The position numbers and the translations under genes are program-made. A model generated the notes under the pieces. That model ran no database searches. It was given only the letters and a program-made list of their open reading frames with translations, and had not been told where the DNA came from. DNA of 64,000 bases from Halobacillus hunanensis (GTDB lineage: Bacteria > Bacillota > Bacilli > Bacillales > Halobacillaceae): contig NZ_FVZB01000006.1 of assembly GCF_900166655.1 (NCBI RefSeq), forward strand, positions 744,001-808,000, given 5' to 3'. The stretch's first letter is position 1; the number at the start of each line of letters is the position of its first letter. Below, one piece after another: positions 1 through 64,000 of this stretch.

Positions 1-85
1 TAATCGGGGTATGTGTGTTAAAGTAGTGCTCATCAAACGCCTCTTTATCCTCGGGTTGTTTGTACAGAGCAATTAGCTTGACCAT
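1..85 (-). CDS. EthD-family protein, 5' end only
   Basis: The minus strand encodes 28 N-terminal residues starting MVKLIALYKQPEDKEAF before the window ends, so the gene is partial. The start is the ATG at 83-85, preceded by a good AAAGGAG site. A short protein opening with MVKLIALYKxPxD fits the EthD/dimeric alpha-beta barrel family, small proteins of uncertain role often found next to ring-degradation genes. It lies about 440 bases downstream of paaD on the same strand with a repeat element between, so it may belong to the same catabolic region without being strictly in the operon. The family call rests on only 28 residues. Confidence 0.6.
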   Translation of the reverse strand, partial: MVKLIALYKQPEDKEAFDEHYFNTHTPI

Positions 86-269
86 TTATAAAAACTCCTT
101 TCTTGTGTAAAACGATTTAATTTCATAATTTCTCTTTTCACAATACGAAGGTTAAAATATGCCGCGCGGGACCCACAGTCGACATCCTCTAAGCTTTCAG
201 AGAGGCTGAGACAAAAGTGTTTTTCAAATGGAAATCCGAACTATAAAAATTATAATTGGTGCATGTAAA

Positions 270-390
270 CCGCTACGAAAATATACTTCGCTTTCCGCGG
301 GCGGCTGTTGAGCCTCCTTGTGCTAGCGCACTGCGGGGTCTCACCTAGGCCTTTCCTCCCGCAGGAGTCTTCGTATATTTTCTCCGCTAA
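270..390. repeat. Imperfect palindromic intergenic element, copy 1
   Basis: The element has the ends GAAAATATAC (left, 277-286) and its inverse GTATATTTTC (right, 373-382), with inner arms ACTTCGCTTTCCGCGGGC and CCCGCAGGAGTCTTCG. A second copy at 6022-6145 shares both inner arms with few differences. The middles of the two copies differ. It fills most of the 86-523 gap between the EthD-like gene and paaD. It looks like a non-coding, fold-back repeat of the REP/MITE type; no ORF is inside. Confidence 0.7.
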
Positions 391-523
391 AACAGTACAT
401 TGTTCGTCTTTTTACTTAAATAAGTTTAATCATATCCCGTTGTAGGCTTCTTGTATATTAATTGCTAAGAGGCATTACTTTATTACGTATTAACTCTAGC
501 CACACAAAGGAAAAAACATAGAC

Positions 524-1024
524 TTACACAACTGAATAATCTACTACGGGTTTCATGGCTTCAAATGGATTTTTACAGGAACCGCAATAGAGAATACTGC
601 GGCATGCCGTCGGACCGAACACATTATCCATCGAGGTAAACGCTGATCCGCAATACGGACAATCGACGGACCATTCCTCCCCAGGCTGATAGTTTTCAGG
701 GGGCGGCGACACGCCATGTTTTCTCAGTTGTTCTTTTCCTTCATTAGTAATCGCATCCGTTGACCATCTAATCTGGAAGGAAAATTCAACGTGACACCTC
801 TCTACCCATTCCAAACTTTCTACTGCAAGCTTCACATTTTTTTCAATAAAATCGAGGGCGGGGCAGCCTGCAAAGGTGGGTACCATGGTGATCGATACGT
901 TGCGATGATTCACCAGTACGTCATGAACCATCCCGAGATCCCGAACGCTGACTGAGGGAAGCTCAGGATCATCCACTGTTTTTAAAATGGCTAGAATCTC
1001 CTGTCGCTTTTGTTCATCATTCAC
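524..1024 (-). CDS. paaD: Phenylacetyl-CoA epoxidase maturation subunit PaaD
   Basis: A 166-residue protein with an N-terminal MIP18/DUF59-type domain (about residues 5-85) and a C-terminal cysteine-rich tail with CPYC (Cys122, Cys125) and CGSC (Cys147, Cys150) pairs, as in PaaD. PaaD is thought to help metal-centre assembly in the phenylacetyl-CoA 1,2-epoxidase PaaABC(E), the enzyme that opens aerobic phenylacetate catabolism. It is the last gene of paaABCD, 24 bases after paaC. Length and order match the family. No strong terminator follows; the next features are an intergenic repeat and an EthD-like gene. Confidence 0.93.
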   Translation of the reverse strand: MNDEQKRQEILAILKTVDDPELPSVSVRDLGMVHDVLVNHRNVSITMVPTFAGCPALDFIEKNVKLAVESLEWVERCHVEFSFQIRWSTDAITNEGKEQLRKHGVSPPPENYQPGEEWSVDCPYCGSAFTSMDNVFGPTACRSILYCGSCKNPFEAMKPVVDYSVV

Positions 1025-1048
1025 GCTTATCCCCTCCTTTAAAATGAC

Positions 1049-1864
1049 TTACCATACCGCATACCGATCACTGTCATAAACCTCCGCCAGCGTTTGTAAA
1101 GCCTGGTCTAAGTCGGCGGTATGTTCACCTGATCGCCCGCTGCCAAACTTGTCACCCAGCGAATCGGCTGGTAAATCTTTGATCGTCGCCTGCACCTCTT
1201 GCAGCCACCGCTGCTTCAACTCACTCTCACCAGAGATTAATTGATGGTGTACGATATCCTGAGCTTTTGGCCCTAAATCGTAAATATCCTTGCCTTCTTC
1301 CCACGCTTCCTCTAAACGAGCCTGAATCTTCTCCTGAGCTTCTTCAGTTGAACTCAGAAGCTGCTGCATCCACATTTTCCAGTGCGCCAAGTGATAAGGC
1401 TGTTCCATCAATACCTTCTGTGCCGTGTTCGCCAGCGGCTCATAGGAGCTTTTCACAGCCGCTTCAAGTTTTACTTTTTTCATCGTTTCATATAAAAACT
1501 GACGAACAACGGTCAGCGCCCAGTCATACCACGGTTCTCCATAATAGGAACCTTCTCCATTTTTCTTTTCAAAATAGCTGGCATTCCGCCTTTGCTCAGG
1601 AGCGCGTTCGTGAGCAAGCGCATCCACTTTTCCTTCCCCTAAATCCTCTAATAATTGATAGTAGAGAAAAGCATGCCCCATCGTATTTTGCGTAATCGAT
1701 GAAAAAGCAACATCTTCTTCAATATGAGGTGCTAACCCAAGCCACTCAGAGCCTCGGAAAGAAATGATAAAGTCATCATCCGCCAGCTGATACAACAATT
1801 CAGTTAAGGCCTCGTAATAAGCAGGATTTTGTTTCGCCTGTTCAACGGTTTCAAAAGATTTCAT
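1049..1864 (-). CDS. paaC: Phenylacetyl-CoA 1,2-epoxidase structural subunit PaaC
   Basis: A 271-residue ferritin-like helical protein. The N-terminal part (LYQLADDDFIISFRGSEWLG) and the segment with NTMGHAFLYYQLL are typical of PaaC, the non-catalytic partner that forms the structural heterodimer with PaaA. The complex adds one oxygen atom to phenylacetyl-CoA to give the ring-1,2-epoxide. The ATG overlaps the paaB stop by four bases (ATGA), which indicates translational coupling and equimolar synthesis. The position between paaB and paaD is the standard order. Confidence 0.94.
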   Translation of the reverse strand: MKSFETVEQAKQNPAYYEALTELLYQLADDDFIISFRGSEWLGLAPHIEEDVAFSSITQNTMGHAFLYYQLLEDLGEGKVDALAHERAPEQRRNASYFEKKNGEGSYYGEPWYDWALTVVRQFLYETMKKVKLEAAVKSSYEPLANTAQKVLMEQPYHLAHWKMWMQQLLSSTEEAQEKIQARLEEAWEEGKDIYDLGPKAQDIVHHQLISGESELKQRWLQEVQATIKDLPADSLGDKFGSGRSGEHTADLDQALQTLAEVYDSDRYAVW

Positions 1865-2220
1865 GATTTCTTCACCTCTTTCCAGGACATAATTTCTTTT
1901 TCATCTAACATGCCTTGTTCTTTTTCACTCCACTTTTTCCTCAAATAACCGTAACCTTTTGTACTACGATAATCTTTGTTGTCTAAACGATTCGTCCATT
2001 GCAGGCGCTCTTCACTATTCATGGAGCGAATATGATTGCGCGGCACCACCCAGACATCGAGCACTTTTTCCCGGCGCATAAAATTCTCTTGTGCCATGTT
2101 CAGCGCCATGTCGTCATTGGGAGCGAGCAGGCTGAACTGGTGCTGGATGGGTGATTTTTCATTCTTTTTACTAAACACTTCATATTCTCGATAAAAGTTA
2201 GATTCATTCTGTTTTTCCAT
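1861..2220 (-). CDS. paaB: Phenylacetyl-CoA 1,2-epoxidase subunit PaaB
   Basis: A small (119-121 residue) protein with the PaaB core: a REYEVFSKK segment near the N-terminus, QHQFSLLAPNDDMALNMAQE in the middle, and VWVVPRNHI. PaaB is a small subunit needed for a stable, active epoxidase complex. Three ATG codons follow one another at 2226, 2223 and 2220; the GGGAG site sits too close to the first and best fits the third, chosen here. It ends in a four-base overlap with paaC and begins 18-24 bases after paaA. Confidence 0.92.
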   Translation of the reverse strand: MEKQNESNFYREYEVFSKKNEKSPIQHQFSLLAPNDDMALNMAQENFMRREKVLDVWVVPRNHIRSMNSEERLQWTNRLDNKDYRSTKGYGYLRKKWSEKEQGMLDEKEIMSWKEVKKS

Positions 2221-2244
2221 CATCATCTCTCCCTTCCGAAGCCC

Positions 2245-3225
2245 TTATGAAACAACAACTTGCGGAGCCAGCGCCTGCCGCACCCAGCGATTGTTTTCAT
2301 AGGCGATTTCTCTTAAACGCAAGCGTTCTTTTGAGCGTGGTCCATTATTGCTGATAATTTGTTTAAATTCATTCCAATCAGGCTGTTGATAGATCCAACG
2401 CTGTTTCTCTTCATCATAATGAACCGTTTCATCCGGAACCGTTAACCCTAGTGAGAAAACACGCGGCAAGTATTTATCGAGAAAAGCCTGACGCAATTCT
2501 TCATTGGAACTTTTGCGAATGCGATATTTCGTTGTCACTTCCTGCTTTGAAGATCCTGTTGTGGATGCTGATTCAGGTCCGAAAAACATTAACAGGGAAG
2601 GCCACCAATTATTCAGTGATTCTTGCAGGATTCTCCTCTGTTCCTTCGTCCCTTCGGCTAACGCCATAATAATCGCTTCTCCATGCTGGGCGTGAAAGAC
2701 TTCTTCTTGACAGATCCGTTTGAGAGCTCGCTGGTAAGGTCCATAGGAGGCGTCTAACATATTGGTTTGTGAAATAATCGCAGCCCCATCAACGAGCCAC
2801 CCCACCATCCCTGCATCTGCCCACGTTCGCGTTGGCATGTGAAAAACGTTATGGAATTTTAAGTCGCCATTTAATAGATCTTCCATTAAGCTTTCTCTGT
2901 TTTTCCCATAAGGTTTCATTAAATCCTCAGCTACTCGTAAAAGCAGCTGGCCGTGACCCATTTCATCTTGAACTTTTGCCATAATCCCCAGTTTTCTTTT
3001 AACAGTCGGCGCTTTCGGCACCCACTCTTTCTCAGGAAGTGCCCCCATAATTTCGCTGATTCCGTGCATGGAAATGAGTTTAATTAAGGTTTGGCGATAC
3101 TCATCCGGCATCCAATCGTCAGCCTCGATTTTTTCACCAGCTTCAACGCGCTCCATAAACCGCGCATATTTTTCTTTATCTTCATCAACATTGTCTGCAG
3201 CTAATGTGCCACCGTAGTTATACAC
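2245..3225 (-). CDS. paaA: Phenylacetyl-CoA 1,2-epoxidase catalytic subunit PaaA
   Basis: A 326-residue ferritin-like di-iron protein, the catalytic oxygenase subunit. Candidate iron ligands are visible: the QDEMGHGQ segment (Glu88, His91) and EEVFHAQHGE (Glu174/175, His178, with His181 nearby), as in PaaA/BoxB-type proteins. The start is GTG at 3223-3225, behind AAGGGAG; no ATG fits. It is the first gene of paaABCD and is divergent from paaK, with a 244-base control region between them. Electrons must come from a reductase, but no PaaE (FNR plus 2Fe-2S) gene is present in this window. Confidence 0.95.
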   Translation of the reverse strand: MYNYGGTLAADNVDEDKEKYARFMERVEAGEKIEADDWMPDEYRQTLIKLISMHGISEIMGALPEKEWVPKAPTVKRKLGIMAKVQDEMGHGQLLLRVAEDLMKPYGKNRESLMEDLLNGDLKFHNVFHMPTRTWADAGMVGWLVDGAAIISQTNMLDASYGPYQRALKRICQEEVFHAQHGEAIIMALAEGTKEQRRILQESLNNWWPSLLMFFGPESASTTGSSKQEVTTKYRIRKSSNEELRQAFLDKYLPRVFSLGLTVPDETVHYDEEKQRWIYQQPDWNEFKQIISNNGPRSKERLRLREIAYENNRWVRQALAPQVVVS

Positions 3226-3242
3226 TATACCACTCCCTTGTT

Positions 3243-3284
3243 ACGTTTGTTTAACGTCATTATAAATAAACGTTATATAATAAT
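3243..3284. promoter_or_regulatory. Candidate PaaX operator at the paaA promoter
   Basis: The stretch contains AACGT (3253-3257) and ACGTT (3270-3274) as an inverted pair, followed by an AT-rich tail; 3261-3280 reads TATAAATAAACGTTATATAA. Almost the same sequence, ATAAATAACGTTATATTATT, lies at 8376-8395 in front of the second catabolic operon. Sharing by two catabolic promoters suggests a common regulator, most likely PaaX; that link is inferred. Confidence 0.5.
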
Positions 3285-3383
3285 CAACCCTAAAATGTTT
3301 TTCTATCTGTTCACGATTGTTGTAAACATTGATAAAACAGCCTATGTAACGGTTTTAATTACTATTTAAATTTTCTCAATATA

Positions 3384-3412
3384 TTGACAGCGTTTTCATT
3401 AACAGATATCTT
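3384..3412 (+). promoter_or_regulatory. Putative sigma-A promoter of paaK
   Basis: TTGACA (3384-3389), a 17-base spacer and TATCTT (3407-3412). A TATAAT further down (about 3438) lacks a good -35. The phrase ACGGTTTT occurs twice nearby, in TGTAACGGTTTT (about 3345) and TGTGACGGTTTT (about 3418), and may be regulator contacts. Confidence 0.5.
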
Positions 3413-3469
3413 GAATGTGACGGTTTTCAAATATATCGTATAATTAATATCATAGGAGGAGATCATATC

Positions 3470-4804
3470 ATGTCTACTTTTTCGGAAAGAGAACATTGGA
3501 GTCGCTCAAGAATGAAAGACTTTCAATGGGAAGGTTTGAAAAAGACAGTGGAACGCGTGTATAACCATGTCCCGTTTTACCGAGAATCCTTTCAACAATC
3601 TTCAATCACCCCTGACGATATTCAGTCATGGGAGGATGTCCAACAGCTTCCTTTTACGAAGAAACACCACTTGCGCGAGAATTATCCTTTTAACTTATTG
3701 GCCACTCCTATGGAGGAAGTTGTCCGAATCCATGCCTCATCTGGTACAAGCGGGAAACCGACGGTCGTGGCCTATTCAAGAAATGATATGGATCATTGGG
3801 GGGAAATCGTAGCCCGCGCTATTTACATGGCTGGAGGGCGTAAGGGAGACGTACTTCACAACGCTTACGGGTATGGTTTATTTACAGGCGGATTAGGACT
3901 TCATGTGGGTTCCGAACATTTAGGCTGTGCTACTGTTCCGATTTCAGGCGGAAATACATCAAAGCAAATTACACTCATTCAAGACTTTAAACCTCGTGTC
4001 ATTTGTTCGACTCCATCCTATTTGTTGAACATAGGAGAAACGATGAAGAATATGGGCATTGCCCCAGCCTCCACTTCTTTAAAACATGCGATACTCGGTG
4101 CTGAACCTTGGTCAGAACAAATGAGAAAGACAATTGAGAACATGTTTGATATAAAAGCCTCAGACATATACGGGCTCAGCGAAGTGATGGGGCCAGGAGT
4201 AGCTATGGAATGTGCGGAATGTCAGGATGGCCTTCATATTGCAGACGATCACTTTCTCGTCGAAGTGATTAACCCGGATACACTCGAGCCTGTACCCGAT
4301 GGCGAGGATGGAGAACTCGTTTTCACAAGCCTTACGAAGGAAGCACTGCCGATTATTCGTTATCGAACCGGTGATATATCTTCGATTACTCGGGAAACAT
4401 GCGCGTGTGGACGAACGACAACGAAGATGAGCAGGATTAAGGGACGCTTAGATGACATGCTCATTATCCGCGGCGTTAATGTCTTTCCTTCCGAAATCGA
4501 GCGTTACATTTGTGGCATGGATGAATTAGCACCTCATTACCAAATTCACCTTCAGAAAAAAGGCGTCATGGACCACGTTGAATTACACGTGGAAGTTTGT
4601 GAAAAGTTCTTTGCCTCTTTGCCGGAACAGAACTTAAACGATTCCATTGCCCACGAACTTGTCCGAAAGATCCAGAAGGTATTAAAGATGGAAGCTCTCG
4701 TTTCTATGGAAGTCACTTTAAAAGAGCCAAAAACCATTCCCCGCTCTGAAGGAAAAGCTAAACGCATTTTTGATACTCGTTCTTCCCTGTCTGCTTCCCT
4801 ATAA
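3470..4804 (+). CDS. paaK: Phenylacetate-CoA ligase
   Basis: A 444-residue adenylate-forming enzyme that converts phenylacetate, ATP and CoA to phenylacetyl-CoA, the first step of the pathway. The P-loop-like motif SSGTSGKPT is at residues 90-98, the adenylation-core motif YRTGD follows at about residue 300, a CACGR segment comes next, and the C-terminal KGRLDDMLIIRGVNVFPSE is diagnostic for PaaK. Length (about 440) matches. ATG follows AGGAGG at normal spacing. It is divergent from paaA and ends in a strong terminator. Confidence 0.96.
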   Translation: MSTFSEREHWSRSRMKDFQWEGLKKTVERVYNHVPFYRESFQQSSITPDDIQSWEDVQQLPFTKKHHLRENYPFNLLATPMEEVVRIHASSGTSGKPTVVAYSRNDMDHWGEIVARAIYMAGGRKGDVLHNAYGYGLFTGGLGLHVGSEHLGCATVPISGGNTSKQITLIQDFKPRVICSTPSYLLNIGETMKNMGIAPASTSLKHAILGAEPWSEQMRKTIENMFDIKASDIYGLSEVMGPGVAMECAECQDGLHIADDHFLVEVINPDTLEPVPDGEDGELVFTSLTKEALPIIRYRTGDISSITRETCACGRTTTKMSRIKGRLDDMLIIRGVNVFPSEIERYICGMDELAPHYQIHLQKKGVMDHVELHVEVCEKFFASLPEQNLNDSIAHELVRKIQKVLKMEALVSMEVTLKEPKTIPRSEGKAKRIFDTRSSLSASL

Positions 4805-4823
4805 AATGTCTATTACTATGGTT

Positions 4824-4860
4824 ATACAAAGCGAAGGACATTTCGCTTTGTATTTTTTTG
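4824..4860 (+). terminator. Rho-independent terminator after paaK
   Basis: Inverted repeat ATACAAAGCGAA / TTCGCTTTGTAT (4824-4835 and 4842-4853) with a six-base loop, followed by a run of seven T. It separates paaK from paaX. Confidence 0.9.
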
Positions 4861-5060
4861 TATCCAGAAAAAATAGTATGACGCTTTTTCTTTTTGTAGT
4901 AGAATACCTATTAGAGGATTTTTCTTCAAAACGTCCCTTTTTATTGCTTTAATTAAAATGAAAAAGCAAATTAGGTTTTTACGATTATTTAAAGTGATAA
5001 GCGAGCATGATAGCATAATATACAAGCTATAAACCACGGAGGAAAAAGAAAGGACAGCTG

Positions 5061-5912
5061 ATGGAAAAACTATTTAACACACGTTCCATGATTTTTACAT
5101 TATACGGAGATTACATTAGTCAATACGGAAATGTCATATGGATTGGCAGTTTAATTCGATTACTTAAAGAGTTCGGACATAACGAACAATCTGTGCGGGC
5201 AGCGATATCCCGTATGAGCAAACAAGGCTGGGTACAGTCGGAAAAACAAGGAAACAAAAGTTATTATTACTTAACAGACCGCGGCAAAAAGCGAATGGAT
5301 GAAGCCGCGAACCGAATTTATCAAATCAACCCTCCTTCCTGGGACGGAGAGTGGCGGTTACTGCTCTATACGATCCCGGAAGACAAACGCCATTTACGAG
5401 ATGAATTAAGGAGAGAATTAGTTTGGAGCGGTTTTGGCCTTTTATCAAACAGCTGCTGGATCACGCCAAACCCATTAGAAGAGCAAGTTAACAACTTAAT
5501 TGCCAAATACGAAATTGATTCCTATGTCAATTTTTTTCGGGCAAAATATGAAGGTATGAATCAAAACAAAGACCTCGTCGATCAATGCTGGGATCTCGAG
5601 GAAGTGAATGAGCGGTACTCGGAGTTTATCCAAACATATAGCCAGAAATATATAATCGATAAGAATAAGATTGAAAAAGGAGATTTAAGCGACGGAAGCT
5701 GTTTCGTCGAAAGAACAATGTTAGTCCATCAATACAGGAAATTTTTGTTCATCGATCCAAGCCTTCCTCAGGAGCTATTGCCGGAGGATTGGTTGGGAGA
5801 TTCAGCGGCTTCCCTATTTAGAGACTACTATCAAATGTTAAGGGAACCTGCGACGCGCTTTTTTGAATCTGTCTTTGAACCCGGTGAACCGCTTGATACG
5901 AAGGAATCCTGA
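5061..5912 (+). CDS. paaX: Phenylacetate catabolism repressor PaaX
   Basis: A 283-residue transcription factor of the PaaX family. The N-terminus (MEKLFNTRSMIFTLYGDYI, then HNEQSVRAAISRMSKQGWV) is the winged-helix DNA-binding domain, and the rest carries the PaaX central and C-terminal domains. PaaX represses paa genes and is released by phenylacetyl-CoA. The gene has its own terminator on both sides, so it is a separate unit next to paaK. The likely targets are the paaA promoter and the promoter at 8320-8395, which share a sequence motif. Confidence 0.92.
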   Translation: MEKLFNTRSMIFTLYGDYISQYGNVIWIGSLIRLLKEFGHNEQSVRAAISRMSKQGWVQSEKQGNKSYYYLTDRGKKRMDEAANRIYQINPPSWDGEWRLLLYTIPEDKRHLRDELRRELVWSGFGLLSNSCWITPNPLEEQVNNLIAKYEIDSYVNFFRAKYEGMNQNKDLVDQCWDLEEVNERYSEFIQTYSQKYIIDKNKIEKGDLSDGSCFVERTMLVHQYRKFLFIDPSLPQELLPEDWLGDSAASLFRDYYQMLREPATRFFESVFEPGEPLDTKES

Positions 5913-5927
5913 CTATGTATTAATCTA

Positions 5928-5977
5928 AGTAGTTCGGTTTTGGAGTACACTCACTCCAGAACCGAACTGCTTTTTTG
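5928..5977 (+). terminator. Terminator after paaX
   Basis: Long stem AGTAGTTCGGTTTTGGAGT / ACTCCAGAACCGAACTGCT with a six-base loop, then six T. Confidence 0.9.
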
Positions 5978-6021
5978 TTATAGGCTCCCGGAAATATTAC
6001 ACCTACCGGCTCTATAAACTC

Positions 6022-6145
6022 GCAGTTAACATACACTTCGCTTTCCACGGGCACGGCCTCAGATTCCTCAGAAAGCAAAGACCGCTTTCCTGCGGGATCT
6101 TCGACTCGCGCTGTTCCCGTAGGAGTCTTCGTGTATGTCAACTGC
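6022..6145. repeat. Imperfect palindromic intergenic element, copy 2
   Basis: Outer inverted ends GCAGTTAACATACAC and GTGTATGTCAACTGC, inner arms CTTCGCTTTCCACGGGC and CCCGTAGGAGTCTTCG. The inner arms match copy 1 at 270-390, while the outer ends and centre differ, so the arms co-vary within each copy. It lies between paaX and the carbonic anhydrase-like gene; the rest of the 5977-6330 gap shows nothing else. Confidence 0.72.
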
Positions 6146-6330
6146 TGGCATGAGGAGTTTAGATAAGCCTCTCAAAACCATCCAATATCAAAACCATTCT
6201 AAAAAAACCTATAGTAGTTTAATTACATTTACTATCAGGTGAAACCTGTCAGGATGCTAAATAGATTGTCCTAAGCTAATATCAACTGCAAAGAATAATC
6301 CTTTCGATTACGCACTGTACCGTAATAAAA

Positions 6331-6367
6331 TAGCTTGTAGACAAACCTAGGGTTTGTCTACAAGCTA
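6331..6367 (-). terminator. Terminator of the gamma-carbonic anhydrase gene
   Basis: Near-perfect 17-bp stem (TAGCTTGTAGACAAACC and its inverse) with a tiny loop. On the minus strand it runs into TTTTATT. Confidence 0.85.
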
Positions 6368-6377
6368 GAAATAAAAC

Positions 6378-6908
6378 TTATCCAAACACTTTCTCAAGCA
6401 CCTCTACTTTTTGAAATTCCTTCCCTTTCTGAACATATGTCTGAATCGTCTCCTCAATCATTTCCATGTCTTTATCCGTCAGTTCCCTCACTACCTTACC
6501 CGGAGAACCAAGGACGAGAGAACGAGGAGGAATCACTTTCCCTGAAGGAACTAGACTATTTGCGCCTACAATCGAATACTCTCCAATCTCAGCCCCATCT
6601 AATACAGTTGCCCCCATGCCTACCAATGATCCTTTTCTCAATGTGCAGCCATGGACTATCGCATTATGTCCGACCGACACTTCATCTTCGAGTGTTAATG
6701 GAAAGTCTTCGTAAAGATGACACATCGTGTTTTCCTGAATATTGCAGCGCTCGCCAATCCGAATCGGCCCTTCGTCCCCTCTTAAGACAACATGAAACCA
6801 AATACTTGATTGAGCTCCAATCTCGACATCCCCAATCACTTTAGCCCCATCTGCAACAAAAGCGGTCTCGTGAATTTGCGGTGAAAAGTCCTTATAACGA
6901 TAAATCAT
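6378..6908 (-). CDS. Gamma-carbonic anhydrase-like hexapeptide protein (PaaY type)
   Basis: A 176-residue left-handed beta-helix protein. His64 (MCHLYE), His81 and His86 (VGHNAIVHG) form the zinc triad of gamma-carbonic anhydrases. The closest named relatives are YtoA/YrdA and the PaaY thioesterase of paa clusters, so in this context it may hydrolyse stalled CoA thioesters; the sequence alone cannot separate the two roles. The start is the ATG at 6906-6908 behind GGGAGGAG; an upstream ATG at 6923 overlaps that ribosome binding site and is rejected. It is transcribed alone. Confidence 0.85.
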   Translation of the reverse strand: MIYRYKDFSPQIHETAFVADGAKVIGDVEIGAQSSIWFHVVLRGDEGPIRIGERCNIQENTMCHLYEDFPLTLEDEVSVGHNAIVHGCTLRKGSLVGMGATVLDGAEIGEYSIVGANSLVPSGKVIPPRSLVLGSPGKVVRELTDKDMEMIEETIQTYVQKGKEFQKVEVLEKVFG

Positions 6909-6976
6909 TTGTACTCCTCCCATCCCTTCATGTTATACTTTTTAATATAACACATTTTTAACGGAGGTGCATGATT

Positions 6977-7936
6977 ATGAATGATATAGCAAAAATATTA
7001 GGTGTAGACCTTCCTTTTATCCAGGGAGGAATGGGGAATATCAGCCACGCTTCTCTGGCCGTCGCTGTCTCGGAAGCCGGCGGGTTAGGCACGATTGGTG
7101 CTGGCACATTAGCTCCTGAAAAAGTGGAACAGATGATTCTGGATATCCGCCGCGAAACGTCAAAGCCATTTGCCATCAACATCCCCCTCGCCATCCAGCC
7201 TTACGTCAAAGACATTCTCACGCTGATAAAAAAGCATCAAGTACCTGCTGTTGCTCTATCTGCAGGAAATCCCGCTCCCTATATTGAGCCTTTGAAGACT
7301 GATAATGTTGTCGTCATGTGTGTCGTCGCGAATGAAAAGCAAGCTCGAAAAGCCGAAGCGGCAGGAGCTGACATTGTAATAGCGGAAGGATATGAAGCAG
7401 CAGGTATTAATGCAAAAGAAGAACTCACCACGTTTACATTACTCCCTAAAGTTGCTTCATCTGTAGCCATTCCTGTCGTGGCCGCCGGCGGCATCGGGGA
7501 TGGACGCGGAGTGCTGGCTGCGATGAGTTTAGGCGCACAAGGCGTCCAATTAGGCACACGGCTCATCGCAACAAAAGATGCCCAGGTTCACCCGGCTTAT
7601 AAAGAAGCCTTGTGCTCGGCCGGCTCTGACGGCACCATGATCGTCGGCCGACCTTATCAGCAAGTAAGACGCATCTTAAAAACACCATATGGACAGCAAT
7701 TGCTCGATTCTGAAAAAGAAGAAATCCCTCTTGAATCTTACTTAGAAAAAACCGATGAATCCCACCATATTCTGGGCGCAATCGAAGGCAAACTGGAGGA
7801 AGGTCACGTCAATGCCGGACAAATATCTACGATGATTGAGGACATCCCAACTGTCCAGGAACTGTTTACACGGATGATCCAGGAAGCACAAAGCAGCCTA
7901 AAAGACATATCATTACCTGTCCACAGCCAGAAATAA
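6977..7936 (+). CDS. Nitronate monooxygenase / FabK-like FMN oxidoreductase
   Basis: A 319-residue TIM-barrel flavoprotein of the 2-nitropropane dioxygenase family. It opens with FIQGGMGNISHASLAVAVSE and carries VVAAGGIGDGRGVLAAMSLG and AQGVQLGTRL, the FMN phosphate-binding region. Family members oxidise alkyl nitronates or, as FabK, reduce enoyl-ACP; the sequence does not decide between them. ATG at 6977 sits eight bases after GGAGGT, whereas ATG 6971 is too close. The gene is divergent from the carbonic anhydrase-like gene and ends in its own terminator. A link to phenylacetate metabolism is only positional. Confidence 0.8.
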   Translation: MNDIAKILGVDLPFIQGGMGNISHASLAVAVSEAGGLGTIGAGTLAPEKVEQMILDIRRETSKPFAINIPLAIQPYVKDILTLIKKHQVPAVALSAGNPAPYIEPLKTDNVVVMCVVANEKQARKAEAAGADIVIAEGYEAAGINAKEELTTFTLLPKVASSVAIPVVAAGGIGDGRGVLAAMSLGAQGVQLGTRLIATKDAQVHPAYKEALCSAGSDGTMIVGRPYQQVRRILKTPYGQQLLDSEKEEIPLESYLEKTDESHHILGAIEGKLEEGHVNAGQISTMIEDIPTVQELFTRMIQEAQSSLKDISLPVHSQK

Positions 7937-7939
7937 AGT

Positions 7940-7976
7940 AAAGCGGATACCCGAAAAGGTATTCGCTTCTTTTATT
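7940..7976 (+). terminator. Terminator after the FabK-like gene
   Basis: AAGCGGATACC / GGTATTCGCTT stem (7941-7951 and 7958-7968) followed by CTTTTATT. Confidence 0.8.
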
Positions 7977-8042
7977 GTCACCTTTTTTCCACCTCAGGTC
8001 ATCCATTCATTTCCATTTTCATAAGGAGCAGCGGGTTGTATT

Positions 8043-8165
8043 GCTCTCTAACGCGGACCGATAACGTCTTAACCCCCCGTGATAGCGCCCTATCCGGAAA
8101 TATAACTCCCTAACGCAATGGCATAACGACTTAACGAACAAGTATAGCGCCCTAACTAAATGCCT
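8043..8165. repeat. Array of short motifs at 20-21 bp spacing (array 1, CTAAC type)
   Basis: Six degenerate units of the form ATA(A/G)CGnC(C/T)TAAC. The TAAC/TATC core starts at 8049, 8070, 8091, 8111, 8132 and 8153, giving steps of 21, 21, 20, 21 and 21. The sequence between cores is not conserved. The 20-base step breaks any reading frame. It lies in the gap between the FabK-like gene and the second catabolic operon; about 150 bases between the array and the promoter show nothing recognisable. Confidence 0.7.
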
Positions 8166-8319
8166 CACTGTTTACGGTCTGTCTGGAGTAGTATTGGGCA
8201 GCTGCTCCCCTGCTCACCGACGGGATTTTAATTTTTCGGCAGCAAGCCCGCACCCTAACAGACAGTTACGGGAGCCATCAGCCTCCTTACTATTTTTTCA
8301 AAAAAGACGATGCTTCATA

Positions 8320-8395
8320 TTGACAGTTTATAATATATTACGTATCCTTCTATATAACAAAATATAAATAAACGTATAAATAACGTTATATTATT
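8320..8395 (+). promoter_or_regulatory. Promoter and candidate PaaX operator of the second catabolic operon
   Basis: TTGACA (8320-8325), 17-base spacer, TATCCT (8343-8348). Downstream is AACGTATAAATAACGTT (8371-8387), an inverted AACGT/ACGTT pair, followed by ATATTATT; 8376-8395 nearly matches 3261-3284 in front of paaA. Repression by PaaX is inferred from this sharing. Confidence 0.55.
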
Positions 8396-8413
8396 TTATA
8401 AGGAGAGATGAGA

Positions 8414-9421
8414 ATGATGTCCGAAGAAAAGACTTACGATATTACCATTATTGGAGCAGGTCCAGTTGGTCTTTTTACAGCTTTTTATGCAGGCATGAGA
8501 AAAGCATCTGTTAACGTGATCGATAGCTTACCTGAAGTCGGCGGTCAGTTGTCCGCCTTGTATCCTGATAAGTATATTTACGATGTGGGCGGCTTTCCGA
8601 AAATTAAAGCACAAGAACTAGTTGATCAATTACATGAGCAAGCACAGACTTTTTCCCCTAATTGGAGCCTGGAACAATCGGTTGAAAACGTGATCCGTTT
8701 AGAAGATGGCACGTTTAAACTAGAGACTTCAACGGCCACCCACTACTCACGAAGCGTTATTATTACGGCGGGAGCCGGTGCCTTTCAGCCTAGAAAACTA
8801 AAGGTGGAACGCGCAGACAGCTACGAAAACAACTGCCTTCATTACGCCGTCAAAGATTTACATCAATTCAAGGATCGGCGGGTTGTCGTCTGCGGTGGTG
8901 GCGATTCAGCAGTAGATTGGTCGCTAGCCTTGGAACCAATTGCCAAAGAAGTCACCCTGATTCACCGGCGCCCTTCCTTTCGCGCTCATGAACACAGTCT
9001 CTCGCTGCTGGAACAGTCGAACGTTAACATGAAGACGCCTTTTGAGGTGAGCAGATTAATCGGAAGAGATGACAAACTCGAGCAAGTGTTAATTCAAGAA
9101 GTGAAAGGGGAAACCACTCATTTACTTGATGTGGAGGACCTTATCGTAAACTTCGGTTTTGTCACGTCACTCGGCCCTTTAAAAACGTGGGGACTGGATA
9201 TCCAAAAAAACGCCATCCAAGTGAACTCAAGAATGGAAACTAATATCCCAGGCATCTTTGCGGCCGGAGATGTTTGCACATACGAAGGGAAAGCTAAGTT
9301 AATCGCAACCGGATTTGGCGAAGCCCCAATTGCGGTCAATCACGCAAAATTATTAGTCGATCCAAAAGCAAGACTGCATGCAGGACACAGCACAAGTATT
9401 TTTGCAGCTTCCGCCAAATAA
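8414..9421 (+). CDS. Ferredoxin/flavodoxin-NADP reductase, TrxB-like (YumC type)
   Basis: A 335-residue two-domain flavoprotein. The FAD site [16 protein letters not shown] is at the N-terminus, a second Rossmann motif [14 protein letters not shown] binds NADPH, and [24 protein letters not shown] is the C-terminal FAD contact. There is no CxxC between the domains, so it is a type 2 ferredoxin-NADP reductase rather than thioredoxin reductase. ATG 8414 lies eight bases after AGGAG; ATG 8408 is too close. As first gene of a catabolic operon with a paa-like operator, and with PaaE absent, it may feed electrons to PaaABC; this is inference. Confidence 0.85.
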
Positions 9422-9466
9422 TTTTTCAGCAAAACGACCGTAACCTATTCACAGGAGGAAACACAG

Positions 9467-10243
9467 ATGAGCAAAGTTGAAACAGAAAAAACAGGTTCTA
9501 TAGCCACCATTACGTTAAACCGCCCAGAACGATTGAATTGCCTTGATTTTGACACACTCCAACAATTAGAGGAGGTCCTTCAAGATCTTCAAACAGATCG
9601 AGAAATCCGCGCGATTATGTTTACCGGCGCAGGTGAAAAAGCCTTTAGCGCAGGAGCGGATTTGAAAGAACGACAAACCTTGAATGAACAAGAAGTAAGA
9701 CGAAATGTTACTAAAATTAGACATGTGTTCAACCTTATTGAAGCCATGCCTCAGCCGACGATTGCTGCCATTAATGGCTATGCCTTAGGCGGCGGCTTCG
9801 AACTCTCTTTAGCATGTGACTTCCGTCTAGCCATTCCTGAAGCAAAAATGGGATTAACCGAAGTGAGTTGGGCGATTATCCCAGGTGCCGGCGGAACGCA
9901 GCGACTCACGAATTTAATTGGTCCCTCCCATGCTAAGGAGTTGATCCTGACTGCTCGAAAAATAGAAGCTGATACAGCGAAGGAGTTAGGAATTCTTAAC
10001 CGGGTCGTGTCAAAAGAAGCATTACTGACCGAAGCCGCTTCCCTGGCCAATGAAATATCAGCGAATGGCCCATTGGCAGTCATCCAGGCTAAATACGCTA
10101 TTAACCAGGCAGCGAACGTTGATATTCATACGGGATTAGCGATCGAAGCTAAAGCTTATGAAGTGATTATTCCTACAGAAGACCGGATAGAAGCCTTACA
10201 TGCTTTTAACGAAAAACGACCAGCCAATTTTAAAGGGAAATGA
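9467..10243 (+). CDS. Enoyl-CoA hydratase (PaaF-like)
   Basis: A 258-residue crotonase-family enzyme. The oxyanion-hole segments are AFSAGADLKE and GYALGGGFELSLACD, and both catalytic glutamates of hydratases are present, Glu112 (GGFELS) and Glu132 (LTEVSW), 20 residues apart as in classical enoyl-CoA hydratase, followed by IPGAGGTQRL. It probably hydrates an enoyl-CoA in the lower phenylacetate pathway (PaaF role), though other acyl-CoA routes are possible. It follows the reductase gene after 45 bases with a good AGGAGG site and precedes two thioesterases. Confidence 0.85.
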   Translation: MSKVETEKTGSIATITLNRPERLNCLDFDTLQQLEEVLQDLQTDREIRAIMFTGAGEKAFSAGADLKERQTLNEQEVRRNVTKIRHVFNLIEAMPQPTIAAINGYALGGGFELSLACDFRLAIPEAKMGLTEVSWAIIPGAGGTQRLTNLIGPSHAKELILTARKIEADTAKELGILNRVVSKEALLTEAASLANEISANGPLAVIQAKYAINQAANVDIHTGLAIEAKAYEVIIPTEDRIEALHAFNEKRPANFKGK

Positions 10244-10267
10244 TTTAATTCGGAAGGAGAATGAGAC

Positions 10268-10660
10268 ATGAAGACAGGGCTTCAGGTCGGAGATAAGGCG
10301 GTCATAAAAGCAAAAGTAACCCCTGACATGTTTGCACAATTTGGTGGAGAAATCGTCCACCCCGCCTATTCTACTGTCACGATGGTCTATCACATGGAAT
10401 GGGCCTCAAGGAAACTCATCCTTCCCTATCTAACTCCTGAAGAAGAAGGAATGGGAGCTTCCGTCCAGGTCAAGCATTTAGCCCCTTCCGGTGAGGGCGA
10501 GCCCATCGAGGTGACCGCGACCGTAACTGAAATTCGTCCGAAATCAATATGGACTCACGTCAGCGTAAAAAATGGCCAGCGGCAAATTGGAGAAGGCCAC
10601 GTCAAACAAGCCATTTTGTTAAAAGAATACATTAGCAGACAACTCACCGCACACCAGTAA
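10268..10660 (+). CDS. FlK-like hotdog thioesterase
   Basis: A 130-residue hotdog-fold protein. Compared with fluoroacetyl-CoA thioesterase FlK, the catalytic Thr-Glu-His set is kept: Thr36 and Glu44 (STVTMVYHMEWAS) with the same eight-residue spacing, and His70 (VKHLAPS). FlK-type enzymes hydrolyse small or toxic acyl-CoA thioesters; here one could rescue CoA from dead-end ring metabolites. It lies 24 bases after the hydratase and 25 before a second, unrelated thioesterase, so the operon carries two CoA-release enzymes. The substrate is not known. Confidence 0.75.
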   Translation: MKTGLQVGDKAVIKAKVTPDMFAQFGGEIVHPAYSTVTMVYHMEWASRKLILPYLTPEEEGMGASVQVKHLAPSGEGEPIEVTATVTEIRPKSIWTHVSVKNGQRQIGEGHVKQAILLKEYISRQLTAHQ

Positions 10661-10685
10661 GCTCACTAGCAAGGGAGGAACTATC

Positions 10686-11135
10686 TTGAAATCTGTCATC
10701 AACGAAAGCGATCTGCACCATCGCTATAAAACCGAAATCATTGCAACCATGGAGAACGAGCCTTACGCTCAATTTCTCGGCATTAAATTAGTAGACATCG
10801 GCGAAGGAACGGCTTCAGCCAAACTAGATATAGAAGACCACATGCTAAACGCACACGGAACCGTTCATGGAGCTATAACTTTTGCAATTGCAGATTATGT
10901 TTTTGCAGCAGCCTCCAACTCTTACGGAAAAACGGCTGTAGGCATATCTACTACTATGAACTATATGGCTGCTGGAGAAAAAGGAGCACAACTCCGCGCA
11001 ACGGCTATTGAGGAGAAGAAGAATCATAAAATGGCCTGGTATAAAGTCAAAATCGAGAGTGATAATGTGTTAATTGCTACCATGGAAGCGGTGGCTTACC
11101 GTAAAAATCACTATTTTGTTCCAGTAGAGGAATAA
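10686..11135 (+). CDS. paaI: PaaI-type acyl-CoA thioesterase
   Basis: A 149-residue hotdog thioesterase with the PaaI signature NAHGTVHGAITFAIAD: Asn55, His57, His61 and Asp70, where the Asn-Asp spacing of 15 equals that of the E. coli PaaI active site. PaaI removes CoA from ring-hydroxylated phenylacetyl-CoA by-products and so protects the CoA pool. The start is TTG at 10686, seven bases after GGAGG, with no better codon. It is the last gene of the operon that begins at 8414 and is followed by a terminator. Confidence 0.85.
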   Translation: MKSVINESDLHHRYKTEIIATMENEPYAQFLGIKLVDIGEGTASAKLDIEDHMLNAHGTVHGAITFAIADYVFAAASNSYGKTAVGISTTMNYMAAGEKGAQLRATAIEEKKNHKMAWYKVKIESDNVLIATMEAVAYRKNHYFVPVEE

Positions 11136-11143
11136 GAGCATGT

Positions 11144-11180
11144 AGAGGGGCACCTATTGAATGATGCCCCTCTGCTGTAT
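11144..11180 (+). terminator. Terminator of the 8.4-11.1 kb operon
   Basis: AGAGGGGCA / TGCCCCTCT stem (11144-11152 and 11165-11173) with a T-rich tail that is not a pure T run. Confidence 0.65.
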
Positions 11181-11200
11181 TTATTGAAATGAATGTGTAG

Positions 11201-11330
11201 CGCTCCTATTAAGCCTATTTTCGCTCACAAATCCAAAAATACGATCGCTTTTCGTTCTGATCGCTCCCCATCCCATCCATTTCGCTCACTTCCAAGCAAT
11301 TTACGCTCGCTACCTCGCATTTTGGCGAAG
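11201..11330. repeat. Array of short motifs at 20-21 bp spacing (array 2, CGCTC type)
   Basis: CGCTC cores start at 11201, 11222, 11262, 11283 and 11304. A degenerate unit around 11243-11248 fills the 40-base step, so the array keeps a 20-21 base rhythm. Each core tends to be preceded by TTT or TA and followed by C, and the bases between are unrelated. An open frame crossing it is treated as chance. It fills the gap between the thioesterase operon and the membrane protein pair. Confidence 0.7.
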
Positions 11331-11453
11331 AACCTGGCAGCAATCTTGCATATACCACAGATTCCGAAGCATGATAAACTTAAAAACCATACATACCTCC
11401 CCAACAATTGGATAATCTAACTTTAAAACAGATTTTAACCAAGGCGGGGTCAC

Positions 11454-11990
11454 ATGCACATTTTCATAACGATTTGGGCTGTAGCAGCAGCTTGGCGCTG
11501 GGCTGATTGGAGCCGGTTTCGTGAATTCCACGCGACAATGATTTACATGCCCGCAATGGATTTATTATATTTTTATTTTACACATAACTACCCACTATGG
11601 ACGGTACAATCACATTTCGGACTCCCCCACACAGGAGTAGCATTATTATATACGTTTATTGTCTTTCCCTGCACAGTTATCCTGTTTCTATCCAATTACC
11701 CGGATACGCTGAGTAAGCAAATTATTCATGTTGGAAAATGGGTCTTACTATACGTGGGCACCGAATGGATCGGTCATTTAACAAGAGCTATTTATTATGA
11801 TAATGGCTGGTCATTGGGATGGTCATTCTTATTTGTGATTGTTATGTTCCCTATGCTGATACTTCATTATAAGCGACCGTCTCTTGCTTATATAGCTTCA
11901 GTGATTATTATCGTCATTCTCATTTATTCGTTTGATGTACCTTGGACTTCCACACATGTTGATGAGGAGACATTACTATGGAAATTATAA
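11454..11990 (+). CDS. CBO0543-family membrane protein, first of a pair
   Basis: A 178-residue polytopic membrane protein with about five hydrophobic segments. MIYMPAMDLLYFYFTHNYPLW and the later GTEWIGHLTRAIYYDNGW resemble the CBO0543 family found in many Bacillaceae; no function is established. A GGCGGGGT sequence lies just upstream of the ATG. The last 13 bases overlap the next gene, also an integral membrane protein, so the two are probably translated together. Confidence 0.7.
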   Translation: MHIFITIWAVAAAWRWADWSRFREFHATMIYMPAMDLLYFYFTHNYPLWTVQSHFGLPHTGVALLYTFIVFPCTVILFLSNYPDTLSKQIIHVGKWVLLYVGTEWIGHLTRAIYYDNGWSLGWSFLFVIVMFPMLILHYKRPSLAYIASVIIIVILIYSFDVPWTSTHVDEETLLWKL

Positions 11991-12439
11991 TGCTGCGTGT
12001 TTTTCTCTTTATTGGAATAGGACTCTTTATACTAGCTCTAAGAAGACCACCGCAGAAGGATTGGTTGTTAATTTATTTTATTTCAGCATACTTCGGAAGC
12101 TTCATAGGAGCTCTTGTAGTTGCACACCACCTCATTTCTTATCCAGTAACTTTTCTTAAACCACCCTTTCATTCCAGCGTTCTTTTTGAGTTTCTGTTAT
12201 TACCCATAGTATGTACGTATTATTATCAAACCTCTTATCAATCGGGTATTTTCGGATTTATTTGGCAAGCAGGATTCTATAGTAGTGTTTTGACCATTAT
12301 TGAATTCTTTTTAGAAGGATACACAGATCTTATCGAATACCATCAATGGAAGTGGTACTTTACTTTAATTACTGTATTTACGTTTCTGATATGTGTGCGT
12401 TCGCTGATGTGGGTGATCCATAAGAAGACAAGTACTTGA
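11978..12439 (+). CDS. Membrane protein, second of a pair
   Basis: A 153-residue protein with four or five predicted membrane helices and short loops, such as GLFILALRRPPQKDWLLIYF at the N-terminus. It overlaps the preceding CBO0543-type gene by 13 bases and its ATG follows GAGGAG. Gene pairs of this kind are common in spore-formers and have no known role. An ATG at 11990 is an alternative start. It converges on the amidase gene across a shared terminator. Confidence 0.65.
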   Translation: MEIIMLRVFLFIGIGLFILALRRPPQKDWLLIYFISAYFGSFIGALVVAHHLISYPVTFLKPPFHSSVLFEFLLLPIVCTYYYQTSYQSGIFGFIWQAGFYSSVLTIIEFFLEGYTDLIEYHQWKWYFTLITVFTFLICVRSLMWVIHKKTST

Positions 12440-12467
12440 ATTCAATGACTTTCCTTCCCTATCCAAA

Positions 12468-12513
12468 AAACACCTTCAAACGTCATGATAACGCTTGAAG
12501 GTGTTTCGATTTT
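12468..12513. terminator. Bidirectional terminator
   Basis: AAACACCTTCAA (12468-12479) and TTGAAGGTGTTT (12495-12506) form a 12-bp stem. T-rich tracts lie on both outer sides, serving the convergent genes. Confidence 0.85.
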
Positions 12514-13554
12514 TTAAAAATAATCCATAAGACCTTGAGTAATGGCTTCAGCTACATTAGCCTTATAGCTTGCCGTCTTCAGCTTTTCCACCTCGATCGG
12601 ATTCGAGATAAAACCAAGTTCAACAAGAACCGATGTATCACTGTTTTCCCTCAGCACATGAAAGTCTCCAAACCTCACACCATCATTCTGCAGACCCGTA
12701 TGAGCAACTAACTGATCTTGAATTTGATCAGCAAGCCCTTTGTCTGCATCTGAATAATAATAGGTGCTAATGCCGCGGGCACTTGAGTAAATACTAGAGT
12801 TATAATGCAAACTAATGAAAGCGTGTGTGTTGTAATCATTGCTGATGGACACGCGCTCCTCAAGGGATAAATAACGGTCACTCGACCTCGTCATGATTAC
12901 CGTCGCGCCTGCCTGCTCCAGTTGCTCCGAAACGACCTGAGCTGTCGGTAAGGTCATGTTCTTCTCGTGGCCGTCGTAATATCCTATAGCACCAGGATCA
13001 TACCCGCCGTGTCCTGCATCGAGCACCACGTTTATACCTTCTAACGAGGATGAACTCGGCGGCTCAGATGATGAGCCGCTCGTAAGAAGCCAACCTGCGA
13101 TCCAGCCGCTGCCTCCCGAAACCTGCACTTGAACCCAGTCGTTGGACTTTTCGATAACTGTAAAAGTATCCCCGCGATAAACGAGTCCAAGACTGTCGTG
13201 ACCCGTTCCCGGACCAGTCCGTAGGTGAGCCGCATCCACACTAACGGAAACTTGTCCGCCTTGAGAAGAATTGGAGTCCGTCTCAACCAAATAGTATCCG
13301 GCAACCCAGCCGACTTGACCATCATAATTAATACGAGCCCAGCCATATCGATGCTCGTAAACCGTAACCAGAGCCTGATCATCCAGCGAACCAATGACCG
13401 ACGACTCAAGACCCGGCCCACTTCTCACATTCAGATTGGTGGCTTCCACCCGATATGTAGTCCCTTCCTCAGCAGCAACCTTCGGGGTCAAAAAAGTGAA
13501 CAACATCATAAAACTTAGACAAGCCACCAACAACGTAAAACTACTTTTCCTCAC
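12514..13554 (-). CDS. N-acetylmuramoyl-L-alanine amidase with two SH3b domains
   Basis: A 346-residue secreted cell-wall hydrolase. The first 28 residues are a signal peptide (positive start, LLVACLSFMMLFTFL, cleavage near VAA). Two bacterial SH3 domains follow (about 34-95 and 102-162), each with the LNVRSGPG/LRTGPG motif, then a serine-rich linker and an Amidase_3 domain. Zinc ligands are seen in DAGHGGYDPGA, the Glu of GHEKN and SLHYNSS, and the catalytic Glu in LVELGFISNP. It cuts the stem peptide from N-acetylmuramic acid. It is a single-gene unit and probably acts in wall turnover, cell separation or mother-cell lysis. Confidence 0.93.
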   Translation of the reverse strand: MRKSSFTLLVACLSFMMLFTFLTPKVAAEEGTTYRVEATNLNVRSGPGLESSVIGSLDDQALVTVYEHRYGWARINYDGQVGWVAGYYLVETDSNSSQGGQVSVSVDAAHLRTGPGTGHDSLGLVYRGDTFTVIEKSNDWVQVQVSGGSGWIAGWLLTSGSSSEPPSSSSLEGINVVLDAGHGGYDPGAIGYYDGHEKNMTLPTAQVVSEQLEQAGATVIMTRSSDRYLSLEERVSISNDYNTHAFISLHYNSSIYSSARGISTYYYSDADKGLADQIQDQLVAHTGLQNDGVRFGDFHVLRENSDTSVLVELGFISNPIEVEKLKTASYKANVAEAITQGLMDYF

Positions 13555-13816
13555 AACAGTAATAAAACCCTCACTCCTCTCTCCTCATTCTCTACTAACT
13601 AAAACTATAGAACCATAGTTTTAAGTTGGATTGGTTTCAATATTGTAACAATATTCTGCAAAACGTAACATATCTCTCCATAAAATTAATGCTAATAAAC
13701 TAGTTCAGGAGGAAATAAAAGGATTTAATGGAAATGTATACTGAATGAGGGGTACTTTTTAATTTGTCCTGAAGAGGTACTTTAAGCGCATAAAGCGACC
13801 GTGGACTTTTTAGGGG

Positions 13817-13967
13817 AGAATCATTTAGTTGAAGGGTAGAATCTTCGACTTGAAGGGTCGAACCCTCGCCTCGAAGGGCCGAATCTTGCCTCGTAGGGGA
13901 GAATCACTGGCTTGAAGGGCCGAATCCTTGCTGCGAAAGGAAGTATCTCCGTCTTGATGGCAGAATA
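13817..13967. repeat. Array of short motifs at 20-21 bp spacing (array 3, GAATC type)
   Basis: Eight units around (A/C)GAATC start at 13817, 13838, 13859, 13880, 13900, 13921, 13942 and 13962: steps 21, 21, 21, 20, 21, 21, 20. Most units read like TTGAAGGGxCGAATC. The core differs from the CTAAC and CGCTC arrays but the period is the same. The surrounding gap 13555-14280 otherwise holds only the 41-bp repeat and the mazEF promoter. Confidence 0.75.
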
Positions 13968-14031
13968 AATGCATCACCCCGCCAAAAACATACCTCCAAA
14001 TCGAAATCCCCCTTCTATTTAACTCAACTAA

Positions 14032-14072
14032 CGTATGCAGCCCCATACATTCAGCAACAATGGTACAAACAT
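14032..14072 (+). repeat. 41-bp direct repeat, copy 1
   Basis: CGTATGCAG then CCCATACATTCAGCAACAAT and GGTACAAACAT. The copy at 22629-22669 is in the same orientation with only a few mismatches. There it leads straight into a small membrane ORF; here the frame stops after four codons, so this copy may be a decayed version of that locus. Confidence 0.65.
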
Positions 14073-14207
14073 AAAAATGAGTTGCACTTGTTATGTGCGT
14101 CCCGTATTAGTATAAAAGTTTTTAGCTGGCGTACCTAAGATTAATGAGACTGCTCAACTATTGATTTCAGAGAAAAAAATGTATCTTTTTTCAAATTGCG
14201 GGTATAG

Positions 14208-14228
14208 ATATATATTAATATATATAAT
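14208..14228 (+). promoter_or_regulatory. mazEF promoter with AT palindrome
   Basis: ATATATATTAATATATAT (14208-14225) is a perfect 18-bp palindrome overlapping the -10 sequence TATAAT (14223-14228). MazE/MazEF complexes usually repress their own promoter at such alternating palindromes, so this is a likely operator; no clear -35 is seen. Confidence 0.55.
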
Positions 14229-14280
14229 AGCAAAAGGGGATGGTATAATGAGTACAAACCAAAGGAAAGAGGTGTCTTAT

Positions 14281-14517
14281 ATGGCTAAAGTTCAACAATG
14301 GGGCGGTAGCTTAGGTGTAAGGATCCCTCAAAAGGCAGCACAACGCATAGGGATAGTACATGGATCAGAAATGACATTAACCGTTGATGATAATGGTATT
14401 CGTTTAGAGCCAGTCAAGCAGAAACCTACATTAGATACCTTGCTATCCCAAGTCACCCCAGATAATCAGCACAAGGAAGTTGACTTTGGTCATCCTGAGG
14501 GAGATGAGCTGATTTAA
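14281..14517 (+). CDS. mazE: MazE-type antitoxin (AbrB fold)
   Basis: A 78-residue antitoxin. The N-terminal KVQQWGGSLGVRIPQKAAQR is the swapped-hairpin AbrB/MazE DNA-binding domain, and the acidic C-terminus (HKEVDFGHPEGDELI) is the usual toxin-wrapping tail. The ATG at 14281 follows AGAGGTG; a longer frame upstream lacks a ribosome binding site. Its stop overlaps the mazF start by one base. It neutralises MazF and, with it, should repress the upstream palindrome. Confidence 0.88.
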   Translation: MAKVQQWGGSLGVRIPQKAAQRIGIVHGSEMTLTVDDNGIRLEPVKQKPTLDTLLSQVTPDNQHKEVDFGHPEGDELI

Positions 14518-14846
14518 TGGCGGAAGTTCCGGAACGTGGCGAATTAGTATATATCAACTTCAATCCCCAATCAGGGAATGAACAAGCGGTAAAACGACCT
14601 GCCATTGTATTATCTCCGCAAGCATTTAATAAAGTTACGTCATTTGCAGTAGTCTGTCCGATCACTAGCAAGAAAAAGGGCTATCCGTTTGAAGTAGAGA
14701 TTCCAGACGGTTTAGGTATATCAGGCGTGATTTTAACGGATCAGTTAAAAAGTTTAGACTGGAGAACAAGAAAACTAACTATCAAAGACCAAGCACCACC
14801 TCATGTCGTTCAGGATTGCCTGGATAAAATCCACACTTTCATTTAG
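14517..14846 (+). CDS. mazF: MazF/ChpB-type endoribonuclease toxin
   Basis: A 109-residue PemK/MazF-fold RNase that cuts mRNA at short sequences. The motifs RGELVYINFNPQSGNEQ, KRPAIVLSP, CPITSKKKGYPFEV and LTDQLKSLDWR are those of the proteobacterial MazF/ChpB subgroup, not of the chromosomal NdoA toxin of Bacillus. This suggests the pair was acquired horizontally. Catalytic Arg (KRPAIV) and Thr (PITS) are kept, so the toxin should be active. Confidence 0.88.
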   Translation: MAEVPERGELVYINFNPQSGNEQAVKRPAIVLSPQAFNKVTSFAVVCPITSKKKGYPFEVEIPDGLGISGVILTDQLKSLDWRTRKLTIKDQAPPHVVQDCLDKIHTFI

Positions 14847-14865
14847 ATATTCTCAGAAACAAAAC

Positions 14866-14900
14866 AATCGCCTGATCAATGAAGCTCAGGCGATTTCCCC
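14866..14900 (+). terminator. Hairpin after mazF
   Basis: AATCGCCTGA / TCAGGCGATT (14866-14875 and 14886-14895), then TTCCCC: a good stem with a weak T tail. A related CACCTGAGC...CCAGGCG hairpin recurs near 15085-15110 as part of a local duplication. Confidence 0.6.
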
Positions 14901-14935
14901 GTAGAAATAATAAGGGTTGTTCGTGAATGCCCCCC

Positions 14936-14990
14936 TTATTGTATCTCCATATTCCGCTCGAACTCCCTCACATTCTCTTCAAAATCAATG
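14936..14990 (-). pseudogene. C-terminal fragment of a small ORF duplicated at 15155-15337
   Basis: The minus strand encodes ENVREFERNMEIQ and a stop, parallel to DEKMREFKRNMEKQ at the end of the intact ORF at 15155. The flanking hairpin and GTTCGTGAATG are repeated too, so a segment of about 120 bases was duplicated and one copy decayed. The rest of 14991-15154 shows no gene. Confidence 0.6.
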
Positions 14991-15154
14991 CGCACCTTCT
15001 TTCGTCAAAGGATTCGTCGAAAGATGTTGGAATAAATATTTCCCGGGAAATTATCATAACTTATAGGAGTATTATGTCAAAAAAACACCTGAGCAATGAA
15101 GCCCAGGCGCTTTTCCCATAGGTATATTAAGAGCTGTTCGTGAATGACGCTCCC

Positions 15155-15337
15155 TTATTGTTTTTCCATATTCCGCTTAAACTCCCTCATCTTCTCATCA
15201 GCTACCAATTCGATAGGCTTCTCCTGATCGGCAGCGACCCCTATTTGTTTTCCACGATCATCATTAATGATCCGATCTCTTTGACCGTCGCGGTGGGGAG
15301 TTGGTTCGGAATGAGTGTTCTCTGAATCCTTCGGCAT
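15155..15337 (-). CDS. Small hydrophilic protein, unknown function
   Basis: A 60-residue charged protein (MPKDSENTHSEPTPHRDGQR at the start, KMREFKRNMEKQ at the end) with no membrane segment and no motif I recognise. The start is the ATG at 15335-15337, nine bases after AGGAGG; the ATG at 15346 abuts the ribosome binding site. The strong ribosome binding site and the decayed duplicate at 14936 support a real gene. Low complexity and high charge suggest a small cytosolic or spore protein, which is a guess. Confidence 0.55.
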   Translation of the reverse strand: MPKDSENTHSEPTPHRDGQRDRIINDDRGKQIGVAADQEKPIELVADEKMREFKRNMEKQ

Positions 15338-15587
15338 ATAGTTCATCCTCCTTTATCATAATTTGGATGAAGAACCTATGAATTATACCTCCTCAGTAGA
15401 TGACTTTGTTATAAGGTATCTTTGCACAGTTGCCAGTATCTAATTATGTCAGGAAACCAACAACATTGGAAATGGAACATTCATCAAAAAGATGGCTAAA
15501 CATAAATATTATTTATTTATGGATTTTTACAGTTGAATCTAAGGAGATCATTAATCGGACTCTGCAATTCTTGTTAGAAAAGCAATT

Positions 15588-15620
15588 AAACTGCCATACC
15601 CGTATAGGGTGTGGCAGTTT
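15588..15620 (-). terminator. Hairpin downstream of the amine-oxidation operon
   Basis: AAACTGCCATACCC / GGGTGTGGCAGTTT with a five-base loop, about 100 bases after the last gene of the minus-strand operon. On that strand it is followed by AATTGCTTTT. The remaining 15338-15723 gap shows no gene. Confidence 0.6.
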
Positions 15621-15723
15621 AGAGCGAATCATGGAAGAAAAAATCTCTTGCAGAAATAGCCACCTTGTTTGGCTTTAAACACATTCCAGGTTATCCACAA
15701 AGGAATTTCCTAAAAAGATATTC

Positions 15724-16863
15724 TCAAGCTAAGTTTTCTACATAACGTTTGGGATCCATGTGTTCAATATCATATGACGTATTCCCATCTTCTAAAAGAT
15801 CCGCAGCAATTCTTCCTATTATCGGGGCCATTTTAAATCCGTGACCTGAAAAACCGCTTGCTATCATTACATTTTCGTCCATTCCCGGTAGGAATCCAAC
15901 GACTGAATGATCATCCGGGGTATAGGCATCCATGTAAACACTAGCTCGTACAGGGTCAGGAATAAGTTCAGGAATTAACTCCTTAACTGCTTCTCCCACT
16001 TCTCTTAGTTCTTCAACTTTAACGTCTCGATTTATTTGTCCTGTATCTTCTATTAAATCAGGATTTTTTGTATTAGATGCTTTAACCATAGTACCGTCCA
16101 GAGTTGGAGCTCCTGTCAATCTAAAGTCCTTTCGCATACGAGCAAAGATTGGGAAATTCTTCGGATAAAACTTAGTGATGTCCTTTGCAGAAAACCATGT
16201 TAATACCAAACGTCGTGCTTTGAATTGTCGGCTTAATTCCGGTAAAAAAGCACCTGACCATGGTCCAGTGGTAACTAAAACTTTTCCTACTCGATATCTT
16301 CTTTTATCGGTTGAAATAGTAACTCCCGAACGGTCAGGCTTGATATCTTTTACTTCTGTATAACGCAGGATAGATGCCCCCAGTTCTTCCGCTTGGGTAG
16401 CAGCTGTTGTAACCGCTAACTCAGGACGTAGAAATCCAGCGTTTTTATCCAGAATCATAATATCTCTAGCAAACAACCGATGTTGCGGAAATCGTCTATG
16501 AGCTTCTTTCTCTTGTAAAATCTCATGGTCTAAATCAAAGGATTCTATGCTATGTTGCACGTTTTTCATAACTTGAGTATCTGGATCGCCGATCATCAGG
16601 CCGCCATTTAATGTTAGTAGACTTTCACCTGTTTCCTTCTCTAGTTCTTGCCATAAACGTTTAGATTCTTGTAATAAAGGTACATATTCCTTTCCTTCCA
16701 TATAGGCTGTTCTGAATAAACGGGATTCCCCTCCTACAGCGGACCTATCGTTTCCGATTCCGTACTTTTCAAATCCTAAAACAGATATTCCCCTCTTAGC
16801 AAGCTGCCATGTCGCCATGCTCCCCATTGTTCCTACGCCAATCACGGCTACATCTGCATCCAT
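15724..16863 (-). CDS. Sarcosine oxidase / N-methyltryptophan oxidase-like flavoenzyme
   Basis: A 379-residue FAD enzyme of the monomeric sarcosine oxidase (MSOX/MTOX) family, which oxidises N-methyl amino acids to the amine, formaldehyde and peroxide. The dinucleotide motif VIGVGTMGSMATWQLA is at the N-terminus and SGFSGHGFKMAPIIG near the C-terminus. In MSOX a cysteine in C-x-Y-x-x-TPD carries the covalent flavin; here the segment reads SVYMDAYTPDDH with no cysteine, so FAD is probably non-covalent. The ATG at 16863 follows AAAGGGTG. It is the last gene of the six-gene operon. Confidence 0.8.
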   Translation of the reverse strand: MDADVAVIGVGTMGSMATWQLAKRGISVLGFEKYGIGNDRSAVGGESRLFRTAYMEGKEYVPLLQESKRLWQELEKETGESLLTLNGGLMIGDPDTQVMKNVQHSIESFDLDHEILQEKEAHRRFPQHRLFARDIMILDKNAGFLRPELAVTTAATQAEELGASILRYTEVKDIKPDRSGVTISTDKRRYRVGKVLVTTGPWSGAFLPELSRQFKARRLVLTWFSAKDITKFYPKNFPIFARMRKDFRLTGAPTLDGTMVKASNTKNPDLIEDTGQINRDVKVEELREVGEAVKELIPELIPDPVRASVYMDAYTPDDHSVVGFLPGMDENVMIASGFSGHGFKMAPIIGRIAADLLEDGNTSYDIEHMDPKRYVENLA

Positions 16864-16916
16864 ATAAACACCCTTTCGATTATAAACGGTCAATTATAAT
16901 TGAGTATTCAGTAAAT

Positions 16917-18347
16917 TCATCCTAATTGAGTCTCATCTTGCTTATTTTTATAATGGGTATTTTCTTTTTTAAAGAGATAATTACATACAATAAAGCCAAC
17001 CAATGAACCTACTATTCCAAATGCTACGTAAGGTATCTGAGTACCGATCAATTGTGCAATTGCAGCACTAATCACACCTGTTGCTATACTTCCTATAGCT
17101 CCCTTATCAGTCAAAATTTTGGTATTCCTTAAAATAAACCCACCAAAAATAGGTACAAGTAACCCAGAGGCAGAATAGGCATATGTTGCAACAAGCCATC
17201 CTAGAGCCTGAGGGTAATACAATGCTAAAAGAACTGATAATACAATGACCACAACTGCCATAATTCTCGACATTCGCAGAAGTTTATGGTCACTCACTTC
17301 CGGATTAATGTACGATTGATAAATATCTTTTGTAATATTTACTACGACCGATTGAACGGCACTACTAACTGTAGACATGATGGTTGCGATGATGAAAGCT
17401 GAATAAATGGCCATAAACCAAATTGGGATTTGAGTGAGGAACCATCCTGATGCCATTTCTGAATTCTCTAAGGAGGGATTCATTGAGAAAATGGTAATTC
17501 CCATGAAAGAAGCCCATATACCAGCAATAACACCTACGATTGCGGCTATGAGAAAGGCTTTCTTTGCTACTTTCGGACTTTTGGAAGCATATATGCGCTG
17601 GTACGACATCTGATTAGTCAGTGCCCCAGGGAAAATAGCTAAAATCCAAAATAGAATGGTTGTCATTCCTACAGCACCCAAACCTTCTGGGAATCCAATC
17701 ATAGATTGAGGGACAGCACTTGATATTTCCGACCAGCCCCCTGCTAAATTCAAAATGTAGAAACCACTTACAATTGACATAATAAGCATCATACATCCAA
17801 ATATGAAGTCGGTCCATGCAACAGAAGTCATTCCACCTGGTAAAACAAATAAGAGACTAATTGCTGCAAAAATAAACACTAATAAAGTGAAGGGTATACC
17901 CGATATACTCGAAAATAGATTACCGAATGCAACCAACTGGGTACATAACCAACCAAAAGGCACTACGATTGCCATAAAAGTAACAGCACTCATCAGTAAT
18001 TTATTTTCCCCATACAACTTCTTGAAGATTTCCGGCATAGTAGAGAAATTTTGTTTTTTTAGCCAATCGGCAAGTAATACCAGAATAATAATCCCTATCG
18101 AATATAAAAAGTTATAGGTTATAGCAGACCACCCTGCACTATATCCTATCCCTATGTGGGCTACTAACACTCCACCTCCCATCCCAGTAGCAAACTGACT
18201 TCCAGCCACTACATACATAGGTAATGAGCGTCCACCTACAATCCAATTTTCACTACTTTTGTCTTTTCTTCCAATCCAGAAAGAAAACAGAGCAGCCCCG
18301 GACAAAACAACAGCAGAACTTAACACAAGCACTAATGTAGGATTCAT
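16917..18347 (-). CDS. Sodium:solute symporter (SSS family)
   Basis: A 476-residue membrane protein with about 13 hydrophobic helices and the SSS-family start (FSFWIGRKDKSSENWIVGGR, then GSQFATGMGGG). Members (PutP, PanF and others) import amino acids, vitamins or sugars with sodium. The substrate is probably the compound oxidised by the surrounding flavoenzymes. ATG 18347 follows GGAGGGG; an earlier in-frame ATG at 18365 overlaps that site. It lies between the DadA-like oxidase and the sarcosine oxidase-like gene on the same strand. Confidence 0.85.
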   Translation of the reverse strand: MNPTLVLVLSSAVVLSGAALFSFWIGRKDKSSENWIVGGRSLPMYVVAGSQFATGMGGGVLVAHIGIGYSAGWSAITYNFLYSIGIIILVLLADWLKKQNFSTMPEIFKKLYGENKLLMSAVTFMAIVVPFGWLCTQLVAFGNLFSSISGIPFTLLVFIFAAISLLFVLPGGMTSVAWTDFIFGCMMLIMSIVSGFYILNLAGGWSEISSAVPQSMIGFPEGLGAVGMTTILFWILAIFPGALTNQMSYQRIYASKSPKVAKKAFLIAAIVGVIAGIWASFMGITIFSMNPSLENSEMASGWFLTQIPIWFMAIYSAFIIATIMSTVSSAVQSVVVNITKDIYQSYINPEVSDHKLLRMSRIMAVVVIVLSVLLALYYPQALGWLVATYAYSASGLLVPIFGGFILRNTKILTDKGAIGSIATGVISAAIAQLIGTQIPYVAFGIVGSLVGFIVCNYLFKKENTHYKNKQDETQLG

Positions 18348-18473
18348 TATTCCCCTCCAAATCATTTTAGTTATCTGGTTGTGTTATTCTGGAAGTGTCC
18401 CTGAACTCAGGATAGGCATCGACAACCACTGCGCTTACACCACCTTAGCCACCCCCTTTCATTTCTGGATCAT

Positions 18474-19568
18474 TTATACTTTTTCGGATGCCTTCATAAA
18501 GCGTCGTAGACTTAAACGTCCAAGATCAATGGAAGTCTCCCCCTCCATTAATAACTCAGACATAAGGGTTCCAATTAAGGGAGACAGTGTAATGCCGCTG
18601 TGCATCGTAGCAATGAAGGCATTGTGCACGCCAGGTATAGTGCCTACAATAGGAAAACCATCTTCTGGGATGACCCTTATACCCGCAAAACTTCTGACTA
18701 CATTAGCTCTAGCTAGAGCTGGAACATAATTTTCAGCCATACTGGCAGTCTCTTGAATCACATCCAATGTCGTCCGGCGATCATATCCTACTTCTTCTTT
18801 AGAATAGCCAATCAATACTTCTCCATTTTCTGCTTGACGCATACCACCGATCGTATGTGTAAGGAAAGGAGCAAGCGGTTCTGTAACTATGATCTGCCCT
18901 CGCACCTGTTTTACAGGAATGTGTACCCCCAGCATTTCACCAATTTCTTTTGTCCATGGCCCTCCAGCTATAATTACCTTTTCAGCAGTGACCGGTTCCT
19001 CTTTTTTTGTAAAAATCTTAAAGAGACCTTTTTCTTTCTTGATATCTAGAACAGGGTTATAAAATGCAAACTGTACATGATTTTTTTGTGCAGCTTTAAT
19101 ATAAAGTTCTACTAGTCTAAAAGGATTTACATTACCGTCGATATCACTATAGGTCGCGCCTGCAATGGATGGAGATAGAGCAGGTTCTTTTTCAAGTACT
19201 TGCTCTCTATTTAACACCTCAACCTTTATACCTACTTCCGCCTGAGCTTCAGCGAGCTTTAAAGCCTTCTCCCGTTCTGACTCATTAAAAAACGGTGCGA
19301 TTCCCCCAGTCCTTTTGTATTCCACATCACCAATTTTCTTTCCTAAGAAGGGATATAATTCTGCACTGTACATACTTAACTCTCCATACCAAGACGGAGT
19401 TTTATTATGAACCCACACCCATGCCTGTGTAGAACCAGACGTCCCCGACAACGGGAATCCTTTATCCACTACCAATATATCCTTTTCTTTCCTTTCAGAT
19501 AGATGGTACGCAATGCTGCTGCCAATTACCCCAGAGCCGATAATGACAATGTCATAATGTTTATTCAT
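18474..19568 (-). CDS. DadA-like FAD oxidoreductase, catalytic subunit of a multimeric amine dehydrogenase
   Basis: A 364-residue D-amino-acid/glycine-oxidase-fold flavoprotein: YDIVIIGSGVIGSSIAYHLS at the N-terminus, AGGPWTKEIGEML in the middle and IPEDGFPIVGTIPG near the end. With the three genes before it, it matches the subunit sets of HcnABC (glycine to cyanide), opine oxidases OoxAB and the dye-linked L-proline dehydrogenase of archaea, where this is the substrate-oxidising beta subunit. The substrate here is unknown. ATG 19568 overlaps the preceding BFD gene by eight bases. Confidence 0.82.
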   Translation of the reverse strand: MNKHYDIVIIGSGVIGSSIAYHLSERKEKDILVVDKGFPLSGTSGSTQAWVWVHNKTPSWYGELSMYSAELYPFLGKKIGDVEYKRTGGIAPFFNESEREKALKLAEAQAEVGIKVEVLNREQVLEKEPALSPSIAGATYSDIDGNVNPFRLVELYIKAAQKNHVQFAFYNPVLDIKKEKGLFKIFTKKEEPVTAEKVIIAGGPWTKEIGEMLGVHIPVKQVRGQIIVTEPLAPFLTHTIGGMRQAENGEVLIGYSKEEVGYDRRTTLDVIQETASMAENYVPALARANVVRSFAGIRVIPEDGFPIVGTIPGVHNAFIATMHSGITLSPLIGTLMSELLMEGETSIDLGRLSLRRFMKASEKV

Positions 19569-19893
19569 TTTGCTGCTCACCTTCTTCTAAAGACGATTCA
19601 CTAAATACAGAAAGGACATTGTTAGAGGATTCCTTCCCAACTAAAGATCCTAATCGAGTGATTTTTAGTGGCATACGCATCCTGGAAGGAGGGATTTCCT
19701 TTAAAGGCTTCCCTAAGTTTTCACTTAACAACTCCCGGACAAGATTCATACAAACCTTAGATTGACAAGGTCCCATCCCACATCGAGTGAGTCTTTTAAT
19801 GTCATCAAAAGTAGAAGCACCCATCTTAATAGCAGTCTCTATTTCATCAATGTTAATTTCTTCACACCGACAGACAATTGTGGATTTATCCAT
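19561..19893 (-). CDS. BFD-type [2Fe-2S] subunit
   Basis: A 110-residue protein with the bacterioferritin-associated-ferredoxin cluster: CRCEE (Cys8, Cys10) and RCGMGPCQSKVC, the cysteine arrangement of BFD domains at the C-terminus of HcnB/OoxA and in the small subunits of dye-linked proline dehydrogenase. It should carry one 2Fe-2S cluster between the FAD subunits. It starts directly after the stop of the preceding gene and overlaps the next one. The tail after about residue 75 is unlike the family core. Confidence 0.85.
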   Translation of the reverse strand: MDKSTIVCRCEEINIDEIETAIKMGASTFDDIKRLTRCGMGPCQSKVCMNLVRELLSENLGKPLKEIPPSRMRMPLKITRLGSLVGKESSNNVLSVFSESSLEEGEQQNE

Positions 19894-20994
19894 TTAACAT
19901 TCCTCCAAGATTGCATGAAATGAAGTAGGTAATGGTATGTTGTTTTTCTCATGAAATTCTTGTATAGAAGCAACTCTAGCATAGAACACTTCACTATCAG
20001 TCTGAGTTTCGATGCGCAAAAGTTCCTTCCATAAGTAGGTGGTTTGTCTTGCTGCATCTTCCCTATTTAACACGCCTAGATGTCGTAGTACATCCGCGGC
20101 TGCAATTTCAGCCGTTAATAAAACACCACCCATACAAGTTATCCCAGCAGCATTACCAGCGACATATACGGAAGAGTTTTCTGTTTTGAAGTTACTGTCA
20201 TACCCTGGCAGCAATCCCCCTAGCTTTTCCTTATTTGTAAATGAACAATCAAGTATTTCAAACGGTTCTAATATGGGAGACAACCCATTTCCAATACAAA
20301 TCAGATCGGCTCTCCATTCCTGTTCGCTACCATTATGATTGATAAAAACCTTTTCTACTTCTCCCCTCCCCATCGCTCTCGTGATGTAGCTATTTAATAG
20401 TAGGGGAATGTCTGAATGCAGCCTTTCTCTACTTTCACGACCCAAAGAAGTATTTTTTTCAATGATTCCTAGAATATTAACACCGCAATCCTTTAACTGT
20501 TGTGCGACTTCTTGTGAGAAAGAGTTACACCCTAAGATGATTGCATTCTTCCCGGGTAATACCCTTTCCCGGTTCATTAATATTTGTGCTGCTCCCACAG
20601 TCATGACTCCCGGTAAAGTCCACCCTGGAAATAAACAAGTCTCTTCAGCTGCTCCTGTTGTTACAATCACTTTCTTAGCTTTTATCGGGAACGTGCTTTC
20701 CCCGTTGGATACCCCAATACTTCCGTCTTTATAAACTCCGATCATAGTATGTTTATGGAGCATAGTGACAGGTAAGGAATGAAGGCGATTGGCCAATGTT
20801 TCTGCTAGAGTTATTCCTCTCTGGGCCTCAAACTGCCTAGGAAGATTATTGAAGTACTGTGTTTGTTGTTTCAGCTGGCCTCCCGGGAAGAAAGATTCGT
20901 CAACAATGACTGTCTGGACACCATTCGAAGCAATTTCGTAAGCTGAATTTAAACCCGCGGGGCCAGCTCCGATAATTAAGACATCAGTTTCCAT
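19894..20994 (-). CDS. NAD(P)/FAD-dependent oxidoreductase subunit (HcnB/OoxA N-terminal type)
   Basis: A 366-residue pyridine-nucleotide-disulfide-type flavoprotein. DVLIIGAGPAGLNSAYEIAS binds FAD, AIILGCNSFSQEVAQQL is the second Rossmann site and YVAGNAAGITCMGG the C-terminal FAD contact. In HcnB and OoxA this domain is fused to a BFD domain; here the BFD part is the separate next gene. It probably passes electrons from the catalytic subunit to a carrier. It overlaps the 2Fe-2S gene before it by 11 bases. Confidence 0.83.
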   Translation of the reverse strand: METDVLIIGAGPAGLNSAYEIASNGVQTVIVDESFFPGGQLKQQTQYFNNLPRQFEAQRGITLAETLANRLHSLPVTMLHKHTMIGVYKDGSIGVSNGESTFPIKAKKVIVTTGAAEETCLFPGWTLPGVMTVGAAQILMNRERVLPGKNAIILGCNSFSQEVAQQLKDCGVNILGIIEKNTSLGRESRERLHSDIPLLLNSYITRAMGRGEVEKVFINHNGSEQEWRADLICIGNGLSPILEPFEILDCSFTNKEKLGGLLPGYDSNFKTENSSVYVAGNAAGITCMGGVLLTAEIAAADVLRHLGVLNREDAARQTTYLWKELLRIETQTDSEVFYARVASIQEFHEKNNIPLPTSFHAILEEC

Positions 20995-21307
20995 ACTCTC
21001 CCCTCCTTACATCAGGATCTCCACTATTAGGATTTACTTCCATTCCATCCTCTATTAGGGTCATACAACTAAGCACATGTTCCAAGCCATTAACAGTTAC
21101 AAAACAACTACAACACCTGCCATTTGCACAATACAGACCTCTTGATTGCTGCAGCTTACGAGTTATACCGAATTTCTTAATACCATTAGCCATCAATGCT
21201 CCAGCAATCGTTTGTCCATGCTTAGCTTTAAGAGTTGTTCCATTATAGAAAAAAGTAACTTCGTGGTTGTTATCCTTTTTTAAAATTGGATGATCCTTAA
21301 TATACAT
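20984..21307 (-). CDS. Plant-type [2Fe-2S] small subunit (HcnA-like)
   Basis: A 107-residue ferredoxin-like protein with GLYCANGRCCSC and a distal Cys in LSCM, the Fer2_4 cluster motif of HcnA and the N-terminus of sarcosine oxidase alpha. It starts the operon, behind an AGGAGG-like site (GGAGGGC), and overlaps the next gene. The promoter region carries a TATAATATTATA palindrome also present before the GntR gene. Confidence 0.85.
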   Translation of the reverse strand: MYIKDHPILKKDNNHEVTFFYNGTTLKAKHGQTIAGALMANGIKKFGITRKLQQSRGLYCANGRCCSCFVTVNGLEHVLSCMTLIEDGMEVNPNSGDPDVRRGEYGN

Positions 21308-21320
21308 AACAGCCCTCCTA

Positions 21321-21340
21321 AAAATATAATATTATAATCT
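21321..21340. promoter_or_regulatory. Candidate GntR operator before the amine-oxidation operon
   Basis: AAAATATAATATTATAATCT includes the 12-bp palindrome TATAATATTATA (21325-21336), identical to 22115-22126 in front of the gntR gene. It also supplies -10-like TATAAT, so binding would block transcription. Confidence 0.55.
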
Positions 21341-21356
21341 TATATTTTTTATGAAA

Positions 21357-22079
21357 TTAAAGAGGTACCTCAAGAAAATATCTCGACTGGTCTTGTTTTA
21401 AAATAAATCTTGAGTACTCGATCACATCTTTTGCCTCGGTAAGAGTATAACGTTCGAGTACAAATAATTGCTCTCCTAACGGTACTTGCAGCAAATTCGC
21501 TTCATATTCATCAGCTAAAATGGTATTAAAATATACTTTAGCTCTTTCTAACTTTACGTGGTACCTTTCTTCAAACAAATTATATAGGAGTTCATTCTCT
21601 ATATCGCTGGAATTTAGATCCGGAACTAATGACGTCGGTATAAAAGAATATTCAATGGCAACTGGTTTATCTTCTTGAAGCTTAATTCTATTAATTTTAT
21701 AAACCTCTTGCTTTTCACTAACTCCTAATAACTTACTGATTTTTTTGCTGGCTTTTTCCTTGTTGAAACTTAATGTGCGATGCGGATGGTTATGATCTTC
21801 CCAGGCTTCATTTCGTAATGAAACCAACCTAGAAATATTTTGTTCCTTTTTATCAGTCACAAATGTTCCTTTGCCACTCTGTCGATATAGAAATCCCTCG
21901 TCTACTAAATCATGAATGGCTCTTTTTATCGTAATTGTGCTCACACTGAACTGAGAAGCTAATTCCTTTTCAGTTGGTAATCGATGTCCAGCCTCCCATT
22001 CCTTCAAGCTGATTTTCTCTTCTAAGTATTTCTTTACTTGTTGGTATAAAGGTATCGATAAGCTCTTATTAATCTTCAT
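21357..22079 (-). CDS. GntR-family regulator, HutC/FarR subfamily
   Basis: A 240-residue regulator with an N-terminal winged helix (SIPLYQQVKKYLEEKI, LPTEKELASQFSVSTITIKR, YRQSGKGTFV) and a C-terminal UTRA ligand domain (EVYKINRIK ... IEYSFIPTSLVP ... VLERYTL ... YSRFILKQDQSRYFLEV). HutC-type proteins repress catabolic genes until a small effector binds. It lies directly upstream of the amine-oxidation operon on the same strand, with the same palindrome before both, so it most likely controls the operon and itself. Confidence 0.85.
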   Translation of the reverse strand: MKINKSLSIPLYQQVKKYLEEKISLKEWEAGHRLPTEKELASQFSVSTITIKRAIHDLVDEGFLYRQSGKGTFVTDKKEQNISRLVSLRNEAWEDHNHPHRTLSFNKEKASKKISKLLGVSEKQEVYKINRIKLQEDKPVAIEYSFIPTSLVPDLNSSDIENELLYNLFEERYHVKLERAKVYFNTILADEYEANLLQVPLGEQLFVLERYTLTEAKDVIEYSRFILKQDQSRYFLEVPL

Positions 22080-22110
22080 ATTCTTCTCCTTCTAGTTCTA
22101 TATTGATTAT

Positions 22111-22130
22111 AAATTATAATATTATAATTT
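22111..22130. promoter_or_regulatory. Candidate GntR operator before its own gene
   Basis: AAATTATAATATTATAATTT carries TATAATATTATA at 22115-22126, the same palindrome as at 21325-21336; autoregulation is inferred. Confidence 0.5.
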
Positions 22131-22270
22131 TTCTGACATTATTACATTTCGCTACGTCTTTAGAAAATTCCTTGTAAATTTTATTCTTTTTTTGAAAGTT
22201 TTCTATATGATACAGTATATTTTTGTTGTGTAATTAAAGTACGGAAACGCCCTTTAAAAACATATATTTA

Positions 22271-22560
22271 AAGTTGGTGTATTTTGCAAAATAAGAATAC
22301 AGAGTTGCGCATTTGAGACTACATAGAATTACAAAGAAAAAATGCAGAACCATTTTCATGTTATTTAACGTGGAGATGCGAGCATGATAGCCTCCTTCGG
22401 CAGAGCCAGACCCTTAGAGGGACCTGGCTTCTTGGCTCTATAATCTTGCTCGCAGAGGCTCCGTGTCAAATCAATTCTGGTTATGTATTTTATCTTGCAA
22501 AGTTGTGTATCGCGCTTTGCAATTCTATGTACTGCAAATTTGCAAAATACAGTTGGTTAT
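22271..22560. repeat. Approximately 290-bp imperfect palindrome with central hairpin
   Basis: The two halves are inverted versions of each other over almost the whole length. GTATTTTGCAAA on the left pairs with TTTGCAAAATAC on the right, CTACATAGAATT with AATTCTATGTAC, and TGCGAGCA with TGCTCGCA. The centre (about 22404-22429) is a tight hairpin, AGCCAG-ACCCT-TAG-AGGG-ACCTGGCT. No ORF inside is credible. It could be a foldback element, a decayed inverted duplication or a very large cruciform. It fills most of the 22080-22689 gap. Confidence 0.65.
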
Positions 22561-22628
22561 CCTACTGGTCACATTTTACCTTTTCTTCGTAAAAGACCTT
22601 TTATAGACCAAATCATTTACGACCCCCT

Positions 22629-22669
22629 CGTATACAGACCCATACATTCAGCAACAATGGTAAAAACAT
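22629..22669 (+). repeat. 41-bp direct repeat, copy 2
   Basis: Matches 14032-14072 in the same orientation (core CCCATACATTCAGCAACAAT). It ends inside the beginning of an open frame that continues into the small membrane protein at 22690. Confidence 0.65.
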
Positions 22670-22689
22670 CAACGAGTGAGGTGTCGGTC

Positions 22690-22779
22690 ATGTTTGCAAA
22701 AGGATTCAGAAACGCACTATTGCTGTGCGCCCCATTTTGGATCATAGTCATCCTGCTCATCGCGTTAACAAAAGGGTAA
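22690..22779 (+). CDS. Small single-helix membrane protein
   Basis: A 29-residue peptide, MFAKGFRNALLLCAPFWI then a hydrophobic stretch ending LTKG, with one clear membrane helix. The ATG follows GAGGTG at proper spacing and a strong terminator lies 15 bases after the stop. The frame is open upstream to an ATG at 22658 inside the 41-bp repeat, which would give 40 residues but has no ribosome binding site. I do not recognise a family; small membrane peptides of this size may be toxins or regulators. Confidence 0.55.
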   Translation: MFAKGFRNALLLCAPFWIIVILLIALTKG

Positions 22780-22793
22780 TTGCCAGAAATAGA

Positions 22794-22838
22794 AAAATGC
22801 TGTCTCTCCGCTAAACGCGAAGAGACAGCATTTTAAGT
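22794..22838. terminator. Bidirectional terminator
   Basis: AAAATGCTGTCTCT / AGAGACAGCATTTT (22794-22807 and 22821-22834) between the small membrane ORF and the convergent LCP gene. Confidence 0.88.
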
Positions 22839-23798
22839 TTACGAGCTGTATTCCTTAATCATATTATGAACCTTCTGGACTTCCTGATCTGAAACTTGCA
22901 GATAGTACGTCCCATTAATTCTTGTTCCATTCCCTGTCATCTGATACGTCTTCATGTTTTGCTGAGCACTGCGATAGTTCAGCATAATGTCTTTCATAAC
23001 ACTGAAATTCATATTCGTTGTGACATTGTTGCCAAGAACATCCATAATATCCCCAATCCGACTCACCGAACTAATGCTGGCACCCTTATCAATAATCGCT
23101 TGGATCACTTGACGCTGGCGTTCGTTTCGCCCAGCATCACCTTTTGGATCCTGATATCTCATCCGCACATACCCCATCGTTTGCGGGCCATTCAGCGTAA
23201 TTTGACCTTTTTCATAATGATAGCCTTTTTTATAATAGCCTTTATCATACCAATCTAGTTGATTGTTAACGGTAATTCCTCCAACCGCATCGACCATTTC
23301 AGAAAGTCCCTGCATGTTCATCTGCACATAATAATCAAGTTCAATATCTAAAAAATTCTCAACCGTACTGATCGTCATGTCCTTACCGCCAAACGCATAC
23401 GCGTGATTGATTTTGTCCATCGTTCCAGACATAGGATCGTCACCCACAAGCTTCGTTCTCGTATCACGCGGAATACTGATCAGCTGACTGCGATTATTGG
23501 CCGGGTCTAACGAAAGCACCATTAGAGCATCCGATCTTCCTGAGTCACCCTTACGCTCGTCGACACCCATCAGCAAAATATTTAAAGGTTCCTGCTGCGA
23601 AATTTTTTCCTTGGCCGCTTCATGATCAATAGCAGTCACCTTCTGATGCATCTCATCATCAACCGTGCTTTTCGCTCCCGCATAAATCGTGTACAGGTAA
23701 CCTCCCCCGCCTACAATCAATAAAGCAATCAGGAGAAGCGGTATCTTCCACCACTTGCCCCTCTTTCTCTTCTTTTTGTGTATATCTGAACGTTTCAT
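22839..23798 (-). CDS. LCP-family phosphotransferase (TagU/LytR type)
   Basis: A 319-residue LytR-CpsA-Psr protein: basic cytosolic N-terminus, one membrane helix (about residues 19-38), then an extracellular LCP domain with LLMGVDERKGDSGRSDALM, ISIPRDTRT, INHAYAFGG and GDAGRNERQRQVIQAI, including the Asp and Arg residues that bind polyprenyl pyrophosphate. Such enzymes attach teichoic acid or capsule polymers to peptidoglycan. The polysaccharide locus at 40-59 kb could provide a substrate. It is a single-gene unit. Confidence 0.92.
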   Translation of the reverse strand: MKRSDIHKKKRKRGKWWKIPLLLIALLIVGGGGYLYTIYAGAKSTVDDEMHQKVTAIDHEAAKEKISQQEPLNILLMGVDERKGDSGRSDALMVLSLDPANNRSQLISIPRDTRTKLVGDDPMSGTMDKINHAYAFGGKDMTISTVENFLDIELDYYVQMNMQGLSEMVDAVGGITVNNQLDWYDKGYYKKGYHYEKGQITLNGPQTMGYVRMRYQDPKGDAGRNERQRQVIQAIIDKGASISSVSRIGDIMDVLGNNVTTNMNFSVMKDIMLNYRSAQQNMKTYQMTGNGTRINGTYYLQVSDQEVQKVHNMIKEYSS

Positions 23799-23929
23799 AA
23801 TTATAGTCTCACTCCATTATTTGTAAATCTACTATCCTTCATTATACCTACAAAGTTCACAGACCACAAGAATACGACAAATTTCTTAGAATTGCAAATA
23901 GCTTTCTAGATTAATAGGTGGGATCATTT

Positions 23930-24015
23930 CACACAAAAAATAGACACCTCCCGCTATCAAGCGGAGAGTGCCTATTTTCGATGAATGGTATGACCGTAAT
24001 CAAAGAGCAACTATA
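23930..24015 (+). pseudogene. Remnant of a type I toxin/antitoxin module
   Basis: The stretch AAATAGACACC...GTGCCTATTTT followed by GAGCAACTAT matches the 3' part of the three complete toxin modules (stop codon, hairpin and common AGAGCAACTAT). The toxin reading frame before it and the antisense promoter after it are missing, so nothing should be made. It lies just before complete module 1. Confidence 0.6.
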
Positions 24016-24163
24016 TAAAAAAGCTGCACCTCGATTTATTCTGAAATATCTAATATTATGGAAGTATTACCAGCATAGTTATGTAATAATAGAAAATAGA
24101 TAGTTGTTTGAATTGAATAGGGTGTCGGCTAGTCCCCATGTCAGATAAAAAGGGGGTGATGCC

Positions 24164-24262
24164 ATGAGCGTTTATGAAGCATTGATGGTTGCTATAGCTT
24201 TTAGCTCCTTAAATGTATCATTGATTGCCTTAGTTGTGGCGATTTCACGCAAAAGAAAATAG
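24164..24262 (+). CDS. Holin-like type I toxin, copy 1
   Basis: A 32-residue peptide, MSVYEALMVAIAFSSLNVSL then a hydrophobic run ending SRKRK: one membrane helix with a basic end, as in the putative holin-like toxin (Hol_Tox, TxpA/BsrG-like) family. Overproduction of such peptides damages the membrane. The ribosome binding site AAAGGGGGTGATGCC is strong, but CCCC at about 24133-24137 can pair with the GGGGG, which could hide it. The 3' region is overlapped by an antisense RNA. The predicted promoter ends in TGTAATAAT at 24082-24090. Confidence 0.78.
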   Translation: MSVYEALMVAIAFSSLNVSLIALVVAISRKRK

Positions 24263-24386
24263 ACACCCTCTCAACCAAACGGGAAGTGTCTATTTTCAAC
24301 AATAGCCATGCCCTAATCTAGAGCAACTATCTAGGGGATCACAGTGGGAGCTGTGATCTCCTTTTCTTATGTGTATCCTGTTTCTG
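24255..24386 (-). ncRNA. Antisense antitoxin RNA of module 1 (RatA-like)
   Basis: On the minus strand a consensus-like promoter, TTAACT (24415-24420), 17-base spacer, TATAAT (24392-24397), points at the 3' end of the toxin gene. The transcript would end at the hairpin with arms ATAGACAC / GTGTCTAT, giving about 130 nt complementary to the toxin mRNA. The toxin mRNA itself probably ends at the GATCACAG/CTGTGATC hairpin at 24337-24365. Tail-to-tail overlap is the TxpA/RatA arrangement. Confidence 0.65.
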
Positions 24387-24487
24387 GCTTAATTATACCA
24401 TGTTTTTGTCCGAAAGTTAAATGGATAATGTATTACACTTGTTGCATATTTCTTTGATAACTTAATAACGCACAAGATAAGATGTCC

Positions 24488-24815
24488 TCAAGTGATAGCA
24501 TTCTCCAAGTATCTCTTCTCTTGGTGCAAAAAGTTGTTAAAAAGGTTAATCAACCTATCCACACTCTCTTCATGAGAGTATAGCGTTGGATCATATCCAT
24601 CTTTAGGAGATAGATAGATTGTTAATAAAACTCTCTATGTCTTCCGGATACCCCATATAAGCATAAACTTCTGCTACCATGTTTAATAGTTTCTCAAAAT
24701 CATCCTGATGGATACTCTTCAAATAAATTAGAATGCCAAATCTCCATTTTCTTTTCTCAAGCTTCCAAGCATCGGAACCAGGATATACGTTACACCCTGT
24801 AAACTTATCTAGAAG
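24488..24815 (-). pseudogene. Broken DUF2247-like immunity gene
   Basis: One minus frame reads WKLEKRKWRFGILIYLKSIH ... AEVYAYMGYPEDIESFINNL, then stops. In the next frame the sequence continues PKDGYDPTLYSHEESVDRLI and ends QEKRYLENAIT at the stop at 24488-24490. Joined, the two match my memory of the C-terminal half of DUF2247 proteins, which accompany LXG toxins. A one-base shift near 24605 breaks the frame, and the 5' half is replaced by an nhaC fragment. Confidence 0.65.
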
Positions 24816-25062
24816 CATGGAAGACTCCGTAACAATCACCGAAGTCTTAATGCCCTGGACCGTTTCCGGTGTGTTTATGGCCACAACACTAGGTGTAAGC
24901 AACTTCGAATTTTTACCATGGGCTATATTTAACTTAGGCGGATTTGTCTTTTCCACTTTGTATGGGGTGCTCGCACCGTACACTGGAGGATTCGGAATTA
25001 GAAAACTGAATGAAGATAAACCATTAGAAGACTCAGAAGCTTCTTCTAAGAAAGTCATATAA
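24790..25062 (+). pseudogene. C-terminal fragment of an NhaC Na+/H+ antiporter gene
   Basis: The plus strand encodes LHPVNLSRSMEDSVTITEVL, then PWTVSGVFMATTLGVSNFEF, LPWAIFNLGGFVFSTLYGVL and APYTGGFGIRKLNE before a stop at 25062. This is the end of NhaC-type antiporters (usually about 460-480 residues); the other 380 or so residues are absent. The open frame before residue LHP runs into the antisense side of the immunity gene fragment, so the join is near 24790-24825. There is no start signal, so it is a relic of recombination. Confidence 0.75.
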
Positions 25063-25086
25063 AAAAGTGAGTCAGACATACTACAA

Positions 25087-25310
25087 TTAAAGGATCCCTT
25101 GTGTTGGAACTGAAATCATCAAATGACTGCAGTAAAGTTTCTGATGGTTTATCAAGTTGTACAAATACGTTCTCATTGAATCATAACAATACCAAGCAGT
25201 ATCAGAGTTTCCAGAAAACACATACTTATTGACGGAATCAAATATTGGTGACGTTACTAGCTTTATGTAATCCCGCCTCCACTGCCTGTTCGAGAAAATC
25301 TCCCCGGACT
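25087..25310 (-). pseudogene. LXG toxin gene fragment fused to unrelated sequence
   Basis: The minus strand at about 25243-25306 encodes GDFLEQAVEAGLHKASNVTN, against EDFLEQEVEAGLHKASTVTT in the intact LXG protein at 26277-27698, so it is a piece of a second LXG gene. It is out of frame with the longer open frame here. Downstream sequence to 25087 encodes SMRTYLYNLINHQKLYCSH in another frame, which could be the end of a lost immunity gene; I do not recognise it. Confidence 0.6.
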
Positions 25311-25481
25311 CCGTCATGTCTGAAACCAACAGTTATAATCAGTTCAACCATACCTTGATGAAATTTCTTAATATTTTGGAAGTATAAACTCCATATTTAT
25401 GTAATAATAGAAAATAGATAGTTGTTCGAATTGAATAGGGTGTCGGCTAATCCCCATGTCAGATAAAAAGGGGGTGATGCC

Positions 25482-25580
25482 ATGAGCGTCTATGAAGCAT
25501 TGATGGTTGCTATAGCCTTTAGCACCCTAAATGTAACATTGATTGCCTTAATAGTGGCGATAATACGCATAAAAAAATAG
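25482..25580 (+). CDS. Holin-like type I toxin, copy 2
   Basis: A 32-residue toxin, MSVYEALMVAIAFSTLNVTL then a hydrophobic run ending RIKK, identical in protein sequence to copy 3 and differing from copy 1 at a handful of positions. It has the same AAAGGGGGTGATGCC ribosome binding site with an upstream CCCC that can pair with it. The promoter probably uses TTGGAA (25376-25381), 18 bases, TGTAAT (25400-25405). The whole repeated unit spans about 25335-25770. Confidence 0.78.
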   Translation: MSVYEALMVAIAFSTLNVTLIALIVAIIRIKK

Positions 25581-25707
25581 ACACCCTGCGTGACAAAACG
25601 GGGAATGTCTATTTTTTATGAATAGCCTTGCCCTAGTCAAAGAGCAACTATCTAAGGGGGCACAGTAGCAGCTGTGACCTCCTTTTCTTATGTGTATCCT
25701 GTTTCTG
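25574..25707 (-). ncRNA. Antisense antitoxin RNA of module 2
   Basis: Minus-strand promoter TTAACT (25736-25741), 17-base spacer, TATAAT (25713-25718). The RNA would overlap the toxin mRNA 3' region and end at the ATAGACA hairpin just after the toxin stop codon. The toxin mRNA terminator is the CACAG/CTGTG hairpin near 25659-25676. Confidence 0.65.
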
Positions 25708-25800
25708 GCTTAATTATACCATGTTTTTGTCTGAAAGTTAAATGAATAGTGTATTACATTGGTTGCATCTTCTCTTGTAACCTAGGGATAAGATACGTAA

Positions 25801-26262
25801 TTATATTGCCTTTAATACTTCATCTACAGGATTGCCAAAAGTATTTGGGTCTTCACTCTTTATGTTTCTTAATAAGTTTATTACCATCTCTTTTGTCCTG
25901 CCATCTAACTTAGATATAACGCTACCATATTTTCTCCTTACTTGCTCGTGATTTAAAATTCTGTAATGCAAAATTTCCATCCATTCTTCCGCTCTATCAA
26001 TAACATGTGGAATAGCTAAAGCTATTAAATGTAATCCTTCTTCAATATTTTCTTTATAGAGGTGCTCTATGCTATGTACTAAGCCGAACATAATTTCATA
26101 TTGTTCAGTATCATCGTCAAATGCCATGCATAATTCTGTGATAACTGATTTATCTCCTAAATCAATAAGATTATTTAACGCTTCTTCAAATTCAGATATT
26201 TCGTTATGTGATTGTAAAAGTCTATTTGTGTACACTTTCTTTAATTCTGATTTCACATCCAT
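25801..26262 (-). CDS. Immunity protein for the LXG toxin (Imm30-like)
   Basis: A 153-residue acidic helical protein with the segment IDRAEEWMEILHYRILNHEQ in its second half, which resembles the Imm30 group of polymorphic-toxin immunity proteins. The gene starts 14 bases after the stop of the LXG toxin gene, the usual toxin-immunity order, so it should bind and block the C-terminal toxin domain in the producing cell. ATG 26262 follows GGGGTG; an in-frame GTG at 26271 is too close. The family name is from memory; the role follows from position. Confidence 0.7.
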   Translation of the reverse strand: MDVKSELKKVYTNRLLQSHNEISEFEEALNNLIDLGDKSVITELCMAFDDDTEQYEIMFGLVHSIEHLYKENIEEGLHLIALAIPHVIDRAEEWMEILHYRILNHEQVRRKYGSVISKLDGRTKEMVINLLRNIKSEDPNTFGNPVDEVLKAI

Positions 26263-26276
26263 ACACTCCACCCCAC

Positions 26277-27698
26277 TTATTTATTAAATAACTCAGGATA
26301 TAATTCTCTATTTTTTCTAATCGTATTTAAAAGACCCTCTCGTATTTCAGGTGTGTAGACACCATCCTTCATATATATCCTTCTTGCGTCTAATATATCA
26401 TGAGCAAAGGCATCACGGTAACCTAGGTTTAAATAATCTTCCAATTTATTACCACTTAAACCATAAGTATATGTTTCTCTATGCCTTCCACCTACACCTG
26501 GATGGGGCTGTTCCATATTCATACTAACACCATTGTTCCTTTTTACTCCTGCTTGTTTCATCTTAGCAGCAGAAGGCATATGATGAGGCGTAATATTATC
26601 AAATGCTGTACCTTGTTTTACGAGTTCCTTAAATGTCCCTACTTTACCTTCCGTAGGCAAGAGAGGATTACCTTTAACCTTAGCAACACCCTTAACACCT
26701 TTCCCAAGTACCTTAACAACTCCCCCGCCAACAACAGAAGCAGCCAGGATCGCCCGCTCCCAGCCTTCATACTCCACACCCGTAATCAAATTCTCACCAG
26801 TCTTCGTCTCAATAGCCGCCTTGACATTCCCAACAACCGGAATAAAATCAAGCACGAAGGACGCCGTCTTCTTAAACCAACCCACATCCTCTTCCTGCGC
26901 AGAAGCCGCCATCATGTCTTCCCTTGTACATACCCCTCCTGAGGTAAATTCATACCCCAGTGTTACAGGAGACAGCCGCTTCTGTTCCGAAATAAAACCG
27001 TCTACTTCACCTGGAGGGACGGCCTTCGCACTCACTGCTAGATTGATAGATGCCCAATCCGCATTGGATTGAAGCTGACCTGCCTGATAACTTCCTATAC
27101 TCATATCGCCGGCCTCAAACTGGGACGAAATCGATTCTATGTATTGATTCATGGTCGATAAGCTTTGCTGCAACTCCGCCAACTGGGTCGACTGCGTTTG
27201 ATCAAACTCATGCAGCCGCTCCACCGTCTCGTCCTTCTTGTTTCTTGCCTGTTGAATCTCTTGTAAAAACGCACTATCATCAACAGACGGCAGCGACACA
27301 ATATCCTGGACGCCGCTAACGGCCTGGTTGACTTCTTGGACGATCTCCGTCGTGACGGTACTGGCTTTATGTAAGCCCGCTTCCACTTCCTGTTCAAGGA
27401 AATCTTCCCGGATCAGACCATCAGCATCCGGCTCGAGTTCATTCAAGGAAGCCATCATTTTACGAATTGCCTCTTCATATTGCGAAAGGAATTGCTCCAA
27501 ATAGCTCAAAAACGGCAGGTGCGCTTCCTGGTAAAACGCCCGAATCGCCTCTCCGCCTTCCCCGCGAAGTGAGTCTTCCAAATCAATGATCGCCTTTATA
27601 CTGACCTTAACTTGTTGAACCGAGTTCCTCAAGTTTTCCAGCGTACGTATCGTTTCTTCTCCACCCTTCTGGAGATCCGGAACATCAAGCACCTTCAT
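26277..27698 (-). CDS. LXG-domain polymorphic toxin with probable nuclease C-terminus
   Basis: A 473-residue toxin in three parts. Residues 1-200 are the helical LXG targeting domain, carried to the type VII (Esx/Yuk) secretion system. About 265-345 is a pre-toxin TG-like linker with a hydrophobic region (FVLDFIPVVGNVKAAIETKT). The C-terminal 125 residues form the toxin, with NITPHHMPSAAKMKQAG, NMEQPHPGVGGRHRETY and a conserved AHD, a histidine-rich core suggesting an HNH/EndoVII-like nuclease. ATG 27698 follows AAAGAGG. The small partner genes that often precede LXG genes are absent; a toxin module lies there instead. Confidence 0.82.
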   Translation of the reverse strand: MKVLDVPDLQKGGEETIRTLENLRNSVQQVKVSIKAIIDLEDSLRGEGGEAIRAFYQEAHLPFLSYLEQFLSQYEEAIRKMMASLNELEPDADGLIREDFLEQEVEAGLHKASTVTTEIVQEVNQAVSGVQDIVSLPSVDDSAFLQEIQQARNKKDETVERLHEFDQTQSTQLAELQQSLSTMNQYIESISSQFEAGDMSIGSYQAGQLQSNADWASINLAVSAKAVPPGEVDGFISEQKRLSPVTLGYEFTSGGVCTREDMMAASAQEEDVGWFKKTASFVLDFIPVVGNVKAAIETKTGENLITGVEYEGWERAILAASVVGGGVVKVLGKGVKGVAKVKGNPLLPTEGKVGTFKELVKQGTAFDNITPHHMPSAAKMKQAGVKRNNGVSMNMEQPHPGVGGRHRETYTYGLSGNKLEDYLNLGYRDAFAHDILDARRIYMKDGVYTPEIREGLLNTIRKNRELYPELFNK

Positions 27699-28041
27699 GT
27701 AAAACAACCTCTTTCCGAATTCGTTACATCAAGTATATAGAATTTTTTACCAGAAAGGAATACGTGTATTCAAATCTTAACGTTTCGTATCACAAAGTAG
27801 AAACAAACTCATATCTCGCTTTTCCCCATATATCTATCCCTCAAAAACTGATACCTCATAACCACTTCTGACCTCATCACGAGATTTACCACTTACAATC
27901 AGTTCAACCATACCTTGATGATATTTCTTAATATTTTGGAAGTATTAACACCATATTTATGTAATAATAGAAATTAGATAGTTGTTCGAATTGAATAGGG
28001 TGTCGGCTAATCCCCATGTCAAATAATGAGGGGGTGATGCC

Positions 28042-28140
28042 ATGAGCGTCTATGAAGCATTGATGGTTGCTATAGCCTTTAGCACCCTAAATGTAACATT
28101 GATTGCCTTGATAGTGGCGATCATACGCATAAAAAAATAG
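28042..28140 (+). CDS. Holin-like type I toxin, copy 3
   Basis: A 32-residue toxin with the same protein sequence as copy 2 and almost the same DNA, including the common upstream boundary CAGTTCAACCATACCTTGATG at about 27902 and 25340. The ribosome binding site is GAGGGGGTGATGCC. It sits upstream of the LXG gene on the opposite strand. It lies where a tail-like frame (VELIVSGKSRDEVRSGYE, about 27840-27920, minus) ends, so the module may have inserted next to or into an older gene. Confidence 0.78.
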   Translation: MSVYEALMVAIAFSTLNVTLIALIVAIIRIKK

Positions 28141-28266
28141 ACACCCTGTCTCACAAAACGGGGAGTGTCTATTTTTACGAATAGCCTTGCCCTAACCAAG
28201 AGCAACTATCTAGGGGATCACAGTTGGAGCTGTGATCTCCTTTTCTTATGTTTATCCTGTTTATGA
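28134..28266 (-). ncRNA. Antisense antitoxin RNA of module 3
   Basis: Minus-strand promoter TTAACT (28293-28298), 16-base spacer, TATAAT (28271-28276). The spacer is one base shorter than in modules 1 and 2 and differs in sequence, so its strength may differ. The RNA ends at the ATAGACAC hairpin after the toxin stop. Confidence 0.62.
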
Positions 28267-28352
28267 CTTAATTATACCACGTTTTTCACAAAAGTTAAAT
28301 GTAGTAGTCAAGCTATAGCTCGATTACCTTTTCGCCTATTTTACCGTCACAT

Positions 28353-28892
28353 TCAATCTTCCAAACACTGATACTGCAGAACCGCAGCAAGCCCCGCCCC
28401 ATGTCTAAAGTCACCACTGCCAATCAGCTCGTACAACTCATCCATCCCAACAAGCTGCATCTCAATCTCTTCACTCGGTTCAAGCTCCTGCTCCCCAGCC
28501 TTACAAACACCCTTCGCTGCAAAAAGATGAATCGCTTCAGAAGTGGATCCCGCAGAAGGGTGAACAAAGCCGAGGTTAATCCATTGATCTGCTTGATAGC
28601 CCGTTTCTTCCAGCAATTCACGCTTAGCCGTCGCAAGCGGTGAATCATCGTGATCAATCGCACCCGCTGGCAGCTCTAACTCCCAATGCCTTACCGCATG
28701 ACGGTATTGTTTGAGCACAATCACCTGACCATCCTCTGTCAGGGCCAACACACAAACACCGTGCGGAAAACTTACATAGGAAAATTCCATCTCATCCTTA
28801 TTGGAAAGCTGAACTTGTTCTTTTTTCACGATAAATTTACTGACTTCAACATTTTCTGATTCCATAACCTTCCATGGCTGTTTTTTAGTCAT
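28353..28892 (-). CDS. Nudix hydrolase, ADP-ribose pyrophosphatase-like
   Basis: A 179-residue Nudix enzyme that probably cleaves ADP-ribose or a similar nucleoside diphosphate derivative. The core is ELPAGAIDHDDSPLATAKRE followed by LLEETGY, with the metal-binding REXXEE intact; the usual first Glu of the Nudix box is Asp here. The N-terminal strand region (FSYVSFPHGVCVLALTEDGQ) and VLKQYRHAVRHWELELP are typical of the NudF/YqkG group. ATG follows AAAGGAG. It is a single gene. Confidence 0.85.
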   Translation of the reverse strand: MTKKQPWKVMESENVEVSKFIVKKEQVQLSNKDEMEFSYVSFPHGVCVLALTEDGQVIVLKQYRHAVRHWELELPAGAIDHDDSPLATAKRELLEETGYQADQWINLGFVHPSAGSTSEAIHLFAAKGVCKAGEQELEPSEEIEMQLVGMDELYELIGSGDFRHGAGLAAVLQYQCLED

Positions 28893-29113
28893 AATGAACT
28901 CCTTTTAACAGATGATGGCTTCATTTTCCGCTCATCATTTCCCTATGTCAACAACTAGACGCCTTTACCCATCGGTCCCCCTTGCATAGTAAAAACACTC
29001 ACTACTATATATGATCAGGCTATTTCCCTTACTTCACTAAAACTCTGACATTGTCGTTGGCAGTACTGTGCTATATAATAAAATAAAACCAATTTAAGAA
29101 AGAAGGGTTCTTT

Positions 29114-29671
29114 GTGAGCATTCCGAAAAAACAATCAGTCACACTTGAGGAATATCATAAAATGAGACAAAACTCCGAAGAACTACTCGAATACGTGGAT
29201 GGCTGTATTTACATGACACCCTCCCCGTCGACCAAACATCAACGAATTTCAAGTCAACTGCATGCAGCTTTATTTGACTATCTTAAAGGTAAAGAATGCG
29301 AAGTGTTCCATGCTCCTTTTGATATCGTTTTAAAAAATGAGGGAATGGTAGAAAACAGCGTTGTCATCCCGGACCTTTCCGTTATCTGTGACAAAAGCGG
29401 TTTTACTGACAACAACTATGTTGGAGTACCTGATTTGATCATTGAAATTCTCAGTCCTTCTAATCAATCTCATGACCTCGTGTTCAAGCTGAACTTATAT
29501 ATGCAGTATGGGGTTACAGAATATTGGATTGTTAATCCTATGCTGAATGTCGTTTTCGTTTACCACCTAGATGAGAATAGGGAGTATCAGCAGTTAGATT
29601 CCTTTCGTGGAGCTATTCACTCAAAAGTCCTTGAAGGTTTTTCTGTTGAGCTGGACCGGTTGTTCTTATAA
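29114..29671 (+). CDS. Uma2-family PD-(D/E)XK nuclease-like protein
   Basis: A 185-residue DUF820/Uma2 protein. The fold motif is visible: LLEYVDGCIYMTPSPS near residue 25, VIPDLSVICD (metal-binding Asp) and VPDLIIEILSPSNQSHDLVF with Glu and the downstream Lys of the nuclease core. These proteins are widespread in cyanobacteria and Bacillota; their biological role is unclear, though the fold is that of restriction endonucleases. The start is GTG at 29114 after AGAAGGG. No methylase or partner is adjacent. Confidence 0.8.
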   Translation: MSIPKKQSVTLEEYHKMRQNSEELLEYVDGCIYMTPSPSTKHQRISSQLHAALFDYLKGKECEVFHAPFDIVLKNEGMVENSVVIPDLSVICDKSGFTDNNYVGVPDLIIEILSPSNQSHDLVFKLNLYMQYGVTEYWIVNPMLNVVFVYHLDENREYQQLDSFRGAIHSKVLEGFSVELDRLFL

Positions 29672-29762
29672 TTTTTTTGTCTATACCGCCTGGAACTATT
29701 TCCGACCAGTGGACCCGTTGGAAATAATTTCTTGACTTACACAAAAGTTAAATGACCTTTTA

Positions 29763-29931
29763 GTGGATAACAAAAAAAGGAAGACGAAAGCGAACCCGAG
29801 CAAGAACAAAAGGGGAAAGAGAAGCCCTAGATCTTATATCGATAAAACGTTGGAGAAGAGCTAAAGAAAAAGGACTGATAAAGAAACTAGGGAAAAGAAA
29901 AATGTTTTATGATCACCGCTCAGTTGATTAG
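29763..29931 (+). pseudogene. Fragment of a basic, DNA-binding-like protein
   Basis: An open frame without a start codon encodes KKGRRKRTRARTKGEREALD, then SIKRWRRAKEKGLIKKLGKR and KMFYDHRSVD before a stop. The very basic composition and helix-turn-helix-like spacing suggest the tail of a DNA-binding protein. I cannot name the family. The stop in the same frame just upstream shows it is broken or partial. Confidence 0.35.
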
Positions 29932-30004
29932 CTGCTTGTTTGATGAGGTTGTTGGATCGGCTACACCTGGTTTAACAACTCTAGACTTGTTGAATTGCGC
30001 ATAA

Positions 30005-30112
30005 CGCTCACAATAACATCATTCCCGCTCCCACCCTAAACAATTGCGCTCGCTATCTTCATTTTTCGCTCCGATCATAACTATTTCGCTCACTTCCACG
30101 CCATTTTCGCTC
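30005..30112. repeat. Array of short motifs at 20-21 bp spacing (array 4, CGCTC type)
   Basis: CGCTC starts at 30005, 30026, 30047, 30067, 30087 and 30108: steps 21, 21, 20, 20, 21. Units often read TTTCGCTCnC. The same core and exactly the same step pattern are found in array 5 at 34893. The rest of the 29672-30224 gap holds the broken fragment at 29763 and the terminator at 30174. Confidence 0.8.
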
Positions 30113-30173
30113 CCCCACTGATGCTTAGTGGAATCATGACAGCTCCGCCCATCATGACTTTTGACAACTTCAC

Positions 30174-30213
30174 ACAAAAAAACTACCGGCCTGCAAAATA
30201 GCAGACCAGTAGC
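30174..30213 (-). terminator. Terminator of the amino-acid ABC importer operon
   Basis: CTACCGGCCTGC / GCAGACCAGTAG imperfect stem; on the minus strand it is followed by seven T. Confidence 0.8.
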
Positions 30214-30224
30214 CTCATACCTCA

Positions 30225-30947
30225 TTACAATATTTTATTCAGAAATTCCTTTGTCCGCTCCGATTCAGGATTCGTAAAGATCTGTTCCGGATTGCCTTCC
30301 TCCATGATAATTCCTTCATCCATAAAGAGGACTCGATCCCCAACTTCTTTGGCAAATCCCATTTCGTGCGTCACGACGACCATCGTCATCCCTTCATAGG
30401 CCAGCTGTTTCATAACCGCCAACACTTCCCCAACAAGCTCTGGGTCGAGCGCAGAGGTTGGTTCATCAAACAACATGACCTTAGGCTCCATGGCAAGGGC
30501 ACGAGCAATAGCCACACGCTGTTGCTGTCCGCCTGATAACTGATTGGGATACATGTCAGCTTTTTCACTCAGACCGACCTTTTCCAGTAACTTCTGGGCA
30601 CGATCCTGTGCTTCATCTTTACTGATTCCGCGCGCTTTTTGTGGGGCAAGCATCACATTTTCAATGACGGATTTATGCGGAAACAGATTAAATTGCTGAA
30701 AAACCATGCCCACTTCTTTTCGAACTTCATTTATATTTGTCTTCGGATCATTTAAACTTGCTCCGTCAACTACAACATCACCGCTTGTAATTTCTTCAAG
30801 CAAATTTAAACACCTTAGAAAAGTACTTTTTCCGGATCCACTCGGGCCGATGACACAGACCACTTCTTTTTGTTCAATTTTGGCATCAATGCCCTTTAGG
30901 ACCTCCAGCTTTCCGAAGCTTTTATGCAAATTTTCAACGGTAATCAT
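30225..30947 (-). CDS. Polar amino-acid ABC importer, ATP-binding subunit
   Basis: A 240-residue ATPase of the GlnQ/TcyC/ArtP group. Walker A is GPSGSGKST (about 34-42), the signature [15 protein letters not shown] (about 136), Walker [15 protein letters not shown], and the switch His is in VVTHEM. It drives uptake of a polar amino acid through the permease encoded just upstream, which it overlaps by one base. The exact substrate (glutamine, arginine, cystine) cannot be told from this subunit. Confidence 0.93.
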
Positions 30948-31606
30948 TATACATCCAGCCTCCTTTCAACAATGCTTAACACGAAGGACAATGTTAAGGT
31001 AATGGCCAGATAGAACACGGCAACTGTCGTATAAATTTCAACAGCATTAAAGTGGTTGGCAGCAATCAATCGTCCTTGGAAAATCAGTTCCGGCACGAGT
31101 ATGACGGATAACAGGGATGTATCCTTAATACTGATAATGAACTGGTTGCCTAATGGCGGAATCATTCGTTTAAAAGCCTGCGGCCAAATAATATGGCGCA
31201 TCGTCTGTCGATGATTTAAGCCAAGTGAACGGCCAGCCTCCATTTGCCCTTTTTCAATAGATACGACGGCACCACGCACGATTTCTGCGATATAGGCCCC
31301 TGAATTTAAAGCAATTACTATAATACCCGCTGTAACGGAATCGAAATTATAGTAAATAATCAACGGCAGCGCATAGAATATCCAAATGGCCTGAACCAGA
31401 ACCGGGGTTCCGCGCAGAACCTCTATGTACACACTTGATATCCAATAAATAATTTTAATTCTTGAAATACGTCCCAGTCCAAAAATAGCACCGAGAACAA
31501 AGCCTATCAAAAGACCAACTACCGAGATTAGCAGCGTATAGTAAAGACCGGTCATTAATTGTGGTAAAAATTCAACAACACCGGAAAAATTAAATCTATC
31601 CAGCAT
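30947..31606 (-). CDS. Polar amino-acid ABC importer, permease subunit
   Basis: A 219-residue HisM/GlnP-type permease with five membrane helices; the EAA loop for ATPase contact is in [23 protein letters not shown] 31606 follows GAGAGGTGAG, whereas the ATG at 31651 has no site. Only one permease gene is present, so the membrane part is probably a homodimer. It overlaps the ATPase gene by one base and follows the binding-protein gene after a hairpin. Confidence 0.92.
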
Positions 31607-31638
31607 ATTCTCACCTCTCTTGTTGTCTATAAAAAGTA

Positions 31639-31674
31639 AAGGGTGTAACAACTGGATGGTTACACCCTTTTACT
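31639..31674 (-). terminator. Intra-operon hairpin between binding protein and permease
   Basis: AAAGGGTGTAAC / GTTACACCCTTT stem; on the minus strand it is followed by ACTTTTTAT. It probably lets only part of transcription pass, giving more binding protein than permease, a common layout for such importers. Confidence 0.75.
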
Positions 31675-31678
31675 GCTC

Positions 31679-32479
31679 TTATGATTCTTCTTTTGGTGCT
31701 TCACCAAACCATTTTTTATAAATTTCATCGTATGTTCCATTTTCTTTCAGCGTTGCCAAGGCATCATTGATAGCCTTTACCAAATCTTCTTGCCCTTTAG
31801 AAATGGCAATTCCATATTGCTCGGCTTTATACAATTCTCCGACCATTTTCAGCTTATCGCTGCCTTCAGTTTTGATGTAATAAGCCACGTTTGGAGCATC
31901 ATACAGCACAGCATCAGCGCTTCCATTTTCCACGGCCAGGTACACCTGACTCATCTGCTGGTACTCATTTGCTGTGGCATCTTTAATGTTCTCTTTAATG
32001 AATGCTGCACTAGTTGACCCGAGTCTTGTGGCGATAGTTTTGCCTTCCAGATCCTCAAGGTTTTTGATGGATGTATTATCCTTCGGAACCCCAATACGCA
32101 GCCCTGATTCGTAGTATGGATCACTATAATCAATCTTCTTCGCACGCTCTTCGGTAATCCCAATTCCGGCAATCGCAATATCAAATTTCCCCGTTTGTAA
32201 TCCCGGGATAATACCATCAAAGTTTGTTGGTGCCAATTCTATTTCAAATCCGGCTTCATCTGCGATCGCATTAATGAGTTCAATATCGAAACCCGTATAT
32301 TCACCGTCTTTTTTAAATTCGAACGGAACAAACCCAGTATCCGTTGCAACGGTATATTTGTCCTTTAATTCACCATCTGAACCACTTGATTCACCGCCAC
32401 CTCCACAGGCAGCAAGTACAAGCATCAGACAAGCAGATAATAAGATAAGACCCAAGAACTTTCCATTACTTTTTCTCAT
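31679..32479 (-). CDS. Polar amino-acid binding lipoprotein of the ABC importer
   Basis: A 266-residue solute-binding protein of the GlnH/HisJ fold. The lipoprotein signal ends in LVLAAC with Cys25 as the lipidated residue, followed by a Gly/Ser linker, then YTVATDTGFVPFEFKKDGEY, GFDIELINAIADEAG and GITEERAKKIDYSDPYYESG, hallmark segments of family 3. It captures the amino acid outside the membrane. It begins the three-gene operon. Confidence 0.93.
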   Translation of the reverse strand: MRKSNGKFLGLILLSACLMLVLAACGGGGESSGSDGELKDKYTVATDTGFVPFEFKKDGEYTGFDIELINAIADEAGFEIELAPTNFDGIIPGLQTGKFDIAIAGIGITEERAKKIDYSDPYYESGLRIGVPKDNTSIKNLEDLEGKTIATRLGSTSAAFIKENIKDATANEYQQMSQVYLAVENGSADAVLYDAPNVAYYIKTEGSDKLKMVGELYKAEQYGIAISKGQEDLVKAINDALATLKENGTYDEIYKKWFGEAPKEES

Positions 32480-32597
32480 TTTTGTTTTTCCCCCTTTTTT
32501 TGTCTAACTGGTTTTGAAGCCAGCCCTATTCATGACCTCCTTAAATCGAGTTGTCGAGCTCAATGGCTCTACGCAAAAATTTTCTCAATTTTCTTAT

Positions 32598-32626
32598 ATT
32601 ATACAATATCTCAGATGTATTTCAAA
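32598..32626 (-). promoter_or_regulatory. Promoter of the amino-acid importer operon
   Basis: On the minus strand TTTGAA (32621-32626), 17-base spacer, TATAAT (32598-32603), about 120 bases before the binding-protein ATG. The region between, and the stretch up to 32797, shows no riboswitch or gene that I recognise. Confidence 0.6.
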
Positions 32627-32797
32627 TTTTACGAAAATATTAATCAAGAAGGCGTGAGTTGTTAATTGGATAAGACGAATCAAAAATTGTGACTTAACGC
32701 TAAATTCTTTGAAGCATAAGATTTCATATAATACTTAAAAAAACTCGTCATAACAACCTTCATAACGATAAGAGTTCCTTGTGTCTTCCATAGATAA

Positions 32798-32838
32798 TAA
32801 AAACGGCTCTCTCCTTTTCCAAGAGAGAACCGTTTTTC
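32798..32838 (-). terminator. Terminator of the ABC exporter gene
   Basis: AAAACGGCTCTCTC / AAGAGAGAACCGTTTT hairpin; on the minus strand T-rich sequence follows. Confidence 0.8.
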
Positions 32839-32874
32839 GAGTTTGAAACTTTACAGATGTAATCCATACTGTTT

Positions 32875-34592
32875 CTAATACAGATGTGCATATGCACCAT
32901 CGCGTTCAAGCAGCTCTTCATGTGTACCTTGTTCCGCGATACCACCCTCTGTTAAAACCACAATCCGCCCTGCATTACGAATCGTGGAAAGACGGTGGGC
33001 AATCACAAGCGTCGTACGCCCTTTCGCCAACTCTTCCATCGAGGCCTTTACGATGCTCTCACTCTCGTTATCGAGCGCGCTCGTAGCCTCATCAAAAATG
33101 AGTACTGGCGGATTCTTTAAGAATACACGTGCGATACTCAGCCGCTGCTTTTGACCGCCGGACAGCTTTACACCCCGCTGGCCGATCTCTGAGCTGTAAC
33201 CGTCCGGTAAGCCATGATAAATTCGTGAGCATTTGCATGTTTGGCCGCCTCGATAATGGCTTCATCGCTCGCCTCCGGATTTCCGTAGCGAATGTTGTCC
33301 ATAACTGTTCCCGTAAAGAGGTAAACATCTTGCTGCACAATGCCAATGCTGTTTCTCAGTGATTGCAGGGAGAGATCCCGGACGTCGATTCCATCCAGTA
33401 ACACGTCCCCATCTGTCACGTCATAAAAGCGAGGAATAAGCGAACATAATGTAGTTTTCCCCGCGCCGGACGGACCGATTAACGCCACATATTCACCAGG
33501 TTTGACATGCAGGGATATACCATCCAAAACATTCTCCAAATGGTCTTCGTAACGGAAGACAACGTCTACGAATTCAATTTCACCGCGAACTTCATTCAAA
33601 TCGACGGCATCTGGTTTGTTGTCGACCTTCGGCTTATGTCTCATAATTTCATAAAAGCGCTGAAAACCGGTGATGCCTTCTTGAAATTGCGTACTCATAT
33701 GAGTCAATTGTTGAATCGGCTCAATCATAAACCCAATATACAGTAAAAAAGTGATCAAATCTGCTAAATCTAACGAGTGATTGACGATACTGGCACTGCA
33801 AAAGATAACCACCGTGATCGTAATCAGCTGGATAAACGTTTCAAGACCATTGCTAAAATACGCTTCTGCCCGATACGTTTGTCTCCGGCTATCGAGGAAT
33901 CGTTCGTTTTCACGGTTAAACTTCGTGACCTCTACGTGCTCGTTGGCGAACGATTTAACCACGCGGATCCCAGCCAGACTATCCTCAACCTGTGCGTTTA
34001 CATCCCCGATCCGTTCCTTATTTCGGAGTAATGCTTTGTTCAATATTTTATTAAAATATAAAACAAAAACGCATATTAATGGTAAAAAGCAGAACACTGC
34101 AATCGTTAATGGCGCGTTAATAAAGAGCAAAATGACAAACGCTCCGATAAAGCGGACGAGATATTTAATATAGTCTTCCGGGCCATGATGATAGAGCTCG
34201 GAAACCAATAACAGATCGTTTGTAATTCGAGACATGAGCTGACCCGATTTTTCCTTGTCGTAAAAGTGGAAGGAAAGCTTTTGCATGTGCGTAAATAGCT
34301 CACTGCGCATATCACTTTCCATACGAGCTCCAATTTCATGACCTTTGTAGTCCACAAAGTAGTTCGCTAAGTGCTGGATCACTGTCAAAACAAGCATGAG
34401 TCCGCCAATCCAATACACTTCACTTAACGCGGTGGCCAAGTCTCCTTCTAGAACGTCTTTTGTAATATACCGAACGAGCAGCGGAAATGCTAAAGCCACA
34501 GCAGACATGATCACAGCACAGGTCAAAACGGAAAGAAATACTGGTAAATACGGTTTATAATACGATAAAAATTTTTTAATTGGAAAATCCAT
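32875..34592 (-). pseudogene. ABC exporter (MsbA/YfiB-like half-transporter) with one frameshift
   Basis: A half-transporter of about 572 residues: six membrane helices in the first 300 residues, Walker A LIGPSGAGKTT (about 371-381), Q-loop IVQQDVYLFTG. After EFIMA the frame shifts and stops at 33168 as [14 protein letters not shown]. In the next frame the protein continues [20 protein letters not shown], Walker [13 protein letters not shown] and [11 protein letters not shown] to a stop at 32875-32877. A single missing T near 33209 explains it. Either the gene is recently dead or the base is a sequencing error; all else looks intact. ATG follows AAAGGGG. Confidence 0.88.
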
Positions 34593-34621
34593 GAGTTACC
34601 CCTTTTGTGTTATTTGGATAT

Positions 34622-34684
34622 ACACATATAAGGGGGTTCACCGTTCACATTTAAGTAAGTGTTCCACCCTTATATGTTTTTACG
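34622..34684. promoter_or_regulatory. Long-range hairpin in the leader of the ABC exporter gene
   Basis: ACATATAAGGG (34624-34634) pairs with CCCTTATATGT (34667-34677) across a 32-base loop, 30-85 bases before the exporter start codon. A T run follows only in plus orientation, where no gene ends. It may be a leader structure or an operator. Confidence 0.4.
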
Positions 34685-34892
34685 GTTTGATTCATTAAGT
34701 TGAGCATGTGAAATGCCTCCTTGTTTATTATTAGTTCAATTATATACAAACTTTGCTCTGGAGTGAACAACAGATATCAGAAAATTAAGTCTCCTCATCT
34801 CAAAAGCAAAATGGGATGAATCATCATTGTGACAGGACCTGTAAGTTTCGGAACCATTCCCCTTCGACGCGTATCAAGTACTTCTTCCTTTT

Positions 34893-35000
34893 CGCTCTCT
34901 TTAACACCTTTTCCGCTCACAGCTTGAGCACATGCGCTCGCTATGTTTGTATTACGCTCCGTTGTACCTCTTTTCGCTCACCTCAACCCTAATTTCGCTC
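34893..35000. repeat. Array of short motifs at 20-21 bp spacing (array 5, CGCTC type)
   Basis: CGCTC starts at 34893, 34914, 34935, 34955, 34975 and 34996: steps 21, 21, 20, 20, 21, the same as array 4. The third unit of both arrays reads TGCGCTCGCTAT and several others TTTCGCTC(A/C)C. It lies between the exporter promoter region and the terminator of the YfcC gene. Confidence 0.8.
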
Positions 35001-35047
35001 GCCCTCGCCAAAACCGGCAGATAGAAACACGCATCATTGAGCAAAAA

Positions 35048-35090
35048 AAGCCACCGCGCATCATAAAGAAACACGGTGGCTTATTCTCAC
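35048..35090 (-). terminator. Terminator of the YfcC-like transporter gene
   Basis: AAGCCACCG / CGGTGGCTT stem (35048-35056 and 35074-35082); on the minus strand the stem is followed by seven T. Confidence 0.85.
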
Positions 35091-36521
35091 TTAATAATTC
35101 GGTCCCCAGCCAATCAGCACCCCGATCGCCAAGAACACCATCGACAACACATACCACATCACGATTAACGGCAGCATGAACCGCACCCACTTCGTCCACG
35201 GCACCCCGCCAATCGCCAGGCAAGCTAACAGCACACCAGACGCCGGCGTAATACTGTTCATAAAGCCATCGGACAATTGATAAGCTGTCACCGCCACCTG
35301 GCGAGGGACTTCCATCAGGTCCGCTAATGGTGTCAGGATCGGCATCATCACGACGGCGTTCCCGCTCCCAGATGATACGAGCAAAGCGAACAGCGAGTTC
35401 CCGATAAACATGGCAATCGCACCGAACACGGAGGAGAAGGGTTCCATCGCCACGGCCAGCCAGTGGACGATTGTATCGAGGATTTCTCCGTTCTGCATGA
35501 CGAGCACAATAGCTCTAGCTAGTCCGATAATTAACGCACCATAAACGAGATTCTTCGCGCCACCCATGAATTCTTTGACAACAAAATTCGGCGACATTTT
35601 AGCAATCAGCCCAGTTCCCACTGTGATAATTAGAAAAATGGCAGCCATGTGATTGAGAGACCAGCCGAATTGCAGCGCACCGACGATGTAAAATACAATC
35701 GCTAACACGACAAAGGACAGAATCAATTTATGAGTGCCGGTAAATTTCTGGTGCACATCCTCCCTCACTTGTTCATCGTCTTTTGGAAAACGATTGGCCC
35801 CCATCAGACTTTTCGCCGGATCATTTTTCACACGCTTAATATACCAAAGAATATAACCAATCGTAACGGTGAAAATTACCACCGTCATAATGCATCTGAA
35901 CAGAATGCCGGAGTACAACGGAAGTCCAGCGATGTCCTGGGCAATCAGCACGGTAAATGGACTCATAAACGATGTGTTAAATCCGACATACGCCGTTAAT
36001 TTAATGATCGCCACACCAGCGATAGCATCTAAATCGAGCGCCTTCGCGAGGACGATCCCGATTGGAATAAACGCAATGACAGCATTGGAGATCGCGCCGG
36101 TCAACCCGCCAATCGCAAGCAGCACCCCCACGAACAGGACGAGTAAATGTTCGCGATTTTTCGTTTTATTCACGGCCTTCATAATCGAAGCATTGATGGC
36201 CCCGGTCGATTCAATAACAGCAAAGGTTCCCCCGATAATTAAAACTAAAAATATGATGCCGGCTGTCTCGACCATGCCATTTTGAATCGATAGAAAGAAG
36301 TCCATAATCCCAGTTGGATCTCCCTCGACACTATGAAAGCTGTCTGGAACGACTACCGTAATATCTCCCTGCTCCACTCGTTCAAATGCCCCCGATGGCA
36401 AGATGTAGGTTGCAATCGCCGCAAGCAGCATAATCAGCAGCATGATGATATACGCGTCAGGCATCGCCCACTTCTTCTTCTGTTTCGGAGCGGAATGGTG
36501 CTCCTGTTGTTCAATCGCCAT
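35091..36521 (-). CDS. YfcC-family transporter (C4-dicarboxylate/basic amino acid superfamily)
   Basis: A 476-residue membrane protein with about 12 helices, a cytosolic N-terminus rich in Lys and His, and the YfcC features AMPDAYIIMLLIMLLAAIAT and YILPSGAFERVEQGDITVVV, GGLTGAISNAVIAFIPIG and LLVSSGSGNAVVMMPILTPL. The family is related to DcuC and AbgT-type carriers; proposed substrates include dicarboxylates, peptides and aminoacyl compounds. ATG 36521 follows AAAGGAGGT. It is divergent from an RpiR regulator followed by an M20 amidohydrolase, which suggests import of an N-acyl or peptide substrate. Confidence 0.85.
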   Translation of the reverse strand: MAIEQQEHHSAPKQKKKWAMPDAYIIMLLIMLLAAIATYILPSGAFERVEQGDITVVVPDSFHSVEGDPTGIMDFFLSIQNGMVETAGIIFLVLIIGGTFAVIESTGAINASIMKAVNKTKNREHLLVLFVGVLLAIGGLTGAISNAVIAFIPIGIVLAKALDLDAIAGVAIIKLTAYVGFNTSFMSPFTVLIAQDIAGLPLYSGILFRCIMTVVIFTVTIGYILWYIKRVKNDPAKSLMGANRFPKDDEQVREDVHQKFTGTHKLILSFVVLAIVFYIVGALQFGWSLNHMAAIFLIITVGTGLIAKMSPNFVVKEFMGGAKNLVYGALIIGLARAIVLVMQNGEILDTIVHWLAVAMEPFSSVFGAIAMFIGNSLFALLVSSGSGNAVVMMPILTPLADLMEVPRQVAVTAYQLSDGFMNSITPASGVLLACLAIGGVPWTKWVRFMLPLIVMWYVLSMVFLAIGVLIGWGPNY

Positions 36522-36654
36522 GTGAAAACTACCTCCTTTGTTAAAACTGAGTAAATATTGTGACAACTAATAAGTTATGATAGATTATAATAAAGTATTT
36601 CTTTTAAATCAATATCATTTTAAAAATTATCTTTTATTTTCAGGAGGAAGCTTT

Positions 36655-37491
36655 GTGGAAGATTACTACACAAAAATTGAAAACGCCTATGATGATTTGT
36701 CAAAAGGCTTAAAAAAAGTGGCGAACTATCTACTAGAGGAACCGACCGCCTTTGCGGCCAACCCAGCGAAGAAGGTTGGCGAGGCGCTCGGGGTCAGCGA
36801 ATCGATGATCACTCGCTTCTGTCTGACGTTAGGGTATAAGGGGTACAGCGAGCTGCAGCATGAGGTGCGCGACTATGTATTTAATCAGAAGCGGATCTTT
36901 GCGGAGTATCCGTTGTCCCATAACGAGGAGAAAGAGCGTCCCTTTCATGAACGCGTGATGCTGCACGATCAATTTAACATCGCATCCACAGCGGAAAATA
37001 TAAAAGAAGAGCAATTTAAGCAAGCTACGGCTGCCCTGGCAGAAGCCGATCAGGTCCTGATTGCCGGATTGCGCTATACCTTTTCGATGGCCCACTGGCT
37101 GACTTATGCATTACAGTCGATCGGGGTCAATGCCAGGCTCTATCGTCCTGATCTCGATGCCCATCTCGACTTTGGATCATCCAAACACGTCTTTATCGTG
37201 TTCTCGTTTCACGCCTATTCAACGGAAACCTTAATGCTCGCCGAAGAAGCGAAACGACGCGACTGGACGATTATCGGCATTACCGATTCCGGCATCGCAC
37301 CGATATCAAAGCACGCCGACATCCTGTTTCCCGTCTATTTTTCAAAAAGGAGCCATTCCGAAACGGCCCCGATTGTGTTTTCCTTTCTAAATGCGCTCGT
37401 GTCCGGCATATCTATTAAAGAGCCAGAACAAACCCGACAAAACAAACTAACAATGGAAGAAAAACGACTCAAACAAACGTTTAAATTGTAA
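36655..37491 (+). CDS. RpiR/MurR-family transcriptional regulator
   Basis: A 278-residue regulator: N-terminal HTH_6 domain (LKKVANYLLEEPTAFAANPA, then LGVSESMITRFCLTLGYKGY) and a C-terminal SIS domain (about 120-245) that usually binds a phosphosugar or similar small molecule. The start is GTG at 36655 behind AGGAGG; the longer frame beginning at 36577 has no site. It is divergent from the YfcC transporter and 17 bases before the M20 hydrolase, so it probably controls both. Confidence 0.88.
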   Translation: MEDYYTKIENAYDDLSKGLKKVANYLLEEPTAFAANPAKKVGEALGVSESMITRFCLTLGYKGYSELQHEVRDYVFNQKRIFAEYPLSHNEEKERPFHERVMLHDQFNIASTAENIKEEQFKQATAALAEADQVLIAGLRYTFSMAHWLTYALQSIGVNARLYRPDLDAHLDFGSSKHVFIVFSFHAYSTETLMLAEEAKRRDWTIIGITDSGIAPISKHADILFPVYFSKRSHSETAPIVFSFLNALVSGISIKEPEQTRQNKLTMEEKRLKQTFKL

Positions 37492-37508
37492 AAGGAGAAG
37501 TGATCACG

Positions 37509-38624
37509 ATGGATATCGAAAAAAAGGTTATGGAAATCTTTCAACACCTGCACACCCACCCAGAAATAAGCTGGAAAGAAACCGAGACCACCGAATATAT
37601 CAAAAATCTATTAGTAGAAAATGGCTGCCGCGTCCGTACATTTGAGGATTGTACCGGAGTGACCGGAGAAATCGGAGAAGGAAAACCAGTCGTCGGAATC
37701 CGCGCCGACATGGACGCCCTCTGGCAGGAGGTCAATGGCACATTCCAGGCCAATCACTCATGCGGCCACGACTCTCACATGTCCATGGTTCTCGGCGTAC
37801 TGCTCTCGATTCAAGAAATGGATCACATCCCGAATGGAACTATACGTTTCATCTTTCAACCCGCCGAAGAAAAAGGAACCGGCGCGTTGAAAATGGTCGA
37901 AAAAAACGTCGTGGATGATGTCGATTACTTATACGGCGTTCACCTACGCCCCATTCAGGAAGTGAAAAACGGCATGGCCACCCCTGCCCTGTTTCACGGA
38001 GCGGCCCGCCATATCACCGGCGAAATTAAAGGAGAAGACACACACGGAGCCCGCCCCCACCTCGGCTTCAACGCGATCGAAGTCGGAGCGGAATTAGTCC
38101 AGAAACTAAATCACATCCATATCGATCCAATGATTCCCCACTCCGTCAAATTCACCAAATTCCAGGCCGGCGGCGAAAGTGCCAATATCATTCCAGGCAA
38201 CGCCACCTTCAGCATTGATTTACGCGCCCAAAAAAACGATACCATTGAAAAATTAACGAACTCTGTAGAAGAAGCCGTTAAATCCGTCTCAGATTACTAT
38301 GGAGTTCCAATCGATTTATCGCTAGAATCAATGATGGCATCGGCCATTGTGGCTCCCGAAGCACAGGCATTTATGGCGGAATCTATCAAGGAAGTCTTAG
38401 GAGAAGAAAATCTAGTAGACCCTGTAACGACAACAGGAAGTGAGGACTTTCACTTTTATACATTGAAGAGGGAACATATTAAGGCTTCCGTTCTGGGATT
38501 GGGTTGTGATTTGAAACCGGGGCTGCATCATCCAAATATGTCGTTTGATCATGAGATGATTATGCCTGGGGTGAGGATTTTGACGGGAGCGGTTTTTAAA
38601 ACATTGAATTACTTGGATAATTAA
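37509..38624 (+). CDS. M20-family amidohydrolase/peptidase
   Basis: A 371-residue M20D zinc hydrolase of the N-acyl-amino-acid amidohydrolase/HipO group. Metal ligands are in SCGHDSHMSM, FQPAEEKGTGA, YGVHLRP and LHHPNMSFDHE; the dimerisation insert is at about 170-280. It cleaves amide-linked substrates such as N-acetyl or benzoyl amino acids or p-aminobenzoyl-glutamate. ATG 37509 is used because GTG 37500 sits too close to AAGGAG. Context (YfcC carrier and RpiR regulator) points to uptake and hydrolysis of the same compound. Confidence 0.88.
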   Translation: MDIEKKVMEIFQHLHTHPEISWKETETTEYIKNLLVENGCRVRTFEDCTGVTGEIGEGKPVVGIRADMDALWQEVNGTFQANHSCGHDSHMSMVLGVLLSIQEMDHIPNGTIRFIFQPAEEKGTGALKMVEKNVVDDVDYLYGVHLRPIQEVKNGMATPALFHGAARHITGEIKGEDTHGARPHLGFNAIEVGAELVQKLNHIHIDPMIPHSVKFTKFQAGGESANIIPGNATFSIDLRAQKNDTIEKLTNSVEEAVKSVSDYYGVPIDLSLESMMASAIVAPEAQAFMAESIKEVLGEENLVDPVTTTGSEDFHFYTLKREHIKASVLGLGCDLKPGLHHPNMSFDHEMIMPGVRILTGAVFKTLNYLDN

Positions 38625-39255
38625 GATGAATAAAATAGAGTATTCTGAATCAACATGTATGTCTAAATTGGCATTGCGACATAAACGAATATTTATAGAC
38701 TGATTAGGTAAAGATTTTAGCATTCGTTAGGAACATTTCATGACAGCCAGGACCTTATTAAAAAGATATAATTCAAGTATTTCATCTAAAAATACAATAA
38801 TGGAGGAGTCACTATATGACTCCAGATTCAGGAAACACTTAGCCTTCACTGCCAGTCTAGAAAAGCACATTGGTTTACTCCCGATGAAAAGATGGTGGTA
38901 TTCAGTCGAAATATGGAGTGATATTATTATTGAAAAGATTTTTACAAAATAGATATAGCTGAAAAGTATCTGATCTTCAAACCAGGCGCTATTTTGGCAT
39001 ATTCCCTTTAAAAGTGCAGGGAATTTCTATTTCTAAGATACTTCGACTAAGCGTTCCCAGTATGAAGCATGTAGCATGCACACGGAATACTAATAAATAA
39101 CTAACCCATCCTCCAAATCCCAATAAATGGAATTTAAATTGCTTAATAAATTATTCATATAACTACAAATTTTTCTATGAAGAATATATGGTGAAAATAT
39201 TAAGTGATTTTTTGTCTAGAGGATGATTCTCGTAATAGGTTGTTGTCTTAAAAAT
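38625..39255. other. Gene-poor stretch
   Basis: About 630 bases with no gene I can support. An open frame at 38740-38952 encodes 70 residues including KHIGLLPMKRWWYSVEIW; it has only a weak AGGAA before its ATG and no recognisable family, and may be a decayed gene. AT content is high from here to 54 kb. Confidence 0.4.
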
Positions 39256-39447
39256 CTAATCCACATCATAATAACCTTCGTTTATATCTTTCAGATGAGA
39301 AAATAAGAAAGCTTTTAAACCCGATTCTTTTATGTAGATTATTTCCTGTGTATAATAAACATAATATTTATTTTTTTCATGATCCCTTATTTCGATAGCC
39401 CTACAACCATCTTGTTCAATAGCTGAATGAATTAATTGATATCGCAT
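39256..39447 (-). CDS. Small protein of unknown function
   Basis: A 63-residue protein, MRYQLIHSAIEQDGCRAIEI at the start, with a KNKYYVYYTQEIIYIKES middle that looks like alternating beta strands. The ATG at 39445-39447 follows GAGGT at eight bases; the frame is open further upstream without a site. I do not recognise the family. It stands alone in a gene-poor stretch beside a transposase relic. Confidence 0.45.
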   Translation of the reverse strand: MRYQLIHSAIEQDGCRAIEIRDHEKNKYYVYYTQEIIYIKESGLKAFLFSHLKDINEGYYDVD

Positions 39448-39769
39448 AATAAAATACCTCATTTTTTTTCTATTAAAAAAAATTAAAGGAAACTCAAAAG
39501 CCAAACCTGCTTTTCCACTCTCAGTGTAGAGAGTCACTATTGTCGCACAAATAATTACCTGATCTTATCCATCAAAAAAATTCTTTATTATGGTTGGCGC
39601 AGGGGGTTCCTGTCCAAATCCAAAATAAAGGACTACCATTTTGGTACAAGAAGAAAAAACGTCATTTGGTAAACACGTAAATGCTATAAATCTAAAATTT
39701 GATTCGGATGTTTTTTGCCACCATTTTCGTTATCTAGCTATGAATGTCAAGATAAAAATATACACATGA

Positions 39770-40262
39770 AGTTTGGAAAACATTTCTATCTGATCGATTC
39801 TACAACGGTATCGTTGAATAGCGAACAGTTTCCCTGGGCCCAGTTTCGGGGTACACATTTTTGACACGTATCAAAAGGAACACCGTCCGCTTCAAAGTAA
39901 AGATTCCTCGGTGGTTGAATCTGGCACCATCATTCAGATTGGATCTTTTCAAAGTCAGATAGACCACGTCATGATGGTGATCCAACGAAAGAAAAGCTCA
40001 ATGTTCCAACGGTTGCGATACATCTAAGCCTGCGTTTCGACCGGTGTTTCCAAGTCGTATGTAGTGAGTCGAAGAAGGTTCTTTTTCGTGTCCCTTACAA
40101 CACGTAACATAAAACGCTTCTTTAGCTTCGATAAAGAAGCTGCCCAAAATCAAATTTATATCGCACTACTCACTTTTGTTTACTCGTTTTACATAGGCAA
40201 GAGATATGGCCATCCTATAGCGCCCGGAAGATTGCCAATCGCCTAAAGGCCTTGTGGGAACC
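39770..40262 (+). pseudogene. IS4-family transposase relic
   Basis: The plus strand encodes KHFYLIDSTTVSLNSEQFPW then AQFRGTHF and a stop, matching the first catalytic block (LIDSTT, then W-A-x-F-R) of IS4-type DDE transposases. Around 40135-40180, in another frame, KEAAQNQIYIALLTFVYSF matches the C-terminal block (NQIYIALLT) of the same family. Several stops and frameshifts lie between, and ends with inverted repeats are not evident. The relic separates core-like genes from the polysaccharide locus. Confidence 0.65.
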
Positions 40263-40550
40263 CTGTAGTGAGTTGGAAGAGGGAAGACAAAGCGTTTATT
40301 AATCCGTAAATTTGGCCGTTCTTTTTCGCCTAATTGTATAAAAAATACTGAATGGGTATAATCGCCCGTTAGGTGGTTGTTTTCTTTTTTAACTTTAAGG
40401 TGGAAAATAATAAAACTGAATTTCAAATCTATATTAATGTAACACAAGTATAGCGAGTAAAAAATTTATGAATCAGTAACCAGTTTTGATACATCATGGA
40501 TTTAAATTAAAGTGTCAGTCGAACCGAAGTAAAAAGTAACACTAGAAGCA

Positions 40551-41873
40551 TTAATCCTTTAGAGTGGCCAAGTCACCTGAGGTTAGTTGACTGTTCAATT
40601 GTTTTTTATCGTGAACTTTCCTCTGTAGGATCCCAATAACAAAACAAAAACTTGTAAAATAAGTAATTAAACCTTGTAATATCGGTTCCAGAGAAAAAGT
40701 GATAAAAAAAGCTATACACATAGCTAATATGAGACTTTTAAATATAAGAGTAAAATCAGATTTTAAAAATTTATATATGCTAAATAGTGAAATAAAAGTA
40801 AAAAGTATTAACAAAATAAAAGGTATTATCCCAGCATCATACGCCACATCTAGCCACAAATTATGAGCAAACCCTAAGTGGATGTTGGTTTCCCTTCCAC
40901 CTAAAGGATGTTCAAAGGTACCTATAAAAACATTTATCCATGCATCAATCCTTGGATTTTCGCTCAACTGACGAGAGCTAAGTCTATTAAAAATTAAACT
41001 TCCTTCCCATATGGATTTAATACTAAAAATATTTAGTGAATAAAGTAAATAACCTATAATAGTAATGAAAAATAAGCTAATGGCTTTTGAGAACCGTTTC
41101 CTGTTATTTTTCTCTACAAATAGGTAGACTGTTAGAAATGAAAAGATTACGATTACAATACCAGTTCTATTTCCAAGTGAGAAAATTGTATAAAAACTTA
41201 CTACAAAAGAAAGTAAACACAGAAGTTTAAATTTAAATTGATATTTGAGGGAACTTCCCATACTAGAATTGTTTAACAAAAGGGGAAGCAGTGACAAACC
41301 TAAAGAAAGGCTAGCATTCAATATCGTAGCATTTACTTCTCCACTACCCCACAGATCTAGAACAATTCTCCCTCCTAAATTATTGATAATAGCATTAATA
41401 CTACCGTAAGTTAAAATTGATTTCATTAGAGAGAAAAAACCATAAAGAGAAGAAGCAATTATAATTGTAATTAAATAACCCAAACTTTTCTTATTACTAA
41501 AATCACTTCCAGCTAACTTGTATCCTAATACAAAGAGTATGGACGGGTAAAGAAGTCGGCCTAAAAGACTAGCCAAAGTAAAATAACCGTAGAAAAAAGA
41601 TATTAAAGAATAGGTAAAACTAAATACAAACAAGCAAACTAAAGTCAACATGGATTTTTTACTTAATTCCCCAACTAATAAATACAATAAAATATATGGA
41701 AATAAAATTATAGGGATAAATTCTCCGTAACCGAAAAAGTTTGAAGAATACATAGCTAATACAGCCAACCAGGTAATATATAATAAATTTGATTTCTTTA
41801 CAGTTAAATTACTATTCAAATAAATCGCTCCATGTATATTTTCATAGTTTAAGTTAATGATATTAATGATAAT
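40551..41873 (-). CDS. O-antigen/capsule polymerase (Wzy-like)
   Basis: A polytopic membrane protein of about 440 residues with around 12 helices. The large outside loop near residues 310-350 contains RIDAWINVFIGTFEHPLGG and HLGFAHNLWLDVAYDAGIIP, the ligase/polymerase motif of the Wzy_C/O-antigen ligase families. It should join undecaprenyl-linked repeat units into polymer outside the membrane. The start is uncertain; ATG 41873 has only a weak AGAAG upstream, and the frame is open to 41894. It is the last gene of the long minus-strand locus. Confidence 0.82.
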   Translation of the reverse strand: MIINIINLNYENIHGAIYLNSNLTVKKSNLLYITWLAVLAMYSSNFFGYGEFIPIILFPYILLYLLVGELSKKSMLTLVCLFVFSFTYSLISFFYGYFTLASLLGRLLYPSILFVLGYKLAGSDFSNKKSLGYLITIIIASSLYGFFSLMKSILTYGSINAIINNLGGRIVLDLWGSGEVNATILNASLSLGLSLLPLLLNNSSMGSSLKYQFKFKLLCLLSFVVSFYTIFSLGNRTGIVIVIFSFLTVYLFVEKNNRKRFSKAISLFFITIIGYLLYSLNIFSIKSIWEGSLIFNRLSSRQLSENPRIDAWINVFIGTFEHPLGGRETNIHLGFAHNLWLDVAYDAGIIPFILLILFTFISLFSIYKFLKSDFTLIFKSLILAMCIAFFITFSLEPILQGLITYFTSFCFVIGILQRKVHDKKQLNSQLTSGDLATLKD

Positions 41874-42015
41874 CATAAACTTACTTCTAGACACATTTAG
41901 ATACTAAAGTAATTGATTAAGTCAAAAATCCGAAAATTACTCTTAAATTAATAATTTATATAGTTTGTATAAACAATATATTATATGAATATTTTTGATT
42001 TTCTTAATTATCTAA

Positions 42016-43221
42016 TTAACTCTTTTTAAGTGTTACTACTCCCACTCCGAAAATTAGAAGGAACTTAGTTACCGCAGATAAAAGTAAAGCAATACAAAAA
42101 CCTTTCAATCCGTAATCTGTAATCATTAGCAATCCACCACCTATATAAAATATCCCATGGACCAACTGGATTACTACCTGTAAATATGTTGAACTATATT
42201 TTAATACTATCGCTTGGGTGATAGAACTACTAGCTAGTAAAATAACTCCCGAATTTGCAGTTAATAATAAACTAGAAGCTTCCACATACAAATCTGCATA
42301 TAATAAATTCAATACATATTTTGATACGATTAGGGTGAAGAATGTAGTAAACATACTAAAAAAGAGCACTGTTACATTTACGATACAAAATTCTTTTAAG
42401 GTCATTTTACGATTCTTATTAGATATATAACTTAGCATAACTGAAGAGATAGGGTTTAATATAAATATCGACATCTTTCCAATTACAGTAGCAGCAAAAA
42501 AAACTGCCACTTGAGCCCCTCCCAAGATAGGAAAGATAATTAATCGATCTATATAAAGCAATGTGTTTTTAATCAAGTTAGATATACTTAAGAAAATATA
42601 TTGTTTAATTGTATTTTTGAATTTATGAGTAATCTTTAATGGTTCCCTTAATATTTCAGTAGTTATAACTAAAAATAAAATAGAAAAAGTTTCTCCTATA
42701 AAAAACACTAGTTGCCATGCATCAGAAAATTGTAAGACAACAGCACCCAGAGACAAGCCTGCGCCATAAATTAAGTTATGTTGAAGTATTTTAATATAAT
42801 CTAATTTTATTCGATAACTCACAGATAAATATGCTCTTAACATGGTAAGAACTGATATTGAAATTAATAACAAATCACCTAACAAAGGTTGGTCAGACCA
42901 CAACAAAGCAGTTGTGACTGAAATTAATAAAACATTAAATATTCCTGCAATTATTAAAATTACAGAAAAATCACCGATAACATTTTCTTCATAGTATTCT
43001 TTTTCAAATATAAGTCTTATATTATTAAGTGAGTTTCCTAAAAATACAGCTATTATATTTATAGCGCCCATCATCACCAAAATTTCCCCGAAATTATTAG
43101 CTGAAGAATTTTTACTAAGTAATGGATAAACAAGAAATTGCAATAGGACTGCTACAATTCCAGAAGATATAATATTTAAAATAATATCTGAATATATTTT
43201 GTTTTTAAGATTTAATAACAT
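42016..43221 (-). CDS. Oligosaccharide flippase (Wzx-like)
   Basis: A membrane protein of 401 residues with about 12-14 helices in the MATE/PST fold: SSGIVAVLLQFLVYPLLSKN near the start, YISNKNRKMTLKEF in a cytosolic loop, and a short basic C-terminus. It should flip the lipid-linked repeat unit across the membrane for Wzy polymerisation. ATG 43221 follows GGGGAAAG. It is encoded next to the polymerase; the codon use is very AT-rich, as for the glycosyltransferases here. Confidence 0.82.
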   Translation of the reverse strand: MLLNLKNKIYSDIILNIISSGIVAVLLQFLVYPLLSKNSSANNFGEILVMMGAINIIAVFLGNSLNNIRLIFEKEYYEENVIGDFSVILIIAGIFNVLLISVTTALLWSDQPLLGDLLLISISVLTMLRAYLSVSYRIKLDYIKILQHNLIYGAGLSLGAVVLQFSDAWQLVFFIGETFSILFLVITTEILREPLKITHKFKNTIKQYIFLSISNLIKNTLLYIDRLIIFPILGGAQVAVFFAATVIGKMSIFILNPISSVMLSYISNKNRKMTLKEFCIVNVTVLFFSMFTTFFTLIVSKYVLNLLYADLYVEASSLLLTANSGVILLASSSITQAIVLKYSSTYLQVVIQLVHGIFYIGGGLLMITDYGLKGFCIALLLSAVTKFLLIFGVGVVTLKKS

Positions 43222-43624
43222 TAGATATCTTTCCCCAATATACATTCTTATAATAGGGTAGCTCCATCACACAAATTAATTTAATATTTCCGAACCTATC
43301 AGACCTGGCGCAATTTTTCGAACAGGAAAGCTAAGGTAAGTAGACTTTACTAAAGATATGAAACGAGGAGATCCCTATCATAGCCGAAAACCGTTGTCAG
43401 TGATTTGTTCTATACGGGAGCGCCCAGAAATAGGATTTACCATATGTGTTCTCATCAACCACTACAATCGAGAACAAAATCGTTTTTTTACAGAAACATA
43501 AAGTGTGTATAGTTTTGAAAATACGTGAGTTGAAGCATTGTTTAGGGTCCCAAATATTTAATCTACCATTTTTATGCTCTAGGGAATCGGGTTTGTATTT
43601 TTGCTAAGTTTATACATGGCATAA
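43222..43624. other. Gap inside the polysaccharide locus
   Basis: About 400 bases without a gene. Short open stretches such as FPVRKIAPGLIGSEILN on the minus strand hint at a decayed coding sequence, but no family is recognisable. It splits the flippase/polymerase pair from the other genes and may be a recombination scar. Confidence 0.35.
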
Positions 43625-44782
43625 TTAGACTTCAAGGCTATCTTTGGCTATTTGTGCATATGAAAACGCCTTCATTCCCTTAGTTTCCGCGGTTTTTTTC
43701 ATTTCAACATAATTCTCTTCATTATTTAAAATCTCAATTATTCTCTCGCGAATTTCTTCAACGGTATCTTTATATAGGAATTTACAATTCCCCCCTAAGT
43801 CAATATGAGTTGTCCCTTTCCAATATTTGAAAATACACGGCACCCCTATGCCTACGGCTTGTTCCCAAAATACAGAATGCCGTCCAGGGAATACTGCTAA
43901 ATCTGCAGAAGCAAAGTACTTGTAGCTATCTTCAGCCTTAACCCAACCAATATATTGGACTCTATCGTCATCTACTAAAGAGTTGACCTCTTCTTTTAAC
44001 TCTTCAACCACTGAACCAAAAACAATTAGCTTAATCTTTTTACTTTGGATTTGTTTAATTGCTTGCATTAATAGTAATGTTTGTTTCTTGGCTGTATCGA
44101 TTTTACCACCAGTAATAATTAGGAAATCGTCATTTTTAACATTATACTTTTTTCTTATTTTCCTCTTTATATTTATGTTGTTGGCTTCTGTAACTTTCTC
44201 ATCGTCAGCTCCCATAACTAATAATTCAACTTTCTCTTTTGGAATTTTATATATAGTTTTAAGAAAGTCAACTCTAGCAGGAAGTACCCCATAATATTTT
44301 TTAGTATAAGGTTCTATTAAATGAGCACAATGCCTCCAGATTACTTTATGCAAGATATTTTTAGATAAAAAGTTTGTAGCGCTATTTGAAAAGTCTGCAT
44401 GGTTATCAATAAAAACCTTTACTTCTGGATGTTCTTTACAGTACCTAACAACATGATTAATATCAAGAAACTGTACACCATGTATAAAAATGATATCAGG
44501 CTTTGCACTGGAAATCTCCTCATAAGTTCCTTTATACTGTCGTAATTTACTGCTAACCTTTGAACCTTTATACTCCAACCTAGTTACGGGAATACCAAAC
44601 TCATTGATATATTTACCACCATTATTTAGTAAATAAGTTTTTCCATTTTGATCAAAAGATATTAGTGAGGTTATTATTTCGACTTCATAACCAAGCTCTT
44701 TATGATACTTGGGCAATAAATTTTCTTGATACGAATAATTATCAATATAAAAAGAGGCTAAACAAAGATGTAGTACTTTCAA
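43625..44782 (-). CDS. Glycosyltransferase, family 4-like
   Basis: A 385-residue GT-B glycosyltransferase. The N-terminal domain starts MKVLHLCLASFYIDNYSYQE; the C-terminal domain has LIITGGKIDTAKKQTLLLMQ, VQYIGWVKAEDSYKYFASAD and AVFPGRHSVFWEQAVGIGVP, the nucleotide-sugar-binding region with the Glu of the EX7E motif. It adds one sugar to the lipid-linked repeat unit; donor and acceptor are unknown. It directly follows the acyltransferase gene (two-base gap). Confidence 0.82.
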   Translation of the reverse strand: MKVLHLCLASFYIDNYSYQENLLPKYHKELGYEVEIITSLISFDQNGKTYLLNNGGKYINEFGIPVTRLEYKGSKVSSKLRQYKGTYEEISSAKPDIIFIHGVQFLDINHVVRYCKEHPEVKVFIDNHADFSNSATNFLSKNILHKVIWRHCAHLIEPYTKKYYGVLPARVDFLKTIYKIPKEKVELLVMGADDEKVTEANNINIKRKIRKKYNVKNDDFLIITGGKIDTAKKQTLLLMQAIKQIQSKKIKLIVFGSVVEELKEEVNSLVDDDRVQYIGWVKAEDSYKYFASADLAVFPGRHSVFWEQAVGIGVPCIFKYWKGTTHIDLGGNCKFLYKDTVEEIRERIIEILNNEENYVEMKKTAETKGMKAFSYAQIAKDSLEV

Positions 44783-44784
44783 AC

Positions 44785-45393
44785 TTATTCTCCTAATCTC
44801 TCCAAAAATTTTTCAATATCATTGAAATACTTTGATTTTTCAGCAAGAGTATGCTCGTCCCACTCCCACCATTTACTGTTTTGAAGCATATTAATCTCAC
44901 CTTCACTGAATCTTTTGCGAATCAATTTAGCTGGGTTTCCAGCCCATATTTCGTAAGCCCCAACGTTCTTTGTAACTATTGATCCCATCCCTATTACGGC
45001 TCCATTCTCAATAGTTATACCACTTTTTATTAATGAATTACTACCTATCCAAACGTCATTTCCTATAGTAGTTTTTTGATAGGGATTAAAATCATGATGA
45101 GAAAAATTTTTCTTCATTATATTCTTACCTTGATGAAATACAGGTGAGCTAGATACCCAATTCAGTGGGTGAGAAGCCCCACCAATTGCACATTTATCAG
45201 CAATAGAACAAAACTTCCCTATATATGTATTGTTCACTGAACTAAAATTGCCAACATAAGAATAACTATCTATTACGCTTTCGATAACGTGTGATCCGGA
45301 GCAAACTTTCGCTGTTTTATTGATATAGGAATTTTTAATAGCTGGTAAGTGAATTTTTTTGATTAGTTTTGCAAACAAATAGCTAAATTTCAT
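44785..45393 (-). CDS. CatB-like hexapeptide O-acetyltransferase
   Basis: A 202-residue left-handed beta-helix acyltransferase of the xenobiotic/CatB group. The catalytic-His region is GGASHPLNWVSSSPVFH; the coil repeats include TTIGNDVWIGSNSLIKSGIT and GAVIGMGSIVTKNVGAYEIW, ending AGNPAKLIRKRF. It probably O-acetylates a sugar of the repeat unit. The 45394-45535 gap before it separates it from capG. Confidence 0.85.
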   Translation of the reverse strand: MKFSYLFAKLIKKIHLPAIKNSYINKTAKVCSGSHVIESVIDSYSYVGNFSSVNNTYIGKFCSIADKCAIGGASHPLNWVSSSPVFHQGKNIMKKNFSHHDFNPYQKTTIGNDVWIGSNSLIKSGITIENGAVIGMGSIVTKNVGAYEIWAGNPAKLIRKRFSEGEINMLQNSKWWEWDEHTLAEKSKYFNDIEKFLERLGE

Positions 45394-45535
45394 CTACTTT
45401 TTCTCCTCTAACAAACATCGTTCCATGAACGTTTTTAACTATCCTGTTTCTCTAATATCTGTTTATAGATTCCAAACTTGTGGTTTTTACTATTTATATA
45501 TGTAGTTCCTCCCCAACAGTAAATCTATAAAACAG

Positions 45536-46666
45536 TCAATAACTCTTCCAAATAACTCTATTCACATAATCCGTGTAAGACAATATTATCCTTAGTACTT
45601 TGTCCGCCACATTCGAAATACTATAATCCTCAACATCTCGTAACGAATCTTTTCCTTGCATTTCAAGAACTTCTATCCCCTGCAATATTCTTTCTTTATT
45701 TAATCCAACCATCATAACTGATGCCTCTTCCATCGCTTCAGGCCGCTCATGTGCTTCACGAATGTTCAAAGCAGGAAAGCCTAAAATCGAGGATTCTTCA
45801 CTAATCGTCCCACTATCACTTAATGTCGCCTTTGAATTTGTTTGAAGCTTTATATAATCATTGAACCCCAGTGGCTTCATCGTCTTAACTAATGAATTAA
45901 ATTGGACATTCCTTTTTTCAATCATTTTCCTAGTTCTAGGGTGAGTACTCATAATAATAGGTAATTGGTATTTTTCAGCAATTGAATTTAGAGTATTAAC
46001 TAAATCAAAGAAGTTTTTTTCTAAACCAATATTTTCTTCACGGTGCGCCGAAACAACAAAATATTCTTTTTTGTTCAAATCCATCCGTTTGAGAACATCG
46101 GACTCCTCAATATCTGCAATACGGCTATGGATAACTTCATACATAGGACTTCCTGTTTTTATTACACGTTCAGCTGGAAACCCTTCGCGTAGTAAATACT
46201 CTCGAGCAATATCACTGTAAGTTAGATTAATATCTGATACATGGTCAACTATTTTTCGGTTTGTTTCTTCGGGTACACGTTGGTCAAAACAACGGTTGCC
46301 TGCTTCCATATGGAAAATAGGGATCTGTCTTTTTTTAGCTGCAATCGCGCATAAACAACTATTTGTATCTCCTAAAACTAAAAAAGCATCTGGATTTACC
46401 TCTTCCATAATAGGATCAACTTTAATTAAGATATTTCCCACAGTCTCAATAGCTCCACTTGTAGCAGCATTAAGAAAGTAATCTGGCTTTCTTAAATGAA
46501 AGTCATCAAAAAAAACCTCGTTCAGTTCATAGTCATAATTTTGTCCAGTGTGAACGAGAATATGGTCAATTGCTTCTGACTCTTCTAGTTTATTTATGAC
46601 AGCTGAAAGTCGTATAATTTCTGGCCTAGTACCAACAACTGTCATAACCTTTAATTTTGTGCTCAT
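45536..46666 (-). CDS. capG: UDP-N-acetylglucosamine 2-epimerase-type enzyme (CapG/FnlC)
   Basis: A 376-residue non-hydrolysing epimerase (WecB fold): VVGTRPEIIRLSAVINKL, HTGQNYDYELNEVFFDDF, VLGDTNSC, HMEAGNRCFDQRVPEETNR, SAHREENIG and SDSGTISEESS with catalytic residues kept. Because it follows capE- and capF-like genes in the same order as in the Staphylococcus aureus type 5/8 capsule locus, it most likely makes UDP-L-FucNAc from UDP-N-acetyl-L-pneumosamine rather than UDP-ManNAc. Confidence 0.9.
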   Translation of the reverse strand: MSTKLKVMTVVGTRPEIIRLSAVINKLEESEAIDHILVHTGQNYDYELNEVFFDDFHLRKPDYFLNAATSGAIETVGNILIKVDPIMEEVNPDAFLVLGDTNSCLCAIAAKKRQIPIFHMEAGNRCFDQRVPEETNRKIVDHVSDINLTYSDIAREYLLREGFPAERVIKTGSPMYEVIHSRIADIEESDVLKRMDLNKKEYFVVSAHREENIGLEKNFFDLVNTLNSIAEKYQLPIIMSTHPRTRKMIEKRNVQFNSLVKTMKPLGFNDYIKLQTNSKATLSDSGTISEESSILGFPALNIREAHERPEAMEEASVMMVGLNKERILQGIEVLEMQGKDSLRDVEDYSISNVADKVLRIILSYTDYVNRVIWKSY

Positions 46667-46669
46667 CTA

Positions 46670-47764
46670 TTAAACCTCCAAAAAGTACGTATCTGGATGA
46701 TTCGGATCTAATGTCTCATTAGCCCACATGACAGTTACTAAATTTGTCTCCCCAACGTTCACAATTGAATGAGTATATCCCGTAGGAATATCGACAACCT
46801 CTAATTTATCTCCATTCACACGATATTCAATAATATCATCGCTACCTATTTTCCGAAAACGAATTAACCCTTCACCACTAACTACTAAAAACTTTTCATT
46901 TTTAGTATGATGCCAGTGATTTCCTTTTGTGATACCAGGTTTAGAAACGTTTACCGATACTTGACCACGGTCATTACTTTTCAAGAACTCAGTGAAGGAA
47001 CCACGATTATCGTCATTCATTTTTAGTGGATAAGAAAATTGATCTTCTGGTATAAAACTCAAATAAGTGCTGTAAAGTTTCTTAGTTAAAAGATCACCCA
47101 TATAAGGAACAAAATGATTATCTCTACTTTCTTTAAAGCTTTGAATTGTTTTAGCTAACTTTCCCAAAGATATTTTATGAGATACAGGGACTGTATAAAA
47201 GCCTGATGACTTTTCTTCTTTCTCCATCACACGAATAAGTTCATTCACCACATCATCAATGTATACAAACTCAAGCTCTTTTACAGGATCATTAACGGCA
47301 ACAGGAATATCTCTAGCAACATTATGGCAGAAAGTAGCTACTACTGTATTGTAATTTGGTTTCGACCATTTTCCAAATACATTCGGTAACCGAAAAACAA
47401 GCGATTTTTTTACATTTTTTAAAAGGACTTCCTCCGCTTCGCGTTTGCTAGTTCCATATGGTGAATCATTTTCCGCTTGAATGGAAGAAGTAAAAACTAA
47501 AGGAGCCTCATTATTATATTCATTCAATAAAGCAATGATTTCAGTTGTTAAATCTACATTACCTTCAAAAAACTCCTTTTCCTCGTTAGGACGATTAACA
47601 CCCGCTAAATGAAACACAAAATCACATGTTTTTAACATTGACTCTAAGTCAGCTTTTGTGGATTCCTTTGTGTAAGGTAAAATCTCTTGGTATCCTCTAT
47701 TATTCAACTCTGCTATCAAGTTTTTACCTATAAACCCATTTGCACCAGTTACTAAAATTTTCAA
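46670..47764 (-). CDS. capF: UDP-2-acetamido-2,6-dideoxy-hexulose reductase (CapF/FnlB)
   Basis: A 364-residue bifunctional protein: an N-terminal SDR domain (ILVTGANGFIGKNLIAELNN, then DFVFHLAGVNRP and SPYGTSKREAE with the YxxxK pair) and a C-terminal cupin (about 255-364; GNHWHHTKNEKFLVVSGEG) that holds zinc in CapF. It epimerises and reduces the keto sugar made by CapE on the way to UDP-FucNAc. It lies 12 bases after capE and three before capG. Confidence 0.93.
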   Translation of the reverse strand: MKILVTGANGFIGKNLIAELNNRGYQEILPYTKESTKADLESMLKTCDFVFHLAGVNRPNEEKEFFEGNVDLTTEIIALLNEYNNEAPLVFTSSIQAENDSPYGTSKREAEEVLLKNVKKSLVFRLPNVFGKWSKPNYNTVVATFCHNVARDIPVAVNDPVKELEFVYIDDVVNELIRVMEKEEKSSGFYTVPVSHKISLGKLAKTIQSFKESRDNHFVPYMGDLLTKKLYSTYLSFIPEDQFSYPLKMNDDNRGSFTEFLKSNDRGQVSVNVSKPGITKGNHWHHTKNEKFLVVSGEGLIRFRKIGSDDIIEYRVNGDKLEVVDIPTGYTHSIVNVGETNLVTVMWANETLDPNHPDTYFLEV

Positions 47765-47776
47765 CGACAGACCTCC

Positions 47777-48808
47777 TTACACCGTTACTTTATCTTTCCA
47801 TTGACTTAGTTCTTCTTGTATAAAATCTAATTCGAGAAGCTTTTCTTTTACTTCATTAATATCTAGTATTCTTGTATTGTGCGAATTATATTCTTGAATA
47901 GTAGAAAGCTGATCATTTCCTTCTTTAAAGTACTTATCATAATTTAAATCACGCTGATCTGCCGGGACGCGGAAGAACCCCCCAAGGTCCTCAGCGACAA
48001 CAAATTCTTCTTTCGTCAAGAGAGTTTCGTAAAGCTTCTCTCCATGTCTGGTTCCAATAATTTTAATCTCATTATCTACATCGAATAATTCCTTCAATGC
48101 TTGAGCTAGAACACCTATAGTGCTAGCAGGTGATTTTTGAACCATAATATCTCCTGCTTCTCCATTTTTATAAGCAAATACAACAAGTTCAACAGCCTCT
48201 TCTAAACTCATTAAGAAGCGCGTCATGTTCGGGTCAGTCACTGTAATTGGTTTTCCTTGTTTGATCTGGTTAATAAATAACGGAATAACAGAACCTCTTG
48301 AAGCCATTACGTTTCCATATCTTGTCCCACATATGAGTGTACGATCTGGAGAAACGGTCTTAGACTTAGCAACAAAAACTTTTTCCATCATTGCTTTGGA
48401 GATCCCCATTGCATTAATTGGATATGCTGCTTTGTCAGTCGAAAGACAAACTACTCTTTCAACACCAGTTTCGATAGCCGCTGTTAAAACATTCTCTGTA
48501 CCCACTACATTCGTGTTTACGGCTTCCATAGGGAAAAATTCACAGGAAGGAACTTGCTTCAATGCTGCGGCATGGAAAACATAATGCACATCATACATAG
48601 CATTCTTTACACTATCTTTATCACGGACGTCCCCGATAAAAAATTTCACTTTTTCATTTTGGTATTCTCTACGCATATCGTCTTGTTTTTTTTCATCACG
48701 CGAGAAAATTCTGATTTCTTTCACGTCTGTTTGTAAAAAACGATTGAGTACTGCATGACCAAATGAGCCGGTGCCACCTGTAATTAGTATTGTTTTTTCT
48801 TCAAACAT
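47777..48808 (-). CDS. capE: UDP-GlcNAc 4,6-dehydratase/5-epimerase (CapE/FnlA)
   Basis: A 343-residue SDR enzyme: ILITGGTGSFGHAVLNRFLQ, RDEKKQDDMRREYQNEKVKF, HAAALKQVPSCEFFPMEAV and CLSTDKAAYPINAMGISKAM, where Met replaces the usual Tyr, as is normal for this inverting dehydratase group. It starts UDP-L-FucNAc synthesis from UDP-GlcNAc. Its start overlaps the preceding glycosyltransferase gene by eight bases. Confidence 0.93.
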   Translation of the reverse strand: MFEEKTILITGGTGSFGHAVLNRFLQTDVKEIRIFSRDEKKQDDMRREYQNEKVKFFIGDVRDKDSVKNAMYDVHYVFHAAALKQVPSCEFFPMEAVNTNVVGTENVLTAAIETGVERVVCLSTDKAAYPINAMGISKAMMEKVFVAKSKTVSPDRTLICGTRYGNVMASRGSVIPLFINQIKQGKPITVTDPNMTRFLMSLEEAVELVVFAYKNGEAGDIMVQKSPASTIGVLAQALKELFDVDNEIKIIGTRHGEKLYETLLTKEEFVVAEDLGGFFRVPADQRDLNYDKYFKEGNDQLSTIQEYNSHNTRILDINEVKEKLLELDFIQEELSQWKDKVTV

Positions 48809-50045
48809 TTTTTTTCATCACTGCTTTCCAGAATGTGTTAATGTATTCGCTAGTTCCATTCTCACTAGTCAAGTTATTTAAAATAAATTCCCTTCCGTTT
48901 TTCCCCATTTCAGTTGCTAAATGATTTTTTTTATATAATTGATAAACATTATTAACTAATGAATCCAAATCCTCGGCTTCCGAAAAAAGACCTAAATTAT
49001 TCTTCTTTAATGTATTCTCTAGTTCAGTCCCGGAATCAAAGCTTGCTAAAACTGGCCGTCCACATGACATAATACTCCATGTTTTACTAGGCATTGCACT
49101 TCCTCCAAATCCTTTTTTACAAGATACTATTGATACATCCCCTAAACTATAAACATGGGAGACCATTGAATATGGTAATAATGGATATAGTTTTATATTT
49201 TCAAGTTCCAAATCATTTATTTTCTTTTTAATTTCTTCCTCCAAAACTCCATTTCCAAAAATCAGGAATTCTATATGAACATTATCTCTTAATCTATTAG
49301 CAGCCTGTATTAGTATTTCTACATTTTGCGCATGACCCAAGTTACCAGCATAAACCACATAAAACTTATCAATATCTAAACCTAATTTTTCAACTAACAT
49401 ATTATCTTTTCTCTTAATTGGGACAATGCTGTTTTGTTCTACCCAATTATAAATAACATGTATTTTTTCACCAGACACACCTTTAGAAAGGAGATTGCTT
49501 TTAAAGTCTTCCGAGATTACAATTATTTTATCAGAATTTTCATAAGTAAATTCCTCAATTTTTCTACCAAGCCTATATAGCAAGGAATTATTGTGAGTGA
49601 TCCCACTACTTACTAAAGAATCAGGGAAAACATCTTGAATAGAAATGACTACCGGAACTTTTTTCACTTTCTTTAATAAAGCAGCAACTACTCCCATTGT
49701 AGGCGGTGTACTTGAAACATGAATTAAGTCAATGTCTTTTGCTTTAAGACCTTTTAAAAAGTAAAGTAGATTACTCAAAAGATAACGGATAACTCTTAAT
49801 GGAATACTTCTTCTTTCATTAAACAAATTAAATCTATATATGTTTAATTTTCCATCATATAAAACTTCTTTTTTTCTGCTTTTGTAATCCTTTCTCACTT
49901 CCTTACTTATTCCTCTAGTTGGAGTGGGGACAATCAAATCAACTTCTATACCATGTTGACACAATGCCTGTAACAAGTTTTCGGTTAGATAAGAACTGGA
50001 AGTTACTTCAGGTTTATAATAAGCTTTCATAATTAATATCTTCAT
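48801..50045 (-). CDS. Glycosyltransferase, WbuB-like
   Basis: A 414-residue GT4 glycosyltransferase: YYKPEVTSSSYLTENLLQAL at the N-terminus, SSTPPTMGVVAALLKK, VVISIQDVFPDSLVSSGI, then YNWVEQNSIVPIKRK, VYAGNLGHAQNVEILIQAA and GGSAMPSKTWSIMSCGRPVL. WbuB enzymes transfer L-FucNAc in O-antigen assembly, and the adjacent capEFG genes make that donor, so transfer of FucNAc to the first sugar is the likely step. Specificity is inferred from context. Confidence 0.85.
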   Translation of the reverse strand: MKILIMKAYYKPEVTSSSYLTENLLQALCQHGIEVDLIVPTPTRGISKEVRKDYKSRKKEVLYDGKLNIYRFNLFNERRSIPLRVIRYLLSNLLYFLKGLKAKDIDLIHVSSTPPTMGVVAALLKKVKKVPVVISIQDVFPDSLVSSGITHNNSLLYRLGRKIEEFTYENSDKIIVISEDFKSNLLSKGVSGEKIHVIYNWVEQNSIVPIKRKDNMLVEKLGLDIDKFYVVYAGNLGHAQNVEILIQAANRLRDNVHIEFLIFGNGVLEEEIKKKINDLELENIKLYPLLPYSMVSHVYSLGDVSIVSCKKGFGGSAMPSKTWSIMSCGRPVLASFDSGTELENTLKKNNLGLFSEAEDLDSLVNNVYQLYKKNHLATEMGKNGREFILNNLTSENGTSEYINTFWKAVMKKNV

Positions 50046-50076
50046 AATTTCATCCTATATCGAATTAATTAACAAT

Positions 50077-50670
50077 TCAGTTAGATCTTGTGTACACCCC
50101 TTCCTTTTTAATTACAGTAGTAATAGTCTTCAAGGAAATTTTGAGGTCAAAAATAAAATGAACATTATTTGCATACCATGCATCTTTTAAACGTTTTTGG
50201 CGATTAGATAATCCGTTCCTGTAATAAGCTTGTGTATAGCCTGTAATACCAGGCCTAACTTTCATTTTATCGATTTCATCACTTTTAAAAGTTTCGAGCG
50301 CACTTTCTAAACTAGCTCGAGGCCCTATTATACTCATATCACCTTTAAGTACATTGAGTATCTGGGGAGTTTCATCAATACTTGTTTCCCTTATGAATTT
50401 TCCGATTTTTGTAACTCTTGGGTCCTTCTCACCATTAAAGGTGCTTCCATCTGCATTAAGTATAAGTGGAGCGTTAACTTTCATTGAGCGAAACTTATAC
50501 ATTTTGAAAGACTTACTGTCTTTCCCAATACGATTTACTTTATAGAATACCGGGCCTCTATCTTCTAGTTTTATCAATATTCCTATGATGATATACAATA
50601 GTAAGAAGAATATCAATCCTAAGATACAAACTATAATATCTAGAATCCGTTTTATATAGTTTCTATACAT
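50077..50670 (-). CDS. Initiating sugar-phosphate transferase (PglC/EpsL-like)
   Basis: A 197-residue phosphoglycosyl transferase of the small PglC/WcaJ-C class. A single N-terminal re-entrant hydrophobic segment (ILDIIVCILGLIFFLLLYII) is followed by GPVFYKVNRIGKDSKSFKMY, KFRSM, DPRVTKIGKFIRETSIDETP (Asp-Glu catalytic pair) and GDMSIIGPRAS, then RPGITGYTQ. It loads the first sugar-phosphate onto undecaprenyl phosphate. With a bacillosamine-type amino-sugar pathway nearby, the donor may be a UDP-diamino sugar. Confidence 0.9.
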   Translation of the reverse strand: MYRNYIKRILDIIVCILGLIFFLLLYIIIGILIKLEDRGPVFYKVNRIGKDSKSFKMYKFRSMKVNAPLILNADGSTFNGEKDPRVTKIGKFIRETSIDETPQILNVLKGDMSIIGPRASLESALETFKSDEIDKMKVRPGITGYTQAYYRNGLSNRQKRLKDAWYANNVHFIFDLKISLKTITTVIKKEGVYTRSN

Positions 50671-50706
50671 ATTTTCTCTCCTTAATACATTGAAAATCCG
50701 TATGGA

Positions 50707-51894
50707 CTAACCTCTTCTTATGCCTTTATTAATCATGTTTTTTGTTTCCTCTGCTCTTTTTTCAGCTTTTCTTATGTCTTTTGCAACAGAAACTACATAT
50801 CCATTCCCATCTAAGTTGTTATGGTATTCGCTAATCAAACTTCCAACTTTTAAATCATGATAAATATCAACCCCAAACTTCTCCTTGATTATTGAAAAAT
50901 TTGGCAACCCTATTACTTCTCCCGGATCTAAAGCCAATATTTTTGTTACAACATTTACTCCTGATTTTTGAGTTTCAAAATCAACTGTATCTCCTAACGA
51001 GGCACGTATTAGACTTCCCATATAATCAACGCCTGTTCCAACAGGAATGATATGTGATCCAATTAAGTTCCCCCCCATTCTTGCTCCTATATCAATAATA
51101 CAGATGCGGTTGTCCTTCGTGACCAGCACATCCATATTTACCGCGCCGAAATTTATTCCTAAGGCTTCGATGGCATTTTTAGCCACTTCTTTCACGTCTC
51201 TTTCAATTGGTAACTGACTAGGAATAAAATGACCTAGCTCCGCAAAATCAGGTGGATTGGTCATATATTTGCCCATAACCCCAAGCACGTAAACCTTTCC
51301 GTTATAGACCAAGGACTCTATCCCATACTCTTTCCCTTCAATAAAATCTTCTATTAGGGCTTTCCCAATCAAAGAAGCTTTTATCGCCCTATCGCAGGCA
51401 TCTAGCAAATCTGAGTATGAATCAACTTTCTTGGTAGCCTTACTCCCTGACCCATCACACGGCTTTATCATTACAGGAAATTTAATTAAGTTACGTATTT
51501 CATCCAGTTCATCAGTATTACTAATTTCATAATATTGAGAAACATCATCAACATTCTTCCTAAACAATTCACGGCGCACAATATATTTATTTTTGATAAC
51601 CTTGGCAACTTCATTTTTTAGTCCAGGAAGATTCATTTCTTTCGCAATATACGCTGTCGAAAGCACACCATAGTCCGTTGCAGCTGTCATGACCCCATCA
51701 ATCTTCATAGCCTGTGCATACTTTAAGCATGCCTTTTGGTCAACAATATCAATAACGCTGAAATCATCAGCGTATTTAAATCCTATAGAGTTTGGATTAC
51801 CATCTATTGTAATAGTATAATATCCCATTTCTTTTGCCTTTCTGATAACAAAGGCTTGTAGAAAACCCGCACCCACTATAAGGACTTTTTTCAT
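50707..51894 (-). CDS. ATP-grasp ligase
   Basis: A 395-residue ATP-grasp protein: N-terminal Rossmann-like domain (KVLIVGAGFLQAFVIRKAKE), KFPVMIKPCDGSGSKATKKV (ATP-binding loop), EDFIEGKEYGIESLVYNGKV and ICIIDIGARMGGNLIGSHII (metal-binding end of the grasp). Such enzymes join a carboxylate to an amine. Between sugar transferase and GNAT/aminotransferase genes it may add an amino acid or other acid to an amino sugar; this is inference. ATG 51894 follows GAGGATGG, whereas the longer frame to 51924 includes that site. Confidence 0.85.
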   Translation of the reverse strand: MKKVLIVGAGFLQAFVIRKAKEMGYYTITIDGNPNSIGFKYADDFSVIDIVDQKACLKYAQAMKIDGVMTAATDYGVLSTAYIAKEMNLPGLKNEVAKVIKNKYIVRRELFRKNVDDVSQYYEISNTDELDEIRNLIKFPVMIKPCDGSGSKATKKVDSYSDLLDACDRAIKASLIGKALIEDFIEGKEYGIESLVYNGKVYVLGVMGKYMTNPPDFAELGHFIPSQLPIERDVKEVAKNAIEALGINFGAVNMDVLVTKDNRICIIDIGARMGGNLIGSHIIPVGTGVDYMGSLIRASLGDTVDFETQKSGVNVVTKILALDPGEVIGLPNFSIIKEKFGVDIYHDLKVGSLISEYHNNLDGNGYVVSVAKDIRKAEKRAEETKNMINKGIRRG

Positions 51895-51959
51895 TCTGAA
51901 CCATCCTCTTCTACCTTTAACCAATTACCCTAAAAACTAAGAGAAATATAGATTAAGTA

Positions 51960-52472
51960 CTAAAGTTGTTTTTCCATCAATGAAACTGTAAAATGCCTTG
52001 TTGATTTTGACCCTGTAACAACAAATCCTCTTTTTTTATAAAACCGAATTGCATGCTTACTCTTATCATAAACTTCTAAGCTGATATTTGAGACACCTCT
52101 ACTTAGGCAATACTTTTCAATGTAATTAATACTTTGCTTTCCTATACCACATCCTGCATATTGGGGTAGAGTAGCAAATTTATTTATGACCACTATATTA
52201 CTTACTTTATTATTACTATTAGAGTTCTTCAAGTCATCATTTAAGAACTCTAATTGGAATGTATGCACGTATGAGTTTGTATCTGTATTTTTAGCTAAAA
52301 ATACTTCTCGTTCTTTGCAGTCTATTTTAATATTTTCAATAGGGTATGGTGTTCTCCAGTGGATTAATCCTTTTTCCTTAAACATTTTTTCTCCACTGTT
52401 CTTAATAATTTCGTAAACTTCTGATAGTTTGTTCTGTTCATCTGGATAAACCTTTTCATATACTAATTTCAC
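51960..52472 (-). CDS. GNAT-family N-acetyltransferase
   Basis: A 170-residue GNAT enzyme. The acetyl-CoA loop is LPQYAGCGIGKQSINYIEKY, and SLEVYDKSKHAIRFYKKRGF with VVTGSKSTRHF forms the C-terminal part. It sits between an aminotransferase and an ATP-grasp gene, so acetylation of the amino sugar made by the aminotransferase is a reasonable guess; a PglD-type hexapeptide acetyltransferase is absent. The N-terminus has EIIKNSGEKMFKEKGLIHWR, typical of small GNAT proteins. Confidence 0.8.
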   Translation of the reverse strand: MKLVYEKVYPDEQNKLSEVYEIIKNSGEKMFKEKGLIHWRTPYPIENIKIDCKEREVFLAKNTDTNSYVHTFQLEFLNDDLKNSNSNNKVSNIVVINKFATLPQYAGCGIGKQSINYIEKYCLSRGVSNISLEVYDKSKHAIRFYKKRGFVVTGSKSTRHFTVSLMEKQL

Positions 52473-52518
52473 CTAATTTCCCTCCTTTATCATAACTAAT
52501 CAGTAGTTAATTAATACC

Positions 52519-53736
52519 TTACATATTATTCAAAATTTCTTTTAAGCTATCAATAACATACTCAACATCCTCATTACTTAACAAAGTATGAAGTGGTAAT
52601 GAAACCTCATTCTTATACACATTAAAGGCATTCGGATAATCTTTAATATCAAACCCTAGATTCTTATAAGCCGTAAACATTGGCAAAGGCTTATAGTGTA
52701 CATTACAAACTATACCCGCCTCAGCCATTTTAACGATTATTTTATTTCTCTCAGCTTCTTCGATTCCAGGTATTCTCATTAAATATAGATGACCTGAAGA
52801 AGCATATTCATCTGAATAATGCTGTAACCTTTTAATTCCTAAAGGTAGCAACGCCTTGTCGTACATATCAATTATTTCCTTACGTCTTTTAATGAGAACA
52901 CCGTATCTGTTTAACTGTATCAAACCTATTCCAGCAGTTATGTCAGTCATATTACACTTGTAAGCCGGAAGGACAATGTCATACTCCCATGAACCTTTTT
53001 TTGTTTTCGCAAAGGCATCTTTAGACTGTCCATGAAGGCTGTATAGCATAAATCGATTATATAACCATTCATCATCTAAACCACGGAGACTACGCCAGAC
53101 GACAGCTCCACCTTCAGCAGTAGTCAAATTTTTCACTGCATGGAAAGAGTAGCAAGTAAAATCTGTAACTTGTCCACATTTCATCCCGTGCCTCTCTGCT
53201 CCAAGAGCATGAGCAGCATCAGTCATTACAACTATTCTATTAAATACTTTTTGGATTTCATTATTGGGTTTAAAAATTCCTTTATTGTTTTCTACAACTT
53301 TATAAATAGCCTCGTAATCACACATTTTACCCGCTATATCAACAGGAATAATGGCTTTCGTTTTTTCAGTAATCGCCTCATCAAGTTTTGAATAATCCAT
53401 TTCAAAGGAATCTGGAGCGTTATCAACCAATACTATTTTTGCACCAACATGTTCTATTATTGATGCAGATGCCGTATAAGTATAAGCTGAGGTAATAACC
53501 TCATCCCCAGGTCCTATTCCCAAAATACGAAGAGTAAGTTCCATTGCTGCAGTAGCAGAGTTAAGGCATACAGCTTTTTTCACACCAACGTATTCGGCAA
53601 TTTTCTTTTCGAACTCTTTTGTTCTAGGGCCAGTTGTGATCCACCCAGACTTAATTGCTTTTGTAACTTCTTCGACCTCAGCATCTGTAATATCCGGTGG
53701 AGAGAAAGGTACATTTCTTACATTAGAATCAGTCAC
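52519..53736 (-). CDS. DegT/DnrJ/EryC1/StrS sugar aminotransferase
   Basis: A 405-residue PLP enzyme of the PglE/ArnB group: PFSPPDITDAEVEEVTKAIK, SGWITTGPRTKEFEKKIAEY, LNSATAAMELTLRILGIGPG, the PLP lysine in CYSFHAVKNLTTAEGGAVVW, and HYKPLPMF. It moves an amino group onto a keto-sugar nucleotide, probably the UDP-4-keto-6-deoxy-GlcNAc made by the PglF-like dehydratase at 56290. It begins the sub-operon 53736-50077; a 300-base gap lies before it. Confidence 0.9.
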   Translation of the reverse strand: MTDSNVRNVPFSPPDITDAEVEEVTKAIKSGWITTGPRTKEFEKKIAEYVGVKKAVCLNSATAAMELTLRILGIGPGDEVITSAYTYTASASIIEHVGAKIVLVDNAPDSFEMDYSKLDEAITEKTKAIIPVDIAGKMCDYEAIYKVVENNKGIFKPNNEIQKVFNRIVVMTDAAHALGAERHGMKCGQVTDFTCYSFHAVKNLTTAEGGAVVWRSLRGLDDEWLYNRFMLYSLHGQSKDAFAKTKKGSWEYDIVLPAYKCNMTDITAGIGLIQLNRYGVLIKRRKEIIDMYDKALLPLGIKRLQHYSDEYASSGHLYLMRIPGIEEAERNKIIVKMAEAGIVCNVHYKPLPMFTAYKNLGFDIKDYPNAFNVYKNEVSLPLHTLLSNEDVEYVIDSLKEILNNM

Positions 53737-54038
53737 TTAAATCTTCCTCACTTTTATATAATTTGGTCATTAGTATTTAAAACGCATCTTTTTAGTGCCT
53801 TGTACTTAATTGGAACAGTTTCTCCACCCAACTACTAACCCACTAAATTATTACAAGTACAATCACAACCCTCATAAACTGGACAAAAGTTTCATGATTT
53901 ACTCCGCAATACCAGAACTTTCTTTTACCACTTATAACTAGGATCTAAGTTTTATTTATAACAAAGGAGGGGGCCTTCTGAAATAGCCCAGAAGACGCGC
54001 CACATCGTATAAAATAGCTTGCTATTTGTATATAAGAG
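53737..54038. other. Gap between aminotransferase gene and ugd
   Basis: About 300 bases with no gene. Near 53974-53996 is a small hairpin (CTTCTG/CAGAAG) just after the ugd stop, a possible weak terminator. A promoter for the aminotransferase-led genes is expected here, but none stands out from the AT-rich background. Confidence 0.4.
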
Positions 54039-55367
54039 CTACTTTAATAATACTTGTCTACCTTTATAATGGACTAACGGTCTACCCACTGAATGATATT
54101 CTACATTTTTTTCTTTCATCAGTTCTAGTTCGAAGCAGTTTCTTCCATCAATGAGAAGTGGATAATTCATTGATTCAAATACATTTAAATCAACATTTTT
54201 AACTTCATCCCACTCTGTAAGAATCAACGTAGCATCACTATTTTTCACTGCTTCATCTACACAATTAGCGTATTGAACATTGTCATTAAGGATTCTCCTC
54301 GCATTATCCATCGCAATCGGATCATAAGCAACCACTTCTGCTCCAGCATGAACCAATTCCTCTGTAACGACTAATGAAGCAGCCTCCCTCATATCATCTG
54401 TATTCGGTTTAAATGCCAAACCTAGAACAGCAATTCGTTTCCCATTCAAGTCAGGAATACGTTCGTTTAACTTTTGAAGTAATAACCCCTGTTGCTTTTG
54501 ATTGACTTTTACTACACCCTTTAGTAACTCAAAGTCATACTCTACATTTCCTGCTATTTGGATCAACGCCTTTGTATCTTTTGGGAAACATGAACCTCCA
54601 TAACCTATTCCTGCATTGAGAAACTTGTCCCCGATTCGCTTGTCCATACCCATGCCATTTGCAACATCTTCAACATTAGCACCTAGTCTCTCACAGATGT
54701 TTGAAATTTCATTAATAAAGCTGATTTTTGTTGCAAGAAATGCATTAGATGCATACTTAATCATTTCGGCACTTTTAATATCTGTTTTAAAAACAGGGAC
54801 TCCAAAGGGCTTATTAACTTCTTCTATAGTATTTGCTGCTTCTTCACTATTAGTTCCAATGACAATGCGATCTCCATTGAATGAGTCATAAATAGCGGAC
54901 CCCTCTTTTAAAAACTCAGGATTGGAAACAACTTCAATATTTACTTGATGCACTAAGTTTTTATCAATAATAGATTGGATTTTATCATTCGTTCCCACGG
55001 GCACTGTACTCTTAGTCACTACGACTGCATCCCTAATAGCATGTGAAGCGATATCTTTAGCTACTTGTTCTACAAATGAAAGATTAGCTGACCCATCTTC
55101 TCTTGCCGGTGTTCCCACAGCTATATAAATTACTTCAGCACTTTCAAAACCTTCCTGATGATTACTCGTAAAATAAAGTCTTTCTTCATTAATATTTTTA
55201 GTCATCATATCTGAAAGACCGGGTTCATATATAGGCGAAATTCCTTGTTGCATTTTTAATATTTTTTCATTATCTATATCAATACACGTAACGGTATGAC
55301 CAATGTCAGACAAACTCACACCAGTAACTAGTCCAACATAGCCAGTACCTACTACTGAAATATTCAC
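54039..55367 (-). CDS. ugd: UDP-glucose/UDP-GlcNAc 6-dehydrogenase
   Basis: A 442-residue NAD-dependent dehydrogenase: ISVVGTGYVGLVTGVSLSDI (NAD site), VGTPAREDGSANLSFVEQVA, TKSTVPVGT, the catalytic cysteine in GIGYGGSCFPKDTKALIQ and LGLAFKPNTDDMREAAS. It oxidises the C6 alcohol twice to give UDP-glucuronate (TuaD type) or the GlcNAc analogue, a building block for acidic polysaccharide. It is 20 bases after galU, which supplies UDP-glucose, supporting UDP-glucose as substrate. Confidence 0.92.
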   Translation of the reverse strand: MNISVVGTGYVGLVTGVSLSDIGHTVTCIDIDNEKILKMQQGISPIYEPGLSDMMTKNINEERLYFTSNHQEGFESAEVIYIAVGTPAREDGSANLSFVEQVAKDIASHAIRDAVVVTKSTVPVGTNDKIQSIIDKNLVHQVNIEVVSNPEFLKEGSAIYDSFNGDRIVIGTNSEEAANTIEEVNKPFGVPVFKTDIKSAEMIKYASNAFLATKISFINEISNICERLGANVEDVANGMGMDKRIGDKFLNAGIGYGGSCFPKDTKALIQIAGNVEYDFELLKGVVKVNQKQQGLLLQKLNERIPDLNGKRIAVLGLAFKPNTDDMREAASLVVTEELVHAGAEVVAYDPIAMDNARRILNDNVQYANCVDEAVKNSDATLILTEWDEVKNVDLNVFESMNYPLLIDGRNCFELELMKEKNVEYHSVGRPLVHYKGRQVLLK

Positions 55368-55387
55368 GTTATAACCTCCCTTACTAT

Positions 55388-56266
55388 TTAATTATGGACT
55401 TTTGGATTTACTAAAGAATTTAGTAATTCTTCTACATCTGGACCAATTTCATTATTTTTCAAGGCAAACTCTATCGTAGTTTTTATAAAACCAAACTTTT
55501 CACCAACGTCATACCTACTACCTTCGAAGTCATAAGCAAATACACTTTGTAGTTCGTTTAATTCCTGAATCGCATCAGTCAACTGAATTTCTCCACCGGC
55601 CCCTGTCTTTTGTTGCCCTAAGAACGAGAATATCTCTGGGTTAAGAATATAGCGACCCATAATAGCTAAGTTAGAAGGTGCAGTACCTTGTACAGGTTTC
55701 TCTACAAATGTTTTTACTTGGTAACGGCGGTTTTCATTACTTGAAGGATCAATAATCCCATAACGATGGGTTTGATCATCAGCTACTTGTTGAACCCCAA
55801 TAATGGATGACTCAGTTTCTTCATACTGTTCTATTAATTGTTTAAGACAAGGAGTATCAGCCTCGACAATATCATCACCTAATAGTACTGCGAATGGTTC
55901 ATTACCAATGAATTTACGTGCACTCCATACAGCATGCCCTAACCCTTTAGGCTCTTTTTGGCGAATGTAGTGAATATCTACATTGGAAGTTTCATTTACT
56001 TTATCTAATAATTCAAATTTTTCCTTTTTCATTAAATTGTCTTCAAGTTCAAAGTTATTATCAAAGTGATCTTCTATAGCACGCTTCCCTTTACCTGTAA
56101 CGATTATGATGTCTTCAATTCCTGATGCGATTGCTTCTTCAACTATGTATTGAATAGTTGGTTTATCAACTATGGGTAACATTTCTTTAGGCATAGCTTT
56201 AGTAGCTGGTAAAAAGCGCGTACCTAGCCCGGCAGCAGGGATAATCGCTTTCTTAACCTTTGTCAT
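55388..56266 (-). CDS. galU: UTP-glucose-1-phosphate uridylyltransferase
   Basis: A 292-residue nucleotidyltransferase with the GalU/GtaB signature: [67 protein letters not shown] and [13 protein letters not shown]. It makes UDP-glucose from UTP and glucose-1-phosphate. Length matches GtaB (about 292). It lies between the dehydratase gene and ugd. Confidence 0.95.
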
Positions 56267-56289
56267 ATGTTATTCCTCCAGTAATCTTT

Positions 56290-58137
56290 TTAATTTGAAA
56301 CTGGTTCTTTTTTATCGATTAATCTAAAAACATTTGATTTAATATCTTCACTAGTCAGTTCATCCATCTCAAAATTAATAAAATTATAAAGAGCAGTAAC
56401 CGGCACATCATTGTTTTTTCCAATATAGATTTTAGGAAAGACTTGCTTAGAATGAACTTCCCCTTCACCGAGAAGTTCTTCGTACATCTTCTCACCAGGG
56501 CGTATCCCAGCAAATCTAATTCCAATTTCCTCCTCCCTAAACCCTGAAAGAGAAATAAGATTCTTGGCCAGATCAACAATCTTCACCGGTTCACCCATAT
56601 CAAGCACAAAGATCTCTCCACCACGAGCTAAAGCCCCCGCTTGCATTACTAGCCTTGAGGCCTCAGGAATCGTCATGAAATATCGTGTCATGTCAGGATG
56701 CGTCACTGTTACTGGACCTCCTGCTGCAATTTGTTTCTTAAATAGCGGGATAACACTGCCACGGCTTCCTAGTACATTACCGAATCGTACTGCTACAAAT
56801 TTAGTTTGACTTGTGCGGCTTAACGATTGCACAACCATTTCAGCAACACGTTTAGTCGCTCCCATCACATTTGTAGGATTTACTGCTTTATCAGACGAGA
56901 TGAGAACAAAGTTCCCAACTTTAACCATATCCGCCGCTTCAGCAATATTCTTCGTCCCAATCACATTATTCTTAACCGCTTCTTTCGGGTTTGCTTCCAT
57001 TAACGGAACATGTTTATGGGCTGCAGCATGATAGATATAAGATGGTTTATACTCATTAACTACTTCAAAAATACGATCACGGTCCTGAACGTCTGCAATT
57101 ACCGTTACAAGCTCCGTATCTATATCTAACTGGGACAATTCCATATGAATGGTATAAATACTGTTCTCCCCGTGGCCTAATAAGAGCAGCTTTCCTGGGC
57201 TAAATTTGACCAGTTGTCGACAAATTTCTGAACCGATCGATCCACCTGCACCTGTTACAAGCACTGTTTTACTGTTGATTTCACTAGAAATAGAGTCAAT
57301 ATCTAACTCAACTGGTTCTCGTCCTAATAAATCTTCAATTGATACGTCACGAATTTGATTGACTGAAACATTACCAAGAGCAATATCTTCGATCATAGGT
57401 AGAGTTTGGACATTTTTCACTACTTTTTGTGATTCTTGAATAATGTCTTTAACCCGATTTCGTTCAATAGAAGGCATGGCAATAACTATGTGATTGATTC
57501 CATATCGTTTTGAAATCTCCTCAATTTTTTCCGTACTTCCAAGCACTGGTAAGCCACCTATAGTTAGGTGATGCATCGTGAAATCATCATCAACAAAACC
57601 AATTAGGTTTGTATTCACTTCTGCTGAACCCTTCATCTGTCGTGCCAGCATACGTCCAGCAGATCCTGCCCCCACAATTAAAGTTGTTTTTAAATCGGGA
57701 TCATTTTTTACAAATTTTGCTTTTTTACCTTTAGGGTTAACAGTAAGTCCGTATGTTTTATAGTATCTCCAAGCAAACCTTACCCCGCCGATTAATAAAA
57801 TATGTAACATCCACGTAATAACAAGTGCGCGTTCATAAATAGAACCAAAAGCTAAAGCTTGTACAGCTGCAGCCGATACGATAGATAAAGAGACAACAAC
57901 TATAATTCCGAGTAATTCTTCCATACTGGCATAACGCCACTTTTTCTTATACATCCCAAATACACTTGAAAAAATATGATGAGTTAACAACAATGTTAAA
58001 GCTGAAACAAACATCATCCAATCAAATGTAGTCACATAAGGATTCAAGAAAAAGTGAGACATGTATATCGAAAAAGATACTATTATTGAATCGATAATAA
58101 TTAATAAAGCCAATCTCTTTCTAAAAGCTGTAGTCAT
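56290..58137 (-). CDS. Membrane-bound nucleotide-sugar 4,6-dehydratase (PglF/CapD/EpsC type)
   Basis: A 615-residue protein: four N-terminal membrane helices (1-125), a CoA-binding-like Rossmann domain (TTLIVGAGSAGRMLARQMKG, about 155-275), then an SDR dehydratase (VLVTGAGGSIGSEICRQLVK, HAAAHKHVPLMEANPKEAVK, SSDKAVNPTNVMGATKRVAE). As in PglF and CapD the catalytic Tyr is replaced by Met. It converts UDP-GlcNAc to the 4-keto-6-deoxy sugar used by the aminotransferase at 52519. ATG 58137 is chosen; a GTG at 58161 lies before the AAGGGGTG site. Confidence 0.92.
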   Translation of the reverse strand: MTTAFRKRLALLIIIDSIIVSFSIYMSHFFLNPYVTTFDWMMFVSALTLLLTHHIFSSVFGMYKKKWRYASMEELLGIIVVVSLSIVSAAAVQALAFGSIYERALVITWMLHILLIGGVRFAWRYYKTYGLTVNPKGKKAKFVKNDPDLKTTLIVGAGSAGRMLARQMKGSAEVNTNLIGFVDDDFTMHHLTIGGLPVLGSTEKIEEISKRYGINHIVIAMPSIERNRVKDIIQESQKVVKNVQTLPMIEDIALGNVSVNQIRDVSIEDLLGREPVELDIDSISSEINSKTVLVTGAGGSIGSEICRQLVKFSPGKLLLLGHGENSIYTIHMELSQLDIDTELVTVIADVQDRDRIFEVVNEYKPSYIYHAAAHKHVPLMEANPKEAVKNNVIGTKNIAEAADMVKVGNFVLISSDKAVNPTNVMGATKRVAEMVVQSLSRTSQTKFVAVRFGNVLGSRGSVIPLFKKQIAAGGPVTVTHPDMTRYFMTIPEASRLVMQAGALARGGEIFVLDMGEPVKIVDLAKNLISLSGFREEEIGIRFAGIRPGEKMYEELLGEGEVHSKQVFPKIYIGKNNDVPVTALYNFINFEMDELTSEDIKSNVFRLIDKKEPVSN

Positions 58138-58205
58138 TTTAGTAAACACCCCTTCCCTCACAAATTAGAGGTCACACAAAAAAACTTGTGTCACCCCATA
58201 TCTTA

Positions 58206-58973
58206 TTAAAATAATCCCAAAAACTTTTTCTTTTTAACATGCGTTGGCACATCCGAAGCTAACGCTTGTCCTTCAGCAACATACTCCGCATTTTCCGCAA
58301 ATAAATAAACCATGGACTGACCATAGTTTTTTCGTAACTCCCTATAGGCATCCTTCATACAAAACCCTCTAGAAGTGGTGTTATGAGCATCAGATGCAAT
58401 AAGGTGGGTCAAGTTCGCTTCGATTAATTTGTGAGTAAATTTCTGGATGTTCTTTCCGAAACGTCCGCATAGGCTGGCTGCTGTGATCTGAGTGTATGCA
58501 CCTTTTTTAACTAAGTTGTAGAGTGTGTCGGGATGCTGGATAATATGGCGATTGCGTTCTGGATGGACAATAATGGGCTGATAGCCTTCAACTTGCATGT
58601 CGAATAATAGTTTACTAGCATATCTCGGAACGGTATCCGATGGAAATTCGACAAAGACATAGTTTCCTGTTTTGTTTAATGTGAGGATTTCATCGTTTCT
58701 GAGTCCCTCTAACATGTCTCCATGGATTCGTGTTTCCTGTCCTGGTAAGACGGTTAATGGAACCTCATAATCTGACAAATGTCGATTGAGCTCAGCCACT
58801 TGGATCGTGATGTTGTTCTTGTAGTTATTGTAGGTCCCGTTCTGGTGGTGAGGTGTAGCAATAATCGTATGTATGCCATCAGCTACAGCTGCTTGGGCCA
58901 TCTTGATGCTTTCTTCAATGGACTGAGCACCGTCATCAACACCAGGGAGTATATGGCTGTGGATATCAATCAA
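58206..58973 (-). CDS. CpsB/YwqE-type protein-tyrosine phosphatase, catalytic copy
   Basis: A 255-residue PHP-fold metallophosphatase that dephosphorylates BY-kinases controlling polysaccharide export. Expected metal ligands are all present: His5 and His7 (DIHSHILPGVDDG), His42 (TPHH), Glu80 (PGQETR), Glu109, His137 (IVHPERN), and Asp195 and His197 (ASDAHN). It is the first gene of the polysaccharide locus. Its usual kinase/modulator partners (YwqC/YwqD type) are not in this window. Two paralogs at 60412 and 61940 lack the last two ligands. Confidence 0.9.
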   Translation of the reverse strand: MIDIHSHILPGVDDGAQSIEESIKMAQAAVADGIHTIIATPHHQNGTYNNYKNNITIQVAELNRHLSDYEVPLTVLPGQETRIHGDMLEGLRNDEILTLNKTGNYVFVEFPSDTVPRYASKLLFDMQVEGYQPIIVHPERNRHIIQHPDTLYNLVKKGAYTQITAASLCGRFGKNIQKFTHKLIEANLTHLIASDAHNTTSRGFCMKDAYRELRKNYGQSMVYLFAENAEYVAEGQALASDVPTHVKKKKFLGLF

Positions 58974-59017
58974 TAGTCCCTCTCCTCTCTAGTACTTATA
59001 ATATATATTCCTTGTAC

Positions 59018-59049
59018 ATCTTTTAATACTTTGTATTAAAGATATTATA
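59018..59049 (-). promoter_or_regulatory. Promoter-proximal palindrome before the polysaccharide locus
   Basis: ATCTTTTAATAC / GTATTAAAGAT (59018-59043) is a 26-bp near-perfect palindrome next to a minus-strand TATAAT at 59044-59049, about 45-70 bases before the first gene of the locus. This placement suits a repressor operator; one of the SinR-like proteins nearby is a candidate binder, though it does not look like the known SinR box. The rest of 58974-59343 shows nothing else. Confidence 0.5.
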
Positions 59050-59343
59050 GCAGATTTCCTTTGGGTCATGAAGGGGATATTTGGAGAATATTCCTAGATC
59101 GCTAACATTTTTAGGGAAAAGTGCAATGATATCAAGGGTGTACATGTCGTATTTATGTCGGAAACTTTTTTCCTAGGACATTTTCAGTATGCGCTTACAT
59201 TATAAATAGATTACTAATAACCCTCACATCCAAATAGAATACTAGTAAATTGTTAATTGCATATTACACTTATGTTTCATTCTATTTAATTTTCTATGAT
59301 TCACAATTTATCGACAGAATTTGCACTATTGCAAGACCCCTCC

Positions 59344-59738
59344 CTATCTGGATGTTTTTATAAGATCACTAAAATAAAAAATATGAATGAACGAGCAGGC
59401 TATTAATACACCAAAATTATTCTTCACCAAATCAATTACCGTAAATGACCTACCCACAACATAAAACTGATGGACTTCGTCTACAAACCCATACAGCATG
59501 GCAACGGCCGCTGCTGCATAACTGGTAGTCTTCGTAAACCTTTTGTTGACTAGCAAGGCTCCAACAATTAGCAAATACAAGATGGCAAATTCGATTAGGT
59601 GCAAGCTCTCAAACAACGTATTAATCGTCATGGCAATATACAGATAAAACTTTTAATTTCTGCAATCGTTGAGCTGGATTGTAGCCAGATAAGAATCATG
59701 TAAAGTACAGGCAGGATCGTAAATAGAATGCGGCGCAT
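59344..59738 (-). pseudogene. VanZ-like membrane protein gene, split by a frameshift
   Basis: ATG 59738 opens a frame encoding MRRILFTILPVLYMILIWLQ then SSSTIAEIKSFI, which ends at 59628. The next frame begins with an ATG overlapping that stop (ATGA) and encodes SLHLIEFAILYLLIVGALLV, YGFVDEVHQFYVVGRSFTVI and DLVKNNFGVL to the stop at 59344. Together they form a normal VanZ protein (helices, DExHQ, GRxxxxxD). Either it is a frameshifted gene or translation is coupled across the overlap. The longer second frame alone is 95 residues. Confidence 0.7.
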
Positions 59739-59818
59739 GGAACATACACTTCTTTCTTTTATTTGGTATTTTCCATTAAGTATTGATCATACAGTCCGAT
59801 ACCATACATACAGTAAGA

Positions 59819-59884
59819 AGAGACCTATCAAGCAGGTCTCTTTTCTAAGCGTGAATTAGAATACGCCGACTCAGTTGCTATGGA
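59819..59884 (-). pseudogene. Remnant of a YwqE paralog 3' end with terminator
   Basis: The hairpin AAGAGACC / GGTCTCTT followed by AAGCGTGAATTAGAA is the same arrangement that ends the YwqE paralogs at 60371-60420 and 61889-61950. Behind it only CTCAGTTGCTATGG-like sequence of that gene is left. It shows that the array once had a further copy here; the hairpin now serves as terminator of the SinR-like gene at 59896. Confidence 0.55.
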
Positions 59885-59895
59885 GATATTTATGA

Positions 59896-60228
59896 TCATG
59901 TATTATCTTTCTTATCACGCATGTATTTAATGGTTTTTATATATTCTCGAAACAATTCCTTAGATAAGCCAGCATCTACTACTTCATTAATCAGACTCAA
60001 CCATTCTTCATCTAAAATGTTTTTACCTTCCCCTGTTCCGTGAAACAGAAAGGCTGTAGGAACTTCAAGTTCCTTAGCAACCTTTTCTATGAAATCAATA
60101 GAAGGATTGGTTTGTATTTCTCTTTCTATAGAACTTATATAAGATTTAGCAAAACCTGTCCTTTTTGCCAGCTCTGATATTGTCATACCTCTCTCTTTCC
60201 TTATCTGCTTTATCCGACTACCGATCAT
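59896..60228 (-). CDS. SinR-like XRE regulator, copy 1
   Basis: A 110-residue regulator. The N-terminal HTH_3 domain (MIGSRIKQIRKERGMTISEL, then AKRTGFAKSYISSIERE) is close to SinR/SlrR of Bacillus, and the C-terminal LDEEWLSLINEVVDAGLSKE with REYI matches the SinR/SinI interaction helix. SinR represses matrix polysaccharide operons. Location beside a polysaccharide locus and YwqE paralogs supports a role in their control. Two more copies lie at 62928 and 63431. Confidence 0.85.
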   Translation of the reverse strand: MIGSRIKQIRKERGMTISELAKRTGFAKSYISSIEREIQTNPSIDFIEKVAKELEVPTAFLFHGTGEGKNILDEEWLSLINEVVDAGLSKELFREYIKTIKYMRDKKDNT

Positions 60229-60370
60229 TTCCGCACCCCAAAATTTTAATTACTAAATTTATATTTGATCGCTTCTATACAATTTTTTAATATGACATTT
60301 TTTCAACTCGTGTAATTTTGCGTCTTACACACTAAACAAAATTTACAAACTGCCGATATCATATATACAC

Positions 60371-60406
60371 AGTAAAAAGAGACCCTAATATAGGTCTCTT
60401 TTAAGC
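60371..60406 (-). terminator. Terminator of YwqE paralog 2
   Basis: AAAAAGAGACC / GGTCTCTTTT hairpin directly after the gene end, repeated at 61889 and 59819 with small loop changes. Confidence 0.8.
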
Positions 60407-60411
60407 GTGAA

Positions 60412-61170
60412 TTAGAAGATCCCCAATACTTTTTTCTTCTTCACTCTTTCCGGAGGTTCGGTTGCTAAGGCCTGTCCCTCCACGAGATACTGTGCATTTT
60501 CCGAGAAGTAATAGACCATCGATTGATCGTAGTGCTTTTTAATCTCCCGGTAGCCATCCTTGAGATTAAGTCCACGTGGCTTCTGTGCGCCTGACGCAAC
60601 CAGGTGCACTAAATTTGCTTCGATCAATTGATGGGATAACTTCTTGATTTTGCTGCCGTACTTGCCAAGTAAACTGGCAGCCGTTATCTGAACAAATGCC
60701 CCGTTCCTTACGATAGAATAAAGCAAGTTTGGCTGCTCAATGATTTGTTCGTTCCGTTCAGGGTGCACGATGATCGGGCGATACCCTTCTACCTGTATGT
60801 TAAATAAGAGCGTGTTCAAATATCCCGGCACGTGATCACGAGGCAATTCGATCAATATATAATCCCCTTCATTAACGGTTAAGATCTCATCTTTCTGAAG
60901 CGCCTCAACAATATCACCATATACACGTGTCTCTTGTCCGGGCAAAACCGTTAGTGGTATATCGCGTTCCTCAAATTGTCGATTCAACTCATTGACTTGA
61001 ATAAGAATATTGTTCTTATAATTATAATGACTCCCATTGTTATGATGCGGCGCAGCTACAACTGTCCGTAGCCCATCCTTTACTGCTTTCTCTGCCATTT
61101 TCATACTATGTTCCATTGTTGATGCCCCTTCATCAACACCTGGAAGGATATGCGTGTGAATATCTATCAT
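60412..61170 (-). CDS. CpsB/YwqE paralog 2, metal site altered
   Basis: A 252-residue PHP-fold protein about as long as the catalytic copy and very similar to copy 3. His5, His7, His42, Glu80, Glu108 and His136 are kept (DIHTHILPGVDEG, APHH, PGQETR, IIVHPERN), but the C-terminal ASDAH motif reads ASGAQ: Gly194 for Asp and Gln196 for His. Both are metal ligands in CpsB-type phosphatases, so activity is doubtful. It could be a pseudo-enzyme that binds a phosphotyrosine protein or regulator. It follows a decayed SinR-like remnant in the array. Confidence 0.85.
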   Translation of the reverse strand: MIDIHTHILPGVDEGASTMEHSMKMAEKAVKDGLRTVVAAPHHNNGSHYNYKNNILIQVNELNRQFEERDIPLTVLPGQETRVYGDIVEALQKDEILTVNEGDYILIELPRDHVPGYLNTLLFNIQVEGYRPIIVHPERNEQIIEQPNLLYSIVRNGAFVQITAASLLGKYGSKIKKLSHQLIEANLVHLVASGAQKPRGLNLKDGYREIKKHYDQSMVYYFSENAQYLVEGQALATEPPERVKKKKVLGIF

Positions 61171-61401
61171 TGCCCAAAACCCTTTCCCCTTAGAATTTCT
61201 ATAATTTTTCTATCTGACTTGCTGAAATCTCTCTCTATCTAGCAAAATAGTTTCCCGAACCTTCCAATATTCACCCATATTCCTAAGCAAATTTTGGTAT
61301 CGTTCTCATAATAATTCATGTTGCATATCTCAACCTTAAAAATCTAGGTATCGAGATTCTCTAAATAAAAATAAGCAGTCCCTTGGGTTGCTTTTGTAAC
61401 C

Positions 61402-61463
61402 TCATTCTATTTCTTCCAGGAATACACGGAACTCTCTTTCAATAATCTTGATTCCGTGCCTTT
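61402..61463 (-). pseudogene. Remnant of a fourth SinR-like gene
   Basis: The minus strand encodes HGIKIIEREFRVFLEEIE and a stop, parallel to SGISKEQFRDYLEFNKWK at the end of copy 3. The DNA-binding half is not recognisable upstream. The position, between two YwqE paralogs, is where the repeating order would place a regulator. Confidence 0.45.
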
Positions 61464-61888
61464 TGGGTCAGATAATGCCACTATTTATCAACCAGATCAC
61501 CAATAAATAATAAAAAGACAATCCCTTAATAATAGGATTCGATTATTTATCCCGTTCTATCAAGCATGAGTATGTTTTAACGAACAATACTAGCTTGGAT
61601 AGCATGTGTTTGATGTGCATACCACGTAATACCTAGAACCTCCTCCCTCAAACAATTATACCCCCATTTTTTATGTAAAAAAGTGAATATACTGTATAAA
61701 TATAGGTAAGTTTTGGTTTTCTAATGGTAATTACCTATGACTTTCTATATATATTACCATGACTAGGGGGGAGAAACCAACATATTTAATACACTTTTTT
61801 TCGCTAAAAAAAACGCTATTTCTCACACAACGCTTTATAAACCTGACGTATTGTTATGGTTATTGTCGAATTTCTATTTAACTTTAAA

Positions 61889-61925
61889 AACATACACAGT
61901 AAAAAGAGACCCCTAAGAGGTCTCT
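61889..61925 (-). terminator. Terminator of YwqE paralog 3
   Basis: AAAAAGAGACCCCT / AGAGGTCTCTTTT hairpin, a near copy of the one at 60371 with the same ACACAGTAAAAAGAGACC flank. Confidence 0.8.
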
Positions 61926-61939
61926 TTTCTATGCGTGAA

Positions 61940-62698
61940 TTAGAAGATTCCTAATACCTTTTTCTTCTTCACTCTTTGCGGAGGTGCGGTTGCTAAGGCC
62001 TGGCCCTCCACGACATACTGTGCATTTTCCGAGAAGTAGTAGACCATCGATTGATCGTAGTGCTTTTTAATCTCCCGGTAGCCATCCTTGAGATTAAGTT
62101 CTTGTGGCTTCTGTGCACCTGACGCAACCAGGTGCACTAAGTTGGCATCGATCAATTGATGGGATAACTTCTTGACTTTGCTGCCGTGCTTCCCTAGTAG
62201 GCTGCCAGCTGTAATTTGAACAAATGCGCCATTTTTCACGAGGGAATACAGTAGATTCGGCTGCTCGATGATTTGTTCGTTTCGTTCGGAATGGACGATG
62301 ATCGGCTGATACCCTTCTACCTGCATGTTGAATAAGAGGGTATTCAAGTATCCCGGCACGTGGTCATGAGGCAGATCGATTAATACATAATCCCCTTCAT
62401 TGACGGTTAGAATCTCATCGTTCCGGAGCGCCTCTACTAGATCTGCATATGCGCGTGTTTCCTGACCGGGCAGAACCGTAAGCGGAATGTCGCGTTCCTC
62501 TAATTCCCGATTCAACTCCCTGACCTGAATCAGAATTGTGTTCTTATCATTAACGTGACCCCCATTGTTATAATGCGGAGCCGCTACAACTGTCTCTATT
62601 CCATCCTTTACGGCTTTCTCTGCCATTTTTATACTATGTTCCATCGTCGAAGGTCCCTCATCAACGCCTGGAAGAATATGAGTGTGAATATCTATCAT
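61940..62698 (-). CDS. CpsB/YwqE paralog 3, metal site altered
   Basis: A 252-residue paralog closely similar to copy 2. It shares the ASGAQ change (Gly194, Gln196) and has further drift: Asp108 in place of the metal-binding Glu, PHY instead of PHH after the conserved His42, HSERN instead of HPERN, and KPQE where the catalytic copy has an Arg after the ASDAH motif. Catalysis is therefore even less likely than for copy 2. The open frame, good start and terminator show it is still kept as a gene. It precedes the SinR remnant. Confidence 0.85.
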   Translation of the reverse strand: MIDIHTHILPGVDEGPSTMEHSIKMAEKAVKDGIETVVAAPHYNNGGHVNDKNTILIQVRELNRELEERDIPLTVLPGQETRAYADLVEALRNDEILTVNEGDYVLIDLPHDHVPGYLNTLLFNMQVEGYQPIIVHSERNEQIIEQPNLLYSLVKNGAFVQITAGSLLGKHGSKVKKLSHQLIDANLVHLVASGAQKPQELNLKDGYREIKKHYDQSMVYYFSENAQYVVEGQALATAPPQRVKKKKVLGIF

Positions 62699-62892
62699 TT
62701 GCTAACATCATCTCCCCTTAGAAATTCCATACCTATTTTATTTATCTAGTAAGCTCGTAATGTTTTATATATGTCTAACCATTACACCTCTGACTCATTA
62801 CTCCATCCATTACCTTCATTTCTACCTGGGCAAACATCGGCGTCCTCTCACCGCTTAGGGATTATGCACCATTTTGACATTGAGATTTTTAC

Positions 62893-62926
62893 AATAAAAA
62901 AAGAAGCAATCCCATACAGGTTGCTT
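62893..62926 (-). terminator. Terminator of SinR-like copy 2
   Basis: AAGCAA / TTGCTT stem with a loop of about 11 bases; on the minus strand it is followed by CTTTTTTT. Confidence 0.65.
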
Positions 62927-62927
62927 T

Positions 62928-63242
62928 CTACCCATCCATATCTTGATTCCGCTTTAAATATTCACGGAACTTTTCCTTCGATACTCCCAACCTCTGTGCC
63001 TCTTGAATTAAATTTTTCCATCCTTCATCAAGGAAGTCTTCATTCGTTTCCCCATAAAGCAGATAATTGAGGGATACATCAAGTTCTTTAGCGACTCTCT
63101 CTAAAAACTGTATAGTAGGGTTGGTTTGTCTGTTTCGTTCTATTGAGCTTACATAAGATTTGGCGAATCCCGACCGCTCTGCTAGTTCGGAAAGAGTCAT
63201 CTTCCTCTTTTTCCTTATTTCTTTGATGTGTTCACCAATCAC
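62928..63242 (-). CDS. SinR-like XRE regulator, copy 2
   Basis: A 104-residue regulator starting at GTG 63242, behind AGGAGG. HTH_3: EHIKEIRKKRKMTLSELAER, then FAKSYVSSIERN. C-terminal SinI-like helix: FLDEGWKNLIQEAQRLGVSK followed by REYLKRN. The HTH recognition region differs from copy 1 at only a few positions, so the paralogs may share targets or form mixed dimers through the C-terminal helices. It is followed by YwqE paralog 3 after 230 bases. Confidence 0.85.
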   Translation of the reverse strand: MIGEHIKEIRKKRKMTLSELAERSGFAKSYVSSIERNRQTNPTIQFLERVAKELDVSLNYLLYGETNEDFLDEGWKNLIQEAQRLGVSKEKFREYLKRNQDMDG

Positions 63243-63387
63243 TTTCAGGAACCTCCTTTGTTAATAAAATTGTTCAAATATATCGGTAAAAATTGATTTT
63301 TGAATGGAAATTAGCTGGAGTTTGGTATACATTATCACACTTTAATGCAGTAAACCAACATTTAACATACACCTTTTTTTTCACACA

Positions 63388-63418
63388 AAAAAAGCGCCGG
63401 CTTTAAACCAGCACTTTT
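63388..63418 (-). terminator. Terminator of SinR-like copy 3
   Basis: AAAAGCGCCGG / CCAGCACTTTT imperfect hairpin; on the minus strand it runs into TTTTTTTG. Confidence 0.75.
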
Positions 63419-63430
63419 GACTCTCATATT

Positions 63431-63760
63431 TTATGACTTTTGGTTGATTTTCCATTTATTAAACTCTAAATAATCGCGGAATTGTTCTTTGGAGATTCCA
63501 GAATTCATAGCTTCGTGGACGAGATCAAGCCAATCGTCATCTAAGCTTTCCTCTTTAGCGGACGTTTCTCCGTGGAGCAGATAGTTGATTGAGATGTCCA
63601 GTTCTTTGGAGATCTTTTCTAGAAATTGGACGGATGGGTTGGTTTGCAGGTTTCGTTCAATAGAACTGAGGTAAGACTTGGCTACACCTGCTCGATCGGC
63701 CAGTTCAGACAAGGACATGTGGCGGTCTTTACGGATTTGTTGAATGCGGCTACCGATCAT
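63431..63760 (-). CDS. SinR-like XRE regulator, copy 3
   Basis: A 109-residue regulator with SinR layout: MIGSRIQQIRKDRHMSLSEL, then GVAKSYLSSIERN, LDISINYLLHGE and the C-terminal LDDDWLDLVHEAMNSGISKE with RDYLEF. ATG 63760 follows AGGTGA; the frame is open to 63805 without a site. It ends in its own terminator, so copies 2 and 3 are separate units. Upstream to 64000 no further gene is recognisable. Confidence 0.85.
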   Translation of the reverse strand: MIGSRIQQIRKDRHMSLSELADRAGVAKSYLSSIERNLQTNPSVQFLEKISKELDISINYLLHGETSAKEESLDDDWLDLVHEAMNSGISKEQFRDYLEFNKWKINQKS

Positions 63761-64000
63761 GCTTTCACCTACTTTCTTAATTAACAAAAGTATAGCATAA
63801 TTCATCCCCGTGTTCTATTTAAAGTACGAAAATCGTCAACTTGTCCTAGGTCGCGGAATTATTGTAAGACTTTTTGCTTGAAAAATTGATTTTTTACTAG
63901 TTGTTTCGATTAGATTCTCTTGAAGGGCTGTCGAATGATGAACAGTTATGGGTGCTAGTTGCAACGTTGCAGTGGTCATTTAGGAGGGTGGTGTTCTTTA

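Follow-up and report, generated by a model that had tools for sequence, protein, structure and literature searches.

The window analysed here, a stretch of 64,000 nucleotides of the Halobacillus hunanensis genome, contains three genes of the CpsB/YwqE family, which lie on the reverse strand, as do the other features described below. Copy 1 (58206..58973; 255 aa) encodes a canonical CpsB/YwqE-type metal-dependent tyrosine phosphatase with 11 of 11 active-site residues and sits directly before epsC/capD, gtaB and ugd. Copy 2 (60412..61170) and copy 3 (61940..62698) each encode 252 aa, are 87% identical to each other and retain the basic C-terminal tail. The PF19567 (CpsB_CapC) profile scored 213, 182 and 177 bits against copies 1, 2 and 3, respectively (curated cut-off, 27), with full-length matches to copies 2 and 3, and a genome-wide search at E <= 0.001 returned these three as the sole members of the family. 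Copies 2 and 3 start with ATG behind AAGGGGA-type ribosome sites, and a hairpin followed by a T-run is found after the stop of both copy 2 and copy 3; these signals were read by eye, and a consensus scanner listed neither hairpin.

Genes for SinR-like regulators are interspersed among the copies. One with HTH_3 and SinI-type domains lies directly upstream of copy 3 (62928..63242), and a second with HTH_3 and SinI domains lies beyond it (63431..63805), both identified by profile match. A third (59896..60228), whose SinI domain match is below the Pfam cut-off, is located between copy 2 and a gene for a small VanZ-like protein (59344..59631; PF04892), the latter being placed between this sinR and copy 1. 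Upstream of copy 2 there is just a decayed vestige of a SinR-like gene (about 61516-61626; tblastn E of about 1e-4) within the intergenic stretch 61171..61939, and positions 61604-61880 share 83% identity with the sinR region of a congeneric genome (G007, locus L041) in blastn. It thus seems that a sinR-sinR-cpsB block was duplicated and that copy 2 belongs to a duplicate whose sinR genes have since been lost. A search with GTTCTYT, which we take to be the SinR operator motif of B. subtilis, gave 32 matches in 76 kb with no cluster at the copies and was uninformative.

The copies were aligned to Cps4B and YwqE, and residues are numbered as in Cps4B. The Cps4B crystal structure, as described in PMC2777267, assigns H5, H7, E80 and D199 to M1, E80, E108 and H136 to M2, and D14, H42 and H201 to M3. 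Copy 1 has all metal ligands and both phosphate arginines (H5, H7, D14, H42, E80, E108, H136, R139, D199, H201 and R206). Its residues 193-197 (58383..58397) form the ASDAH motif that carries D199 and H201, and the corresponding residues 192-196 read ASGAQ in copy 2 (60583..60597) and in copy 3 (62111..62125). Copy 2 is changed at three positions (D14E, D199G and H201Q) and copy 3 at five (D14E, E108D, D199G, H201Q and R206Q), so that neither holds the full M1/M2/M3 ligand set; H5, H7, H42, E80, H136 and R139 are unchanged in both. The sequence data bear out the preliminary description, which had reported the replacement of the motif's Asp and His ligands in both extra copies, the E108D change and the loss of an Arg after the motif in copy 3, and full-length genes with intact starts and terminators. 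It had not listed D14E, common to both copies, nor the loop past the motif, which is two residues shorter in them.

Given the loss of D199 and H201 and the replacement of Asp14 by Glu, a trinuclear site like that of Cps4B cannot form, and copies 2 and 3 should therefore have little or no phosphatase activity, an expectation that draws on published mutants. A pneumococcal strain with D199N and H201Q in CpsB is said to behave like a cpsB deletion mutant (Morona et al., cited in PMC2364625), and activities of 1-20% are quoted for mutants of His5, His7, His42 or His201 (PMC2777267). Copy 2 still has six of the nine metal ligands, so it might yet bind one or two metals.

Purifying selection maintains copies 2 and 3, which are not decaying. 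The dN/dS ratio between them, a comparison proposed in the preliminary description, was 0.109 (bootstrap 0.067-0.174), and that between copy 2 and its counterpart in G007 was 0.052, against 0.056 for copy 1 between the same two species. In the three bootstrapped pairs, dN/dS was far below 1, with upper limits of 0.092-0.232; many wider pairs were saturated at synonymous sites and yielded no dN/dS. Neutral simulation left the reading frame open in <1% of runs, and all 12 distal ORFs in the 11 genomes of the genus are full length. The fold was modelled for copy 3, where AlphaFold predicted an intact structure (pLDDT 92.5) whose best match is YwqE (3qy6; TM 0.95, rmsd 1.2 A, 42% identity), consistent with the distorted TIM-barrel PHP fold of that protein. 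With catalytic residues lost, selection maintained and an intact paralogue, copy 1, in the same genome, the two copies fit the family of pseudophosphatases that had been suggested for them; the binding to the kinase or to a phosphotyrosine tail proposed along with it would be plausible.

Within the genus, the distal copy is ligand-degenerate in 10 of the 11 genomes, although the residues concerned differ between genomes: sister lineages have lost E80, H136 or H42 instead, and the distal copy of G004 is the exception with every ligand. In the other Halobacillus group that was sampled (g4), the degenerate copies are far from the canonical one. The ASGAQ motif occurs in three of the 11 genomes (twice in G000, and in G007 and G008), and these four sequences, every ASGAQ row among the 64 aligned sequences listed, form one small clade (support 100/94). 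A SinR-like gene is directly upstream of a distal copy in 11/11 genomes, at a distance of 101-559 bases in 10 of them (measured to the open frame) and of about 230 bases in the window. The idea that ASGAQ marks a clade linked to sinR was consequently upheld in part: the clade exists and the linkage is real in the genus, but the motif is confined to those three genomes, and it is the locus rather than the clade that is tied to sinR. SinR-like genes also precede other degenerate copies, the middle copies with all ligands (7/7 genomes having one) and the sole CpsB of G014, which is intact. Because they precede intact copies as well, the SinR link does not explain the loss of ligands.

Outside the genus, named genomes were scanned with an alignment of canonical copies as query; copy 2 itself, used as query, picked up no relative. 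At each of the 11 named loci outside Halobacillus that carry a degenerate copy, wzz is followed by the BY-kinase gene, then the degenerate CpsB and last the intact CpsB; the gene upstream of the degenerate copy is thus the BY-kinase, and the SinR profile had no match there. The degenerate copy is upstream of the canonical one in all 15 named loci. This position is not a rule, as G258 has a degenerate copy downstream of an intact one; G204 carries two further degenerate copies, located about 7.4 kb beyond the canonical one on its downstream side. Losses-only parsimony, with Cytobacillus gottheilii L170 taken as canonical, counted nine losses, with a lower bound of eight when branches under 95 were collapsed. 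For the ligand-change test, copies were picked by position alone and not by ligand loss. In the distal set of the genus, 43 of 132 ligand cells were changed compared with 76 of 552 other conserved cells (permutation test, 204 of 20000). In the other genera, for which all 20 first/upstream copies were taken and the reference set excluded them, the figures were 89 of 220 and 141 of 920 (1 of 20000), and 8 of these 20 copies retain every metal ligand. In copies picked in this way, changes fall on ligand columns more than on the remaining conserved columns, and other species show the pattern again; the loss exceeds chance. The repeated evolution of such copies in related bacteria suggests that they have a useful non-enzymatic job.

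Two candidate correlates were rejected. A phosphotyrosine trap built on a kept R139 found no backing among 36 degenerate copies: 20 have R and 6 have K at this position, which is kept no better than H5 (25), H7 (28), E108 (27) or H136 (26). The tyrosine tail of the kinase was no guide either, since KKGHYYYY tails also occur where the search located an intact CpsB and no other copy (Gracilibacillus timonensis L157, L119, L120); the distribution of these tails looks like phylogeny.

We consider copies 2 and 3 to be pseudophosphatases, most likely with a non-catalytic part in the BY-kinase/CpsB switch, as partners or competitors, a reading to which we give an even chance. The CpsB gene of the exopolysaccharide locus would have been duplicated to give copies 2 and 3, which would then have lost the trinuclear site (M1 without Asp199, M3 without His201, Asp14 replaced by Glu), the CpsB fold and basic tail being retained under purifying selection. 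The products may sit on the kinase/modulator pair where active CpsB would dock, or may pair with active CpsB, and phosphorylation of the kinase tyrosine tail would thereby be raised or timed, and exopolysaccharide output with it. We infer both the kinase partnership and the direction of its effect as the most likely ones, the kinase link being drawn from other genera. The BY-kinase of this genome adjoins wzz and has the tail NSNYYYYYGNS; in this genus, about 570 kb separate the kinase gene from the copies, whose neighbours are SinR-like genes. YwqE (PtpZ) is reported to contact the kinase modulator TkmA in yeast two-hybrid assays (PMC4205851), and CcpS is described as a protein inhibitor of CpsB (PMC10148854). 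More tentatively, and with somewhat under even confidence, the exopolysaccharide tyrosine-phosphorylation switch of Bacillales may include a recurrent, catalytically dead CpsB that evolved repeatedly and whose gene often lies between those of the BY-kinase and the active CpsB, a decoy that would protect the phosphorylated tail or block docking, as a counterpart of eukaryotic dominant-negative pseudophosphatases.

Several observations speak against the main reading of copies 2 and 3 as pseudophosphatase partners in the switch, namely the distant kinase gene, the lack of special conservation of R139 and the intact distal copy of G004, together with the intact copies outside the genus, the six metal ligands left in copy 2 and a position that is not universal (g4, G258).

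Other readings were weighed against the same data. The degenerate copies might be subunits of a mixed complex with active CpsB that tunes its stability or localization and leaves the kinase untouched. A canonical CpsB does accompany the degenerate copy in 15/15 named loci, a pairing favoured by the scan design, and the degenerate PHP domain of E. coli Pol III is credited with a structural role (PMC3666897); however, the portions of the literature that were consulted held no oligomer data for YwqE/CpsB, and the degenerate and canonical genes are far apart in several genomes, which leaves a mixed complex on the unlikely side. SinR proteins are controlled by small partner proteins, as in SinI/SinR, and the constant SinR-like neighbour in the genus would suit anti-repressors or co-regulators that use the old phosphatase fold to bind this SinR-like repressor, or the SinI-type dimerization domain in it, and thereby control how the exopolysaccharide operon is expressed. 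Such a role appears improbable, as intact middle copies and the lone CpsB of G014 share this neighbour, copy 2 is conserved relative to G007 in spite of its own decayed sinR, and degenerate copies are found outside the genus where the SinR profile has no match.

It is slightly less probable still that the copies are redundant and functionless duplicates that decay slowly because selection on them is relaxed. In the genus and Gracilibacillus, dN/dS of degenerate pairs (0.05-0.15) is mostly higher than that of intact pairs (0.03-0.11), and active-site columns do erode, but the distal ORFs are all full length and would stay open in <1% of neutral runs, the upper limits of dN/dS are low in the three bootstrapped pairs, and 86% of the other conserved cells are kept (476/552). 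Least probable of all, we think, is an activity kept or changed, with a mono- or dinuclear site hydrolysing another phospho-substrate. The six unchanged residues would allow M2 and part of M1 and M3 to form, and Glu14 could stand in for Asp14; against this, the losses of E80, H136 or H42 in sister lineages mean that no common reduced site is conserved, and joint mutation of D199 and H201 reportedly abolished function in pneumococcus (PMC2364625).

Recurrent loss of the metal site with retention of the protein implies that the CpsB fold has a job besides catalysis, and the degenerate copies offer natural inactive variants for finding it. A PF19567 match alone does not prove a tyrosine phosphatase, as a recognizable share of such proteins in Bacillales lacks the metal ligands. 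Our literature searches found no description of such degenerate CpsB copies; the papers listed for pseudophosphatases in bacteria dealt with trypanosomatids, PHLPP, CorB and PPM1H, and no title among them pointed to a PHP/CpsB protein.

The closest known proteins are YwqE (PtpZ) of Bacillus subtilis and CpsB (Cps4B) of Streptococcus pneumoniae, which share the PF19567 family, length, fold and exopolysaccharide context with copies 2 and 3, and YwqE also their basic C-terminal tail; unlike these enzymes, both copies have lost D199 and H201 and carry Glu in place of D14, and copy 3 further lacks E108 and R206. In the PHP domain of E. coli DNA polymerase III alpha, ligands are reported lost with the fold and a non-enzymatic role kept (PMC3666897), as proposed here, although that domain is part of a polymerase whereas copies 2 and 3 are free-standing paralogues of an active phosphatase encoded next to them. 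CcpS of Streptococcus suis is described as a bound partner that controls the CpsB/CpsD switch, again as proposed here, but it has a disordered N-terminus that Stk1 phosphorylates (PMC10148854). Like pseudophosphatases in general, copies 2 and 3 combine lost catalytic residues with a conserved fold and an adjoining active paralogue.

The 3.98 Mb genome of H. hunanensis yielded only three CpsB/CapC matches in a whole-genome profile search, all on the minus strand of the window (bases 744001–808000 of contig 1): copy 1 at 58206–58973, copy 2 at 60412–61170 and copy 3 at 61940–62698. They are located upstream of an exopolysaccharide operon containing epsC/capD, gtaB, ugd and further sugar and glycosyltransferase genes, and are interleaved with one small VanZ-like gene and three SinR-like genes encoding HTH_3 and SinI-type domains, the latter below the cut-off in one of the three. 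An ATP-grasp protein and a GNAT acetyltransferase (50707–53736), adjoining a DegT/DnrJ aminotransferase, are also encoded within the cluster. Polysacc_synt_2, Polysacc_synt_C and Epimerase_2 domains were detected across three consecutive sugar-nucleotide genes (45536–48808), an arrangement resembling a UDP-N-acetyl-L-fucosamine pathway (CapEFG/FnlABC-like).

Active-site residues were read by alignment to two solved relatives, YwqE (3qy6) and CpsB (3qy8), using Cps4B numbering. Copy 1 has the complete set. The replacement of ASDAH by ASGAQ in copies 2 and 3, noted in the preliminary description, corresponds to D199G and H201Q, and the change of Glu108 and the Arg loss after the motif that it reported for copy 3 are E108D and R206Q; D14E, common to both copies, had gone unnoticed, and their post-motif loop is two residues shorter. 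In Cps4B, metal M1 is bound by D199, M2 by E108 and M3 by D14 and H201, and the phosphate is held by R139 and R206; quoted activities are 1–20% when His5, His7, His42 or His201 is mutated, and R206A keeps about 40% (PMC2777267). D199N and H201Q together make pneumococcal CpsB behave as a cpsB deletion (Morona et al., cited in PMC2364625), and replacing His5/His7 or His42/His43 in Lactobacillus Wzb lowers activity by up to 99% (PMC2364625). Judging from their residues, copies 2 and 3 are unlikely to be enzymes still, and their phosphatase activity has very probably been lost or nearly so. Some remnant activity would be possible by analogy with Wzb, since changing its histidines 197 and 198 cut activity by just 75% (PMC2364625).

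Copies 2 and 3 are not decaying. By Nei–Gojobori counts (bootstrap ranges in brackets), 38.5 non-synonymous and 70.5 synonymous changes separate them, giving a dN/dS of 0.109 (0.067–0.174). Against the corresponding distal copy of the Halobacillus genome G007, dN/dS was 0.052 (0.026–0.092) for copy 2 and 0.144 (0.088–0.232) for copy 3, and the value for copy 1 between the two genomes was 0.056 (0.019–0.111); many wider pairs were saturated at synonymous sites and gave no value. Under simulated neutral substitution, an open reading frame survived in 0.85% of runs when 0.15 changes per site were applied and in 0.1% when 0.25 were. An AlphaFold model of copy 3 built with 13 sequences had a mean pLDDT of 92.5, falling below 50 in the last four residues only, and superposed on YwqE (3qy6) with a TM-score of 0.95 and an rmsd of 1.2 Å. 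The basic C-terminal tail is also retained (KKKKVLGIF versus KKKKFLGLF). We consider it highly probable that both copies are held by selection for a function.

A link between the ASGAQ copies and their SinR-like neighbours had also been raised as a possibility. Such genes are indeed interleaved with CpsB in the window and across the genus, but they also precede intact copies, including the sole CpsB of genome G014, and the SinR neighbourhood is therefore not the correlate of ligand loss. Copy 2 itself seems to lie within a tandem-duplicated sinR-sinR-cpsB block whose sinR pair has eroded, because the DNA separating it from copy 3 (61171–61939) contains the decayed remains of a SinR-like gene and can be aligned to the G007 sinR region. 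Copy 2 remained under selection although its block seems to have lost the sinR genes.

Among the 11 genomes of the genus set (our genome and G001–G010), the fullest layout is SinR-like, distal CpsB, SinR-like, middle CpsB and proximal CpsB (G002, G003, G005, G009 and G010). G004 shares it except that its proximal gene is split, G001 has two middle copies, and the middle copy is missing in our genome, G006, G007 and G008, the last with about 167 kb between its distal and proximal copies. Ten of the 11 genomes have a ligand-degenerate distal copy, G004 being the intact exception, and full-length proximal copies are canonical in 10/10 cases. The ligands lost differ between genomes: D14E, D199G and H201Q in G007 and twice in our genome (plus E108D in copy 3); D199G and H201Q in G008; D14N, H42Y, E80V and D199E in G006; E80Q and E108D in G001; H5N, D14E, H42A, E80I, H136Q and H201R in G002; H42A, E80V, H136Q, R139H and H201K in G009; E80L and H136N in G003; H42N, E80L and H136N in G010; and D14E and D199G with a gap at 201 in G005. 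R206 also varies, and one middle copy (G001) carries H201Q alone. G004 is the sole member pairing an all-ligand distal copy with a split proximal one, broken over two frames into pieces of 101 and 179 aa (locus L038, 11188–11977); the split may be genuine or stem from a sequencing error. A further set of degenerate CpsB proteins, encoded at a distance from the canonical gene, occurs in another sampled Halobacillus group (loci L048, L049, L050, L052, L053, L089 and L098): some carry N199, one of these having V80 as well, and others carry N5, R42, V108 and Q139 with either N or H at position 199.

Copies picked by position rather than state were compared over the 57 columns whose conservation reached 97% or more among 97 further canonical copies. 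Counting cells in rows that are related by descent and hence non-independent, changes affected 43/132 ligand versus 76/552 other cells in the genus distal set (12 sequences, including G004; permutation 204/20000), and 89/220 versus 141/920 in the 20 extra copies from other genera that come first or upstream, of which 12 are degenerate (1/20000). Columns ever changed were 10/11 versus 20/46 and 11/11 versus 31/46, respectively, and a narrower version of the test gave 74/20000 and 0/20000. On a 142-row tree from one short search, ligand columns excluded, losses-only parsimony, which assumes no regain and does not score D/E swaps, required nine losses, or eight once branches with support below 95 were collapsed.

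Beyond the genus, we surveyed 78 named loci, four being the same places as in G001, G003, G009 and G010. A single CpsB, always canonical, was found in 57, the scan itself favouring canonical motifs. The remaining 21 had more than one: every copy was canonical in six, and 15 included a degenerate copy (Halobacillus 4, Gracilibacillus 5, Aquibacillus 4 and Ornithinibacillus 2), with the first copy degenerate and the last canonical in all 15. The 11 non-Halobacillus loci all follow the order Wzz/CpsC, BY-kinase with a YYYY tail, degenerate CpsB and canonical CpsB, with two degenerate copies at that point in A. rhizosphaerae. Of 249 genomes drawn from across the order, 188 had a CpsB and 38 more than one match, some being fragments of broken genes. 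In 20 of the 38, roughly 20 kb surrounding one of the listed matches was examined, and three stretches contained degenerate copies: G212 (kinase, degenerate, intact), G258 (intact copy upstream of the degenerate one) and G204, where two adjacent, very degenerate copies (YNS-KHECGNQ and HYS-LSSCGHH; L188, 17305–19118) lie about 7.4 kb downstream of an intact one. One genome, G174, has seven matches, with a single intact copy at the one place examined (L182).

In our genome, the only BY-kinase above the family cut-off in a profile search lies some 570 kb away from the CpsB genes (G000:C1:233034-233642, locus L076), adjoins a Wzz/CpsC-like modulator gene and ends in the tail NSNYYYYYGNS. The gene following this pair resembles, by eye, a WecA/TagO-type transferase, and the BY-kinase match of G008 is in two pieces. 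Common to the lineages is the retention of a degenerate CpsB besides an intact one, often between the kinase and the intact phosphatase. We favour the reading that the degenerate protein would take part in the BY-kinase/CpsB switch without catalysis, as a partner or competitor, because this pairing recurs, B. subtilis YwqE/PtpZ interacts with TkmA, the modulator of the kinase (PMC4205851), and a bound protein, CcpS, can control CpsB (PMC10148854). A function within the kinase/phosphatase switch appears reasonably probable; a decoy acting on the kinase or modulator specifically is a more tentative proposal that we judge somewhat less likely than not. No report of ligand-less CpsB paralogues was found among the matches listed in the open-licence literature (titles and abstract openings). 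Degenerate PHP domains as such are already known, as in E. coli Pol III (PMC3666897).
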